In this document: piece after piece, positions 1-64,000 of the stretch | Numbering within the stretch: position 1 is the first letter of the stretch | How the letters are laid out: every line of letters starts with the position of its first letter | Source of the DNA: Owenia fusiformis | Taxonomy: Eukaryota > Annelida > Polychaeta > Sabellida > Oweniidae | Length of the DNA stretch: 64,000 nt | Reading direction: 5' to 3' | Assembly (NCBI GenBank): GCA_903813345.2 | Contig: CAIIXF020000001.1 | Span: 51,353,885 to 51,417,884, forward strand | Notes under the pieces: model-generated | What the model saw: the letters and a program-made list of their open reading frames with translations, nothing else | Database searches by the model: none | Told to the model about the DNA's origin: nothing | Position numbers and translations under genes: made by a program

Positions 1-119
1 ACAAATTGATACTTAATCTATTGGTCTGTGAGGACAAAATTCTATGTTGCTTTGATTTTATTATACCATTTTGCTGATGTTGTGCACATACATGTAAATA
101 CATTTGGCTAACGTAACAT

Positions 120-421
120 TTTAATTTGAAGGATTGGTGGATTGAAAAAATCCGCCAAATTAAAGATCCGCCAATTTTCAGATCTATTTTGAAAAATCCC
201 CAGAGCTTTTGTTATTTGCAATTGTTTCATTGGTGTAAGCATTCCTTTTTGGATGTCAGTGCATAGCCAAGACTTACTGAAAGCAGAACACATGAATTTG
301 AAATGTTTATTTCCAGATCTATGATAAAACTTGAGCTCAGTCCTGACTCCGCCAAATTAAATATCCGGCAATATTTGAAATTGAGCAAATCCTCCAAATT
401 AAGTAGCGTCAAATTAAGGTA
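120..421. repeat. Possible small MITE with degenerate inverted ends
   Basis: The left end (TTTTAATTTGAAGGATTGG) and the reverse complement of the right end (CCTTAATTTGACGCTACTTA) resemble each other. The motif CCGCCAAATTAAA recurs inside (around 150 and 350). No open frame of note lies here. The rest of 1-1155 holds nothing I recognise; the short ORFs at 449-787 overlap on both strands and look like chance. Confidence 0.35.
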
Positions 422-1155
422 ACTTATAACTAAATCAAAAAATCCAAGATGGCCGAAACCAGGAAGCACATGGCATTTGAGTATAATCTGACCATCAAAA
501 TTAACTGTCTTTTGGTTGGATTTTCTCTCAATTTTTTAGTTCCACTTATTATTTATATAACCAGGCTCACTGTGGTAATGCAAATAGAAACAGTAAATAT
601 TTTGGAATGGGAATTTGAGTCCTCTGAAAATGTGACAGAAAAATTGACAAAAAGAGTAGCACGGCAAAGGTCCCTGAACATTTTTTTTTCTAATTTCTCT
701 GAAACATCCCTTTAATATAGCCCAAAATGGAAGGAGCTTTAGAATTTTGAAATCTCTCATACAAATTAAAAAAATAGAAAATAACAATTTGAGAAGTGTA
801 CTTTTTTCCTTATTTTGATCCCAATTTTTTTATCGGGTATTTTTTCAAATTTCCGTTGCTCCTTCGTTTTTGATATTATGTTTGAAGTATATTTTCTGAA
901 ATGTTCAGATATTTTGAATCAGCGGTTTTTCACGGGCTACTCCTAGAAAAAAATCTCAAATTCTTTAAATGGCACTTTTTTTCTCAAACTAAAGTTTTTT
1001 GTTGTTCTTTGATGTCTTTGTAATGATTACAGTGCACAAGCATATGTGAAATAATAAAAACGACTTCTCAGGAAGAGTTTGAAAATTTCAAGATTGTGAA
1101 ATTTTCAATTTTTTCTGAAAATCGATTAAGTTAACAGTCACCTTAAGTGTATCTA

Positions 1156-4100
1156 CAGTAGTATAGACAGGTTCCAATTTCAGAATATCTCAAGGGAAAG
1201 GGTTTTTGAGGCATTTTTTAGAAAAAGCAACAGACCAATTTCTTCTGGATCAGTCTTTCATGCTGATAAAGATATTAAAAGATGACAGCTCAACGGTGTG
1301 GTCACGACACTGAATTTTAGCGTTTTTACCCCCCTAGGAAAATATTCTAGGGGGTACTATGAAACTAGTTCATAACTCAAAGGATATATAAACTATTGTT
1401 CTGAGTTCTACAGCATACATTGTTAGTACAGAGATGAATACTACCCTAAAGTTATAGGTTGATATCTTTGTTGGTTACGGAAAAATACAATTAATTAGAA
1501 AAAAATATTCAATTTTTGTCATTTCTTTCTTGCTTATTTTATATTTGTAGCTTCAAGCAAAATATGATTACTTAAACAGCTCAAAGTAGTATTCGAACAA
1601 CATTCCTAAGCTATGTGTGATATTGTAATACATCAATTATAGTGATGAAGTACTATTTTGTAATTTTAATACGACTTTATAGTGCCCTACCCCTGGTAAA
1701 TAGAAGAAAGTTGGTGTGGTTTTCTTCTAGTTTTATAACATTTTATTGTCTTCTTAGTTGAAGATACAATCAATTCTGTCAGTTAACCATGAGAAGCTTT
1801 ACAATGGTTAACTATTCCCATGAATAGAGGGTTGGGACCTCAAAAATACTGTTAAGTGGCATCCTTGGGCAACCCTCTCCAGAGCATTTTCCTTATACTC
1901 CGATAAAATCTGCAGGGGATACTATAAGAAACCTATATATCTAAGATACTAATGAAGATACTGAATTCAAATTTTCAGGATTTGGTCCTGGTATGATAGG
2001 TAGTCTGTATGACAAAAATGACAAAAAGAAAAAACTCTGTTGCCATAGTAACAAGAATACGACACCATTTGTTTCCTAAGAAATGTGTTTTAAGAGGTTT
2101 TGTCATTCTCTTCATATTTTTAATTCTAAATAATGATTAAAATTATGGTAAAGTAATCTTTTCTAGTGTTCTATTGTTCTCTAAAACAGAAGTTGCTAGG
2201 GCGACACATAGATCAAAGAAAAAATCCTGAGATGATAGCTCTATTTGTCAGGAAATTAAAATGGAAACTGAAAAATGAGTTTCTTCCTACTGAATAGCAA
2301 TTTGGTAGACCATGGCTGACACGCACAAGAGAAAACGTCTATCAGTTCTATGTCATTTTGTTGTTATTTTTATTTATTTATCGTGCTCTGGAACTTATAA
2401 CACCTAATGCCGAATCTTTTCCAACTGCAAAGGAAGGCAAGATTTTAATAATGAACATTCAGATATCTCAACAAATATGGCCTAAGATTTGGACAATGAT
2501 GATGAAACTCTGAGGGAAAATTAGACGAAAAATTAATGTGAGTGGTCCAAATATAACACTTACATGTTTTGAAAAAGTTATGCTCTCGGGTGAATCAGTG
2601 CTCATTTAAGGATAGTCTGAATCAGGTGAATTTTTTAACCTAATTGTACCCCTCCCCCAAAACCCCCAAATTTTAACAATTGTCGAAAAGTGGCAAACAA
2701 CAATTAAACAAACATCATTAAAGTTCAATATGGCTATTTCGCTTCTATGTCATAAAGATGTGGTACGATCTCAGGTCAATCAATAAATTTCACAAGTGAC
2801 ACTCTATCTTATGAAGAAAATATTATCGTATTTGAAGACATGTCAAAAATTTGGTGGAAATAATTTTGTCACTCCTGATTTGACCTGGAAAGGTTCAGGT
2901 AAGTAATCACAAACAATTTCAGACAGTTATATCTTTGATTATGACTATTTTCTGACCATGAAGACAGGTATACAGGGATAATAAAGTCAATCGGACTCAG
3001 AGATATTTCACTAGCAATCAACCCATCAATATATTTTTTCAAAGTTGTTGACCTCATTTTCACCAAAAATGCCATCATTTTAACAATGTTAACAATTCGG
3101 TGTCTTTAAAGTCCCTGGAGCAATCCACTTTTCCTCTTAGGAAATAGAACATGTTTCAACGCATATTCTAATTATGCATTCAACAATATAATTAAAGGTT
3201 GCATCTTTGGTAAAAATTAGGTCAACATTTTTAGTAAAAAGTATGTTGATTGGGCCATTCCCTTTAATATCACTAAGGTCTGATTTCAATCATTATATTT
3301 ACTTTTCTTGAAGATAATGAATAGATCTAAAAGATATACCCATGTTCATGGTCAGAAAATATTCATAATTCAAGTTAGAATTATCTGAAGTTGTTTGCGA
3401 TAACCTACATGCTCCTTTATAACATTATTATGTAAATACAGTAGAACCTGTGTAAGTGGAACACTCTCCGTTCTGCCAAAAAGCGTTCCACTTAGAAGGT
3501 GTTCCACTTATGGAGGTTTTGGGTTCGCAGGGAACATACAAGATCAAATATAGGATTTATATGTATCATTGGAAATATGATTCTCCCTTCATTACAGGGC
3601 AGGTATATACCATTAATAATCCATTTATTTTACTCAAAAAGGTATCTGACATTCTTAATCCTCCTCATTCTGCCAAAAATGTTTTCTGACATTCTTAATC
3701 CTCCTAATTGTGCCAGTCTCGGGGACTAAGATTAGGCAATTAAGTTTTAAAGACTTGTTCCTACTGCTAATAATTCAATTGTTTTTAAATGACATTTTTA
3801 ATCTTACTTATTAAGTTTGAAACAAACAGCAAGGGATATTAATTAGTGGTAGCATCACGTGTCCAGTTCTACAGGAGGTTAATCCAATTTTCTGAATGAT
3901 AATCTTATGAAATCCTAATTTGCTGATTATCAAATTAATTATTGGTTGCATCACATGTTGACCTCTACAGGAGGTTAATCCATTAAAATCCATTAAAGTC
4001 CTAATTTGCCAATCATCACAGTATTACCTGTTTTCATACCCAGATATCATTGAAGGAGATTAATTCTGTTTACATACATCAATATTGGAATCTATGGAAA

Positions 4101-5131
4101 TTGACTGTTCCACTTAGCAGGTTCATTTTTCAATATGGGGTGTTCACTGTTCAAGTTTGGAGGTGTTCCACTTACAGAGGTTCAATTAACATTAAGTCAA
4201 TGGGTTTTTAAAACGGGACTTTGAAAAGGCGTTCCACTTAAGAGGTGTTCCACTTACAGAGGTGTTCCACTTAGCAGGTTCTACTGTACATTACTTGTGC
4301 ATGATGACCACCATAGTCTAGTTGCTCAAATGAGATCAATTGATGATTATAATGTTTAGACTTTATGTCAATGTCCAGACTGTATGCCAACCTCTCTAGT
4401 ATGTGATTACACTAGATTTCATTATGATACATGTACTAAATTGAAAACTTACATGTAAAATATCTTAAGTCCTATATTCTAGTAATAAATGAATTAGAAT
4501 GTCACTTAACATTTGATGATGGTATGAATTTATTGATTTAGTGTCTATCAATACATGTTTCTAACTTAATGCTGCAAAATGATAAGATTCACCACATCCA
4601 CTTTCTTCAATTTTCCAGGGGTAGGGCACTATAAAGTCATATTAAAATTACAAAATAATTCTTCATAACTAAAATAGATGTATTACAATACCACACATAG
4701 CTTGGAAATGTTTTTAGAATACTACTATGAGCTGTTAAAGCTGTCATATTGTGCTTGAAGCTACAAATATAAAATTGGCAAGACAAAAATTGCGTATCTT
4801 TTTCCTGTTTTTTGTATTTTTCTGAGACCAATAAGGGTATCAACCTATAACTTTAGGATAGTATTCATATTTGTACTAGCAATGTATGGTGTACAACTCA
4901 GAACAATAGCTCATATATCCTTTGAGTTATGAACTAGTTTCATAGTACCCCCTAGAATATTTTCCTAGGGGGGTAAAAATGCCAAAATTTAGTGTCGTGA
5001 CCACCCCGTTGAGCTGTCATCTTTTAATATCTTTATCAGCATGAAAAACTGATCTAGTAAAAATAGGTCTATTGCTTTTTCTAAAAAATGCCTCAAAAAC
5101 TTGAATTATTTGAATTGGAACCTGTCTAGTA
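1156..5131. mobile_element. Foldback DNA element with roughly 550-bp inverted arms
   Basis: The left arm (1156-1727) and right arm (4595-5131) are reverse complements over their whole length, at about 85 percent by eye. Both contain the block CCCCCCTAGGAAAATATTCT and the inner block AGTGCCCTACCCCTGG. The outer tips read AGTATAGACAGGTTCCAA and its inverse. The roughly 2.9-kb interior has no ORF with recognisable transposase motifs, so the element is non-autonomous or decayed. A second element (3439-4286) is nested in it. I could not fix a target duplication. Arms this long fit foldback-type or Polinton-derived repeats, but the superfamily is open. Confidence 0.75.
3439..4286. mobile_element. 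Pogo/Tigger-like MITE, TA target duplication
   Basis: It starts CAGTAGAACCTGTGTAAGTG and ends with the inverse of CAGTAGAACCTGCTAAGTGG. It is flanked by TA at 3437-3438 and 4287-4288. The dinucleotide TA duplication and CAGTAGAACC-type ends are typical of Tc1/mariner pogo-group elements. Subterminal copies of GTTCCACTTA occur at both ends, at least three near the right end. No transposase frame is present, so it is non-autonomous. It lies inside the 1156-5131 foldback and therefore inserted later. Confidence 0.75.
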
Positions 5132-5242
5132 TATTTATTTATCAAATCAGAATGAACTCAAACTCGATAACACTAAATATAATGGGCTTTCTTTCATTAT
5201 TCTAACACTCATGACATCTCTTTAAGAAAAATTAAATCTTAA

Positions 5243-5400
5243 GCCTCAGTGACATTTGTTCTATGATGGCCGTACGGTGGCTGTAGCTTCACAAAATCTA
5301 CATTATACTGCCTATCACTATTTTATATACTGCGTATTGCTCTTGAATTTGGGAAGCTAAGGCCACCATATGGTTGCTGTAGATCAAATGTGACCCAGGC
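5243..5400. mobile_element. 158-bp MITE (family copy 1)
   Basis: The ends are GCCTCAGTGACATTTG and CAAATGTGACCCAGGC, inverted to each other. Further inverted similarity runs inward (GGCCGTACGGTGGCTGTAGC against GCTAAGGCCACCATATGGTT). Two more members lie at 14706 and 59823. The stretch 5401-5725 has no recognised gene; its 105-codon frame matches nothing I know and may be 5' untranslated sequence of the following LINE. Confidence 0.6.
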
Positions 5401-5725
5401 ATTAAGTAAATGTGGATCTCTGAACAGTAGTGATGATTTTCTATCACACTTGTGCTATATTATAGTAGACTTTAATGCTGATCGGGGTATAACGATAATT
5501 CGTGCCTTTGTTGTGAGAGTGCGAGTTAGACTAGATAAAGTTGGCGTCAAGCTTCTGGTTAACACTGGGGATAGCCAGAAGTTGATTTACAACACATCTT
5601 GGCCAGATGGGATTACATGTGACTATTGGAAAAGGAAGACACGATATATCTCACCAAGGTTTCAATCTCACAATGACTCCTGTGATTCCTGGAATCAAAG
5701 AGCTTGAACTGATTAACTACTAATC

Positions 5726-8700
5726 ATGGATAAGTTAACTCATGTCACTTATGCTTTGATAATTTATATCATTTATACCATTCTGCCAATAAGCATTATT
5801 AGTACCAACATGAATAATCAGGACAGTTTAATATCAGAAAGTGTGAACCTGGTGACATTTAATGTGTATGGGTATAATACTATTAAGCCCTATCTAGAAC
5901 AACTTTCTAACTCAGCTGATATTATAGGTTTAAGTGAACACTGGCAATATGGGGAATCCTTGAAGGAATTATACAGCATTAATGCACATTTTATGAGTCA
6001 CCCTGTAGGATGTATTTCTGCCCAAAAGAAAGCACAAGGTAGACCTTATGGTGGTGTCTGTTTGCTATGGAGGAATAATATGTCTCATATGATTTCTCCA
6101 ATAGATTGTCAGTCTGATTTTATTTGTGCCATAAAAATTGATATGGTAGATAAAACATACATTGTTATAAATACGTACTTACCAAGTAGTAAACCTGAAG
6201 GGTGTGCAGATTACATTGCTGCACTTGATGATCTAGATAGGATACTTAACATGTGTTTACTGCAAACTCCAAATGTAATTTTAATGGGTGATTTAAATGG
6301 TCACATTGGTATAAGTGGAGGTCCAAGAGGTATTGGGAAGCCTTCAGTGCAAGGTGCACATTTAATTGATTTTATTTTTAGGAATGGGTTAATTGTGACA
6401 AACTTATTAGATATGTGTAAAGGCCCCCTCAGCACCTATGTGGGTCACATGGGTCAACAATCCTGTATTGATTATATTCTTGTCACACCAGAGTTGCATT
6501 TTAGTATATTGGAGGTCAAGCATTTAGCAGATTGTAATCTAAATACTTCTGATCATATTCCGATTTCAATTGTTTTAAAAACAAATGCATTTAAAAAATG
6601 TCATAACAATGCTATAAGTCCTATGAAACTGTGCTGGGGAAAGTTAAGCTCAGACAATATTCAAACCAGATATACTGAACCACTGAATGGATATTTTAAG
6701 GAAGTCTGTGATTATTATGAAGATGTGGATATTGTTAATGGTAATGTGATAGATCAGGTGTTGAATGATGTATCTGCAGCAATGGTTAATCAAGGGAAAT
6801 GTGCAATTCCAATAACTAAGTCAAATAGATTTCTTAAACCATATTGGAAAATGAACCCCCACTTAAAAACTTTAGTGGAAGAAAAGAACATTGACTATAA
6901 ACGTTGGCGTAATGCGGGAAAGCCAAGACACCCAAATGACCCACTATGGCTGAAGCATAAAGAGTCAAAAAAGAACTTTAGAAGAGCGCTACGAAGAGCA
7001 GAATATGAATACTACCTTGATGAATGTAATACTATAGAACAAGAAATAGACCAGCATAAGCTATGGCATTTAATAAAACGAGGCAACAAGAATAGCCAAA
7101 CCAGTAGTGCGCCTAGCATAAGGAATGAGCAGAACATGTTAATAACTGAAGAAGATGAAGTAAGAGAGACATGGAAAGAATACTTTGAGAAACTGGCCAC
7201 ACCAGATGGAAATAATAATACATATGATGAGGAGTTCAAACAACAGATCGAAGATGACCTCAGAGTGATGGATGATCAGTCAAAGCATGAGCACTGTCCT
7301 GTATTAGATGACCCCCTTACTCCAACTGAGATTGCTGACATATGCAAAGATCTGCCCAATAATAAAGCCCCAGGGTATGACAATGTAGCTTACGAGCATA
7401 TTAAACATGCAGGACCAGCCTTATATAAGCTCTTAGCAGTCATTTTTAATTTTATTATAAAAAGTGAATATATCCCACTTAATTTTAGGAAGGGTGTAAT
7501 TGTACCATTATTCAAAGGTGGCAATCTAGATAAATTATCAATGGATAACCATAGGAGGATAACTTTACAAACCACAATATGCAAATTATTTGATGCTATA
7601 ATACTCAGAAGAATAAAAGTTTTGCAAGAGCTAAATGTGATAAGACCACCATCAATTTATCAATTTGCAGGAAAACAGAATATGTCATGCTTACATGCCT
7701 CATTTTCATTACAAGAAGCCATGAGTTATTTTATGGAAATGGGTTCAGAAGTATATATTATGTATTTTGACACCAGGAAAGCGTATGATACTGTATGGTT
7801 AAATGGGTTATTCCATAGGATATATAGTCATGTTGGCATTAAAGGAAAATGTTGGAGAATTTTAAGGAATTTGTATTCCTCATGTCATGATGTTGTTCGA
7901 ATTAATGGCAAATTTTCAGATGGGTTCATGTCTAGACAAGGTATTCGGCAGGGAGGAAAGTCATCCTTGTTAATGTATCTGTACTTCATTGACCCTTTGT
8001 TAGATAAGCTGAACAAAAATGGGTGTAAAATGTATGATGTAACAATAGGTGCTCTAGGATATGCTGATGATTTAGTGGCCCTTGGACTCCACAGAATAAG
8101 TTTACAAACATCGATAGATGTTGCATATAGATTCTCCAGATGCTGGAGATTTGATTTTAACATAAAGAAATGTGCTATCATGATTCTTAATAATACTTGT
8201 AGAGGAGTAGGGAACCCTGTATTTTATCTAGGAAATAATAGCATAAATATTGTTAACTCTTACAAACATGTTGGGGTGACATTAAATACAGATGTAACTA
8301 GGAAAACTGATACTGTAAATAAGAAGATAAGTGAGGGAAGAAGGTCATTTTTTGCCCTCTGTGGAGTGAGATGTGAAAAGAGTATTTTAAATCCCCTTGT
8401 TTTATCAAAATTATTCTGGGCAGTTGCAGTCCCAAAAATGCTCTATGGCTGTGAGGTGTTGTATTTTAAACAAGCTGAGCTTGATTTGTTAAATGATGCA
8501 CAAAGGCAAATAGCCAAAAGAATTCAGAAATTACCCATGAATACACCAGATATTGCTAGTTTGGGTTGTTTGGGATGGTTAGAACTCAGCGCTTATATAG
8601 ATCTTCGGAAAATGTACTTCTTTAGGTCAATTGTAATGCTAAATCCAAGTTCAATCTGCAGAAAACTGTTTTTCCTGAGAATGCATGCAATGAAAGATAA

Positions 8701-9364
8701 TATAACGGGAGTAATTATGAACAGGAGTATTGTATATAACATGTTACAAACCTTTATCAAGTATGAGTTGAATGATATGATAATTAATGTTATTGAACAA
8801 AACATCATCCCTTCAAAAGAAATATGGAAAAAGAAATGTAAAACTAATGTATATAAGCTTGTAATTGAAAGATGGAAAATGCTCCTTATGTTAAGTCACA
8901 AACTAAATGTTTTTAGAATTGTATGTCCCAAGTTCAAAGTGAATGCTTGGTGGACTATGAGCAAAAGAGCACCTATAGTTAAAAATGAATGTTTCCAAAT
9001 GGTGAGGCTACTAACTGGAGGATGTTCATTAGAGGTATTTACCCAAACCAATGTCATAAGGGAAGATAGGAAATGTACCCTTTGTAATGCTGGGGTTGGT
9101 GACTTAATACATTTTGTACAACAGTGCAATGTTTTTACTAGATTCAGATGTTTGTTTAGAAATACAATGAAGGCAAAACTTGTTAAACTAGATTATGATA
9201 ACTTTTACATGAGATCAGAAACTGAAAGGTTTTATATCATGATGGGATTACAAGAAATACCAGGTATAAATGATGAAATGGATTTTACTATTAAGTTCCA
9301 TAGCTGCAAAATGATATGCAATATGTATAACTATAGAAATGTGAAATTGAAGGAACTAAATTAA
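5726..9364 (+). CDS. Non-LTR retrotransposon ORF: APE endonuclease + reverse transcriptase
   Basis: This is a single 1212-codon frame, without stops, of a LINE. An apurinic-type endonuclease occupies roughly residues 39-285: catalytic-type motifs GLSEHW (68-73), MGDLNGHIG (187-195) and SDHIPI (275-280). Reverse transcriptase spans about 540-800, with KAPGYDN near 548, FDTRKAYD (681-688) and the catalytic YADD (779-782). A C-terminal zinc-knuckle-like CTLC...H...C motif sits near 1117-1135. RT blocks are atypical (HRRITL for YRPITL, RQGGKSSLL for RQGDPLSPLL). The first 28 residues are hydrophobic, so Met29 may be the true start. I cannot place the clade (CR1/L2/Rex1-like). The intact frame suggests recent activity. 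Confidence 0.93.
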   Translation: MDKLTHVTYALIIYIIYTILPISIISTNMNNQDSLISESVNLVTFNVYGYNTIKPYLEQLSNSADIIGLSEHWQYGESLKELYSINAHFMSHPVGCISAQKKAQGRPYGGVCLLWRNNMSHMISPIDCQSDFICAIKIDMVDKTYIVINTYLPSSKPEGCADYIAALDDLDRILNMCLLQTPNVILMGDLNGHIGISGGPRGIGKPSVQGAHLIDFIFRNGLIVTNLLDMCKGPLSTYVGHMGQQSCIDYILVTPELHFSILEVKHLADCNLNTSDHIPISIVLKTNAFKKCHNNAISPMKLCWGKLSSDNIQTRYTEPLNGYFKEVCDYYEDVDIVNGNVIDQVLNDVSAAMVNQGKCAIPITKSNRFLKPYWKMNPHLKTLVEEKNIDYKRWRNAGKPRHPNDPLWLKHKESKKNFRRALRRAEYEYYLDECNTIEQEIDQHKLWHLIKRGNKNSQTSSAPSIRNEQNMLITEEDEVRETWKEYFEKLATPDGNNNTYDEEFKQQIEDDLRVMDDQSKHEHCPVLDDPLTPTEIADICKDLPNNKAPGYDNVAYEHIKHAGPALYKLLAVIFNFIIKSEYIPLNFRKGVIVPLFKGGNLDKLSMDNHRRITLQTTICKLFDAIILRRIKVLQELNVIRPPSIYQFAGKQNMSCLHASFSLQEAMSYFMEMGSEVYIMYFDTRKAYDTVWLNGLFHRIYSHVGIKGKCWRILRNLYSSCHDVVRINGKFSDGFMSRQGIRQGGKSSLLMYLYFIDPLLDKLNKNGCKMYDVTIGALGYADDLVALGLHRISLQTSIDVAYRFSRCWRFDFNIKKCAIMILNNTCRGVGNPVFYLGNNSINIVNSYKHVGVTLNTDVTRKTDTVNKKISEGRRSFFALCGVRCEKSILNPLVLSKLFWAVAVPKMLYGCEVLYFKQAELDLLNDAQRQIAKRIQKLPMNTPDIASLGCLGWLELSAYIDLRKMYFFRSIVMLNPSSICRKLFFLRMHAMKDNITGVIMNRSIVYNMLQTFIKYELNDMIINVIEQNIIPSKEIWKKKCKTNVYKLVIERWKMLLMLSHKLNVFRIVCPKFKVNAWWTMSKRAPIVKNECFQMVRLLTGGCSLEVFTQTNVIREDRKCTLCNAGVGDLIHFVQQCNVFTRFRCLFRNTMKAKLVKLDYDNFYMRSETERFYIMMGLQEIPGINDEMDFTIKFHSCKMICNMYNYRNVKLKELN

Positions 9365-9506
9365 TTTAAGTCAAGAACTAAATGTAGCATTGTGTAAATA
9401 ATACTTTTTATTACTCTTTCCTTTGTAATGTAAATATGTTGTAAAAAAAGAAAGTATTGTCACCAAATTGGTGGTTGAATAAATATACAAATACAAATAC
9501 AAATAA
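9365..9506 (+). mobile_element. LINE 3' untranslated region and tail
   Basis: About 140 bp of AT-rich sequence follow the stop and end in short-unit repeats of the type ATACAA (9484-9505), the usual 3' tail form of many LINEs. The host sequence after it begins CCTTGGTGAG, which is inverted relative to a sequence upstream of the ORF. Confidence 0.6.
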
Positions 9507-9587
9507 CCTTGGTGAGATATATATATTTATCCCATATTTGGACGTGTTATGGGTACATAAAGCCGGTTTGTAAAAACTTATATTTTC

Positions 9588-10051
9588 ATCAGCGGGCAGA
9601 TATAGCTTTACGTCCCGCTCCGAGTGGGCAGATATAGTATATCTGCCCGCTACGTCATAATCGCTGTTCCTGTATTGGTTCTTTTTTGTAACGTTCGCAT
9701 ACTGTAAACGACAATGGAGAAAAACGCAGACAATCGCGATCTGTTTGATGCTTTAGAGAAGGGAAGGAGCAGTATGCCCTGTTAATAATCAAATATTTGA
9801 ACAGGAAAATCCGGCTACGGACAAGAATAAAAGACTGGACTTGAAATATTTAAAATAATTCCAATTGGTTGCAACAATTGAACAATGTAATTGGTATGGG
9901 ATAAACAGATCATCCTATAGTCGGTTCAGGATATTGGGATTATCCTTGGCCAATATAATATATCTTCCCTCGGGACCTACGGCCCTCGGGCAGATATATT
10001 ATATTGGCCTCGGGATAATCCCAATATCCTGAACCTCATATAGGATAATCT
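9588..10051. repeat. Two hairpin repeats sharing the GGGCAGATATA motif
   Basis: Hairpin one runs from AGCGGGCAGATATA (near 9590) to TATATCTGCCCGCT (ending 9650). Hairpin two spans about 9908-10051; its arms GGTTCAGGATATTGGGATTA and the inverse are nearly perfect over 40 bp, around a centre with CTCGGGACC...GGCCCTCGGGC. Both use GGGCAGATATA at the turn, so they probably belong to one MITE family. No gene is seen in 9507-10454 apart from a 23-codon frame at 9715. Confidence 0.6.
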
Positions 10052-10454
10052 CTATATATCTGGGTGTGGTACAAGAACTAGGAAACCATTTAAAGGGTTA
10101 GTTTTAATTGCTTGAGGGTTATCTCGAAGTTACTTGGCATGCTAGAAGGTGTGATATTTATCATTGCGTTTCTTGAGAGAAAAAATCTTTTTTTGCCAGT
10201 CAGTATGATAATGTGAGCCAAAGGTTGAGGAAATATCGGACATATACTTAGTATGAAATCATGATATGATGCACAAGGAAGTACATGTACTAGGAAAAAA
10301 TTAAATATCTAACATTAGTAACTTCATGTTAGTCTCTATTTATTTTAGTCCCAAATGAGTTCTCACAGTGTAGGAAGAAATAGTAGGAGCGTCAGAAGCA
10401 TTAAATGCACTATAAGGCACTAAACCCGATTTGTTTGGTTTGGTGTTTTCCAAC

Positions 10455-13397
10455 ATGGCTGTACCTACTACAATAACACTGAATCCAAGTACAGATGAAG
10501 AACTGGTCAGTATTAAAAGTATTTTAAGTCCTAATTTAATGAAGAAGAATGGAGCTTGTCTTGCCTTTAAACATGTATTTGTACCTCAAGATTGTCAATT
10601 GGGGAAATTGCTGTTCTAAACTTAACTTAATGTGTTCACGATTATGTCTTTTTGCTAATTGTTGTGCTGAAATTTTGCCTTAACTTGTTCATAATTATGA
10701 TGCACCAAACTGATTAATTAATTAATTAATTAATTAATTAATCTAACTTCACTCTTGTAGTACTGCACCGGATATCTCACTAGCAAGTGTCGCCTTGTGC
10801 TCCATTACATACTCTCAGTCTGCACTCTGGGTCTATGGCTCCTGCTCATGTACTGGAAGCCAGAGTGGGAAATACGCTCAAAGAAATTAAAATGCTCAAT
10901 AAATAAGGCTGATAGTGTTCTTTTAAAGGTATGTTTGTTATTATTGAATTTCTAGTCCTAAATCAATCATATACAGTGTTCTTCCAATACACCTGCACAG
11001 GTGTATGGAATAGTGAGGAGATACTTATGCAAAATACAAGGCAATGAATCATTGACATGGGTCACCTTACAAAACATAAAAATGGACAAAAAGGAATTTG
11101 AAGATACATCACAATGTTGATTAAAGTAGGAAAAAACTACTTTCTTTTGTCTTACAACCAATATTGTAGTCCTCAATTAACATCATGCATATTTACCATG
11201 GATATTCTGCATTTGACCATTCTACTCTTTTTCAGGATTCTTTTGGAGCATATTATACAGAATGTGTGGTAGTTACTTCAATCGAAAACATAACATTGTA
11301 AGTATAATCACAATTTAGAGTCATGTTTATCTTTTTTATCTCCTCTATTTGAAGTGACCTTGGAGTTATGGTTTATCTGGTATTGATTGCTCTATGAACT
11401 TTCAAATACATGTATTTGTTACAATTCAAACTCACTTACATTGAGAATGAAATCTCATAAGTAACCAGGCTCGTAGCCAGGGGGGGGGGGGGGTTCGGAG
11501 TGTTTGAGAGGGGTTTTAAGGCTGGTACATCAGAATCTTACTGTGAACAGTTTCAACACAGCATTCACCTTTTGATTTTACAAAATCGCCTGATGTTTTA
11601 GGGACTTTTCAACTTATTAATTTTGCCTGTTGTTTTCATTCAGTTAGCCTGTTGTGAGAAATTCTTGTGAAACCACTGGTTTTACACAGGTTTTATTGTA
11701 TATGAAACAAAATTGACAAGATTTTCCTCATTGCCAGGTTTTCTCAGTATGTGTACAGTGGAGACAGTGGAGACCTTGAGAGCTCAGATGATGAATTAAA
11801 TGACACAACAGCTCTCACGAGGAATAATGTAAGTAGCATACAGTATTTCCTTTACTATTTTATTTTATTTTATTTTTTTTCAAAATATTCATTGAACCCA
11901 AGAATTTAAATGAATTTTTCTATACTAAATAGGTATGCAGTATTGAATGCAAATTATGAAATTGACATGATACTTTGACAACTCTGCACCCATTATAATT
12001 TTCAAATGATACTAATTTGTTACTTTCATAGTACATTGAAATAAGTGCACAGATTAGCTGGAGGGTGTTATTCTGGATTTTCAGACTTTACATGTATAAG
12101 ACTTTCTAAGATTTCTGTGTTTTAAAGTTCACATATTTCTGAGTTTTCATTTATAATCTGTTACCTTGTAACAGGGATAGCATATAGCCATTCTGGAATC
12201 TAAACATACTAAGAACTGATATGTGGAGTATAGTTTATTTTTATTTCAGAGGACTACAAAGTCTATACGTTACTTTGACCATAAATGTGTTCGCTATATC
12301 TGGGATCCTTGTAAGAATGAGTTTGCTCCTCTACCTGGGTTAGATAGGGATGTAAAATGCTTAGACTTTCATAATGAGTACAAAGGAATGTCTTCCAGAG
12401 TGCAGAACCAGTTGTAAGTCGTTATTTTTACTTACATTTTTTGTTAATGTCAAATAGTTTTCATGACTTATATTTTAAAACCAAGATTGCCACAATATAC
12501 CATTGTTGTTCTGTCCATTGCCCATAACATAGCCATTTTTTAAAATTCCATTGCCAAGAGTGAAAAGTGGCTACCATTGGCAGACAGGCAACTCTGAGTT
12601 TCTAACCCTGATGTCAAATGAGATTGAATTCAATCCAACTTAAAGGTTTAATTAAATAACCTAAACAAAAAGCAATAATGTGAGGGCTATCATATAGCTA
12701 AATTCTGTGAAGTTGTAAAAAATTTAAAAAATCGTGTTTCAGGGAAAGATAAATATTATCATTAATCAAGTTTTCATTAATACTTTTTTCTTTTATTTTA
12801 GACGTAAGGTTTATGACAAGAATTCCATTGACATTGAGGTGAAACCAATATTTAAACTATTTATTGAAGAGGTAAGACTTTTAGAATACATGTACATAAA
12901 ACATTTTAAAATACGAATTTAAGGGCATGCAAATAAATTAAAGGGTTCTTAAGCGCGAAAATTTTAGGCGGCGAATATTTGGGCTTTTACAGTATCCTTA
13001 AATTGCAAAAATAAATAAATATTCTCTCTTGTATTCTCTCTTACTGTTTGTGCATAGATGTAGACTGATTATAGATACATGTACATAAATGTTTTTAAAA
13101 TATCCTTAAATTGCAAAAATAAAAAATATTCTCTCTTTTATTCTCTCTTACTGTTTGTGCATAGATGTAGACTGATTCTAGATGTATGTGTATGGTATGT
13201 AATGTGTATGTGTCTAGATAATTGATGTACACACTGACTCTACTGGCCCCTGTTACTTGTAGGTGATGAACCCATTCTATATCTTCCAAATAGCCAGCAT
13301 TACACTGTGGATGACTGATAGCTACTACTGGTATGCTGCCTGTATCTTCCTCATCTCTTCCATCAGTATAGGCGTCTCACTTTATGAAACTAGGAAG
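10455..13397 (+). CDS. ATP13A3: ATP13A3-like exons 1-7: N-terminus, first membrane helices
   Basis: Exons: 10455-10505, 10761-10928, 11236-11297, 11738-11828, 12250-12413, 12802-12871, 13263-13397 (residues 1-247). The start ATG sits in a good Kozak context (CCAACATGG). Exon 1 ([17 protein letters not shown]) is the least certain: its donor is GTCAGT, but the joint EEL/YCTGY mimics the EIYGY stretch of human ATP13A3. Exon 2 has the P5B-specific membrane-dipping or first helix ([20 protein letters not shown]) followed by the family motif WKPEW. Exon 5 carries [14 protein letters not shown], the conserved N-terminal domain strand. Exon 7 has two helices after NPFYIFQ. A 109-bp tandem duplication (about 12993-13210) lies in intron 6, and a TTAA microsatellite (10712-10743) just before exon 2. 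Confidence 0.85.
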
Positions 13398-16300
13398 GTA
13401 AAGAACAATTAGGATTTCACCTTTTATGCTGCCTTTTGAAATGTGTAGTCTAAAAACCCTCGGGGAAATCATTCTTTTAAATAGTGAAGTCAAAATAATA
13501 ACTCATTCTAGGCATTGGTATACAGGGTGCCCCAAAAAGGTGAGCCTTTGACCAACCTGTATACAGTATGATATTGGATTTATCTGAGAAAGTTGTATCG
13601 GGCATTCCCTTGCATTTAAATCTCCTACGTCAACAGCCCTAACATGGTCCATCGTTCATGTTTGCTTTCCTGTTTTCAGCAAAGGATCACATTACGAGAT
13701 ATGGTGTCCTCACATCACACTCAGATAGAAGTGTGCCGTGGAGATGGAGGTAGGTTGTGTACTATTACCATATTGTAGTTAAAGTCAACAAATAAACATT
13801 ATCCTGTGGAGAGGGTCAAGGGTAATAGTCAATATAACGTAAAGCTACTCTCCATTGTTATATTGTTGGCCACACAGAGATAATATTGAATCTTGTATGA
13901 TATACTGAGAAAACACTATTGTCGTGAGATGATTCTGATTCTAAATGAAGTATGTAGGTTTTATTCAGTCTGGACGCTAATAATCTGTTCAATATATATT
14001 CTCCATCATTTGTATCATAATTGTGCATTCATCATATTAGATGACACTATTAGGTTTTCAATTTTATTACCATGGTCATAAATCTATTCATCTGCAATGT
14101 TAAATGCATGTACTCACATATCCAGATACTGATATCGATTCCTTAATCAAAATGATATTACTCAAAATGAGATGATATCATGTACATATCTTCTATGATT
14201 ACAGTCTATGAGGAGACTGACAGCTGTGATCTTGTGCCTGGGGATGTGATTGTTGTTCCTTCTAAGGGGTGTGTCATGGCATGTGATGCTGTACTCATTG
14301 CGGGAAACTGTATTGTCAATGAAAGTATGCTCACTGGTAAGGATGTTTTACATTTATAAAATGAATAATATAGATGGCTTTACTATTGACGGCAAGCAGA
14401 AATTTTAAATTTCCAGAGCTCCTTATTACAGAATTTTGAATTTCATTTCAAAAAGGCGCCTGCCTGTATCTTGGCATATACTTTGCATATACAACTTAAA
14501 CTTTAACTTAAAGGTGAAAGTGTTCCAGTGACTAAGACTCCCTTAGCTCACCAGGAGGATAGTGAGATATACTCACCCATAGAGCACAAACGTCATACCC
14601 TATTCTCTGGGACTCAAGTTATACAGACTCGTTACTATGGCAGCTCTAAGGTCTGTGCTGTTGTCGTGAGAACAGGTAAGTTCAGAGTGTTGAAATACTA
14701 TTTAAGCTTCAGTCACATTTACTCTATGGCTGGCGTATGGTGACTGTAGCTTCACAAAGTCAATACAGAAAATCTGCATCATACTGCACTGCTTATCTCT
14801 ATATGGTATACAGCATATTTACCTCGATTTTGGGAAATTTACTTAAAATAATGATTTCACTATCTCGAAAGTATATTAAAATGTAATTCATAAATGAATG
14901 GTTTAATAGAATGTTTGATTTGAATTGATTTTAATACATGTATATATTCAGGTTTCTCCACTGCCAAAGGAGATCTAGTCCGCTCAATTCTATTTCCAAA
15001 ACCAATGGGCTTCCAATTTTACAAGGACTCTATGAAGTTTATAGGCTTTTTAGCATGCTTAGCAGGACTAGGGATGATTTACAGTATTGCAGTGTACATA
15101 AGAGACAAGGTGAGTCTTTTGGTGGTTTCTAGACTATCTGGCTAAATAATATTTTAAAATCTCAAAAATTCCTATTATTTCTGAAAAATATGGCCCTTAA
15201 AGGGCAGATCATGGACCAGTGTCAAAATATATGTAAGTTTGGATATTTCATCAAGACTTTTAAACATATATTTTTATTATTTAAAGAATAAAGAAACCTC
15301 CTAGATAAGATGAACATTATTTCAGCTGATATTCCTCTTGAAACATGGCAGATCTTAAAAATCCATATGTGGGACTCACTTTATAGAAGCTGTGAACTGA
15401 ACTTACACTTCTTAATGCTGAAATTGATAGTTTATCCATACATATCCATACAAAAAACAGGTATGCCAAAGAAGATGTTAAGCCAAATGTTGCCCTGATA
15501 CAGTTCAGAAAAAGTAAAAAAATGAATTTCTCTCTACAGGCCCCTTATTGCCCCTAATTGCATATTTATTGATCATTATTTCAGGCCACCATATCCAAAA
15601 CCATAATCCGTGCATTAGACATAATAACCATAGCTGTGCCGCCAGCCTTGCCAGCTGCGATGACTGTTGGAACAGTGTATGCGCAAAACAGACTCAAGAA
15701 AGCAGGCATATTTTGCATAAGTCCACCTAGGATCAATATATGTGGCAAATTAAAGCTCATATGTTTTGACAAGGTGTGTTAAATTGGTTTATGTCTAATT
15801 TGGAGGATCACTACCTCAAATGCAATTTTTGAATTAAGTTAAGTACAACAATATTCACAATATACAACAATATGTTCAGAAGAAAATTAATCTGAAGATT
15901 CCAACATAACCTGCAGTGGGAAGTTAAAAGTTCACTTCAAACACTGGTATAATATAGTGGTGCAGTTCATGGAGAAAAGGAATTCAAAACATTTGAAAAA
16001 ATGTGAACTCAAATCAAATCATTACAACTGTCAAATTGTAATTATTTTTTTACATGCAATCAATTGTGTTCCAGACAGGGACACTTACTGAAGATGGTTT
16101 GGATTTATGGGGAGTTGTCCCTTTACAAGATAAAAGGTACAAAAATATATTTAACAAGGCCCAATCATACAGTACAAAGTCAAATTGTTATTGAGTGCAC
16201 CAAAATTAAAAGAAACTATTAAAATTTCATATCTGATAAATAGATTGATTATATAATGAATTGCATTTTAATCTATATACCTTGTGTTTGTTTGCAAAAT

Positions 16301-19300
16301 AGATATAATATAAAACAAATTGATAGGAAATAGAATAGTTGTTCATTTGTTGGTATTATTTATACATATATACATGTATTTAAGAAGATTATGACAACTA
16401 AAGATACTATCACACTAATTTTTATTTAGATTTTTACCTGTTGAACAAGACCCCAGTGAGATGCCAAGGGGTCCATTTCTAGTTGCCATGGCATCATGTC
16501 ATTCTCTAACTATGATTGATGGAGAGCTTACTGGGGACCCCTTAGACTTGAAAATGTTTGAATCTACAAACTGGGTAAGTTTAAGTACACATTTATATCA
16601 CATAATACTTAACTTATGTACAGGAATGTACACATTTTTCAATAAATGCATTTAACTCAGTTGTTAGAACATTTGCTCCATAATGATAAAATAGAATAAA
16701 TAATTAAAATGAAATAGATAAGGATATGTAGCCTTTAACCTTTGAAAATATATCTAGAGATGTATTGCATCTTATGATTTGAATGTAAAATATTGATTTG
16801 TGATAAAGTGGCAGCAAAAATAAAGAGCGCATGTTGAAATGATATTTTTGTACAAAAAAGTCTTTAACTCCTCTCTATCCCCAGTCTCTATCTTTTGCTG
16901 CCCCTTTAAGGTTGGTCTGTATGTTGATAATTTTTACTAATTTTCATGATTACAAAAGATCAGTAATGTTTTTCACATTTTACTAGTATATGGATATTTA
17001 CACATTATGACAGATGTGAAAAATATTATCACTCATCAGTCATGAAAATTAGTAAAAAAAATTCTGGACATACAGATCTACCTTATCTTGTTTATCATTT
17101 GGATAACTATATTCCCCTGTATTAGAATCACTTCTTCAATAAACACTTTTATGTGCACTTGTCTCAGTACATCTCTTCTGGAAAGGATGTTGTGATGTGT
17201 ATGTTTGTACTGAAGTGCAAGGGATGACAAACAGTATGCCTATTGATTTCATCGTACCTAAAAAAAGGTACGATATTGTTTATCATAATCACCAGCTGAC
17301 ATCTACAGTTACCAACCTGGAAACAGGAGTATCCTGAAACACCTCCACAAGAAGCAGAAAGAACATACAAATATCACAACCCCCAAATTGATAGTTTTTA
17401 CATTCTATGTTCAATTATCATTTTCATAATTACTTAAAACAAGCATGTGACTCCTTATTGATAAATTATGATATTTTGACAACTGAACTTGACTTGGTGT
17501 CATACAGAAAAGGGTCCACTTCAGTTCAAAATATCATGATTCATCAATAGAGAGATGCAAGTTGGACTTTTGTTTGAGTCATTCTTTATGTTTTGAACAA
17601 ATATGGAGAATGTTAAGACTGATGGACAAGGATAAATTTTCTTTTTCAAACCTTGAATTTGGGGGTGGTTTTTCTTTTCTCATCAGACAATTTTGAGACA
17701 ATTTATTTTTTCCAGGAAGAAACTGTTATCTGCTGTGACAAGTTCCAGTGATTAAAAGAGCCAGGGGACAACATTTAATTTGATGCCCTCCTTCTCCCAG
17801 TATCCAATAATTCTTGGTTTTGTCGACCCTCCTCCCCCTGCATTTTTGTATTGTAAATGTATATGTACATGTAGGTGCTGGAAGAACCAGGGGATGACAA
17901 CAGTAAATTTGACAGCCTCATGCCAACAGTAGTCCGACCCAGAACATATGAGAGCTACATCCTCCCAGATAACCTCTCCATGCAGATACAGTTCAGTGAG
18001 GTGTGCTTACTTTCTGTCCTGCTTGCACCTATGCTTGCACCCATGCTTTAATGTCACATTGGTCAAACCTACAGACCTTATGCACACCTTATGTATACTT
18101 CCGACTATTTATTGTAACACTTTGGTTTATCCGGAGGGAAATATAGATTATATTCTATTTCCTCATCAGGTGTACCATTGGGTGTAATATCTACCTCAAA
18201 TGCATCATAAGTTAGGTAAACTATTTTTGTTATAACATCAGTCAGGATTAGAAATAACCATACTGACCTCAGTGACATTAATTTTATGGGTCTAATTTGC
18301 TTAATCTTTCCAAATGCTTACTTTGTCCCTTTCACTGTTTTTGAGCAAACCCCGCAATGCCACTCCTGAAATATTACACTGCTGAAATACCCAATGTTGA
18401 AATGGCATTGCTCAAATGTACAATACCACATCAAACTATAAGTTGTGATAAAATCTCTACCACTTGTAAGTGCATGTAATGCATGTTGTGAGCATGTTGT
18501 GTCGTAGATTTTATGCCACTTGAATGTATGTATTGTCGATTAATAAGTGTCTTGTATGCTCTCCACCATACCCCTCTAGCCCATTCCACCCTACCCCTAC
18601 TAACTTGAATTATCTATTTTAGTGCCTTGTACAGTTGGTTCAAAGGCATTTTTGGGAAGACTTATTTAAACAATATTGCTGTTCTCAAAAATGTTTAAAT
18701 ACTGAATTAATCATACTTCTACGTACAGTATATATTTATGTAGGTGTAATTCATGCAAATTAGGTTCTACATTAAAAAATATGGGTCTTTATCTAAATTA
18801 TTTTGATTTATTTATTGATTCACCTTACAAAAATCAACTAACAGCAGTTTGTTTTAACTGAGCCTTCCCAAATCATCCAATAATATTGATCCAACTTTGG
18901 AGGATAACCAGTATCATATCCAGCCACAGGAGCCCAATGATGACTTCAGAAATGATGATGAATTAGTTCAATATGACACAGATCTGGAAATAACAGTATG
19001 TACCATGTATATGTTGTGAATTGTAGCTACTGGAGGAACCGGGCAGTGATACCAGTAAATTTGAGCAGATAGTTCCCACCATTGTGAAACCGTGCACAAG
19101 AGATACATACTATAGTGACGACCGTAACCAAACTGCAGAGACAGTTATTGGGGTATAAATAATAAAACATTGGGCTATTACTGCTATTCATGATTATGAT
19201 CACAGCCATTAATTTGTTCTTTTAATACACACTTGAATTATATCTTTGGTTGGGATCATAACCGTGTAATAGAGTGTTTGGATATCTGTGCCAGCATGAA

Positions 19301-22300
19301 CTTTGGGGCCTTTTACAAATTGGTGCCATTTTCTTTCAAAATTTCTTGGAATTTGAATCTATCACTGTCGTGTGGCTATTATTCAGTCATATTAGGTATA
19401 GTACACATGGTCTTGAAATTTGCAACTGTCTTGTAAATGCATTAGAATTTATGCTGGCATAGGTAGAGTACAATACTTGAATAACCATGTACTATTTTGA
19501 AGCATCATGCAAGACAAAACTAACTTCACGCATGAAAGCCACCATCCAAAACAAAATCAAAATCAAGCATGAAAATAATTCCTTTCTTGATATTACTAAT
19601 GAAGCATAACTGGAGAGTGTACCATTGAAACATTGTGAATAATTATGATAGTTCAGATTGTCTTTTGTGATGTCTCGATCGTGTGGTAAATTGAAAAATT
19701 GCATATTTTAATTGGAGATGATTAGAGTTCAGAAATCTTTGTCGCCTTTTTAAGAAAGGGCATATATATACATGTACTGTTATTATATGGAGCCCATATT
19801 TTAATTTTTCAAGAGAAACACATTATAAAAGATATCAAATTCAAAATGTTAGTAAATTCTAGTTAAATAAATCATGAATTAAGCAATAAATTTTTGTTTT
19901 TAACAAATATTGAAAGAAAATATTGTAAGAAGCAATATCCAGACTTGAAGTTTTATATCTAGATCAAAAGTAATATGACACATTAATAATGTCTTTACTG
20001 CATGTCAGGTATAGGTCTGTACTCTTCACTGATGGTACTCAACTACAGTATTGTATATATATAGTATATAAAACTAAACAACATTAATGATTTGTTCAAC
20101 TTTTCAGACTCAAATGGAGGTGGGAATTGTCCGCCAGTTCACATTTTCCTCTGCCCTCCAGAGAATGAGTGTCATCACCCGAACATTGGGGAGAGCTAAC
20201 ATGGAGATATACTGTAAAGGGGCCCCAGAGAAAATTGCCAACATGTGCAGGAAAGATTCAAGTAAGATGAAGCTTTGAAGTTTCAGAAATTTTGTAATCT
20301 GTTTGACAAAGTTGATTAAGAATAGATCCCTCACTTAGCTTTCAATGACTCATTTTTCGACACTGTTTTGTTACAGACCATTTGTCCACAAAAAAGTTGG
20401 AGACTATAACAATATGTCATCACTTGTGGAGGTGACATAAAGATTTAGTGAAAGGGTTATTTATATTTTCCCAACCATAATGAAATTCACTGAATATTAA
20501 CTTAATAACTTTCCACAGCTGTCAATATTTGAATACCATCCCTTATATTAGATGTATTACTATACATCCATAAACATTGTGCTTGTAGTACCTGAGGATT
20601 TCCAGCAAACTCTACACAGGTACACCATGCAGGGTTTCAGGGTGATAGCCCTGGCCTGGAAACCATTAGACCCTAAACTAACATGGCACCAGTCACAAAG
20701 AATATCAAGGTAATATGCCTGGATTAATTAATTTCAGATGAAATTGAATAGAACATTTTATAGCACTTTTTCTGTCTGTATGGGTGGGCTGATGGGCACC
20801 ACATAAATCTAGCCACCGATATTCCAGGAAAACTGATTACCCTTTCAACATGAAATTTTTACAGATACAAGAGCAGACTAGAGCCAAGACCTGATTAGGT
20901 TTTGGGCAAGCTGAATGTATCAATAATAAAAAGTTTGATATTCATAACTGTGTGACTTGTTTATCAACCACCATTGTCCATTGTATTGTATGAAGCATCT
21001 GGCTCGTATAACTCTCATATGTTATTGTCCATTGTATCTGGCTCAACTGGCTCATATGACTCTCATATGTTATTGTTCTGTTACAGGGATAAGGTTGAAG
21101 TGGACCTCTTATTTCTGGGTTTGATAATCATGCAGAACACACTGAAGCCTGAGACGACACCAGTCATCAACCAGTTGAATGATGCAAATATCAGGACTGT
21201 CATGGTCACAGGTAAAAGGCTGATGATAGTGTAATTTAGTCCAGTCCCATACCTAATTAAAGCAAACCAACAAAATCTTGCTCTTACAAATTTACCAAAC
21301 GACTCTGGTATTAAAGCCTGTGACATTGTTATATAAAAGTATTTTTACCTCGGAAAAAAGTGGACAATAGACATTGTGAATGTCATATTCCAGGTGACAA
21401 TATGCTGACTGCAGTGAGTGTGGCTAGGGACTGTGGTATGGTACCTCCAGGTGACAAAGTGGTGCTGGTGGACGCCTACCCTTCAGACTCTGGTAAACCT
21501 GCCAGGATAGAGTGGAACTACACTGAGCCCATAGACCAGGAAGAAGAGGAGGCTAGTGCAACACATATTTCACAGTCTACATACAAGGTAAAGCTCTATA
21601 CTGTTTTGCTTTATATGTCTTGTATATTGTGTTTTATTTTATCGCGCGTAAGATGGAAACCTTGATCATTATTTACATTGGCTCACATGGTAAGCTAATG
21701 GAATCACTGTCTCGTCCATCTTAGGTCCATCATTCCTTACATCTATCCATCATCATTAAGATGAATGCAAACTTCATATGAAGTTTCATTCATCTTAATT
21801 TAATCTTGATGCTTGTCTATTTTATGGTCCTGGCTCATACTACATCTACACATCTTCATCATTTATAGAGTTCCCAAATCAGACAATGTTATGTTACATT
21901 TCATGCTGAGAAGTATTGGTGTCCGTTAACCTTCACTTTTCTCAAGGAATTATGAAATTTTCACAGAAATTAATTTTAGCCTTTTCGAAAAGTTATTCAT
22001 ACAATGTTGTTTATTATCTGGGTTAAACCTAACCATGATATATTCATCATTTGACCTATTTTTGCAATTTTTACTAACTAACTTTTGCAACTTAAATTAT
22101 TTTTAAAAAAGTGAGTCGTTATAATGTGAGACCACTGAATGGTGCCATTCATGGTGAATTGATGTTGAAATTTTCTTTCAGAATAATTATCAGTCCATTG
22201 ACATGAGTGACCCTAGCTCTCAGAATTTCCACTTTGCTATAACTGGCAAATCATTTGCAGTTGTGAGGAACAGCTTTCCCAAGTTAATGGACAGGGTAAG

Positions 22301-25300
22301 CATGCATATATACTGTAAAACGTTTATTGAAAAAAATACAACGGTTTTCAGGATATTATTATATATCATCATGGGCGTAGCACTATTTTTTTCTAAGTAG
22401 TATGCCACCATGGCACACAGGAACAAGAGTTGAGCAAAGCAAAAAATGAGCGTTCATGGGGTCTGGGGGGTTCTCCCCTTGGAAAAATTTGAAATTTGAT
22501 TGTATTTGGAGCGTATTTGCAACCATCTGGTACGCCTGTGCGTACCCACCATAACGGGCGCCACACCCATGATCATACTTGAAGAATATAAGGATCACAA
22601 TATACAGAAGTTTCATAATAGTGCAATTAGCAGTTGGCAAGGAACCTATTTTTACCTTATGTCTTATCTTGATATATCCCCAACTAATTTTCATAAAAAA
22701 GATATGTGATTCCCCCGAGACCAAACAATTGATAGTGTAGCCATATGGACTTCTCTTATGATTGCAGTTATGTCTTAAAGGAACTGTGTTTGCTCGTATG
22801 TCCCCTGATCAAAAGAGTCAGCTGGTGGAACACCTACAGGATATGAGCTACATTGTAGGCATGTGTGGAGATGGAGCTAACGACTGTGGGGTAAGCAAAA
22901 CAGCAAACTTCTAGAAATCAAAATAAATTATCTCTGATTAATGCATTTCTTTTACACATGTAGGCCTTGTTAAGAAATATTTCATTTGAATTGGAAATAT
23001 CAAACTGACAGAAATGTGCTTCCAAAATATTTTTTCACAAGTCATAATCATAAACATTAAACCATGCATCCTAATTTTCATTACATTGTATGCAAAACCT
23101 TCAGAGTTACTAGTTTAGTAGTACTATGGATAAGAATGACACATATTATTACAATAGATAACTTCTCTTCATTACAGGCATTAAAAGCTGCCCATGCTGG
23201 AATCTCTCTCTCTGAAGCTGAAGCATCAGTAGCCTCGCCATTTACCTCCAACCAGAACAACATTGAGTGTGTGCCGACTGTGATCAGGGAGGGAAGGGCA
23301 GCCTTGGTTACCTCATTTGGTGTATTCAAGTACATGGCCTTGTATTGTATGGTTCAGTTTGTATCCGTCCTCATGTTATACTCAGTAAGTGAGAATAAAT
23401 CTGTTTAATCCTGAGGAGGTATTCAGTCATAGTTTGCAGTCGAGTTTGTGGTTTCCTCTTCTGCACACCAATTTTGTTTCGTGCAATTTTTCCATTGTCT
23501 ATTTTTATAGTACCAAACATCAATGTGACCCAATATATAATAGTCCAAGATAGTAGTGTAGTGTCATGATACAAATCCCTTAAAGTAAATGTAATGTAAA
23601 AAAAGGCTATGAAATAAATATGGGTAATATAATAGTTGGTATTATATATTTATAACATATATTAAATATTTTGAATTATTGGAAGATCAATTGTAATGAA
23701 CATTATTTTTTGTTTATTTTCAGAAACAAAGTAATTTAGGTGATCTCCAGTTTCTTTACATTGATCTGGTCATCACAACAACAGTTGCAATCCTTAGTAA
23801 GAGATTACTTTACAATATAATTTTTTAGTACGGACAGTTATGAAGACACACATTCTGAAGAATTTGTCTCATTATGACTTGTCCAGTGTACTATAGATTA
23901 TTCTTTGATCTGATGTCTAACTCTAAGTAAGAGATTACTTTACAACATACATGTATATACTTTAGTACCCTTGACAGGTTAGATGAAGACACATATCCTG
24001 GAGAATTTGTCTCATTATGACCTGTCCAGAGTGCTATAGGTCATTCTTTGAACTGATGTCTTGCTAGATATTTTAATTCTTGGCTGCCAAAAATACCACA
24101 TTTAACTGGTAACACTATTTAATTTAATTTGACTGATGTGAGAGCATATATCATTATATTCATACAGATGTGTGCAGCAACACACCAACTTGAAAAGAAT
24201 CTTGGAAAAGAAGTTTGTTCGGAACATTGAGTGAAATTTTATTCCAAGAGAAAATTGTTAATTGACATGCATGTAATAGTGTTTGATTTTAATGTTATTT
24301 GTCTCAAAACTTTCCGATTTTGACTAGTTTTGTCTCCAATAGTTGCATAAATAACTAGCCAAAGCATTGATAAAACAGCAAAATGTAAGGAAACCATTTA
24401 ATAGTCAATTTTGTTTACATTATAGTGGGCCATACAGGGGCTTACAGCCACATTGTACGAAAGCAGCCTCCAGGAAGTCTCATGAAGGCGAACAATTTAT
24501 TCTCAATTTGCATGCACGTCATAGCAACAGCTGCCTTCCAGGCTGGCGTCTACTTCTATCTTGCATCACAGCCTTGGTAGGTCATCATTACTTACATCTA
24601 TCAATAAGCATAAACAAGATAAACAAACATATTAACAAGATAACATAGATACACAAGGTACATATGTAACCAACTGGAAAATGTAACAATTGTTACTCTT
24701 AATTTCAACTGAACATCAAACGCCAGTTTATGTCAGAATGCCAGTTTCAAACAAGAACACAAATGTGTACAAAATGTCCCCACCAATGGGTGTTTCCGTC
24801 AAATGGTTATCCTGAAAATGAGTAGACAAGACTTTACCAACACAATTTAAGGACGTAAAATCCAAATGGCCACCTCAAAATTTACCCAGAATGCCAAAAA
24901 TTTAGTCAGTTCTAGATTTTCATACTAAGAACCACCCCTTAAAATTTGAAATTGATCCGTCACACAGTTAACCAGAAAACATGTAAACAAGAGTTTATAG
25001 ACAAGATTTTAGGACAGAAAATCCAAAATGGCTGCCTTGACATTTACGCAGAATGCCAAAAAACTAATCAGTTGTAGATTTTCATACTAAGAATCATCCC
25101 TGAAATTGATCTACCAAACGGTTCACCAGAAAACGCGTAGACAAGATTTTTAGACGGAAAATCTAAAATGGCTGCCTTGACATTTATCCAGAATGACAAA
25201 AAACTAATCAGATCTAGATTTTCATACTAAGAATCATCCCTGAAAATTTGAAATTGATCTACAGACCGGTTCACCTGGAAATGCGTATACAAGACTTTAC

Positions 25301-28300
25301 AGACAAGACTTTAGGACAGAAAATCCAAAATGGCTGCCTTGACATTTACCAAGAATGCCAAAAAACTAATCAATTCTAGATTTTCATACTAAGAATCATC
25401 CCTGAAAATTTGAAATTGATCTACCAAACGGTTCACCTGAAAACGCATAGACAAGACTTTACAGACAAGATTTTAGGATGGAAAATCCAAAATGGCTGCC
25501 TTGACATTTACCCAGAATGCCAAAAAACTAATCAGATCTAGATTTTTTTACTAAGAATCAAAAATCAAATCAAAAGTGATTATGAGTTTTTGCTGATTTC
25601 TTTTTACAAAATTATCACATTGTTAACAATATCATAGGCTTTTACAACAAAGTACATCTGAAATTATTTATAAAGCTACTAAATAGTAAAGTATGAAAAC
25701 TCAACAACACCATTCAATATGATACAAAGTATTATCGCGAGCTAACTTTTCTTAAGACATTCAAAATGGCTGACATGACAGAGCTAACAGATCCAAAACC
25801 TAATCAGATGTTGAATGAAGTGAGCTGAACAAGATGTTAACGTTTTAAAAGCAACTGTGAAGCCATTTTTCTTAAAGTTTACAGACAAGGATTTTAGCAT
25901 TTGACTTCAAATTGGCCGACAGGAAGTAGGTATCGAGTCAAATCCCTGAAAATTTAAAGATGATATCTGTAGCGGTTTTGGAGAAAACTCCCGGATATAC
26001 GGGCGTACTAACATATGATATCTTATGTGTCACTGTACTTCCGTGTCTTATTTTTGTGTGTTTATTTAGCCTTATGTGTTTCAAAATTTCTCTGTGTGTC
26101 TATGAAATCTCCTTGCGTGTCTGCATGGACATGTTTCTCACGGATGATACCTTATGTGTTACAGTACTTCTGTGTCTTTATTTTTGTGTGTCTATTTAGC
26201 CTTGTGTGTATCTAAGCTCTCTTTTGTGCATATGAAGCACCCTTGTGTGTTTCCATGGGTATTTTTCTAAAGAAAGCAGCCTAAGTGACTTGTGTCCAAG
26301 CTTTATACCTTTATAGCAACTTTCAAAGACACAGAAACATTTAAGAAGAAGTTTATTCAAAATATACTGTAAGGAGAAGTAGAAAATATTGTATAAAAAG
26401 GGTAATTGTAATCTGGTTTCTTGATCATGCAGTTTATCATCAAATACTCGTTATTTTTATTTTCTAGATCATGCAGTTTATCATCAAATTATCTTATTTT
26501 CCAATATTTAGGTTTGTACACAATGTTCCAAAGCCAGGAGATGAGCATTCTATTGTGACATACGAGACCACAGTCATATTCTGCTATTCTTCATACCAGT
26601 ACCTCATGCTGGCGTTCATCTTCTCAAAGGGTCCTCCTTATAGAAAACATATCTGGACAAACAGTAAGTATCTGATCTTAATATATGCCCATAGTTAGCT
26701 TCCCTCAGAGAAGGGATTGCTTGTTTTTCAGAAGGGCTCTAATTTTTCAGGGTTGCAATTGGAAAATGTTACTTAATTTTGATTTAAAATGCCAAATTTG
26801 ACCAAATTCAATCGATTTTTGACAATTTGACTTAATTCTCAGAAACCATATTGTTCAAGAAAATAAGTCAACATTTTCCTGATTGGGGAGCCCCCTGGCT
26901 ACAGTAATGTCTCATTATGTATTTTAGAGCCATTTTGTGTGATTTCACATGTTCATCAACAATTTTGGTTAGTTGGTATCTGGAGTATAAACGGCTGTTT
27001 GTGACCTTGAAATTGCAAAAATCACTTTTAAGAATTAAAACGGTGTTCATTCATTCATATTCCTAGAAGTTTGAGATGATACCTTGTACCTCACATTCTG
27101 AAACATTTCACTTATAGAACCACTTGATGTAGGGAAGTAGTAAAAAAGATGATATCAATACCATAAACCCTTATGTTTTATTAATTTTTACACTCAAGAA
27201 TTTTAGGTGTCTTGACCTGAATAGACAGTAAATGTCCTGTACGAGGGTTCTCCCAGAAGTAATACACTATATGCTCTAACTTTCTTTAATATTCTTCTAT
27301 TCAGCTGAAATGTTGTGTATATAACTATTGAAGTTTTATCTATTATATCCTGAAGTTTCAGCATCAAGCATTAATATTAAGTCTTAATATGGTTGCTATA
27401 GCACATATAACATGTATAAGGACGATCCAAAAGATTTTGCTTTATTTTAAATACTCTTGAAGTTAGCAATAAATGAGTTGCCTAGTAAACCATTGTACCA
27501 TTGTTATGTTCCAGTTCCATTTCTGCTTGCCATCCTGTTCCTGACAGGCTTCAACACAATGCTCTTACTCCATCCATTTGCTCCTATTGAAAATATACTA
27601 CAGGTATGGGTAGATAGTTTTTATGATAATCATCAGAAAAAATTAAATTTAGAATTAATGTTAAAATTAAGTGTAACGACCCATCAGCTTGTCTACTCTT
27701 TCCAATGGTTTATATCTGGTCTGATGTGCCGTTACTGAACCTTCTTATTGCATTGCTTTATTCAAAATAACTAACAAGTTCACTGTTCACCAGTATGGAG
27801 TTTTACTGTATTATATATGCCCTGTATTTGCATGTATTCTGTGGCCAGCGCCTACATAGCGCCAATGCTAGTTTTGTTTACAGTTGATGCAGAGTGCATC
27901 TGTACTTTGCTTTCTTAGCCTATAGTGACTGGGTATCCCCTTGTGAATTGTATGTTAACTTTTGTAAGAGTCATCATGAGTCATAGGCTGTGTAGCCTGT
28001 CCACTACTTCAGTGTCTGCAGTTACTCAGCTTAAGGATATAGTTCCCTTGTTTATTTTGCCTTATTGTGATTACTTTGACTTATGTATGTTATTTAGTAT
28101 GTTTATTCTATTGTATGCATGTTTACATATATGTACATAACTTTAGTTTGTCTTATTTTGAACTGTGATTCATCTTGTCATGTGATTTGGCGTAAGGATT
28201 TTATGCACTACTTGTCTTTTGGAATTTTCTCAATCATGGCGGACCAGTTTGTGTTTTCTCCTCATTTTCTTGGATTTATAGCAGTTTGCGTTGGTGAATC

Positions 28301-31300
28301 GTGGTGCATTGTGGTTCAAGGTAATTATAATGATATATTTTAATTGTTCTATGAGTTTGAATGGAATTGTTTTAGTAATTGACCAGTAATTGAGATGTGA
28401 ACTTTTGAAGTGATTTCCATGTGTTTTCATGTAATTTCGTCTTGATTTCTCATCAAATTATCTATGTTATCAACGTAATTAGCAAGGTTTCATTATTTAA
28501 AGTATACTGAAATTACCAGTGAACGTAAAATATGACCTTTTTAATGAAAGATAGGGGCTATCTGTTGTTTTGGATATGGGAACAGCCTGTTCTAGCTTGA
28601 GTGAGTCATCATCTAGCTCCTATTAGCAAAGCTCTCCTTCTAGCCTGTTACAGCACTTTACTGTGATTTAAGTGTTTGATTGGTCTTGGTGTATTTCAAT
28701 TGTGTATGTAACTTATATAAACTTACTTGTACTAATTATATGTGATTATTTTATAATTCTTGAAATAGATTAGATAATTTTAAACTTGTTGTTTTGTTTA
28801 TCTTTAAGGAATTTGGTGAGATATGTTTATTCCCCCTCCCACTTACATTTGACTTCCATTGACATGACATGGTACACATGACTTCTAGCCAGTTCCAGTT
28901 CCCTATGTCAACTGCAAGTGCAACACGCCCCCCCCCCCCATTCTAGTCACGTGTTACCCATAGCTAGAAGTGGCTGAAACCCTTATACACCCTTGGTACC
29001 TGTAGCTAGAAGTGGCTGGAACCCTTATACTTCCTTGGTACCCGTAGCTAGAAGTGGCTGGAACCCATATACATCCTTGGTTCTCATGGCTAGAAGTGGC
29101 TAGAACCCTTATACATCCTTGGTACCCTTAGCTAGAAGTGGCTAGAACCCTTATACATACTCGGTACATGTAGCTAGAAGTGGCTAGAAGCCTTATACAT
29201 CCTCAGTACCCGTAGCTAGAAGTGGCTAGAACCCTTATACATCCTTGATACCCATAGCTAGAAGTGGCTAGAACCCTTATATTTCCTTGGTACCCATAGT
29301 TAGAAGTGGCTAGAACCCTTAAACTTCCTTGATACCCATAGCTAGAAGTGGCTAGAACCCTTATACATCCCAGGTTACCCTTGCTAGAAGTGGCTAGAAC
29401 CCTTATACATCCCAGGTAACCGTAGCTAGAAGTGGCTAGAACCCTTATACATCCTTGGTACCCTTAGCTAGAAGTGGCTAGAACCCTTATACATCCTCGG
29501 TACATGTAGCTAGAAGTGGCTAGAACCCTTATACATCCTCAGTACCCGTAGCTAGAAGTGGCTAGAACCCTTATACATCCTTGGTACCCGTAGCTAGAAG
29601 TGGCTAGAACCCTTATACATCCTTGATACCCATAGCTAGAAGTGGCTAGAACCCTTATATTTCCTTGGTACCCATAGCTAGAAGTGGCTAGAACCCTTAA
29701 ACTTCCTTGGTACCCATAGCTATAAGTGGCTAGAACCCTTATACATCCCAGGTTGCCCTTGCTAGAAGTGGCTAGAACCCTTATACATCCCAGGTAACCG
29801 TTGCTAGAAGTGGCTAGAACCACTATTCACCCTGGATACCATTGCTAGAAGTGGCTAGAACCCCCAGCTTATTAATATAAACGCCATGAGTCCCATTTAT
29901 AACGTGTAGCCAGACAGTTGACACATTTATTACTGATTGACTATGAGACTTATGACAGACTGAGTAAGGACTTATAAACCCATATGCAATTGTCTTATTA
30001 TTCAATTGTTACTGTTTAAGTGATACTACTTTGGAACAAGATAACAGTCTGGGACTGTGTAATGCCAAGGCTACGCTACACTTGTATGGCAAATACATGG
30101 CCCACGATTGTTACACTGGTGGCAGCGTCGGGATTTAATTATTACCTAATAATTAGACCCACTTTATTTTTTAAAGAAATATTTCAAAGTAGCATTGTTT
30201 TCAATTGTTTAGTGATGTCAATGTTTTGTTTGATGCTAATTTTAATCTTGTTTTTCACACTGGTACGTGTGGATTGCCATTTTGAGAGTTCCAAAGACCC
30301 GGTCCTTGTAGCATTCCACTGGACTGTATCGTTTTAGGTTGGTGAAGTAGACCGTTACTCTACTTCAAAGTGTGAAGTGGTACTTATGTTGCCCTGCATT
30401 AGAACCACTGACCCTCTGGTTTGGTGTGTAGGTGGGACCTAACATACAAACATATCAAACCTTCCCGAGCCAAAATTGTTGATCCCAGTTGTAAAACCCT
30501 GCCTGACCATGACCCGATGAAACATCTAGCCGTGTCTAGAAAGCACATTCATTATGCATGTGTTGGCGTGGATGTCCCCCATACCCTGTTCCCGTCCTGT
30601 TAGTGAGTTTCTTTCGATAATGGTCATGATGGTCATGATTATGATGTGAGAGATAGCTTGGGTAGGCATACCCATACAGTTACCCGAATATGCCCCTCCC
30701 CCTTACATTCCATTTGCCCGAAATGTGTGTGATGGTAAGATCCTCTTGTGCTTTCCTGGTTGATGAGGAAACGTTGTGCTATATCTCCCTACGACTTGAG
30801 ATCTCCATAGCCATATCAGAACGTCTGGTATACCTTTTCTATTGCCTACTCCAACAATAGATCCCCTGCATTTGTCTGTCTGACTAGTATAGAGCCATTG
30901 GCTTGGGTAGGGTGGTCCAGGAAACCCCTGCCCAGTGATCCTACTTCCAAAGAGTCCCTACATTTCTGAATGTTCTTGTCCCATATCGTATATATGTGAC
31001 TAGGAAAGTTGTCTATTGGGAAATAGTCATTATATGACTGATAATGGGAGTAGCGATAATGGAATGTCCGAAGGCTGACCGAATTGGTCTGATCAAGTCC
31101 AGAGTGCAAACCTATGCAACTTCGTGGAAGTAGGTCACCATGCATATTACCATCTTATGTGTCAATGGTGGTCCCTTTCCAAGTAGTGATTGGGACCTGT
31201 TATCTGTACAGTCCGATAGATATTGGAGCTACTGCCTCTAATCTTGGTAAGCCGTATTGCCAAGATGTTTTACCAATATGTTTATAGCGAACTGTCAGCG

Positions 31301-34300
31301 GAAGTGAGCATGTCCGGCCGTACCTTTTGCTGGCATCAGTCAGCTTTTGTTCCAAGGAGGGCTGATTGTTACAAGTTCCCTATGTGGAGAGTAATCGTTC
31401 AACAACCCATGTACCATCTGATGTGGCTGACATTTACCGTATGTGTATATGGCATTTGCTACGAGAGCAAATGTTGTTTACTATGCGTGTACCTGTATCC
31501 TTGGCAACCTATTTTTCCTGAGAAGCCACGGGGTTGTTGAGTTTCTTAAGAGTGGAACCCTAATGATAGATGGTTTGAGTGGCCTGTGCTACTTGTTGTC
31601 CCTACTATCTCTGATTGCCAATATCCGGTAGATATTGACAAATTATGAATAAAGCTTCCATTAGCGTCCCCCCCCTTTAGTGATGTTGTTGCCTCCACAC
31701 GGGCAGATTGTCCCATGAATCCACAGAGTTGCTAACTGAACCATCAGATTGCATCTCTTCCAATGATGGCATGGTGAAGTGTACAGTCACTTGTGCCTCA
31801 TTGATTCATCCTTTCCATTATTGATTACCAACTAAAGTAATGTGAAACGACTGTCTACCCAAACCGTTACCTTGTTGCCCTAGTAGATGACCTAGGCTCA
31901 ACCGTTACACAATTGGAGTAATTGTGAACGTAATGTTTGAGGCAGAGTTCCCTTGTACATAGTGTATATAATTGTGATGGTGCCGAAAACTGTCAGTAAA
32001 ACAGTGCACCAACTGTGAAATGTTATCTCCATCCCTCAATGGTCCCTAAATGCCTAACTTCCAGCAATGTCACCCAGCTGTAGCCTATTTTATCTTGTCC
32101 CACAGTCTTAAAGTAGGTGGACATTGAATATGTGTGTGGTTACCATGGTTGAAGAGCCTATGAGCTATTATAGATATGAACGTCTATGTAGTGTGTCTCA
32201 TACAAGAGAATTATTCGTTGGCTGACGATGGGAGGAAGTTGTAGCTTTTGTAGATTGGAATATCTGCATGGCAGTGATACGAGAGTGGAGTTTCTCTTCC
32301 AGGTTTAGAGATGTCAACCACAAGCCAACAACATAGAGAGACATTGACGTGAACATTCTGTAACCATACACATAGGATTATAGGAGAATTGTACAGCATA
32401 TCTTATCTTCATACTGTATTTGACGTGCTATATATGAACTTATGACTCTCCCTGTTATACAGAGAAGCAATATGATGCAGGAATATCTAGACACATTACC
32501 GTGTCAACACTTACAATAACTTTTGATTATGCAGTGTTCTGGATACGACTAGTGCCAACTAAACATTCATTAGAATTCTACGAACGCTATCTTAATTACT
32601 ATAACTACAAAATATATGTGCAATTTGAACTCTTGATTTTTATGAAAATCTTTGAACCAAATGGATATTGTAATGACATGTTTTTCAGGTGATGCAAGTC
32701 ATAAGTGTATAACCTTGTAAACTACTGTATTATCATGTCACTTTTGGATCATGTATCATCTTTGATTTAAATACTTTTGTGTATTATTGATTGTGTTTTG
32801 ATTTGTAACTTGTGTGTAAAAGTTCGGGACGAACTTATTTTAAAGAAGGGGGGCAGTGTAACGACCCATCAGCTTGTCTACTCTTTCCAATGGTTTATAT
32901 CTGGTCTGATGTGCCGTTACTGAACCTTCTTATTGCATTGCTTTATTCAAAATAACTAACAAGTTCACTGTTCACCAGTATGGAGTTTTACTGTATTATA
33001 TATGCCCTGTATTTGCATGTATTCTGTGGCCAGCGCCTAAATAGCGCCAATGCTAGTTTTGTTTACAGTTGATGCAGAGTGCATCTGTACTTTGCTTTCT
33101 AAGCCTATAGTGACTGGGTATCCCCTTGTGAATTGTATGTTAACTTTTGTAAGAGTCATCATGAGTCATAGGCTGTGTAGCCTGTCCACTACTTCAGTGT
33201 CTGCAGTTACTCAGCTTAAGGATATAGTTCCCTTGTTTATTTTGCCTTATTGTGATTACTTTGACTTATGTATGTTATTTAGTATGTTTATTCTATTGTA
33301 TGCATGTTTACATATATGTACATAACTTTAGTTTGTCTTATTTTGAACTGTGATTCATCTTGTCATGTGATTTGGCGTAAGGATTTTATGCACTACTTGT
33401 CTTTTGGAATTTTCTCAATCATGGCGGACCAGTTTGTGTTTTCTCCTCATTTTCTTGGATTTATAGCAGTTTGCGTTGGTGAATCGTGGTGCATTGTGGT
33501 TCAAGGTAATTATAATGATATATTTTAATTGTTCTATGAGTTTGAATGGAATTGTTTTAGTAATTGACCAGTAATTGAGATGTGAACTTTTGAAGTGATT
33601 TCCATGTGTTTTCATGTAATTTCGTCTTGATTTCTCATCAAATTATCTATGTTATCAACGTAATTAGCAAGGTTTCATTATTTAAAGTATACTGAAATTA
33701 CCAGTGAACGTAAAATATGACCTTTTTAATGAAAGATAGGGGCTATCTGTTGTTTTGGATATGGGAACAGCCTGTTCTAGCTTGAGTGAGTCATCATCTA
33801 GCTCCTATTAGCAAAGCTCTCCTTCTAGCCTGTTACAGCACTTTACTGTGATTTAAGTGTTTGATTGGTCTTGGTGTATTTCAATTGTGTATGTAACTTA
33901 TATAAACTTACTTGTACTAATTATATGTGATTATTTTATAATTCTTGAAATAGATTAGATAATTTTAAACTTGTTGTTTTGTTTATCTTTAAGGAATTTG
34001 GTGAGATATGTTTATTCCCCCTCCCACTTACATTTGACTTCCATTGACATGACATGGTACACATGACTTCTAGCCAGTTCCAGTTCCCTATGTCAACTGC
34101 AAGTGTAACACGCCCCCCCCCCATTCTAGTCACGTGTTACCCATAGCTAGAAGTGGCTGAAACCCTTATACACCCTTGGTACCTGTAGCTAGAAGTGGCT
34201 GGAACCCTTATACTTCCTTGGTACCCGTAGCTAGAAGTGGCTGGAACCCATATACATCCTTGGTTCTCATGGCTAGAAGTGGCTAGAACCCTTATACATC

Positions 34301-36259
34301 CTTGGTACCCTTAGCTAGAAGTGGCTAGAACCCTTATACATACTCGGTACATGTAGCTAGAAGTGGCTAGAAGCCTTATACATCCTCAGTACCCGTAGCT
34401 AGAAGTGGCTAGAACCCTTATACATCCTTGATACCCGTAGCTAGAAGTGGCTAGAACCCTTATATTTCCTTGGTACCCATAGTTAGAAGTGGCTAGAACC
34501 CTTAAACTTCCTTGATACCCATAGCTAGAAGTGGCTAGAACCCTTATACATCCCAGGTTACCCTTGCTAGAAGTGGCTAGAACCCTTATACATCCCAGGT
34601 AACCGTAGCTAGAAGTGGCTAGAACCCTTATACATCCTTGGTACCCTTAGCTAGAAGTGGCTAGAACCCTTATACATCCTCGGTACATGTAGCTAGAAGT
34701 GGCTAGAACCCTTATACATCCTCAGTACCCGTAGCTAGAAGTGGCTAGAACCCTTATACATCCTTGGTACCCGTAGCTAGAAGTGGCTAGAACCCTTATA
34801 CATCCTTGATACCCATAGCTAGAAGTGGCTAGAACCCTTATATTTCCTTGGTACCCATAGCTAGAAGTGGCTAGAACCCTTAAACTTCCTTGGTACCCAT
34901 AGCTAGAAGTGGCTAGAACCCTTATACATCCCAGGTAACCGTTGCTAGAAGTGGCTAGAACCACTATTCACCCTGGATACCATTGCTAGAAGTGGCTAGA
35001 ACCCCCAGCTTATTAATATAAACGCCATGAGTCCCATTTATAACGTGTAGCCAGACAGTTGACACATTTATTACTGATTGACTATGAGACTTATGACAGA
35101 CTGAGTAAGGACTTATAAACCCATATGCAATTGTCTTATTATTCAATTGTTACTGTTTAAGTGATACTACTTTGGAACAAGATAACAGTCTGGGACTGTG
35201 TAATGCCAAGGCTACGCTACACTTGTATGGCAAATACATGGCCCACGATTGTTACATAAGTTTTACTATGTTGATAAATGTTGAAAAGATGTGTTGTCCA
35301 TAGAGAGCACAATAGAAATAATCAGTACCAATCTGAATTGGTAATTGGTAATTCATTAATTATACAGATTTGAATTTGTTACGTCAACAGAAATAGGTCC
35401 AGTAAACTATAATTTGGTATATAATAGTATGATAATCGACTCTCTTGTGTTCTACTTTTCCAGATGAAGCACATCCCTTACTTCTTCTTCAAGCTCACTG
35501 TTCTGGGTTTAGTGCTATGTAATTTCCTGGTAGGATTCATACTAGAGGTAATGCTATACAAAACAATTAATATATTGTTTTAAATTCATGAAATAATGTG
35601 AGTTTATGATATGCTTATGATATATAGGTAATAAAATTAAAGATATGTGAAAGTAATTGACTTAAATAAGGTAATGTTGTAAGACAATTGGATCTTCCGT
35701 CATCACTGTATTTAAGTTCACACATATAAATCCCATACTCTTACTTTAGGCCATTTCAAAATATGTTCAATATAGCACTGATTTGTCGAGTTCAAAAAGC
35801 CAAAGAAATTATTTTTTACAAGAATAACATTTGTTTGTTTATTTCAAAATCACACAAGAAAAATTTACAGAAATGGGTGAGACTTTTATCAAGTGTAGAT
35901 TCCCATTAAGAAAAATATCACAATTGTGCAAAGCTAGTCAAATCATTGATGCAGATTTTTCCTCGACTATTTTATTTTATACCAGAATGATTTTGTGATA
36001 TGTATTATTTCATTTATATTTTCAGGCCTTTTTACTGGACAGTGCAATATTAACTAAACTGTGTAACAGTATTAAGAGGAAAAAACACCCAAAAAACAAA
36101 TATAAAAGAATTGAGCAAGAAATGAGAATGGATCCTGATTGGCCACCAGTTGGTCAGGTGACTTTTGAAGAACCAATCCCTGGTGGACAAGTTAACAATG
36201 CAATTTCAGATATACTTCCAGGAGACATTGTATCAAATGACCCATACATCAATAGCTAG
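10455..36259 (+). CDS. ATP13A3: P5B-type ATPase, ATP13A3/4/5 group (complete, 28 exons)
   Basis: This is a P-type ATPase of the P5B class, the endo-lysosomal family that human ATP13A2/ATP13A3 represent (polyamine transport). Hand-spliced exons total 3606 bp, 1201 residues, close to the family norm of about 1200. Every junction is GT-AG and the frame never breaks. Hallmarks: TGES (exon 9/10), the TM4 motif PPALP (440-444), the phosphorylation site DKTGT (Asp483, split by intron 12), [10 protein letters not shown], and [10 protein letters not shown] at the P-domain hinge. Wording such as [14 protein letters not shown] and [11 protein letters not shown] is closer to ATP13A3 than ATP13A2. It converges with EXOC8 downstream. 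Odd points are the duplicated exon 15, and intron 26 (7.9 kb), which is nearly all one young LTR element. Exon coordinates are in the four block entries. Confidence 0.93.
12993..13210. repeat. Two-copy 109-bp tandem duplication in intron 6
   Basis: The block beginning TCCTTAAATTGCAAAAATAA at 12993 recurs at 13102, including ATTCTCTCTTACTGTTTGTG and GCATAGATGTAGACTGATT in both copies. The second copy ends close to the acceptor of exon 7. No coding content. Confidence 0.75.
13680..15773 (+). CDS. ATP13A3: ATP13A3-like exons 8-12: actuator domain and TM3-4
   Basis: Exons: 13680-13749, 14205-14336, 14514-14675, 14952-15109, 15585-15773 (residues 248-484). Exon 9 encodes [11 protein letters not shown] and NESMLTG; exon 10 completes the actuator-domain TGES dephosphorylation loop and has [11 protein letters not shown]. 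Exon 11 contains [12 protein letters not shown] and one membrane helix. Exon 12 holds TM4 with PPALPAAMT, then [11 protein letters not shown], and ends in CFDK, the first half of the phosphorylation motif. Splitting the DKTGT motif by a phase-0 intron after Lys is a checkable gene-structure marker. Intron 10 carries a partial copy of the GCCTCAGTCACA MITE. Confidence 0.92.
14706..14845. mobile_element. MITE family copy 2 (right end lost)
   Basis: It starts GCTTCAGTCACATTTACTCT and continues GGCGTATGGTGACTGTAGCT TCACAAA, matching the 5243 copy through the central TACTGC blocks. The inverted right terminus is not recognisable. It lies in intron 10 of the ATPase gene. Confidence 0.5.
16075..22890 (+). 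CDS. ATP13A3: ATP13A3-like exons 13-21: phosphorylation and nucleotide-binding domains
   Basis: Exons: 16075-16136, 16430-16574, 17875-18000 (alternative 19027-19152), 20108-20261, 20589-20709, 21087-21211, 21394-21587, 22182-22295, 22768-22890 (residues 485-872). Exon 13 opens [13 protein letters not shown]. Exon 14 has MASCHSLT and [10 protein letters not shown]. Exon 16 has [13 protein letters not shown] and KGAPE, the ATP-binding lysine loop. Exon 17 has GFRVIALAW. Exons 18/19 span the P-domain motif [19 protein letters not shown]. Exon 21 has FARMSPDQK and GDGANDCG, the magnesium-coordinating hinge. An acidic EEEE stretch in exon 19 is the usual variable linker. The intron following exon 20 includes repeat-derived sequence. 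Confidence 0.93.
16905..17092. mobile_element. Palindromic MITE in intron 14
   Basis: The left arm (AAGGTTGGTCTGTATGTTGA, then ACTAATTTTCATGA) and right arm (TCATGAAAATTAGT, then GGACATACAGATCTACCTTA) are inverted repeats of about 45 bp. They enclose a second inverted pair around GTGAAAAATATTATCACTCAT. There is no ORF. It lies between exon 14 and the duplicated exon 15. Confidence 0.6.
17875..18000 (+). CDS. ATP13A3: ATP13A3-like exon 15, version A (126 bp, phase 0/0)
   Basis: It encodes 42 residues beginning [20 protein letters not shown]. Human ATP13A3 has the equivalent stretch ending IMPTVVRPP between the [10 protein letters not shown] and GIVRQF motifs, so this is the ancestral position in the N-domain. 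Acceptor TACATGTAG; donor GAG/GTGTGC. It starts and ends at codon boundaries, as does version B at 19027-19152, so either can be used without frame change. Confidence 0.85.
18903..18995 (+). CDS. Candidate extra cassette exon (93 bp) of the ATP13A3-like gene
   Basis: This is an open, acidic stretch of 31 codons ([20 protein letters not shown]...) bounded by AG upstream (ACTTTGGAG) and a consensus donor GTATGT at 18996. It would begin and end in phase 0 and could sit between exon 15A and exon 16. The acceptor has a weak pyrimidine tract, and the open frame reaches upstream to 18859, so the left boundary is uncertain. Only 31 bp separate it from exon 15B. It may be a real optional exon, a decayed exon, or chance. 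Confidence 0.35.
19027..19152 (+). CDS. ATP13A3: ATP13A3-like exon 15, version B (126 bp, phase 0/0)
   Basis: It is a diverged tandem copy of exon 15A: the first 26 residues align position by position ([20 protein letters not shown] against [20 protein letters not shown]). The length is the same 126 bp and the phase is 0/0, but the last 15 residues differ. Acceptor TTGTAG; donor GGG/GTATAA, a little weak. The frame is uninterrupted and substitutions are mostly conservative (D/E, L/I, V/I, R/K), so it appears to be under protein-level constraint. It is most likely used instead of exon 15A. Confidence 0.8.
21758..21799. repeat. Near-perfect palindrome in intron 19
   Basis: The arm TAAGATGAATGCAAACTTCA and its inverse meet at CATATG with one missing base. 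The whole 41-bp stretch could extrude as a hairpin. I see no associated gene signal. Confidence 0.6.
23178..36259 (+). CDS. ATP13A3: ATP13A3-like exons 22-28: TM5-10 and C-terminus
   Basis: Exons: 23178-23384, 23724-23796, 24426-24576, 26512-26663, 27515-27603, 35464-35547, 36026-36259 (residues 873-1201). Exon 22 carries [17 protein letters not shown] and [17 protein letters not shown], the conserved entry to TM5. Exons 23-27 encode hydrophobic helices (for example [36 protein letters not shown]). Exon 28 is a basic then proline-rich cytosolic tail with DPDWPP, matching DPEWPP of human ATP13A3, and ends at TAG 36257-36259. A candidate AATAAA lies at 37272, beyond a SINE. Intron 24 is filled with a roughly 150-bp tandem repeat; intron 26 holds the LTR element. 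Confidence 0.92.
23797..24060. repeat. 130-bp tandem duplication starting at the exon 23 donor
   Basis: The intron start GTAAGAGATTACTTTACAA at 23797 recurs at 23927. Both copies continue with GAAGACACA, GAATTTGTCTCATTATGAC and TCTTTGA.CTGATGTCT. The duplication therefore copied the splice donor into the intron. Confidence 0.75.
24850..25560. repeat. Five-copy degenerate tandem repeat (141-163 bp) in intron 24
   Basis: Copies start near 24852, 25012, 25153, 25311 and 25474. Each contains AAAATGGCTGCCTTGACATT (or a close variant), CCAAAAAACTAATCAG, TAGATTTTCATACTAAGAA and a GTTCACC...AGACAAGA block. A weaker sixth copy lies near 25760-25930. Related sequence at about 60728-60776 carries the 2-kb TIR element insertion. 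Non-coding. Confidence 0.85.
26019..26275. repeat. Two-copy 129-bp GTGT-rich tandem duplication in intron 24
   Basis: The first block (CTTATGTGTCACTGTACTTC...) and the second (CTTATGTGTTACAGTACTTC..., from about 26148) share TTATTTTTGTGTGT and TATTTAGCCTT. The open frames over it are a by-product of the repeat. Confidence 0.65.
27672..30115 (+). repeat. 5' LTR
   Basis: 2444 bp, TG...CA ends. It includes a run of 12 C near 28929 and the 42-bp minisatellite (28963-29865, 22 units). Long unit-length LTRs of 2.4 kb are unusual next to a 2.7-kb interior. Confidence 0.92.
28963..29865. repeat. 42-bp minisatellite inside the 5' LTR (about 22 units)
   Basis: The core unit is GCTAGAAGTGGCTAGAACCC followed by TTATACATCC and a variable GGTACCC-type end. 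Variants recur in order every eight units (about 338 bp; for example the TACTCGGTACATG and CCTCAGTACCC variants), a higher-order repeat. Minus-strand open frames across it arise because 42 is a multiple of three. Confidence 0.9.
30117..30135 (+). promoter_or_regulatory. Primer-binding site, tRNA-Leu type
   Basis: One base after the LTR end, TGGTGGCAGCGTCGGGATT is complementary to a leucine tRNA 3' end: TGG pairs with CCA, then GGCAGCG with the CGCTGCC acceptor strand, with about two mismatches further in. This sets the element's orientation as plus. Confidence 0.75.
32820..32856 (+). promoter_or_regulatory. Hairpin and polypurine tract before the 3' LTR
   Basis: A perfect 7-bp stem with a 3-base loop, AAGTTCG GGA CGAACTT (32820-32836), is followed by AAAGAAGGGGGGCAG (32842-32856) ending directly at the LTR TG. 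A short hairpin upstream of the purine tract is seen in many Ty3/Gypsy elements, so that superfamily is the best guess. Confidence 0.65.
32857..35256 (+). repeat. 3' LTR
   Basis: 2400 bp, nearly identical to the 5' LTR. It has 10 C instead of 12 in the C-run and one minisatellite unit fewer (about 21 units, 34142-35003). It ends TTACA at 35256 before the TAAG target duplication. Confidence 0.92.
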
Positions 36260-36812
36260 CACATGTAGGGGAACAATACATTGAACAACACATGTATAGA
36301 GAATAATGCTAGAAGTGTATGTAAAGATGCAGCGATAAAATGCACATTGAATGCAATAGCTTTTACTTTTGCATAAATTAATATTCATATTTTTTTCTCA
36401 AAGGAATCTATATGATAACACCATATGAACTGAAAAAACATAAAACAGTAGGTCACTCAAGACTACTTTAAGGTAAAATGTAGTTCAAATGAAGTCTGAC
36501 AAAAATATAGCCATATTAAGCCTTTGATTATATTACAGATCAGATATCTATCAAAACCTACAATATGAATTGAATATTACAATATGAATTGATTCATTTT
36601 AAAGAGGTGAATGTTGTATCTTATGTCAACACTAATAACTGTTGACATATTTTTATGGCTGCCGTTGTGTTGAAATTCAATGACAGCATTTAGCAGTCAA
36701 CATGTGTAATATTGTTACAATTTAGTAACCATTTGGAATAACTTACTAGGTGTGAGATTTATCATGTTGATATCTTGTTTATATTTATTCAAAATTGTTA
36801 TGGTCCACTCAT

Positions 36813-37108
36813 TAATAGCTCAGTGGTAGAATGTGTACCAAGTACGCAAAGGTCCCGGATTCGATCCCCGGTTCAGGCACTTTACTTGTTGCATAAAATA
36901 CATCAGGGTGTTTGACTGAGTGGTCTATGACTCGTAAAAGGCTGTGGTGTGTATTGGTGCATGTAAAAGTACACAGGGCTCCTTCAAGGAGGGGTTCCTG
37001 GGTCTGTCTTCCAGGATTACATGTATAAAAAATTATGACTATACATATGGGATATCCCCAAGAGGCATTGCTCAGCTTCACTGGGGTAAACAAAATACAA
37101 TACAATAT
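36813..37108 (+). mobile_element. tRNA-derived SINE
   Basis: Pol III boxes: A-box TAGCTCAGTGG (36816-36826) and B-box GGATTCGATCC (36857-36867), followed by CCCGGTTCAGGCA of a tRNA-like 3' half. A non-tRNA body of about 200 bp comes next, and then a tail of AATACAATACAAT (to about 37108). The tail resembles, but is not identical to, that of the 5726 LINE. The SINE sits about 550 bp after the ATPase stop codon and would be in its 3' UTR if the AATAAA at 37272 is used. The remainder of 36260-37984 has no recognised gene. Confidence 0.75.
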
Positions 37109-37984
37109 GGAAATATCAAGCTTATTTTCCTTTAGATAACAAACTATTGTATACATTAATGAATTGTGATATAAATTATGGGATAGCATGGACCAACCAG
37201 GAGGACCAGGACATGCTTTTATTTTTAGTGTCTGATTATCTGACAGAACTTGTTATAATTATTTTATATTAAATAAAAGGGGTAGTAATGTGTGAAGTAA
37301 TATGTGATGTTATTTTTGTTTTCATAAATGGCCCCATTTGATGGGCTCACATGGTGATTCCTTATAATACTCAAAGCTGATGTTCTCCAAAACATGCAAA
37401 ATGAGGCAGCATAAGACTTGATACCAACTGTGTGAATTACCATACAAGCCTATTTTTTTTGGAATTAGAATACATAGTTTGGTGATTCAGAACAAAGCTT
37501 GCACCTGTGTTGAGCTTTGTTTCATATGAAAGGAAATGTAAAACTAGCCAAGCAAATCAGGATTTTTTGAACATTGCCAGTTCTGCTTTTAATTCCCCTT
37601 ACTTTAAACTCTAAATCTTGTTTTACCGAATGGATGAATTAAATAACATGACACAAGATACAATAATATAATATATAATTCTCATTTATTTTACAGAGCA
37701 AGCACCACATACATGCTAGTAATAATGTGACAGTACCAACTAGTTACAAAGTATGTTGATATGAGAGGTATCTCATGCCCCATGGCCTCCACTCTGTCAG
37801 TAAATTCCCCTAATATATAGGGAATGGGGTGGAACATGGACACAGTTCCTGAATACATAAACAATAGCTTGCTGTCTAGGTCTTGTAGGCTTCTTCATAT
37901 ATATATTGCACATAGGTTAAAATTCTTTACTGCGAATCACTTCATCATACATGTATTAAGTATTAAAATCCATTGTGTTCATCA

Positions 37985-38155
37985 TCATACTAAGTCACCA
38001 ACCACAGATCTAGAGACACTCTTTAGTTTCTTCAGTGCCCTGTGCAGTGGGGCAAGATGTATGGCTGGCTGGCCAAGTCTGGTCTGGTAGGATTTCTCTG
38101 CCACTTTCAAGAGACTGTTCAGCAGGAACTCTGTGTTAACGAGTATAAATTGGTG
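37985..38155 (-). CDS. EXOC8: EXOC8 last exon, 21 kb from the preceding exon
   Basis: After acceptor GATTTCAG it reads HQFILVNTEFLLNSLLKVAE and later RLGQPAIHLAPLHRALKKL, ending with TGA at 37985-37987. It aligns with the human EXOC8 end, where FI..N..FL, V.., G.PA and L..L occur in the same order. Its phase 0 start fits the phase 0 end of exon 59448-59638. This is a divergent C-terminus, so the assignment is slightly less certain than for the other exons. Confidence 0.75.
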   Translation of the reverse strand, partial: HQFILVNTEFLLNSLLKVAEKSYQTRLGQPAIHLAPLHRALKKLKSVSRSVVGDLV

Positions 38156-41100
38156 CTGAAATCACAATGGATGAATCAATCAAAATTTCATTATTTTTTA
38201 TAAATTACAATCATACATGGTAGGCTGCAAGAAAACCAGGAACATTATGCAGTGTAACAGTGATAAAGTGTAACAATGTCTAGACTATATTTTTTACTCT
38301 TTTATCATTTAGTATTGATAGCCATATGGCTGGGATATAGGGACTTAACTTAACTAGAACCTCTAGATATAACAAAATATTGAGACCATTTCTGGAAAAA
38401 TTTCATGTATTGCAATTTATGGAATTCAATTGCCTGATTTCCATAATTATGATGTGGAATATACAGAGGAGCTATAGGAATGGTTCAGGACTAAGTAGTC
38501 TGTATACAGATTCAACTATGTACAAAAAGTTCTTTATACAGAAAAAATAGGGACTGTTTGTCTTTCCTATTCAAGAATTATAAATGATTTAAATTTTCAA
38601 ACCTGAGTTAATATGAAAGGGAAGGGAATTATTTTCTAGAATAAGGATCATCTTCTAATAGCTCTTATATAAGAGGTCATTATAAGCAGGGAAGATGTGT
38701 AGCCTAATTTATCAATGGTAAATATATTGTGAATTGAAGCATTGGGGTTTATTGAAGCATTGGGGTTTATATTACATGGAAAGGTGCTAAAATATCGCAT
38801 TTCCTAAAAAAATGTAACCATTATTATGGTCACATTGATAACTGTAAATAAGTATAGAAGCAATTTTAGAATATGTCCGTTACATTACAGATATTGATAA
38901 AATACTTATGATTTGAGGCAATGTTTTCCCCAGTTGATACCATATTGGAACAAGGCATTAACATGCAAAATGTCACCACCTGTCATTTGTTACAGATACC
39001 TTAATTTGTTATAGACACCATGTTAAAGACGCTGTGTTACAGACACCGAAAACCATCCACAAAAAGTTGGAGACTATAACAATATGTAGTGATAAAAAAT
39101 GGTGCATCCTTTTAATGTAAAATGGGACAAGTGCATGTAGCAATATAGGGAGTAGTAACATACAATAATATGTACATAAGCCTTAAATAATATGGAATGG
39201 TCCAGGACTAAGTAGTCTGTATACAGATTCAACAATGTACAGAAAGTGCTTTATACAGTAAAATAGGGACTGTTTGTCTTTCCTATTCAAGAATTATAAA
39301 TGATTTAAATTTTCAAACCTGAGTTAATATGAAAGGGAAGGGAATTATTTTCTAGAATAAGGATCATCTTCTAATAGCTCTTACATAAGAGGTTATATAA
39401 GCAGGGGAGATGTGTAGCCTAATTTATCAATGGTAAATATATTGTGAATTGAAGCATTGGGGTTTATTGAAGCATTGGGGCTATATTACATGGAAAGGTG
39501 CTTAAACATCTCATTTCCTAAAAAAAATTGATAACTGTAAATAATTATAGAAGCAATTTTAGAATATGTCCGTTACATTACAGATATTGAAAAAATACTA
39601 ATGATTTGATGCCATGTTTTCCCCAGTTGAAACCATATTGGAACAAGGCATTAACATGCAAAATGTCACCACCTGCCATTTGTTACAGATGCCTTAATTT
39701 GTTATAGACACCATGTTAAAGAGGCTGTGTTACAGACACCGAACACCATCCACAAAAAAGTGGGAGACTATAACAATATGTCACCACTTCTGGTAGTGAT
39801 AAAAAAAATGGTGCATCCTTTAAATGTAAAATGGGACAAGTGCATGTAGCAATATAGGGAGTTAGTAACACATACAGTAATATGTACATAAGCCTTAAAT
39901 AATATGGATGTGCTTGCTTATAAAGGGTTATAAAACTGTTTATTACAAAGCTCCAAAGAAGTTGGTTTCTTTCTGAAAATTCTCATCAGCAAGTGGCAAC
40001 AAAGTTTCAGATAAAAATATCTCATTTTTCCTTATGAATTCTTCCTGCAATAAAACAAATGCATGCAGTTAGTGTAGTAGTGGAACAATGAGAGATATAT
40101 AATAAAACAAATGCACGCAGTTCGTGTAGTAGTGGAACAATGAGAGATATATAATAAAACAAATGCACGCAGTTAGTGTAGTAGTGGAACAATGAGAGAT
40201 ATATAATAAAACAAATGCATGCAGTTAGTGTAGTAGTGGAACAATGAGAGATATATAATAAAACAAATGCATGCAGTTAGTGTAGTAGTGGAACAATGAG
40301 AGATATATCATAAAACAAATGCACGCAGTTCGTGTAGTAGTGGAACAATGAGAGATATATCATAAAACAAATGCACGCAGTTAGTGTAGTAGTGGAACAA
40401 TGAGAGATATATAATAAAACAAATGCACGCAGTTCAAATGGTTCAGAACTTTTGGATCAACCCTCGTATAATAAAACAAATGCACGCAGTTAGTGTAGTA
40501 GTGGAACAATGAGAGATATATAATTAAACAAATGCACGCAGTTCAAACGGTTCAGAACTTTTGGATCAACCCTCGTATAATAAAACAAATGCATGCAGTT
40601 AGTGTAGTAGTGGAACAATGAGAGATATATAATAAAACAAATGCATGCAGTTAGTGTAGTAGTGGAACAATGAGAGATATATAATAAAACAAATGCACGC
40701 AGTTAGTGTAGTAGTGGAACAATGAGAGATATATCATAAAACAAATGCATGCAGTTAGTGTAGTAGTGGAACAATGAGAGATATATAATAAAACAAATGC
40801 ACGCAGTTAGTGTAGTAGTGGAACAATGAGAGATATATCATAAAACAAATGCATGTAGTTAGTGTAGTAGTGGAACAATGAGAGATATATAATAAAACAA
40901 ATGCACGCAGTTAGTGTAGTAGTGGAACAATGAGAGATATATCATAAAACAAATGCACGCAGTTAGTGTAGTAGTGGAACAATGAGAGATATATCATAAA
41001 ACAAATGCACGCAGTTAGTGTAGTAGTGGAACAATGAGAGATATATAATAAAACAAATGCATGCAGTTAGTGTAGTAGTGGAACAATGAGAGATATATAA

Positions 41101-44100
41101 TAAAACAAATGCATGCAGTTAGTGTAGTAGTGGAACAATGAGAGATATATAATAAAACAAATGCATGCAGTTAGTGTAGGAGTGGATTAAGAATGAGAGA
41201 TATATAATTGTTGGCATTAATTCAATAAGAAAGAAATAATAAAAATAAATGTGAAATAAAAATAAAAAATGTGTGAGTTTATGCCGGACTCCCATTGCAT
41301 TGTTTATCTTGGTTAGCTTGCTGCATCATTGGATATCCTTATCAATGTATACTCTGATGCATCACTGGATACCCTCATATCACTGGATACCCTGGTGCAT
41401 TACTGGATACCCTAATATCACTTTATATTAGGGTATCCAGTTTTATACCCTAGTGCATCACACGGTACTCTAACACATCACTGGATACAATATTGACTCA
41501 CTGGATACCATGATGTATCACTGAATAACATTATATTCTTCAAGCATCCATGGATTTTCGAGATAAGATAAACATGCTAATTAGATTTAGTACTGGAATA
41601 AAACATAAATCTGACAGTATAAGACAAACTACACGATGCCCATGTCAAGCAGCGTGCCTACTAGGCACGCAGTTTGAAACTCTGACAAACTGCGCGCATA
41701 TTTCAAAATGCGAGACGGGGAGGACACGACTCCCAAAAAGAGCCAAAATACGAAAAATACAAGGTTAGTCTCGTTCTAAAGATAGTACCATTCTGTGAAG
41801 ATGAACTTAATTTACTTATAGTACTCAATGTTTTTCCCGATGTAAACCTAGTTATCTCAATATAAGGGTCTTAAGTAACTTCTGTGTTCAAAATTTACAG
41901 TGTAAAGTTATATCTATGTCTTTTTATCGTCATTTGCCGTTTATTCAGCCATTGTGTCTGTGTATGCTAGAATATATAGGATCACTCCATCTGATTAAAT
42001 CAGCAAAGTTTGTGTTCAAAACGATAATACGCCATTAACGTGATTTAAACATTTTTCTTGTCAAACTGCGCACCTATATTCACATGTATTTCCCAAACTG
42101 CGTGCCTAAATTTCCAAACTGCTTCCCTATCCAAGCTTGTTTTGTATTATTAGAAAACATAAGCGCCATACAAGGCACATATGTGTCTAATAGTAGAACC
42201 CCATAATTGAAACACTATGAGAGTCCATCCACCAAGATGGTGATCTGAAAATAAAAGTTTTTTTCGTTCCCAACTTAATTGTCACTTCTATTATACATTT
42301 TGACTTTCAATATGAAAATCTCATAAAATCTGACGATAAAGCAAAATTTCCAAAGCTACATGAAAAACACCTACACGTGCCTCTGTAGAAATTCCAATGA
42401 TAATATGTAGTTTTAATAGTGTATGCGCACAGTTTGTAATTTCTGGTTAAAATAGGCGCGCAGTTTGTGATTTATTTCTTTTTAATCTCCTGATTATTTG
42501 TTTTATCTCGAAATATTTTGAATTATACATGATAAATGTGTAAGGAATTAAATATAAAACAAGTCTAAAGTATTTGTCATTTATGTTTAAAGTGCTAGAT
42601 CGTAATTTACGTATAAATTCCCGTTAAATCAGTGACGAAAATGCCATTAATCTGCTTATGTTTTAAAACTTAGATTCATTTGCACATAGTTTTTGCTAGT
42701 ATTTGCAAGATTCGTATATTCGCCACAGAATGAACGCATTGAACAAGAAAACAATGCAGGATAAATGTCTTTAAATTACGTTTCAAAATACAGACTCCAA
42801 CTTAAATGATGCAATGTTCTTAGGCACGCAGTTTGTGATCGAAACAAGTAGGCGTGCAGCTTGACATGGGCACCGTGAACTAGACAACAGCAGCGCCAAA
42901 GCGTAGCAAATCCCATCGAACAGCCATGGCTGGCATTTTAACAAACAAAGTATATAAAAAATGTTATTACACAGTGTGCCATGCTTATAGTATTCACATA
43001 CCAAATATGAAAAATGGCCGCCTTCTACCAAAAGTGTCATTAGACAGTGAGTCATGCTTATAGTATTCACATACCAAATATCAACAAAGTCGCTCCACTT
43101 CTATTTTTGAGTTACAGCAAAAATCGTAAAATAGCTAGTAAAGGTCACCATTTTTCAAGATGGCTGCCATGTGCTTCCTTAATATTTAGATTTCTAACTT
43201 TATTTATGTCCTATATAATTTTTTTACATTTAAAACATATTGCTATTACAGTTTTACATTATATTGTACTTAAATAACTGTAAAATTGGCACTAAAATTT
43301 TTGAATGGGTGGCCATTTTGAAAATCAGCTTTCAAGCAGAACTTCTACACCCATAGGGTATATGTGTACAAAATATGAACAAAATCGGGCCAACGGTATT
43401 GGAGTTATTGCCTGGACGTATGTACAGACGGACGGAGGCGTTCCCTGCCCTATATCCCTCCGAACTTCGTTCAATGGGATAAAAATTGGTAAAGTACTAT
43501 TCATACAAAAACAATGCAGGAATTAAATCATAGAGAACTAGATAACAGCAATGTCAAAGTGTAGCAAATCCCATGGAACAACCATGGCTGCCATTATTAC
43601 AAAATCCTTCCACTACTTTTTCAGTTATAGCAAAAATCGTAAAACAACACACATAAAAATGGTCGTTCACTAGTCAAATTGTCATAAGGAAGTGTAATAT
43701 GCTCCCAAGTAGGTACATATACATTTCAACAAAATCCCACATGTGCATGCAAATAGCAGCCATTTTTCAAAGCCAATTAATTAATAATTAATGAAGACCA
43801 AGATTCTTTGACTTATGGCGCGATATATGACCAAAACCAAAAAATGTTATTCTGTTCATTGTTAAAGCAGATATGAAATGGTATTTTTAACCTACAGGAA
43901 TCAATATAATTTTTTGATAAATGTATTTGGACATGTTTTCTCATCAGTAGTGCGAAAACTATTTCACTCTAACGATCGTTATAGCTGCTTAATAAGCAAT
44001 ATTCGAATTGGTTGTGACGTTATTGGCCCCCACGTGATCTCTCACTGGTCCCCACGTGGCCCATAACGTCATAATGCCTAAATGTTTTGTTTTGGTTTAC

Positions 44101-47100
44101 ACTACAATCCTATGGTTGCCGTGACGTTGTGATTACTAAGGAACCAACAAACCAAAGCTATATTTTGTATATGACGTTACTTATCACGTGGGGGCCAATT
44201 TGATCGATCAGTTAGTTTTGTTTCGTTATTTATGACCGTTAGCAGTTATCTAACATTTATTTTATAATGGCTATCGCAAGAACTCTACGTTGGGCTTACA
44301 ATGGAGAAAACCGCATTTTTGTAGCTGCAAGTTGAGAAAAGCTATTTCAGTTGTCCTTTAAAAGACCGAAATTGCATTCAAAGCCAAATGTAAAATTGTC
44401 TGTTGTTTTAAAGGATTCATATATTTTTCACGTTGCATCAAATAACTACAATGTTGTTTTGCTATGCCTGTAACAGTTGTTACAAATTTTTATCATGAAA
44501 CCTCTTATTTTCTGACTGTAACTGACTTACAAAGGGTGTCTACAAGTTGTCAACAAGTTGTCAAAATATATTGATATAAGTAACACTGTGTAAAATGTTC
44601 TATCAATTTACTTTATCCCTAATGGACAGTTCATTCAGAAAATAATACAGACCTATTAGTTCACCTTTAGAAACTTCCTGATGTCTTAATTAATTTCTGA
44701 AGATTCCATTGGTATATAAGCAAAGTAATAGCTCCTGAAATTTCATATAAGCGTTACAGAGCATCAAAGCACACTATATACTGTATATATTATCATACAT
44801 ATTGCAGAAGGTAAGTCTAAATTTTGTTTTTAATTAGTCAAATTGTTTTTAAAATGGGTTTATATAAAATAATTTGTTTTATTCTTCCTCTTTGATTCTC
44901 AGAATAGCGCTTTTAAAAATAAAAATTAAAAACTTTGTGCAAGATAACTGATAATTTGAAAATAATTGGATAAGCAATAATGTCAATATATGTATGGAAC
45001 TTAACACTGGAGAGACATACAATGTTTTGAAGATTTTGTTCCAAAAATGTATTTGAGAAATCTTATTTTTGTCTACTAAAAACAATAAAATTGTCTACTT
45101 AAAATAGTAGACAATTCTCAGTACTGCTAATTAAACATATAATTAAACTTCACCACTATTTTTGATTAGAAAGATTATATTTGTTTTACATCATGATCAC
45201 GCCCGGTGATCGTGAAAATGGGACGGAGGGGGAGCAGGCAATTTCCGCTAGAAAATTCAACAAATCTGGTAAAATTATTTTTTCAAGACAGAGTTTACGA
45301 TTGAATTGCAAATTGAATAAGCGCACGGTATGATAAAATATGTTAGGTATTCTAGATTTATTTTTCAACCGATACTCTTTTAAGATATAAGATCTATTAA
45401 AAAAGGCGCAACGCAACCAACGTGCAAAAGTCAAAGTTTTTGCTATAAATCAAGCAACAATGGACTACACGACCTGTAATAAATACTTGTAAGTGATGTT
45501 ATCATAACTTAATTAATGTCATTGCTGAATTTATAAAATAAGTTTCCATACGTAAAATAAAAAATAATCGAAAGTAATTAAAATGGGACGGAGGGGGGGA
45601 GGGGATGGAGGGGGGGAGTAATAATTCTATAAAGTGAAACAACTTCACACGAATTCTTGTATTTGAAAAATGAACTCATTAACTTAGTAAGAAACTGGAT
45701 GATATACCCCTGGAGACTGAAAAATGGGGACATTTGGAGTAAAAGGACTTAAAGTCGCGAAACATCTCTAATCATGTCTTATATACATATTGCTCCCCCC
45801 TCCGTCCCCTCCCCCCCCCCCTTCGTCCCAAATTCATTATTTTCGATTATTTTTTATTTCACATATGGAAACTTATTTCATAAATTCAGCAATGACATTA
45901 ATTTAGTTATGATAACATCACTTACAAGTATTTATTACAGGTCGTCCAGACCATTGTTGCTCGATTTATAGCAAAAACGTTGATTTGTGCCTGTTGATGG
46001 CCTTGCGCCTTTTTTAATAGATCTCATACCTTAGATGCGTATCGTTTCAGAAAAAATCCCAGAAAACCTAACATATTCTACCATACCGTGCGCCTATCCA
46101 TTTAGCAATTCAATAGTAAACTTTTTCTTGAAAAAATAAATCTTCCAGATTTGTTGAATTTCCTAGCAGAAATTGCCTGCTCCCCCCCTCCGTCCTATAT
46201 TCACGATCACCGGGCGTGATGATATTTACTTTGTTGTTTAACTGATTGAAAAAAATTAAAAATACACACTAGACATTTTGTATAGCTAGGGCTGCATATA
46301 GAACAATCACCAAAACTAAACCCATTTTCAAAAATCCATTAGAATAAAACAATTATTATTTTCATCACAAATTCTTTTTGAGAAATATTTGTATGAAAGC
46401 ATAAAAATAGCAGTTTAAGTGATTGAAAATAATAAAATTGTTTTTTTCTCACTTATTCATACAAAGTATATTTTTTCTAAAAAGTTGAAACCAAATTATA
46501 ATCACTGTCCATGTATTATTGAGTATTAGATGACAACACAGTACATTGTGGGACACTCGGGCTATAAGAAAATCAGATAGCACATGTAGAACTTCGCAAT
46601 GAATTTTTTATCTACTGGTTTACAAAAAATTCTTGCATTATATATATATCTTTTATTGACTCAATAACCATGTCATGTAAATGACATATCAGTCACTACA
46701 GTGTACAAAAACTACAAACTACAACTACATACTACAAGACTACTTTACATCAGTTTCACATGTCAGGGTATGATATCAGTGTGGTGTATCCATAATACAT
46801 GTGTTTTAAAAAAAAATGTTTACATAATATTAATCATTTTCCAAATTTTTAAAAGAGTGATATACAAATTTGGCTAAATGTAAGTTAACATAAGAGCTTT
46901 TACTAGACATAATAGTTTCAAACAGTTTATCTGGATCTTTGCACTGTTTCAGATCAGATTCTAAAGTTTCAAACAAAAGTTCTCTGTGTTTTAAGTTCTT
47001 TGTACAGCTTGTGATAAAGTGAAGCTCATCCTCAATTACCCCACATTCACTACACAACCTTTCACTTGTGGGTTTTGGCTTTGGTTTTGAGTACCGCCCA

Positions 47101-50100
47101 ACTTCTATCTGTAATTTATGTGAACTCATCCTGAGCCTAGTTAATGTATGTCTATACTTTTTATTTTGAATGTTTAAATATAATTCTTTGGTGAAAGTAT
47201 TTTTGAATTTTATATAAGTTCTAAGAACAGGAAAAGTAAGAATATCCTGTTTCCATTGAAGTGCATAATTACTTTTTAATTTCTTTGTGATCATTTGAAT
47301 AAATATATAATCATCTTCAACATTTTGAGTCAACCAATGAGAGAATAAATCACATTGTTTTAATATGTCAATAACTTTACTGGACCAAGTGCCAGAGTAA
47401 CCTAAACCATTTATTTCAAGGTCATACAAATATGATTTATTGAGCATATTTTCTTCAGGAAATTTCATTAAACGCAGCCAATGTTTAATCAGCTTAATGT
47501 TGAAACGAATTTTTAAAGGATAACGTCCTAGCTCCCCATAAACAGCCGGTGTAGCTGTTGATTTTTTCACACCAAGCAAATTATCCAAGCTCACTTATTT
47601 ATTAATTTTATTTACTTAATCTGTAAAACTATTTACAAAAATTACATCACGATAAATACCAGGACGCCAAAAGGCATATATCGGTGTTATTCATGAGTTG
47701 AAAAAAGGGTATACATTAAAAAGAAATATATATATATATATACTGTACTCCCAGTTAATTTCGTGAGTTTTAATGTCGCAAATTTTGAGAAAACACGATT
47801 TCGCAGCTATTGAATTTCCGGATTTCACAAGTTAAAATCTAATTATTCTCTGAATCCTCAAGCTCTGTAAATAAAGTTACCTCATGTACAGTAAGTACAC
47901 CTCTATTACATTGTCATTTTTCGTATATTTGATCTAATGAGACACTGTAAAAGACATAGTTGCTTAGAATCTCATTTATCGCCTTATAAAACTGTACAAA
48001 CGTTTTACAAATCATTGAAATGCAATGGAGTTCCAGGTTATAAGATATTGACAATTTCTTGAAGATCTTACCACAATCGCGAAAAGAGCGAAACTAAATC
48101 GCACGCAAAAAATACTGGGAGTACAGTAACTAGACCTAATGGCCGACAGTCTATACATGCAATATATGTGATGTATGGTAATATGATTATAAGTGATGAT
48201 GTGCCTAGTTAGAGTGATTTATATTACTGTCATTAATATTTTGGAAGAATGTTGGGTTTATATGATTTCTTGACATGGGATTTGTTATAAGATTGTTAAA
48301 GTGTGTCATCAACAGTGGATCAAAGAGAATTAAGGTCCATAGCCTATCTGAGAGATTTCCTTTTGACATATATTAAGGTTATACTCGTATATCTATACAA
48401 TATTTATTCTTTTCCAAAGGTTTGCTTAGAAGTGATGTTATATCGTTGTTATTATAAGAATAATGGTACATAAAAATTTTTGTGTTGAGGTTATCTTTTA
48501 AAATTCTATCTTTGTTATAGACAAACAAACAGCGGACTCGAAAATTAGAGCTTATAAGGTTTGAAGAAGCTATAACCGATAGATAAGCATGATGAATAGT
48601 ACGCTTGGACCAAAGATTGGGGCCAACCATACAGACATGTATAACACCACGAGCATAATAGCTGATGAAATTCAAGGTACGCTTGGACCAAAGATTGAAG
48701 CCAACCATACAGACATGTATAACACCATGAGCATAATAGCTGATGAAATTCAAGGTACGCTTGGACCAATGATTGAAGCCAACCATACACACATGTATAA
48801 CACCACGAGCATAATAGCTGATGAAATTCAAAGTACGCTTGGACCAAAGATTGAAGCCAACCATACACACATGTATAACACCACGAGCATAATAGCTGAT
48901 GAAATTCAAGGTACGCTTGGACCAAAGATTGAAGCCAACCATACACACATGTATAACAACACCACAAGCATAATAGCTGATGAAATTCAAAGTACGCTTG
49001 GACCAAAGATTGAAGCCAACCATACAGACATGTATAACACCATGAGCATAATAGCTGATGAAATTCAAGGTACGCTTGGACCAATGATTGACGCTAACCA
49101 TACAGACATGTATAACACCACGAGCATAATAGCTGATGAAATTCAAAATACGCTTGGACCAATGATTGAGGCCAACCATACAGACATGTATAACACCACG
49201 AGCATAATAGCTGATGAAATTCAAAGTACGCTTGGACCAATGATTGACGCTAACCATACACGCATATATAACAACACCACAAGCATAACAGCTGACGAAA
49301 TTCAAGAACTATGGGTACACTTCATAATTGCCATTTTCCTCATCTCTTTTATCACTGTGGGGAACAGCCTAATCCTCTGGACAGTTTACAAAATAGAGTC
49401 AATTCGTTCAGTTACAAGTCTTTTCATCGTGAATCTTTCACTGGTTGACTTTTTAACTGGTGCCATTGTGTTGCCAATAACAATGACTATTAACTACATT
49501 ATACCTCTTTTTACAGGCAATTATGTACAAAACAAGTACTACTGCATAGTGAAAGCATTTTTGTTGACATTATTTTTGTTATTGTCAGTGTTTGGGTTGA
49601 TAGGTATTGCCATAGAGCGTTACATAGCTATAGTATTTCCACTGCGTTACGTTAGCCTGATGACCGTAAAAAATGCAAAGATCATAATTGTAAGCATATG
49701 GGTGTATGTACTGTCAATGATGCTTGTAATATTCATAAATGATTTAAATGTGTATGAAACTGGGCAACAATGTATAAATGACAATGTCATCGAGCAATCT
49801 TACTACTTGTTTATCAAACTGAACATTTTTGTCCCAATTCTTATAATTTTTGTTGTTTATACGAAGATCGCTTGGGTTGCATACAAGCATCGAGCCCAGA
49901 TAATAAGTGAATTAGCCAGCATTGATAATGCTAGAGCTGTTGCATACAAAAATGAGCACTCGATTATGAAAGCCACTATCATTGTCAATGTTGTTTTTAT
50001 GATTATGTATGGACAATTTCTGTTAATATCATCACTCGAACTAAGCACTAAATGGTACGGGACATTAAGGTATTTTTCAGGACACATCTTGTCGCTAAAT

Positions 50101-53100
50101 AGTGGAGTGAACCCCTGGATTTATGCAATCCGCAACAGGGAATTTAAGAATGCCCTGCTGGCTGCTCTTAAGCTGAAACGAAATGGGGCTTCAATAGAAT
50201 AGAATTCAGATGATTCAAGATAAGACCCTTTATCATTTAAGCTTAGGTGGTGGTGTGTACTGGTGTACTGTACATATTCATTATTTCCTTAATAACCTAG
50301 ATGTGAGTAGTTACCAGTTTCATCACCAGGCTTATTCAGGTCAAATAACATGGCAGGTATATTAGAAACTTCCCTTAACTTGAATATTCATCAGTTCTAG
50401 TGGTTCAATTAATATTAGCCTTATGTTTCTGATAGTTATACAAATTAAAATACACGTATGTCCAGTAAAAGAAAATATAATCTATTCAATACAAGAAAAG
50501 ATATATCACTTTTTTTTACCTAGAAGTCACGTTTTCAAAGAAAATTAAATTTTCAAAGCTCATAACCACATTTCTAAATGTAGTTTGCCTGTAGATTTCA
50601 AATATGATATCACTTTGACTGAGTTTAGAATTTTTAATGATGTAAATGATGTAAAGATTATTTCTACTTGCATCTAGTTTGTTAAAACCATAACTGGTGT
50701 TTTAGTAACTAAAATGTCTGCTGACACTATTTTAAAAAACACTGCTCTTTGGCTATTCAATTACTTATTGGAAAAATCTATCAACGACCTATCATTAACA
50801 ATATCATACCTCTTATCACAAGCAGAGATGAACATGTACTATGTATGTAAATGGTGGCTATTTTACGAAAGTGTAAGAGATCTACTATGTAAAATTGATA
50901 TAAAAGCATTTTATTCAAGTTAATATAGCACTTGTAGACTCCTTAGTGATATAAATTGTAATTATGTTATATATACAGGGTGGGCCAAAAAATAATTCCC
51001 AAGTTTAAAGATGAATAACATATGATACATGTTAAATCATGTATTGTATATAATTTTGAAGATAAATCATTTCCTAACAATATGATACCATCTGATTGAA
51101 AAAACGTTGTTTTCTTGTGGAGTTAGAGGTTAAAATTGACACCACTGAATCATTCATCTTTAAACTTGGGTATTGGTTTTTTGCCCACCCTGTATATATC
51201 ATATACATATATGTATATATTTTTGTTTGTTAATGTTCACTTTATTGGATTCATCTCAATAGATATTTTTCAAAGGACCAATAAATGAATAAAAGATTGA
51301 TTTGAGGAGTGTGTGCATACTGAGACTAACATACCTAATCTATGTTAGTCTCAGGTGCATATCACCCTTCATGAATTTTGTAATAAAGCATGGTTGTAGA
51401 TGTAGTTATGTTTCTTGTTGTGTTTTAAGTCATGTAACTGATTTGAAATGTCAATAAAATATTGCAATTACACTATAATACACTGAACAGATATTTTGTT
51501 TTTCCTGATAAAGGGAAAATACATGTATATTTTTCTTACTGTATATATTTTATTATTTACAGTCCTCACACTGACTAAATACTTAAAGGCCCCAAGTAAA
51601 GTTTGAAAATATGTTTAATCATTCATTTACTATATTTCATAAAATTGTGAAAAAAGCTGCCACCTTTTCATTTCTCAAATACTCAAATGTCCCTGCATTT
51701 TTCAAAATAAAAGTTGACATTTTTTAATCATCAAATATTCCACTATACAGTGCAAACATATTAACTTTTTAATACCATTTCGAAGATTAAACAAAGGACA
51801 TACTGTTTCAATAACAAATGTCATATCATTGTAATCTCACTCAGGCGGCAAAACTTTTTTGAAAAAATCAAAAAAATTATATGTCAATCTTTTCTAAATA
51901 TCCTAAACTATATTGTTTTTTAACTATATATATTTTGAAATGCATTTTTCTTGAACCACTTTGATGCATGAATGAGTTAAATTCTCATTATTTACTCAAA
52001 TTTCTAAAATTTAGTTTTAGACTTTTGATAACATTTAGTAAGACTACAATATAAGCCAAAGTCTTTTAAACTTTACATGGGGCCTTTAATAATCAAACTA
52101 AAAATAATAAACACTTAAACATAGGCATTAATGTTATACATGTATTCTGAAGGATGGACAAATATAGAGTTCCTTGATAATAAAGTAACATAAGTCTCGG
52201 CTTTAAAGATCTCTGGTCTGCCACAAAGGTTTAATGGTTGCAAAGTTGTCTATTAGTATTCCTAATTTAAGCATTCTCTACTATTTCTCCCAACTATAGT
52301 GTGTCTCATGAAAGTTTTACCATTTTTAAGATATTTGATTTGAATAACTTGCTCCAAATTGAACCAATTTTATTTAAAATCATCTACAAGTTTCCAAGAG
52401 TTCATATCAGATTAGATTTTAATCTGACCTTTGGTTGACCTTCAGTGACCTTTGAAAGGTAAAATTTTCAATGAAGATCGCAAAAATTCTAATAAATAGC
52501 ACCATGGTCCATGGGTATTGGGCTCACATTCTATACATGTTTTCAAAATACCATTGTTGAACCTTTAAAAGCCATGTTTAGACTGAAGATTGAAAGTGTA
52601 ACCTTTAAAACGAGGTACATGTGTAATTTCCAAGGTGGAGTGACTTTTTCACATCAGTCTTTAACATAGGATTTGATCCAATGATTCAGATTAACCAATT
52701 ATTATTGTTAGCAAATTGATCTAGGATCTTTTAGACTTATAACCAATAAGGACCAAAAAAAGTTTTTTGACAACTTGTAGACATCATTGTTAACTTAAAA
52801 AATAAGCATATTGATTGAATCCTTTATTTAAGAGATACATGATACATGATATTTCGGCAATTAAAGTTGTGACCATTTCTTAATTTTATGAGATATTTTG
52901 CCACAACTTCTAGACATTATGACACTTGCTGCCTGTACAATTTAATGCAGCACTTTTGGATTTAGAATATAAAATTTGAAAAGATAGCAAATGATAGTAT
53001 CTTTCCATTCCATGTACATATGAGCACTTTTAATATCTACCTTGGGCAGTTTTATGACAGGTGCCAATTTGGCATGGACGTAGCAGTAGCACCTGATATG

Positions 53101-56100
53101 CCTAATTAAGACACATGTTTACAAGATATCTAATGTAATGTATTACGCTTTAGAGACATTCAACTCTCTAGTCAATACTAATTACACTAAATCATATATC
53201 TAGAATGACAATTTGAGAAATGATTTCTTAATCAATGAGGCATAATAATAACATGTTTTGCACTTGCTAATTGTTCATTAGTTCAGGTATGCATTTCATC
53301 AATGGCCTCATTGCCTTCACTGTCGTTAATGAAGGTGCTTATTTCATTTATTTAATCATATTTCCTACATTCTCATGATATTTCTAATTTATATCATGAC
53401 TTTATCTAGCACCTTGTTACTAATATTAATCCAATTGAAAAATATTTGATAAATCAAGAAACAAAGCGACGTATTCTCCATATTACATTATTTTTATTGT
53501 ATGTATGTTATTTTAGCCTGACCAAAACCGCTACTGCCATCTATATAGCCAGTTATCTACAATTTTTCTTTTCTCGATTTTTTTTCATTATGTAACTCAG
53601 GAAGAGAGATTTCAAGAGTGTGTCATCCATTTTTTGATTACTCTTACATATTTTTGAGACATGGCGTCCCCAAAATATGTCAGCAAAAAAGTCTCCAAAT
53701 CCATCAGTATCAATTTAATAGGAAATTTGCTCAGGATTCCAAATCTGAACTAGAAGTTGAAATCTGACTGACCTTCTTTGAACTTTAAAAGTTAAAAAGT
53801 TCAATTCTTTAAATTTTTATTTGGACTTAAAAATAAGTTAATATAAGAGGTGAGGACCTCGAAAAAAATCTGTTAAGATTTCTAGTTTCAAAGGTCAAGA
53901 TGAGATTCTAGGTCATTTTCATAATTTTCACTGTTATCACACCTAATTTCAATATTTCATGAAATTTCTTGCATGTAATTAATTTTAAGTTCCTTTTTGT
54001 ATTTCCAACATTTTCCTCACTCTATGTCTTGATGAAAATATTACCAATTTTGAGTGACTCAAAAGAGGGTGAATTTCAATGTTCTCCAAATCCATCATGA
54101 TTAGTATCGATTTGATAGGAAATTTGCTCAGGATACTGAATCTGAAATAAAAATCTGACTATGGTTAACATTCTATGACCTTGAAAAATCATTGATAATT
54201 TTTGAAATATATATACACTGTAAGAGGAGTTATCATAAAGTTCTCATAATATCTCTTTATTAGACTCCAGATGAAATCTGGAGTCTATTACTTTTGTCAG
54301 TATTCTTCTTCTTCTTTATTCTTCTACACACGTTTTCTCCTTAACTAGAAGACATTGAGTCAAGTCCTGTATATGGTCAATTTAGGTCCAGTATCTAGTT
54401 TCTTGGAAATTGGGTCAATTTTTTATCTAGGTCAAAGGTCAAGAACTAGGTCAAATCTTAAATCTGTCTATTATCTTCGTCGTTATTTATCGAAACAACT
54501 TTGTCTTTTTTTCATCATGTAGCTTAGAAACAGCCCTTTCATAAGTGTGCCATCAGATTTTTGATTACTGTTACCGATTTTGAGATATGGTGTCCAGAAA
54601 GTAGGTCAGAACAAAACATTCTCCAAATTCAACATATGAGTTATGAAATAAGTGTAGAATGATCTCAGGAATCCGAATCTGCAAACCAAATTTGGATCGG
54701 ATTTCCGGTTCAGAAGTTATTGCGTTTTGAATGCTCAAAAATCGCTAAATTTGGTGCCCATGTTAAGTCAATGGGAAAATATAGACTAGAGATAGATAGA
54801 GTTCAGCTAAATACAATGAAAGCTTTTAAAAGAATGGAACCTCAAAAGCCATCTAGCTTCAAAATTTGGACACCAAAATGCCTAGGTCAAAATCTAGGTC
54901 AAATTCAAAGTTTTTCCTTATTTTTGCGATTCTGACACTACACTTTAATTATATTCTTCGAAATTGTGTATACATGTAGCAAAGAGTGTGCTAATAGTGT
55001 TAGCCTTTTGCCGTCAGAGAGTATTTTGACCCACTTTTGAGGTATGGTGTCCGAAAAGTAGGTCAAAATAAAAAGTTCTCCAAATTTAACATATGAGTTA
55101 TGAATTAAAAGTAGAATTTTCTCAGCAATCCGAATCTGCAAACCAAATTTGGATCCGACTTCCGGTTCCAAAAGTTATGGCGTTTTTAAATTTCGAGAAA
55201 AATCGATCTGATGGTATCCAGATAGAAAGTCAAGAGTAGTGAAGAAAATGTTGAAAAATCCATCCATTCTTCCATCCATCCTTCCTATCCTATCCTATCC
55301 TTCCTATCTTTCCTTTCTTCATATATTTTCCTTCCTATCCTATCCTTCCTTCTTATTCTATCCCATCCGTCTTTCCTATTCTACCCTATTCTATCCTTCC
55401 CATCTTATCCGTTCTTATCCTATCCTATCCTTCCTATCTATCCTTCCAATCCTTTCCTTCCTATCATATCCTTCCTTGCTATTCTACCCTATCGTTCCTT
55501 CCTATTCTATCCTATCCCTCCTTCCTATTTCATCCATCCATCCATCTTTTTCTGGATGACTCGGCTTATTCTGGATGTCTGAATCTGAATCTGGAGTCTG
55601 AAATTGAACTTGTTCAATTTCCAAAGTCTAGTTATTTTTATTTTTCAATATATTCTAATGAAATTTTCACAGAAAGTGCAACAATAGAATGTTGAATTAG
55701 TTCAGCAAAAAAATATTTTGTGTAACAGAAACATTACATAAGATATGGTTGCCATAGTAACTGGAAATCAAGGCTCCGAGGGCACATAAAAAGCCTTGCT
55801 AAAATAGCCCTCACTAACATTGTGTAATACATAATAAGTTAACAAATAAGCTATCAAACACATTTTATTGTTCAATACTATGTGCTATTGACTGTTTGAA
55901 CTATCATAATGGTCATGCAAATGGTGTGATCTCATAATGGATGATTGCAATGCTTCATTAGAAGTGATGTTAGACCATATGACTGTTTTGTTAAATATTC
56001 TGGGGAAAGTTGATTTTTCCCCTTATAGTTCATTTTTAATATGTTCAGACCACACACAGTGTGTAATTTTGTGGATATCTTTGTTGATATGTTTGTTTTA

Positions 56101-59100
56101 GATCATCTTTAGTCTGAGTAAAGGATTTACAAACCTAACATAACTTTTTATCAGTTTGAATTTTATTTTTCTAAAGATCTCTGCATCTATTGCATTATCT
56201 TACATTGTTTTTGATCATTAAGCTTTGAGTCTCAGAGCCTGGTATCACATCTAGTGAAGCATGTAAGCATCCCCTATGGTATCACACAATTCACATGATC
56301 AATTTCAAAAGTGTTTAATAAGCACTTAACAACACATTCAAGTTTACATTTTAATGTGTTTGATAATATATGAGAATTTATTATGTATGTAAACATCAGG
56401 TTAATTAGGATCATTTTCTCAATTCTTTATTTGCCCATTTGCCTTGATTTCCCATTACTATGGCAAACATTACTTTTCTAATGTTTTTGTTTTGCTTAAT
56501 TTTTTGCTGGATTAATAAGCCATTCTATGCTGCACATATCAGAGTCTAAGATTTTTCCATGATAAAACCTAGTCTGTAATCTGGAGTCTTGAATTGAACT
56601 TTTTCAATTTCACCAATCTAGTATTATTAGATTTCATCATCCCTATTAGGACTTTACTTGAAGGAACCCTAACCAATAGTTAGATTCTGGTTCTTTAAAA
56701 GACAGCTTCGTCATCATCTGATGTATTACAGAGGCTCTGACACCAAGGGTAACTTGGAGGAAAACATATAGGTTTAATAAAAAGCGTAGTTATGGCAAGA
56801 AAATACTTGTGGATTAAGATGAGACTGTCTACAATCACCTGCCATAACATACCTGGTTCTTTATATATCTGTGAATTAACATTGTTTTGACATCAGTTCT
56901 TGAATACAGTAGATTTCACCATAAAACGCATGTTCTCAGAATGTATTACTTTCATTAAACTTGCTCATACCTCGATTTTTCTGAAAAGGTTCTGATATTC
57001 ATGTGTTTTGTATTTCACAGATGATTGTCTCGGGCGATATACGTGTAATTAAAATCTCAGTGTAGTTTAGCATGTCTGACCTGGAAAGTGTCCAGAGGCA
57101 TCTGTACGCACATCAGAATCAGGTGATATTTGTAAAAGGGGTGAGAAGTTTCAAGATGGGAACTTGGAAAACGTGATATAAGTCTAATAAGTTTCTTTAA
57201 ACTGAATATGACCTGGAGAGAACCCATGTAATGTCTGCCTACAGACATGATGTTCATATCAGAAATGCCGGAATCTTTCAAGAGAAGTTTCTAATCCCCA
57301 AATTGAAAATTTTGTTCCATGGGTACATAGTACATACCATCTATGGTATATTATGCAAAGATACATGAATATTTTGTTAAAAAAATGAAATATTGACTGT
57401 AAAAAGCTATATCTTAATGTCTTTGCTACTGTATTGGTGTTTGACTTTACAAAGACAAAGAATAAAGAAATAAAGTTTTTAAAAAGTGATCACAGCTCTT
57501 AGTAGTTTATTGAATGCCCATAAATAGACAACAGAGGCGTAGCAAGACTGTTTTGAAAGTGTATGAAGGAGTCACAGTCAGGATGATTCTGTTGTTTTTT
57601 AAGTACCTCCTCCTGACTGCCTCAGACAGCCCATTTAGTTTTAATCTGTTTTCTTGTAAATACACCTGATGTCAGTGCAGCAAGGACCGTACTAAGGGTC
57701 ATAACAGAAATATATATAGATATATGACAGCAAACAATAACATATTAAGAGCCTCCAGACATCAATCGCTAAATGGATGAACAATACAGACCAAATGTGA
57801 CACTGCATTTTTTTTTTTATATGCATTCCTGAATATTCAAATCATCAAAAATGCATGAGAAACAAGTACAGCATAAAATCTTAAGTTTTTATTGAAAATA
57901 TACAATAGATCTCATTGAAAATTGCTAATGTGTAAACATGTACTTTCTCATTGTCATTTCATTCATCGACCATTTGTTGAGTCTGTTGGAGGATGTAAAT
58001 ACATGTATATACTTGAAAATGAAAAATTATATAATTTCAGTAATCATTTTGAAATATAGTAAGTTTAGTAAGTTTAATGTTCCATCAAAATATTTACAAG
58101 CATTTCTTTACAATGTGACGCAGAGCATATATTGTGTTCAAAAAGGATCGAGGTCATGCAAAGGTAAAACAATTATTTATTGAAGTATTGAAACATTAAA
58201 GTAAAGTGAAAGGTCAGCAGAGTAAGGAAATACAATTAATAAGATGAAATGATGTGTTTTTTAAGAGCGGCCTTAAATAAATGTGTGTTGAGAGACTATC
58301 CTTAATATAATTTCATTTGGTCATTTGTTATAGTATGATGGACCAATGAATTTTAGAGAATCCCAGCCGACCTTAATACGGTACTTAGGCTGGAGTAAAA
58401 GATATTATATTATAATCTTATCAACAACAATTTATAAATAAAATTGAAAAATATAAAACTGAATTCATTAATAGAATAGATCTATTTCCTTTTAGGAATT
58501 TATTTGTTTATCTTTTGTAAAATATGATTTGTCTCTAAAACTGAGTGTACACCTGGGCATACCTTGCGTACATGTAGCTATGCCACTGGACAGTGGACAC
58601 AGCGCTAATTAGACATTGTATCAATAATACCTTTGAATCGATCATAGATCAAGATTGAGAATTGTTTTTCCATTAAGATACATTCTAAATGCTCAGGTGT
58701 GTGATCATACTATCATCCAACAAACTCTGGGATAAAAATCTTCACATTGAGGTATGCCCCTACAAAGACTATATGTAGTAAAACCTGTCCGATGGAACAC
58801 ATTTCTGAAAGGAACACCTGTCAACAACAAGGAACAATTCTCAAAAGAACCAAATATATTTCCATACACTAACATGTTAACAAGCTTACCTTGTATACAC
58901 GAATGCGAATAGCAACTACCAGTTGATTGCACGATGGCAAACTCATTAAATATGAATAGTACCTGCCGTGCATCTTGATAGCTGCCACCTCTATCTTCAA
59001 ACCCAAACGCTGGCCCAAATAACAGGTTTATTTGCCTATTCAGCAGCAAGTAACAATGACCTATGATCTGAATGCTCATTCAATTGAGCGGCTTTATTAT

Positions 59101-62100
59101 AATTGATCTTTACAGTGGCATTAAAAGTCATGCGATCACTGACCACTGTTCATTGACTAATTGGTTGTTCGTTATTCCAACTTCAACTGATGGATTTTAT
59201 GAAAATTAATATGGGTTAATTTATAAAAATTTGTAGATTAATCCAGTAGCTGGTAGCCATTATTTGCATTTTACACAAGGGATAATCAACAGGGTCAACA
59301 AGATAGTTACAGAACAGAGAAACAGACAAGACCCAGATAATAAGGAATTAAGTTTACCAGCCCTACTGTATGGCTATATTATCAAGGTTCCATTGTACTA
59401 ATCAAGCTCATTTTTCAGAATTATCCCTGCTGAGATGTTTCACCTACCTCTGATATAAACTTGCCCCCAGCTAGGGATAGCTCAATATGTCTAAGTTGTG
59501 CTTTGAATATGTCCACCAGTGCTTCAGAGATCATATTATGTAGCTCAGGTACATGGAGTTTCAGTACATCATCCAGGAATGTCAGGTAGGTCTTAGAGAA
59601 CTGTGTTGTATTGTGGCTGAGAGATACCCAACATTCATCTACAAAGCGCAAAGGAATATTTAAACAAACATATTAGTACATGCATACACCCCCAATCCGC
59701 ACTCTAAAATCACGGTACCGTATGGTACATTAAGAGTATGGTACTGTACGGTACCGTTGGAGATTGGCTGTGTAGAGCATGAAGGGAATCTTTGGGTAAA
59801 CCAGTTAGGAATTATATCTAATGCCTCAGTCACACCTGATCTCTGCAACCCTACGGTGGCAATAGGTTACTAAAAACGAGAGAAATATGTAGCATAAAAT
59901 ATAGGGATAAGCAGAATGATGCAGATTTTCTATATCGATTTTGTGAAGCTACGGAAGATGGCTGCTGTTGAGCAAATGTGACTGGTGCTTTAGCGATGCA
60001 CTTATTTGAGACAAAATCTTTATTTGCAACTAGTAATTCGTTGTTCATTTGTGACAAACCTTACTCATGTTTATTAAATGTAAATCAAGTACTGAGTGGG
60101 TAACAACTTCATGTATGAATTAAACATAGGCCGAGGTCGATAGAAATAATTTTAAAATAAAGATGGCATGGTAATCGATCTGTGTTTATTTATAATTCTA
60201 GCAAGGATTGGAAGCCAGGGTTCCAACTTGATATTCTTTAATCTCCTATCGCTGCGGTAATTTCTGATCCTGCCTGTATATTTCTACTCCTGCAAGGAGA
60301 ATGGCCAATATTCTTGATTGAATTTTGTATTCATAACATGACTATGTGATACCCATATATGGAACAGAATATTGATTGGCGTCCCTCAGGGAGCCAATCC
60401 TCCTTGGATTATGGATAATATTGGATATTACTGGTGCTGCCATCTTTATATTGGCCCAAAACCTATTGAATTAAACATACTTTCATTGTCATATGTTCAG
60501 AATAAGATGAGGTAGAGTAATTGTATGACAGATTACAACTACATTCCCCTCCCTCTCACCTTACTTACCATATACATATTTTGATATATCATCAACTCCT
60601 AGCTCAGACATCTCATCCATGAATGTCTTCACTGCTTTAGTGTTTTTAAGATTAAGTGGTCTCCATTGATCCTCCTAATGATTAAACGATAAAACACAGT
60701 GATAAATATTGCAGTTTGAATAGCAAAATGGCCCCATGAATTTACCCAACATGCATAAAACCTAATCAGATCTAGACAGTGTGGGAAATAAGCATTTTTG
60801 GTGTCTGGACAAATTTGTCCAGTCACTTTAAAACACTCTGGACAAATTTTTTTTGACTGGTCAAAATTTTGACCAGTCAGTTTAAAAAAACATTGGACAA
60901 TTTTTTTTAAAATAAATGAAATGAAATACATACACCAGGGGTGAGGGAATAAATCATTCATCTTGCAGTATATAAAAATACATATTAATTATACTAAAAG
61001 TCAAATTAATAACTGTAGAACTTTATTTCATGCATTAGGCCTATACATGTTGTACATGTTTTAGTGTTACATATTTTTCATCATGAGTTTAAGTTTGTCA
61101 ATGACTTGTTCTTCGGACATGTCACACTCAGATTCAAATCCCTTGTCCTCTGACTCATCATCCACTACATCATTCTCAACATTCACATTTGCACCCACAT
61201 TCACATTCTCATCCTCAGAATCAATCACACAAGCATCCTTACCTTCATCCAGTTTCACACTGTCATCTTCCCTTTCCTCTGGTACACTATCATTCACATC
61301 AGTACCTGTCCCACTCATATCCCTGTCCTTCATTTTCATCCTTGTCAGACCAAGTCTCTCCCTTCTCTTACACACATTCCTCCAATGATCAATGGAATTG
61401 TTAGGACTGAATTGATCAATGACTGTGTTCCGAGTTTAACTTTCATTAAAGCACACAGTTTTTTATTTGACAGTTTTGTCTAGCCTTGCCCAAGTCAGTC
61501 TCTTTTATTTATCTTGATTTCTATTATGACCGCCTTGTACTCAAGAGAAAGCCACGTGCTTTACCGACCCAATGTTTATGTCGGTAAAATTTAACCAATC
61601 AACGACGGTAGCTCATTATTATGCACGGTCAAAAACAAATACACTTTTCACCGGGACTTTTCAGGAACAAATCTTGCACGAACTCATCATGAAAATACAA
61701 ATATTTTATCAGATAAATATCAATCAGAGCTTAGTGGATGCCGGAGCATCGATCGGATAACCGGAGGTGAGAAGATTTCAACAATAAACGTTGAAACGAT
61801 CGCTGAACATGTAGGCTGAGATTCAATCACCGATCGACGACAACATGACCCGCTACATTGGACTAGGTCTTAGTGCATTTTCATCGCGAAATCAGTTTTA
61901 AATCAACATTGAATCGCATGATTTAATTTATATTAATGACTCTCACCTTCCAATGTACATTTAATTACATAATATATTGTAAGTTGTAACTCTAACGAAA
62001 CTCGATCAGATCATTTAATTTCAAGTCGTAGATGGGAAGTTTGTTTTGTTTATGAAGCTCAACCCAATAACGTTTTGATTGGTCATTCAGCCTGAAGTCA

Positions 62101-63803
62101 CACGTCGTGTCCACGCGATATCTGTCAATCAATAAGGTTTCGCGATACCCCTGATAGCGTAGGTATTTATGGAAATCTCGAAACCGTTGAAGCATAATAT
62201 CAGCAGAGATGTATTGGATTGTACAAGGCGATAGTAATTCAAGATCAGATAAGTAATATACCGACTTGGGCAAAGCTAAGTTTTGTCCTCCTGTTTGTTT
62301 TTGTTAACTTCCTTGTAAAGAACCCTCTCTCAATTGCCTGCACTTGATCCTGGGATAGATCGTATTATTTAGCGCCTTGCAAACTGTATGCAGTATTATG
62401 TCTACCGCTTCGAAAATTGAATCATTCTGCAGCATAAAACCGCGACCGGAAGCTATTATTTAGTAGCAAAACTACATGCGTTCGTTGTTTTATTGAAAGG
62501 TGTTCACAATTTTTAAGCCATCACAAATTTATCGTATTCTAGGCGGAATGAAAAATGAAAATAATTTTCGAACATCGAAGACAATTTCTCCTAAAATCTC
62601 GATGATTACTTAGGTCTGTTAGTAGGTAATATGCCAGAGGCAAAGAGCGAAGATACGATCACGTCTCTGTAATATCTCTCCCGACAATTTTGACCAGAAC
62701 GTTTGAAAAGGCCTTGACAAATATTTTTTCAGACTCAAAATTTGTCGACTGTCGAGTGCTTATTTCTCACACTGCTAGATAAAAATTTCAAGTTGAATGG
62801 ATAAGCGTTTTTTCTGGAATTTTAATGACAAGATGTATGTGGCACCCACCTGGCTAGCAGTGTGATGTATTAAATTAAACTGTAACTTACATTGGACCTG
62901 TGTTTAACTGTATCCAGAATATAGTCTTTGTTCTCCCTCACTGTTCTATCTAGATCTACTAGCAGCAGTGAGTTCAGTGTAAAAGTCATTTCTAATCCAA
63001 TGTCACTCAACTGGAACACAACACAATAAGCATGAAGATTAACACTATCAGAACAAGTTGGTCAGATAAGTAAGCCTAGTGTACATTTATTGTATTGATC
63101 TAATCCAACTGCTTATATTCAATTTGAAGAGACATGACAGTTTTATTTTCCATTTTATTTTGGTTATAATAATTAAATGTCAAAATGAAATTCTTAAATA
63201 CTGTTCATTGTCAACCCACAAGCGATGACACCTTAATGAGATCATGAACATTCTAACCTACAGAACAATGTTGCAGGGATTGATTCCCATTAACTAGTAA
63301 TACCTGGTCACAATGTTTCCTGACTACATTGACGCAGTCTGCCACCACAGTGAGCCCTGCCTTGCTAGAGAACACCTGTCTTTTGAAAAGATCCATGAAC
63401 ATCTTGATTTCTTCTTTAGCCCAAGCAACAAAAGCTGAAATACAATAAAAAGACATGTTAGACTAATAATAAAGAATAATAAAAAATTACCTTAATTAAG
63501 TTATTAAATACTTACTAATATGATGATAATACAATGATTATTTTGATTACAAACTGCCTAAATCCGACACTTTTATTCAAGAAATGGTGAGATAAACTCA
63601 GTCCTGTTTGAATTTAACATACCAGAATAACATCCATAGTTGTCAGGAAATGCCTTGAGGAACTCAGTCCCCGTATCTTTGAGACTAGTGAAGAACACAC
63701 CACAGAGTCGCTTGATGTACAGGGTGGTAGCGCCCTCTATCTTCAGTTGACGAATGTTGTATTTGGTTATTGCACTGCGGTTTTGTAGAAATAAATCACA
63801 AGC
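37985..63803 (-). CDS. EXOC8: Exocyst complex component 8 (Exo84), C-terminal six exons; 5' part outside window
   Basis: This is the Exo84 subunit of the exocyst, which tethers secretory vesicles to the plasma membrane. Exons in transcript order: 63623-63803, 63304-63434, 62891-63010, 60569-60674, 59448-59638, 37985-38155; together 900 bp, 299 residues plus stop, in frame. Recognised family blocks: ACDLFLQNRSA...YNIRQLKIEGAT, LCGVFFTSL, AFVAWAKEEI, LSDIGLEMTFTLNSLL, DECWVSLS and VPELHNMISEALVDIF. These form the helical Exo84 C-terminal domain; the N-terminal PH-like region lies beyond 64000. Human EXOC8 is about 725 residues and this covers roughly its last 40 percent. The first exon seen begins after an acceptor, so the gene continues upstream. 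AATAAA on this strand lies at 37685-37690. Confidence 0.9.
38481..39908. repeat. 717-bp tandem duplication, two copies
   Basis: Copy 1 (38481-39197) starts TGGTTCAGGACTAAGTAGTC and copy 2 (39198-39908) TGGTCCAGGACTAAGTAGTC. They match throughout with small indels and both end CCTTAAATAATATGGA. Each copy also contains AGACTATAACAATATG after a CCACAAAAA stretch, found again at about 20385 in ATPase intron 16. No coding content. Confidence 0.9.
40045..41212. repeat. 52-bp minisatellite, about 22 units
   Basis: The unit is AATAAAACAAATGCACGCAG TTAGTGTAGTAGTGGAACAA TGAGAGATATAT, with variants ATGCATGCAG and TATATCAT. Two units near 40430 and 40530 are interrupted by GGTTCAGAACTTTTGGATCA, at a roughly 104-bp spacing. 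The array is non-coding and lies in the last EXOC8 intron. Confidence 0.92.
41325..41530. repeat. Degenerate short tandem repeat (ATCACTGGATACC type)
   Basis: About ten irregular units of CATCACTGGATACCCT and variants. Non-coding. Confidence 0.6.
41632..42877. mobile_element. 1246-bp TIR element with RSS-like CAC ends and 5-bp TSD
   Basis: The left end CACGATGCCCATGTCAAGCA and the inverted right end CACGGTGCCCATGTCAAGCT extend to about 29 bp with four mismatches. The flanks are the direct 5-bp repeat AACTA (41627-41631, 42878-42882). Inside, GCGCAGTTTGT-like motifs recur near both ends and in the middle (about 41670, 41693, 42066, 42100, 42425, 42457, 42823). CAC termini with 5-bp duplications are the signature of Transib and RAG-like transposons; CACGGTG differs from the recombination-signal heptamer CACAGTG at one base. 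No transposase is encoded, so this is a non-autonomous copy. The superfamily is an inference. Confidence 0.7.
42878..43770. repeat. Dispersed repeat, two direct copies
   Basis: The block AACTAGACAACAGCAGCGCC ... GTAGCAAATCCCAT ... CAGCCATGGCTG (42878) recurs at 43530 as AACTAGATAACAGCAATGTC with the same following blocks. CATGCTTATAGTATTCACAT also occurs twice (42981, 43049). A stretch at 43419-43481 (ACAGACGGACGGAGG...) is of a common invertebrate repeat type. Short frames here are not genes. Confidence 0.65.
43855..44366. mobile_element. Possible MITE with inverted CACGTGGGGGCC blocks
   Basis: The ends resemble inverted copies (GTTAAAGCAGATATGAAATG against the inverse of CTATTTCAGTTGTCCTTTAAA). 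Inside, TTGGCCCCCACGTGAT (44022) and ATCACGTGGGGGCCAATTT (44185) are inverted to each other. No ORF. Boundaries are approximate. Confidence 0.4.
45191..46222. mobile_element. 1-kb foldback element with 425-bp arms and G-rich blocks
   Basis: The outer ends ATCACGCCCGGTGATCGTGA and their inverse bound two arms, 45191-45616 and about 45790-46222. The arms are reverse complements with scattered differences (shared blocks: AATTTCCGCTAG, TTATCATAACTTAATTAATG, CATTGCTGAATTTATAAAAT). Each arm carries GGGACGGAGGGGG at both its outer and inner end; the inner left block (45584-45618) is almost all G, and the right one (45787-45823) almost all C. Open frames here are shadows of the repeat. About 170 bp of unique sequence separate the arms. 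Confidence 0.85.
46640..47594 (-). pseudogene. 5'-truncated LINE, C-terminal part of the RT polyprotein
   Basis: A 254-codon frame (46830-47594) resembles the region C-terminal to the RT of CR1/L2-like polyproteins: TPAVYGELGRYPL, then a zinc-knuckle-like LCSECGVIEDELHFITSC (C-x2-C...H-x4-C) and a helical tail. There is no RT core or endonuclease, so the copy was truncated on insertion. About 190 bp of 3' untranslated sequence with an AT-rich tail follow on the minus strand. It is not the same family as the 5726 LINE, judged by the different zinc-knuckle wording. Confidence 0.75.
47743..48126. mobile_element. 384-bp MITE with TA target duplication
   Basis: It starts CTGTACTCCCAGTTAATTTC and ends with the inverse of CTGTACTCCCAGTATTTTTT. 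TA flanks both sides (47741-47742, 48127-48128). Inside, several TCGC/GCGA words recur. The TA duplication suggests Tc1/mariner-type mobilisation. Non-coding. Confidence 0.7.
48589..50202 (+). CDS. Intronless class A GPCR with N-terminal glycosylation-sequon repeats
   Basis: 537 residues. Residues 5-239 are nine 26-27-residue repeats (TLGPKIEANHTHMYNTTSII type), each with the sequon NHT and most with NTT as well. A rhodopsin-type seven-helix domain follows: TM1 with GN (N259), NLSLVDFL in TM2 (D287), Cys319 paired with the ECL2 Cys of TGQQCIND, ERY (343-345) in place of DRY, FPLRY in loop 2, and NPWIY (508-512) in TM7 followed by RNREFKNAL. There is no aminergic Asp in TM3 and no CWxP in TM6, so the ligand is unknown; the sequence is loosely like MECA-group or orphan receptors. 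No signal peptide is seen. The gene lies antisense inside the 21-kb last EXOC8 intron. Confidence 0.92.
   Translation: MMNSTLGPKIGANHTDMYNTTSIIADEIQGTLGPKIEANHTDMYNTMSIIADEIQGTLGPMIEANHTHMYNTTSIIADEIQSTLGPKIEANHTHMYNTTSIIADEIQGTLGPKIEANHTHMYNNTTSIIADEIQSTLGPKIEANHTDMYNTMSIIADEIQGTLGPMIDANHTDMYNTTSIIADEIQNTLGPMIEANHTDMYNTTSIIADEIQSTLGPMIDANHTRIYNNTTSITADEIQELWVHFIIAIFLISFITVGNSLILWTVYKIESIRSVTSLFIVNLSLVDFLTGAIVLPITMTINYIIPLFTGNYVQNKYYCIVKAFLLTLFLLLSVFGLIGIAIERYIAIVFPLRYVSLMTVKNAKIIIVSIWVYVLSMMLVIFINDLNVYETGQQCINDNVIEQSYYLFIKLNIFVPILIIFVVYTKIAWVAYKHRAQIISELASIDNARAVAYKNEHSIMKATIIVNVVFMIMYGQFLLISSLELSTKWYGTLRYFSGHILSLNSGVNPWIYAIRNREFKNALLAALKLKRNGASIE
48601..49305 (+). repeat. 78-bp coding minisatellite, nine units, in the GPCR N-terminus
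   Basis: The unit is 78 bp (26 codons); units 5 and 9 carry one extra AAC codon. All nine keep the frame. Unit 9, next to TM1, is the most diverged (ANHTRIYNNTTS, SITADEIQ); units 2-8 differ mainly at K/M, E/D, H/D and T/M. Because the period is a multiple of three, long but meaningless frames also open on the opposite strand. Confidence 0.93.
50976..51192. mobile_element. 217-bp Tc1/mariner-like MITE
   Basis: The ends CAGGGTGGGCCAAAAAATAA and the inverse of CAGGGTGGGCAAAAAACCAA form TIRs of about 43 bp that include CCCAAGTTTAAAGATGAAT. TA flanks both sides (50974-50975, 51193-51194). A single related end (CAGGGTGCCCCAAAAAGGT) is seen near 13525 in ATPase intron 7. Confidence 0.85.
51195..54255. 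other. Intronic stretch without recognised gene
   Basis: AT-rich EXOC8 intron sequence with no frame above 60 codons and no recognised element boundary. From about 53640, sentence-like blocks recur imperfectly (CTCCAAATCCATCA, TAGGAAATTTGCTCAGGAT at about 53730 and 54120), marking old repeat sequence. Confidence 0.5.
54260..56632. repeat. Composite repeat bounded by GACTCCAGAT/ATCTGGAGTC words
   Basis: It opens with the hairpin AGACTCCAGAT GAA ATCTGGAGTCT (54263-54287). The sequence CTGGAGTCTGAAATTGAACT (55598) and CTGGAGTCTTGAATTGAACT (56582) both lead to TTCAATTTC...TCTAGT, so two related right ends occur. Two direct copies of a roughly 130-bp block (CTCCAAATT.AACATATGAGT, CCGAATCTGCAAACCAAATT) start near 54600 and 55060. 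No coding content. Confidence 0.5.
55255..55552. repeat. Pyrimidine-rich microsatellite (TATCC/TTCC)n
   Basis: Roughly 300 bp of irregular CTATCC and CTTCC units on the plus strand, ending CATCCATCCATC. The 106-codon frame across it is a by-product. Confidence 0.85.
56633..59447. other. Intronic stretch without recognised gene
   Basis: EXOC8 intron sequence. Short frames (57057-57281 and 58705-59079 on the minus strand, 57938-58183 on the plus strand) match nothing I recognise. A single pogo-like end remnant (GTAAAACCTGTCCGATGGAA) is near 58777. Confidence 0.5.
59713..59759. repeat. Paired ACGGTACCGT palindromes
   Basis: CACGGTACCGTATGGTAC and GTACTGTACGGTACCGTTG form an inverted repeat around TTAAGAGTATG. 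Each arm contains the 10-bp palindrome ACGGTACCGT. It lies in the EXOC8 intron between exons 60569-60674 and 59448-59638. Confidence 0.6.
59823..59988. mobile_element. MITE family copy 3
   Basis: It starts GCCTCAGTCACACCTGATCT and ends GAGCAAATGTGACTGGTGC, inverted to each other. Inner TACGGTGGCAA and GAAGCTACGGAAGATGGCTG blocks match the 5243 copy in layout. Confidence 0.55.
60777..62774. mobile_element. 1998-bp TIR element, 5-bp TSD CTAGA, hAT-like ends
   Basis: It starts CAGTGTGGGAAATAAGCATT and ends with the inverse of CAGTGTGAGAAATAAGCACT. The target duplication CTAGA lies at 60772-60776 and 62775-62779. The flanks are two halves of the repeat seen in ATPase intron 24, where the intact copy reads CAGATCTAGATTTT; this gives an unoccupied site. 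Subterminal blocks TCTGGACAAATTT and TGACCAG recur in both orientations. CAGTG ends fit hAT-type elements, some of which make 5-bp duplications. The element lies in an EXOC8 intron. Confidence 0.8.
61067..61375 (-). pseudogene. Acidic C-terminal remnant inside the TIR element
   Basis: The frame is open upstream of its Met (HWRNVCKRRERLGLTRMKMK) and ends in a long Asp/Glu/Ser-rich stretch with the final residues EQVIDKLKLMMKNM. Its stop lies about 290 bp inside the left TIR, as expected for the 3' end of a transposon-borne ORF. No catalytic motif is left, so the protein family cannot be named. Confidence 0.3.
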
Positions 63804-64000
63804 CTGAAAATATTTCAAAATATCAAAATATTAATAGTTGGATTATTATTGCATCATATTATGTTCCAGGTATACTTCATACCATTTGTTTTATTGACAA
63901 CTTTGCTCATAGTCCAAATTATGACCTTTTTAATTACATGTATTTAATTTAGCTTTTAAAAGTACTAACTCCAGTAAAGGGTACATGTGCTCACATTTAC

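Follow-up and report, generated by a model that had tools for sequence, protein, structure and literature searches.

The window analysed, a stretch of 64,000 nucleotides from the annelid Owenia fusiformis, contains on the forward strand at 48589-50202 an open reading frame of 537 amino acids, in which nine in-frame repeat units are followed by a class A receptor (Table 1). The array occupies 48598-49305 of the same strand and is composed of seven units of 26 residues (units 1-4 and 6-8, 78 bp each) and two of 27 residues (units 5 and 9, 81 bp each). Tandem Repeats Finder gave a period of 78 bp with 9.0 copies and 93% matches at 48599-49306 (score 1166), and also a period of 315 bp (2.3 copies). 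The nine-unit repeat ahead of a rhodopsin-type receptor, as given in the preliminary description, was confirmed by the reading frame, Tandem Repeats Finder and Pfam. The open sense frame is weak evidence when taken alone, because antisense frames of the array are also open, one spanning it entirely and another most of it.

Table 1. Features of the receptor gene and its repeat array in the window.
Feature	Position	Strand	Remarks
Putative 5' UTR part of coding exon	48521..48588	+	Acceptor-like TTATAG/ACAAAC at 48520/48521; from sequence only
Start codons and first sequon Asn (Met-Met-Asn)	48589..48597	+	A at -3; Met-Asn start also in 7 of 8 non-array relatives
Unit 1, 26 aa	48598..48675	+	2 sequons, N3 not counted
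Unit 2, 26 aa	48676..48753	+	NTM, second sequon gone
Unit 3, 26 aa	48754..48831	+	By unit comparison
Unit 4, 26 aa	48832..48909	+	By unit comparison
Unit 5, 27 aa	48910..48990	+	NNTT
Unit 6, 26 aa	48991..49068	+	NTM, second sequon gone; 1 base off unit 2
Unit 7, 26 aa	49069..49146	+	By unit comparison
Unit 8, 26 aa	49147..49224	+	By unit comparison
Unit 9, 27 aa	49225..49305	+	NNTT; most divergent, 7-11 differences from the other eight
Receptor body with seven TM, C-tail and stop; residues 240-537	49306..50202	+	PF00001; paralogues 45-90% identical
Tract near-identical to C6 paralogue	49306..50023	+	12/718 bases differ, against 25/176 in the next stretch

The assignment of the receptor body to class A was upheld by PF00001 (7tm_1), which matched residues 258-512 over the full profile (1-260) with E 2e-32 and 113.1 bits against a curated cut-off of 30.5. 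Kyte-Doolittle values above 1.6 outlined about six helix regions (237-267, 275-307, 316-352, 357-388, 403-433 and 461-486), the seventh helix lying below this value yet within the Pfam match. The elements NKYYC, GQQC, ERY and NPWIY were read in the receptor and correspond to the TM3 cysteine, the loop-2 cysteine, E/DRY and NPxxY of class A. The CWxP motif, common in class A receptors and not required, is absent from TM6, where the receptor reads VVFMIMYGQFL; this position lacks both W and P in ten of eleven family members, C12_3662 retaining the proline (MYTPF). 7tm_1 was the sole Pfam domain above cut-off, BROMI_N scoring 20.9 bits under its cut-off of 25, and neither a GAIN domain nor a GPS was found before the helices.

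The N-terminal tail (residues 1-239) contains 19 N-X-S/T motifs ahead of TM1, or 17 if two overlapping NNTT pairs are counted once, as expected from its earlier portrayal as a long sequon-rich N-terminus. NHT occurs in all nine units and a second site in seven (units 2 and 6 having NTM), to which N3 is added. Shuffling of the 239-residue composition gave a mean of 4.2 sequons and none of 2000 shuffles reached 19; the copied units are not independent, and a fairer test is given by the eight non-array relatives. The tail is acidic (net charge -25), with 20% S+T and 9 prolines in 239 residues, and the expression "mucin-like stalk" may describe it. Cell-surface mucins with VNTRs carry O-linked repeats rich in Pro, Thr and Ser. 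Tandem repeats that multiply glycosylation sites are common to both, whereas the units of the window gene carry N-linked sequons and S+T reaches only 20%.

A regular beta-solenoid ectodomain was considered for the array and rejected. The best of five single-sequence AlphaFold2 models showed strands over residues 9-234, with block means of pLDDT of 79-90 over residues 11-180, while the other four had whole-protein means of 40-47. The antisense nonsense frame of the array also folded into strands nearly throughout (mean pLDDT 84.9 in the best model, 50-72 in the other four), and for this reason the predicted beta structure was not accepted. Foldseek found no match in the PDB at E <= 0.001, and confident beta structure for repeats is described as a behaviour of AlphaFold2 in the cited part of PMC11795689. 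Such a fold is therefore hardly credible.

An in-frame stop lies 9 nt upstream of the ATG, which argues against an upstream exon encoding a signal peptide, although a weak AG at -6 (after the stop; 5/12 pyrimidines) might still act as an acceptor. The acceptor-like site of the window gene at -68 has 9/12 pyrimidines, and an AG site with 7-10/12 pyrimidines was found 46-103 nt upstream of the ATG in nine of ten family members, C12_6029 having only a weak one (5/12). In eight of ten members an in-frame stop separates the best AG site from the ATG; the exceptions are C6_93 (stop -216, site -103) and C222 (stop -63, site -60). It could be supposed that transcripts begin, always or sometimes, within or past the array, leaving it untranslated. 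Every one of the nine units holds at least one in-frame ATG; a start at the final one, which lies in unit 9, would yield a 22-residue tail with its sequons, near the ancestral length. Against this stand the A at -3 of the first ATG, the Met-Asn start shared with relatives (C12_3662, with MD, being the sole exception among the eight without an array), the acceptor-like site placed as in relatives, and the frame kept through length changes, all steps of the arrays being frame-preserving (78, 81 and 60 bp). We hold this possibility to be very improbable.

Neither a signal peptide nor a hydrophobic stretch was found on scanning the 239-residue tail, so that passage of the tail across the ER membrane should not be taken for granted. 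Moreover, the EMC insertase is described in the cited part of PMC10155758 as incapable of moving long N-tails across the membrane, and another route would thus be needed. The array might accordingly hold back surface expression, or some of the product might have its tail in the cytosol, as the 239 residues without signal peptide would suggest. This is improbable, since the tail is acidic and cytosolic sequons would serve no purpose.

The comparison with other receptors of the assembly revealed at least eleven close family members including the window gene, and one fragment (C12:3658758, excluded from family counts), among the best 81 of 897 candidates scored. The paralogues are 45-90% identical to the window receptor. 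Eight of the ten relatives have no array, and their tails of 13-33 residues hold 27 sequons against a shuffle mean of 10.3, none of 5000 shuffles reaching 27; C10 was excluded from this test (in the tree it was used as far as its frame break) and C6_93 was cut to its MMNTTPEP start, although an in-frame Met lying farther upstream would lengthen its tail to 75 residues with 5 sequons. Sequons recur at positions 2-4, 12-13 and 18-21 in six of the eight, and their conservation in the N-tails of relatives is thereby supported. From one tail comparison L037, whose tail was wrongly delimited, and two tails shorter than 20 residues were left out. The nine-unit array arose by amplification of the ancestral tail, which had about 30 residues and three sequon positions.

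The block that the window gene (C1) carries nine times is present three times in its C6 paralogue (90% identical). In the C10 paralogue the amplification is differently framed: the repeated block is another one, 20 residues (60 bp) long and taking in the start Met, and is present 13.6 times; this array is the longest and its gene is broken. Because C10 repeats a different block, the arrays of C1/C6 and of C10 appear to be two separate amplifications. The architecture is thus not unique to the window gene, and another class A receptor, on C3, has a degenerate 12-residue sequon repeat. The predicted lability of unit number found support between loci only (nine units in C1, three in C6, 13.6 of a different unit in C10) and none within a population. 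A retrocopy origin of the C1/C6 pair was rejected: the flanks are colinear in pieces on both sides (window about 44608-51582 against L015 847-6293), which indicates DNA duplication. The near-identity of the tract listed in Table 1 is likely due to gene conversion.

At E < 1e-10 the window array protein had matches in C1 and C6 alone, other matches having E 0.002-0.8; the search missed the C10 array at E <= 1, and its misses do not prove absence. The C10 array as query brought up a large number of repetitive frames (18-37% identity, stop-rich in several cases) among the best 150 of 401 candidates; these were taken as composition matches. A 20-base start motif was not commoner than its control with up to three mismatches (24+44 against 35+29), and with 0-1 mismatch every match lay in C1, C6 or C10. 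An assembly artefact or a mix of haplotypes is an extremely improbable origin of the array: one assembly is the sole source, but the units are unlike one another, related units exist at a second locus and a DNA search gave a single C1 copy.

The receptor body is under purifying selection. Between C1 and C6 it showed 18 synonymous changes in 199 sites and 19 nonsynonymous in 695 (p 0.0003), and the last 98 codons 14 in 65 and 15 in 229, respectively (p 0.0014). Within the arrays pN/pS was 0.22 among the three C6 units and 0.73 pooled over the nine C1 units, and the comparison of the latter did not demonstrate selection on sequons. The array could be a passenger, the disordered N-tail of young duplicates tolerating in-frame duplication and unit number drifting without effect. 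The weak constraint in the C1 array and the possession of the longest array by the broken C10 copy speak for this and, with the second sequon gone from two of nine units, count against a stalk; the differing unit numbers of close paralogues likewise favour a passenger. On the other side, NHT is intact in all 12 C1 and C6 units, though changes are few overall, the C6 units are constrained, and N-tail sequons recur in divergent relatives. We regard the passenger reading as doubtful, though a serious possibility.

The best explanation, which we consider rather probable, is that the gene encodes an intact, lineage-specific rhodopsin-class receptor whose N-tail was amplified to nine units and is displayed at the surface as an N-glycosylated stalk. 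Either unequal exchange or slippage, keeping the frame, would have lengthened a short sequon-bearing tail. Translation would start at the first ATG, the tail would cross the ER membrane and many of up to 17-19 sites would receive N-glycans. Once presumably delivered to the cell surface, the tail would form a flexible, acidic, sugar-coated stalk whose main effect may be on ER export, on the stability of the receptor at the surface or on how easily ligands reach the pocket, unit number being the variable. It is tempting to speculate, unlikely as we hold it, that the sequon array serves as a translocation ratchet and a length dial, glycosylation of a sequon every 26-27 residues at least, upon its emergence from the ER membrane, blocking back-sliding of the acidic 239-residue tail without signal peptide, and that recurrent amplification of N-tail blocks (C1/C6, C10, C3) is the route of this lineage to hyperglycosylated receptors.

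In searches of an open-access paper library, no receptor of this architecture stood among the matches listed. Adhesion GPCRs of the EMR2/CD97 type have long glycosylated ectodomains. They share with the window gene a long N-terminal region ahead of seven helices, glycosylated (here by prediction); unlike them, the window tail has no other Pfam domain above cut-off, precedes a class A body and shows no signal peptide. The alpha-1D adrenergic receptor is also a class A receptor with a large N-tail, and the cited part of PMC7190626 indicates that its biogenesis and trafficking can depend on its N-glycans; it has two sites, and the word "tandem" does not occur in the text of that paper. The exon-3 48-bp VNTR of DRD4, as described in the cited part of PMC7031506, is likewise an in-frame tandem array coding in a class A receptor, with polymorphic unit number; it forms the third cytoplasmic loop, whereas the window array lies in the N-tail with at least one N-glycosylation sequon per unit.

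Provided that the tail is in fact produced and reaches the surface, the family would offer a natural length series, with a single tail, three or nine units on related bodies (across approximately the first five helices, those of C1 and C6 differ at 12 of 718 bases). Such a series could be used to relate N-tail length and N-glycan number to biogenesis, surface residence and ligand access in class A receptors. The idea of a coding VNTR in a receptor would then, if true, shift from a cytoplasmic loop to an extracellular tail in which each unit adds glycosylation sites, tail length and sugar load becoming measurable, testable variables.

The window lies at C1:51353885-51417884 of a 498-Mb assembly. 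The preliminary description had placed the protein encoded at 48589-50202 among the rhodopsin-type receptors, and this assignment is borne out by a match to PF00001 (2e-32) which covers the whole profile over residues 258-512. The nearest solved structures by sequence, those of the adenosine A2A (7e-23) and beta-1 adrenergic (8e-22) receptors, are consistent with class A and do not by this similarity name the ligand. The openness of the frame itself is weak proof, because antisense over the array one frame is also open throughout and another across most of it; the evidence beyond a mere open frame which carries weight is the family of related receptor sequences in the same genome.

The nine near-identical repeats of about 26 residues described initially proved on counting to be seven 26-residue and two 27-residue units, and the estimate of roughly 15 or more sequons (N-X-S/T) agrees with the 19 found in the tail (residues 1-239), namely N3, the NHT of all nine units and a second site in seven of them. 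The tail has a net charge of -25, contains 20% Ser+Thr and shows no hydrophobic stretch, the highest Kyte-Doolittle mean over 19 residues being 0.56. Units 1-8 differ among themselves by 1-6 bases, and unit 9 differs from them by 7-11. The change to NTM, by which the second sequon is lost, is common to units 2 and 6, which are one base apart; together with an additional tandem period of 315 bp (2.3 copies) over the array, this suggests copying of four-unit blocks as well.

Features of the receptor gene and other elements in the window
Feature	Position	Strand	Details
Receptor ORF	48589-50202	+	537 codons, open frame
Nine-unit array	48598-49305	+	7 units x 26 residues, 2 x 27; before first helix
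Near-identical tract to C6 paralogue (L015)	49306-50023		12/718 bases differ
Non-LTR type retrotransposon open frame	5726-9364		1212 aa; endonuclease and reverse transcriptase domains
Near-identical tandem duplication	27815-30115 and 33000-35256		copies offset by about 5.2 kb, with 99% identity over the first 2 kb; both include an array of about 21 units of 42 bp
Tandem array	40049-41208		52-bp unit, 22 copies, 90% matches

AlphaFold2 without alignment modelled the array as beta strands (pLDDT block means of 79-90 over residues 11-180, best of five). The antisense frame of the array, folded alone as a control, gave a mean pLDDT of 84.9 and strands almost throughout. The beta fold was rejected, since a nonsense repeat was predicted as confidently, and the strands are an artefact of AlphaFold2 on repeats as described in PMC11795689. 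Foldseek returned no PDB match at E <= 0.001. The helices were poorly modelled (mostly pLDDT under 50) and were left out of use.

Genome-search matches at >=45% identity were taken as the family; 81 of 897 candidates were scored, and its size is therefore a lower bound of at least 11 receptors, including the window gene, with one additional fragment. The receptor body is in a single open frame in 10 of the 11, the C10 paralogue being broken. Eight members are devoid of an array, and their tails of 13-33 residues hold 27 sequons in total against a mean of 10.3 after each tail was shuffled, none of 5000 rounds reaching 27 (the tail of one member, C6_93, was trimmed to the start MMNTTPEP for this test). 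Sequons occur at positions 2-4, 12-13 and 18-21 in six of these eight relatives; in C12_3662 they are at 8 and 20, and in C222, whose tail has 13 residues, at 2 only. Set against MNSTLGQ...ANHT...NTNNTS...EI of the C9 relative, the window-gene unit, STLGP...ANHT...YN(N)TTS..ADEIQ, reads in sequence as the ancestral tail block minus its first residues. The window gene lacks the CWxP motif of TM6 (at about 49990-50034); in this place W and P are both missing in 10 of the 11 members, Pro being kept in C12_3662.

A second array is carried by the C10 paralogue (C10:34236282; 60 bp, 13.6 copies, 92% matches). Its unit, MNSTLGQ..ESNHTNLVSI, has two sequons per 20 residues and includes the start Met. 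Because this unit differs in span and length from that of C1 and C6, the C10 array would represent a separate amplification; the placement of C10 in a tree of the receptor first half speaks neither for nor against this. Two defects disrupt the gene, an in-frame stop inside the array and a break of frame in the receptor body, and a lone first unit is situated about 600 bp from the rest of the array. The open piece past the stop has a tail of 217 residues with 19 sequons.

Among the at least 11 family members listed, the closest relative is at C6:8173392, with 90% identity over residues 159-537 and three units of the same block, which differ from the C1 units by 6-12 bases. The duplicated DNA extends in colinear pieces between window positions of about 44608 and 51582, which rules out a retrocopy origin of either gene. 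The bodies differ at 18/199 synonymous and 19/695 nonsynonymous sites (p 0.0003), which indicates that the receptor body is under purifying selection. Of the body differences, 12 fall in the first 718 bases and 25 in the last 176; the best break of the scan is at 50024 (0/300 permutations equally extreme), and the synonymous differences are split in the same way (4/134 vs 14/65). In the flanks, identity is 77-85% across the segments compared upstream and between 40% (non-aligning stretches) and 91% across those downstream; for pieces that can be aligned it is mostly 78-87%. The uneven body differences and the more divergent flanks make it probable that inter-chromosomal gene conversion homogenised the body's 5' part, the tails and flanks having kept diverging. 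Pooling the units inside each array gave a pN/pS of 0.73 in C1 (nine units) and of 0.22 in C6 (three units); NHT is kept in all 12, the changes being too few overall to serve as a test.

In a first set of 20 receptors beyond the family (the 16 listed directly after it and four chosen from further down), no Tandem Repeats Finder row fell in the coding part of the tails, that of L037 having been wrongly delimited. In a second set of 20, chosen for long frames among 152 listed, L055 alone has a row overlapping the tail start (143 bp, 2.4 copies), with no evident repeat at the protein level. When 39 of 42 tails (the 40 surveyed plus C1 and C6; three dropped) were subjected to a protein-repeat shuffle test, C1 and C6 took the top ranks. 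They were followed by L060 (C3:2610615, class A), with a degenerate 12-residue N-tail repeat of three units, each bearing a sequon (0/300 shuffles); the repeat of L046 gave 1/300, about chance level for 37 tests. Judged from these tails, few of the receptors examined have a tandem N-tail array, yet such arrays represent more than one event.

The structure of the array, the source of its unit, the second array of the family and the constraint on the body may be regarded as established. As to the proposed working, translation would begin at the first ATG, as suggested by the A at -3, the Met-Asn start of seven of the eight non-array relatives and an acceptor-like site upstream in nine of ten family members. 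Translation may also start within the array, an in-frame ATG being present in all nine units. Following a start at the first ATG, the tail would enter the ER lumen, many of its sequons would receive N-glycans, and a flexible, acidic stalk would be formed at the cell surface. Translocation is the weak link, a tail of 239 residues without a signal peptide being unusual. According to general work on topogenesis, a translocating tail can be trapped by glycosylation on entry, and on the boldest reading the putative role of the sequons would be to aid translocation in this manner. The ER membrane insertase EMC is stated, in PMC10155758, to be unable to translocate long N-tails, so that Sec61 would presumably have to do so; better entry of an acidic tail is stated there as well.

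No receptor with an N-tail sequon array came up in searches of an open-access paper library. The nearest case that can be named is the dopamine D4 receptor, DRD4, whose 48-bp VNTR encodes the third cytoplasmic loop according to PMC7031506. A class A receptor whose coding sequence holds an in-frame array is known in this case; what would be new in the window gene is the place of the array in the N-tail, with a glycosylation sequon in every unit.
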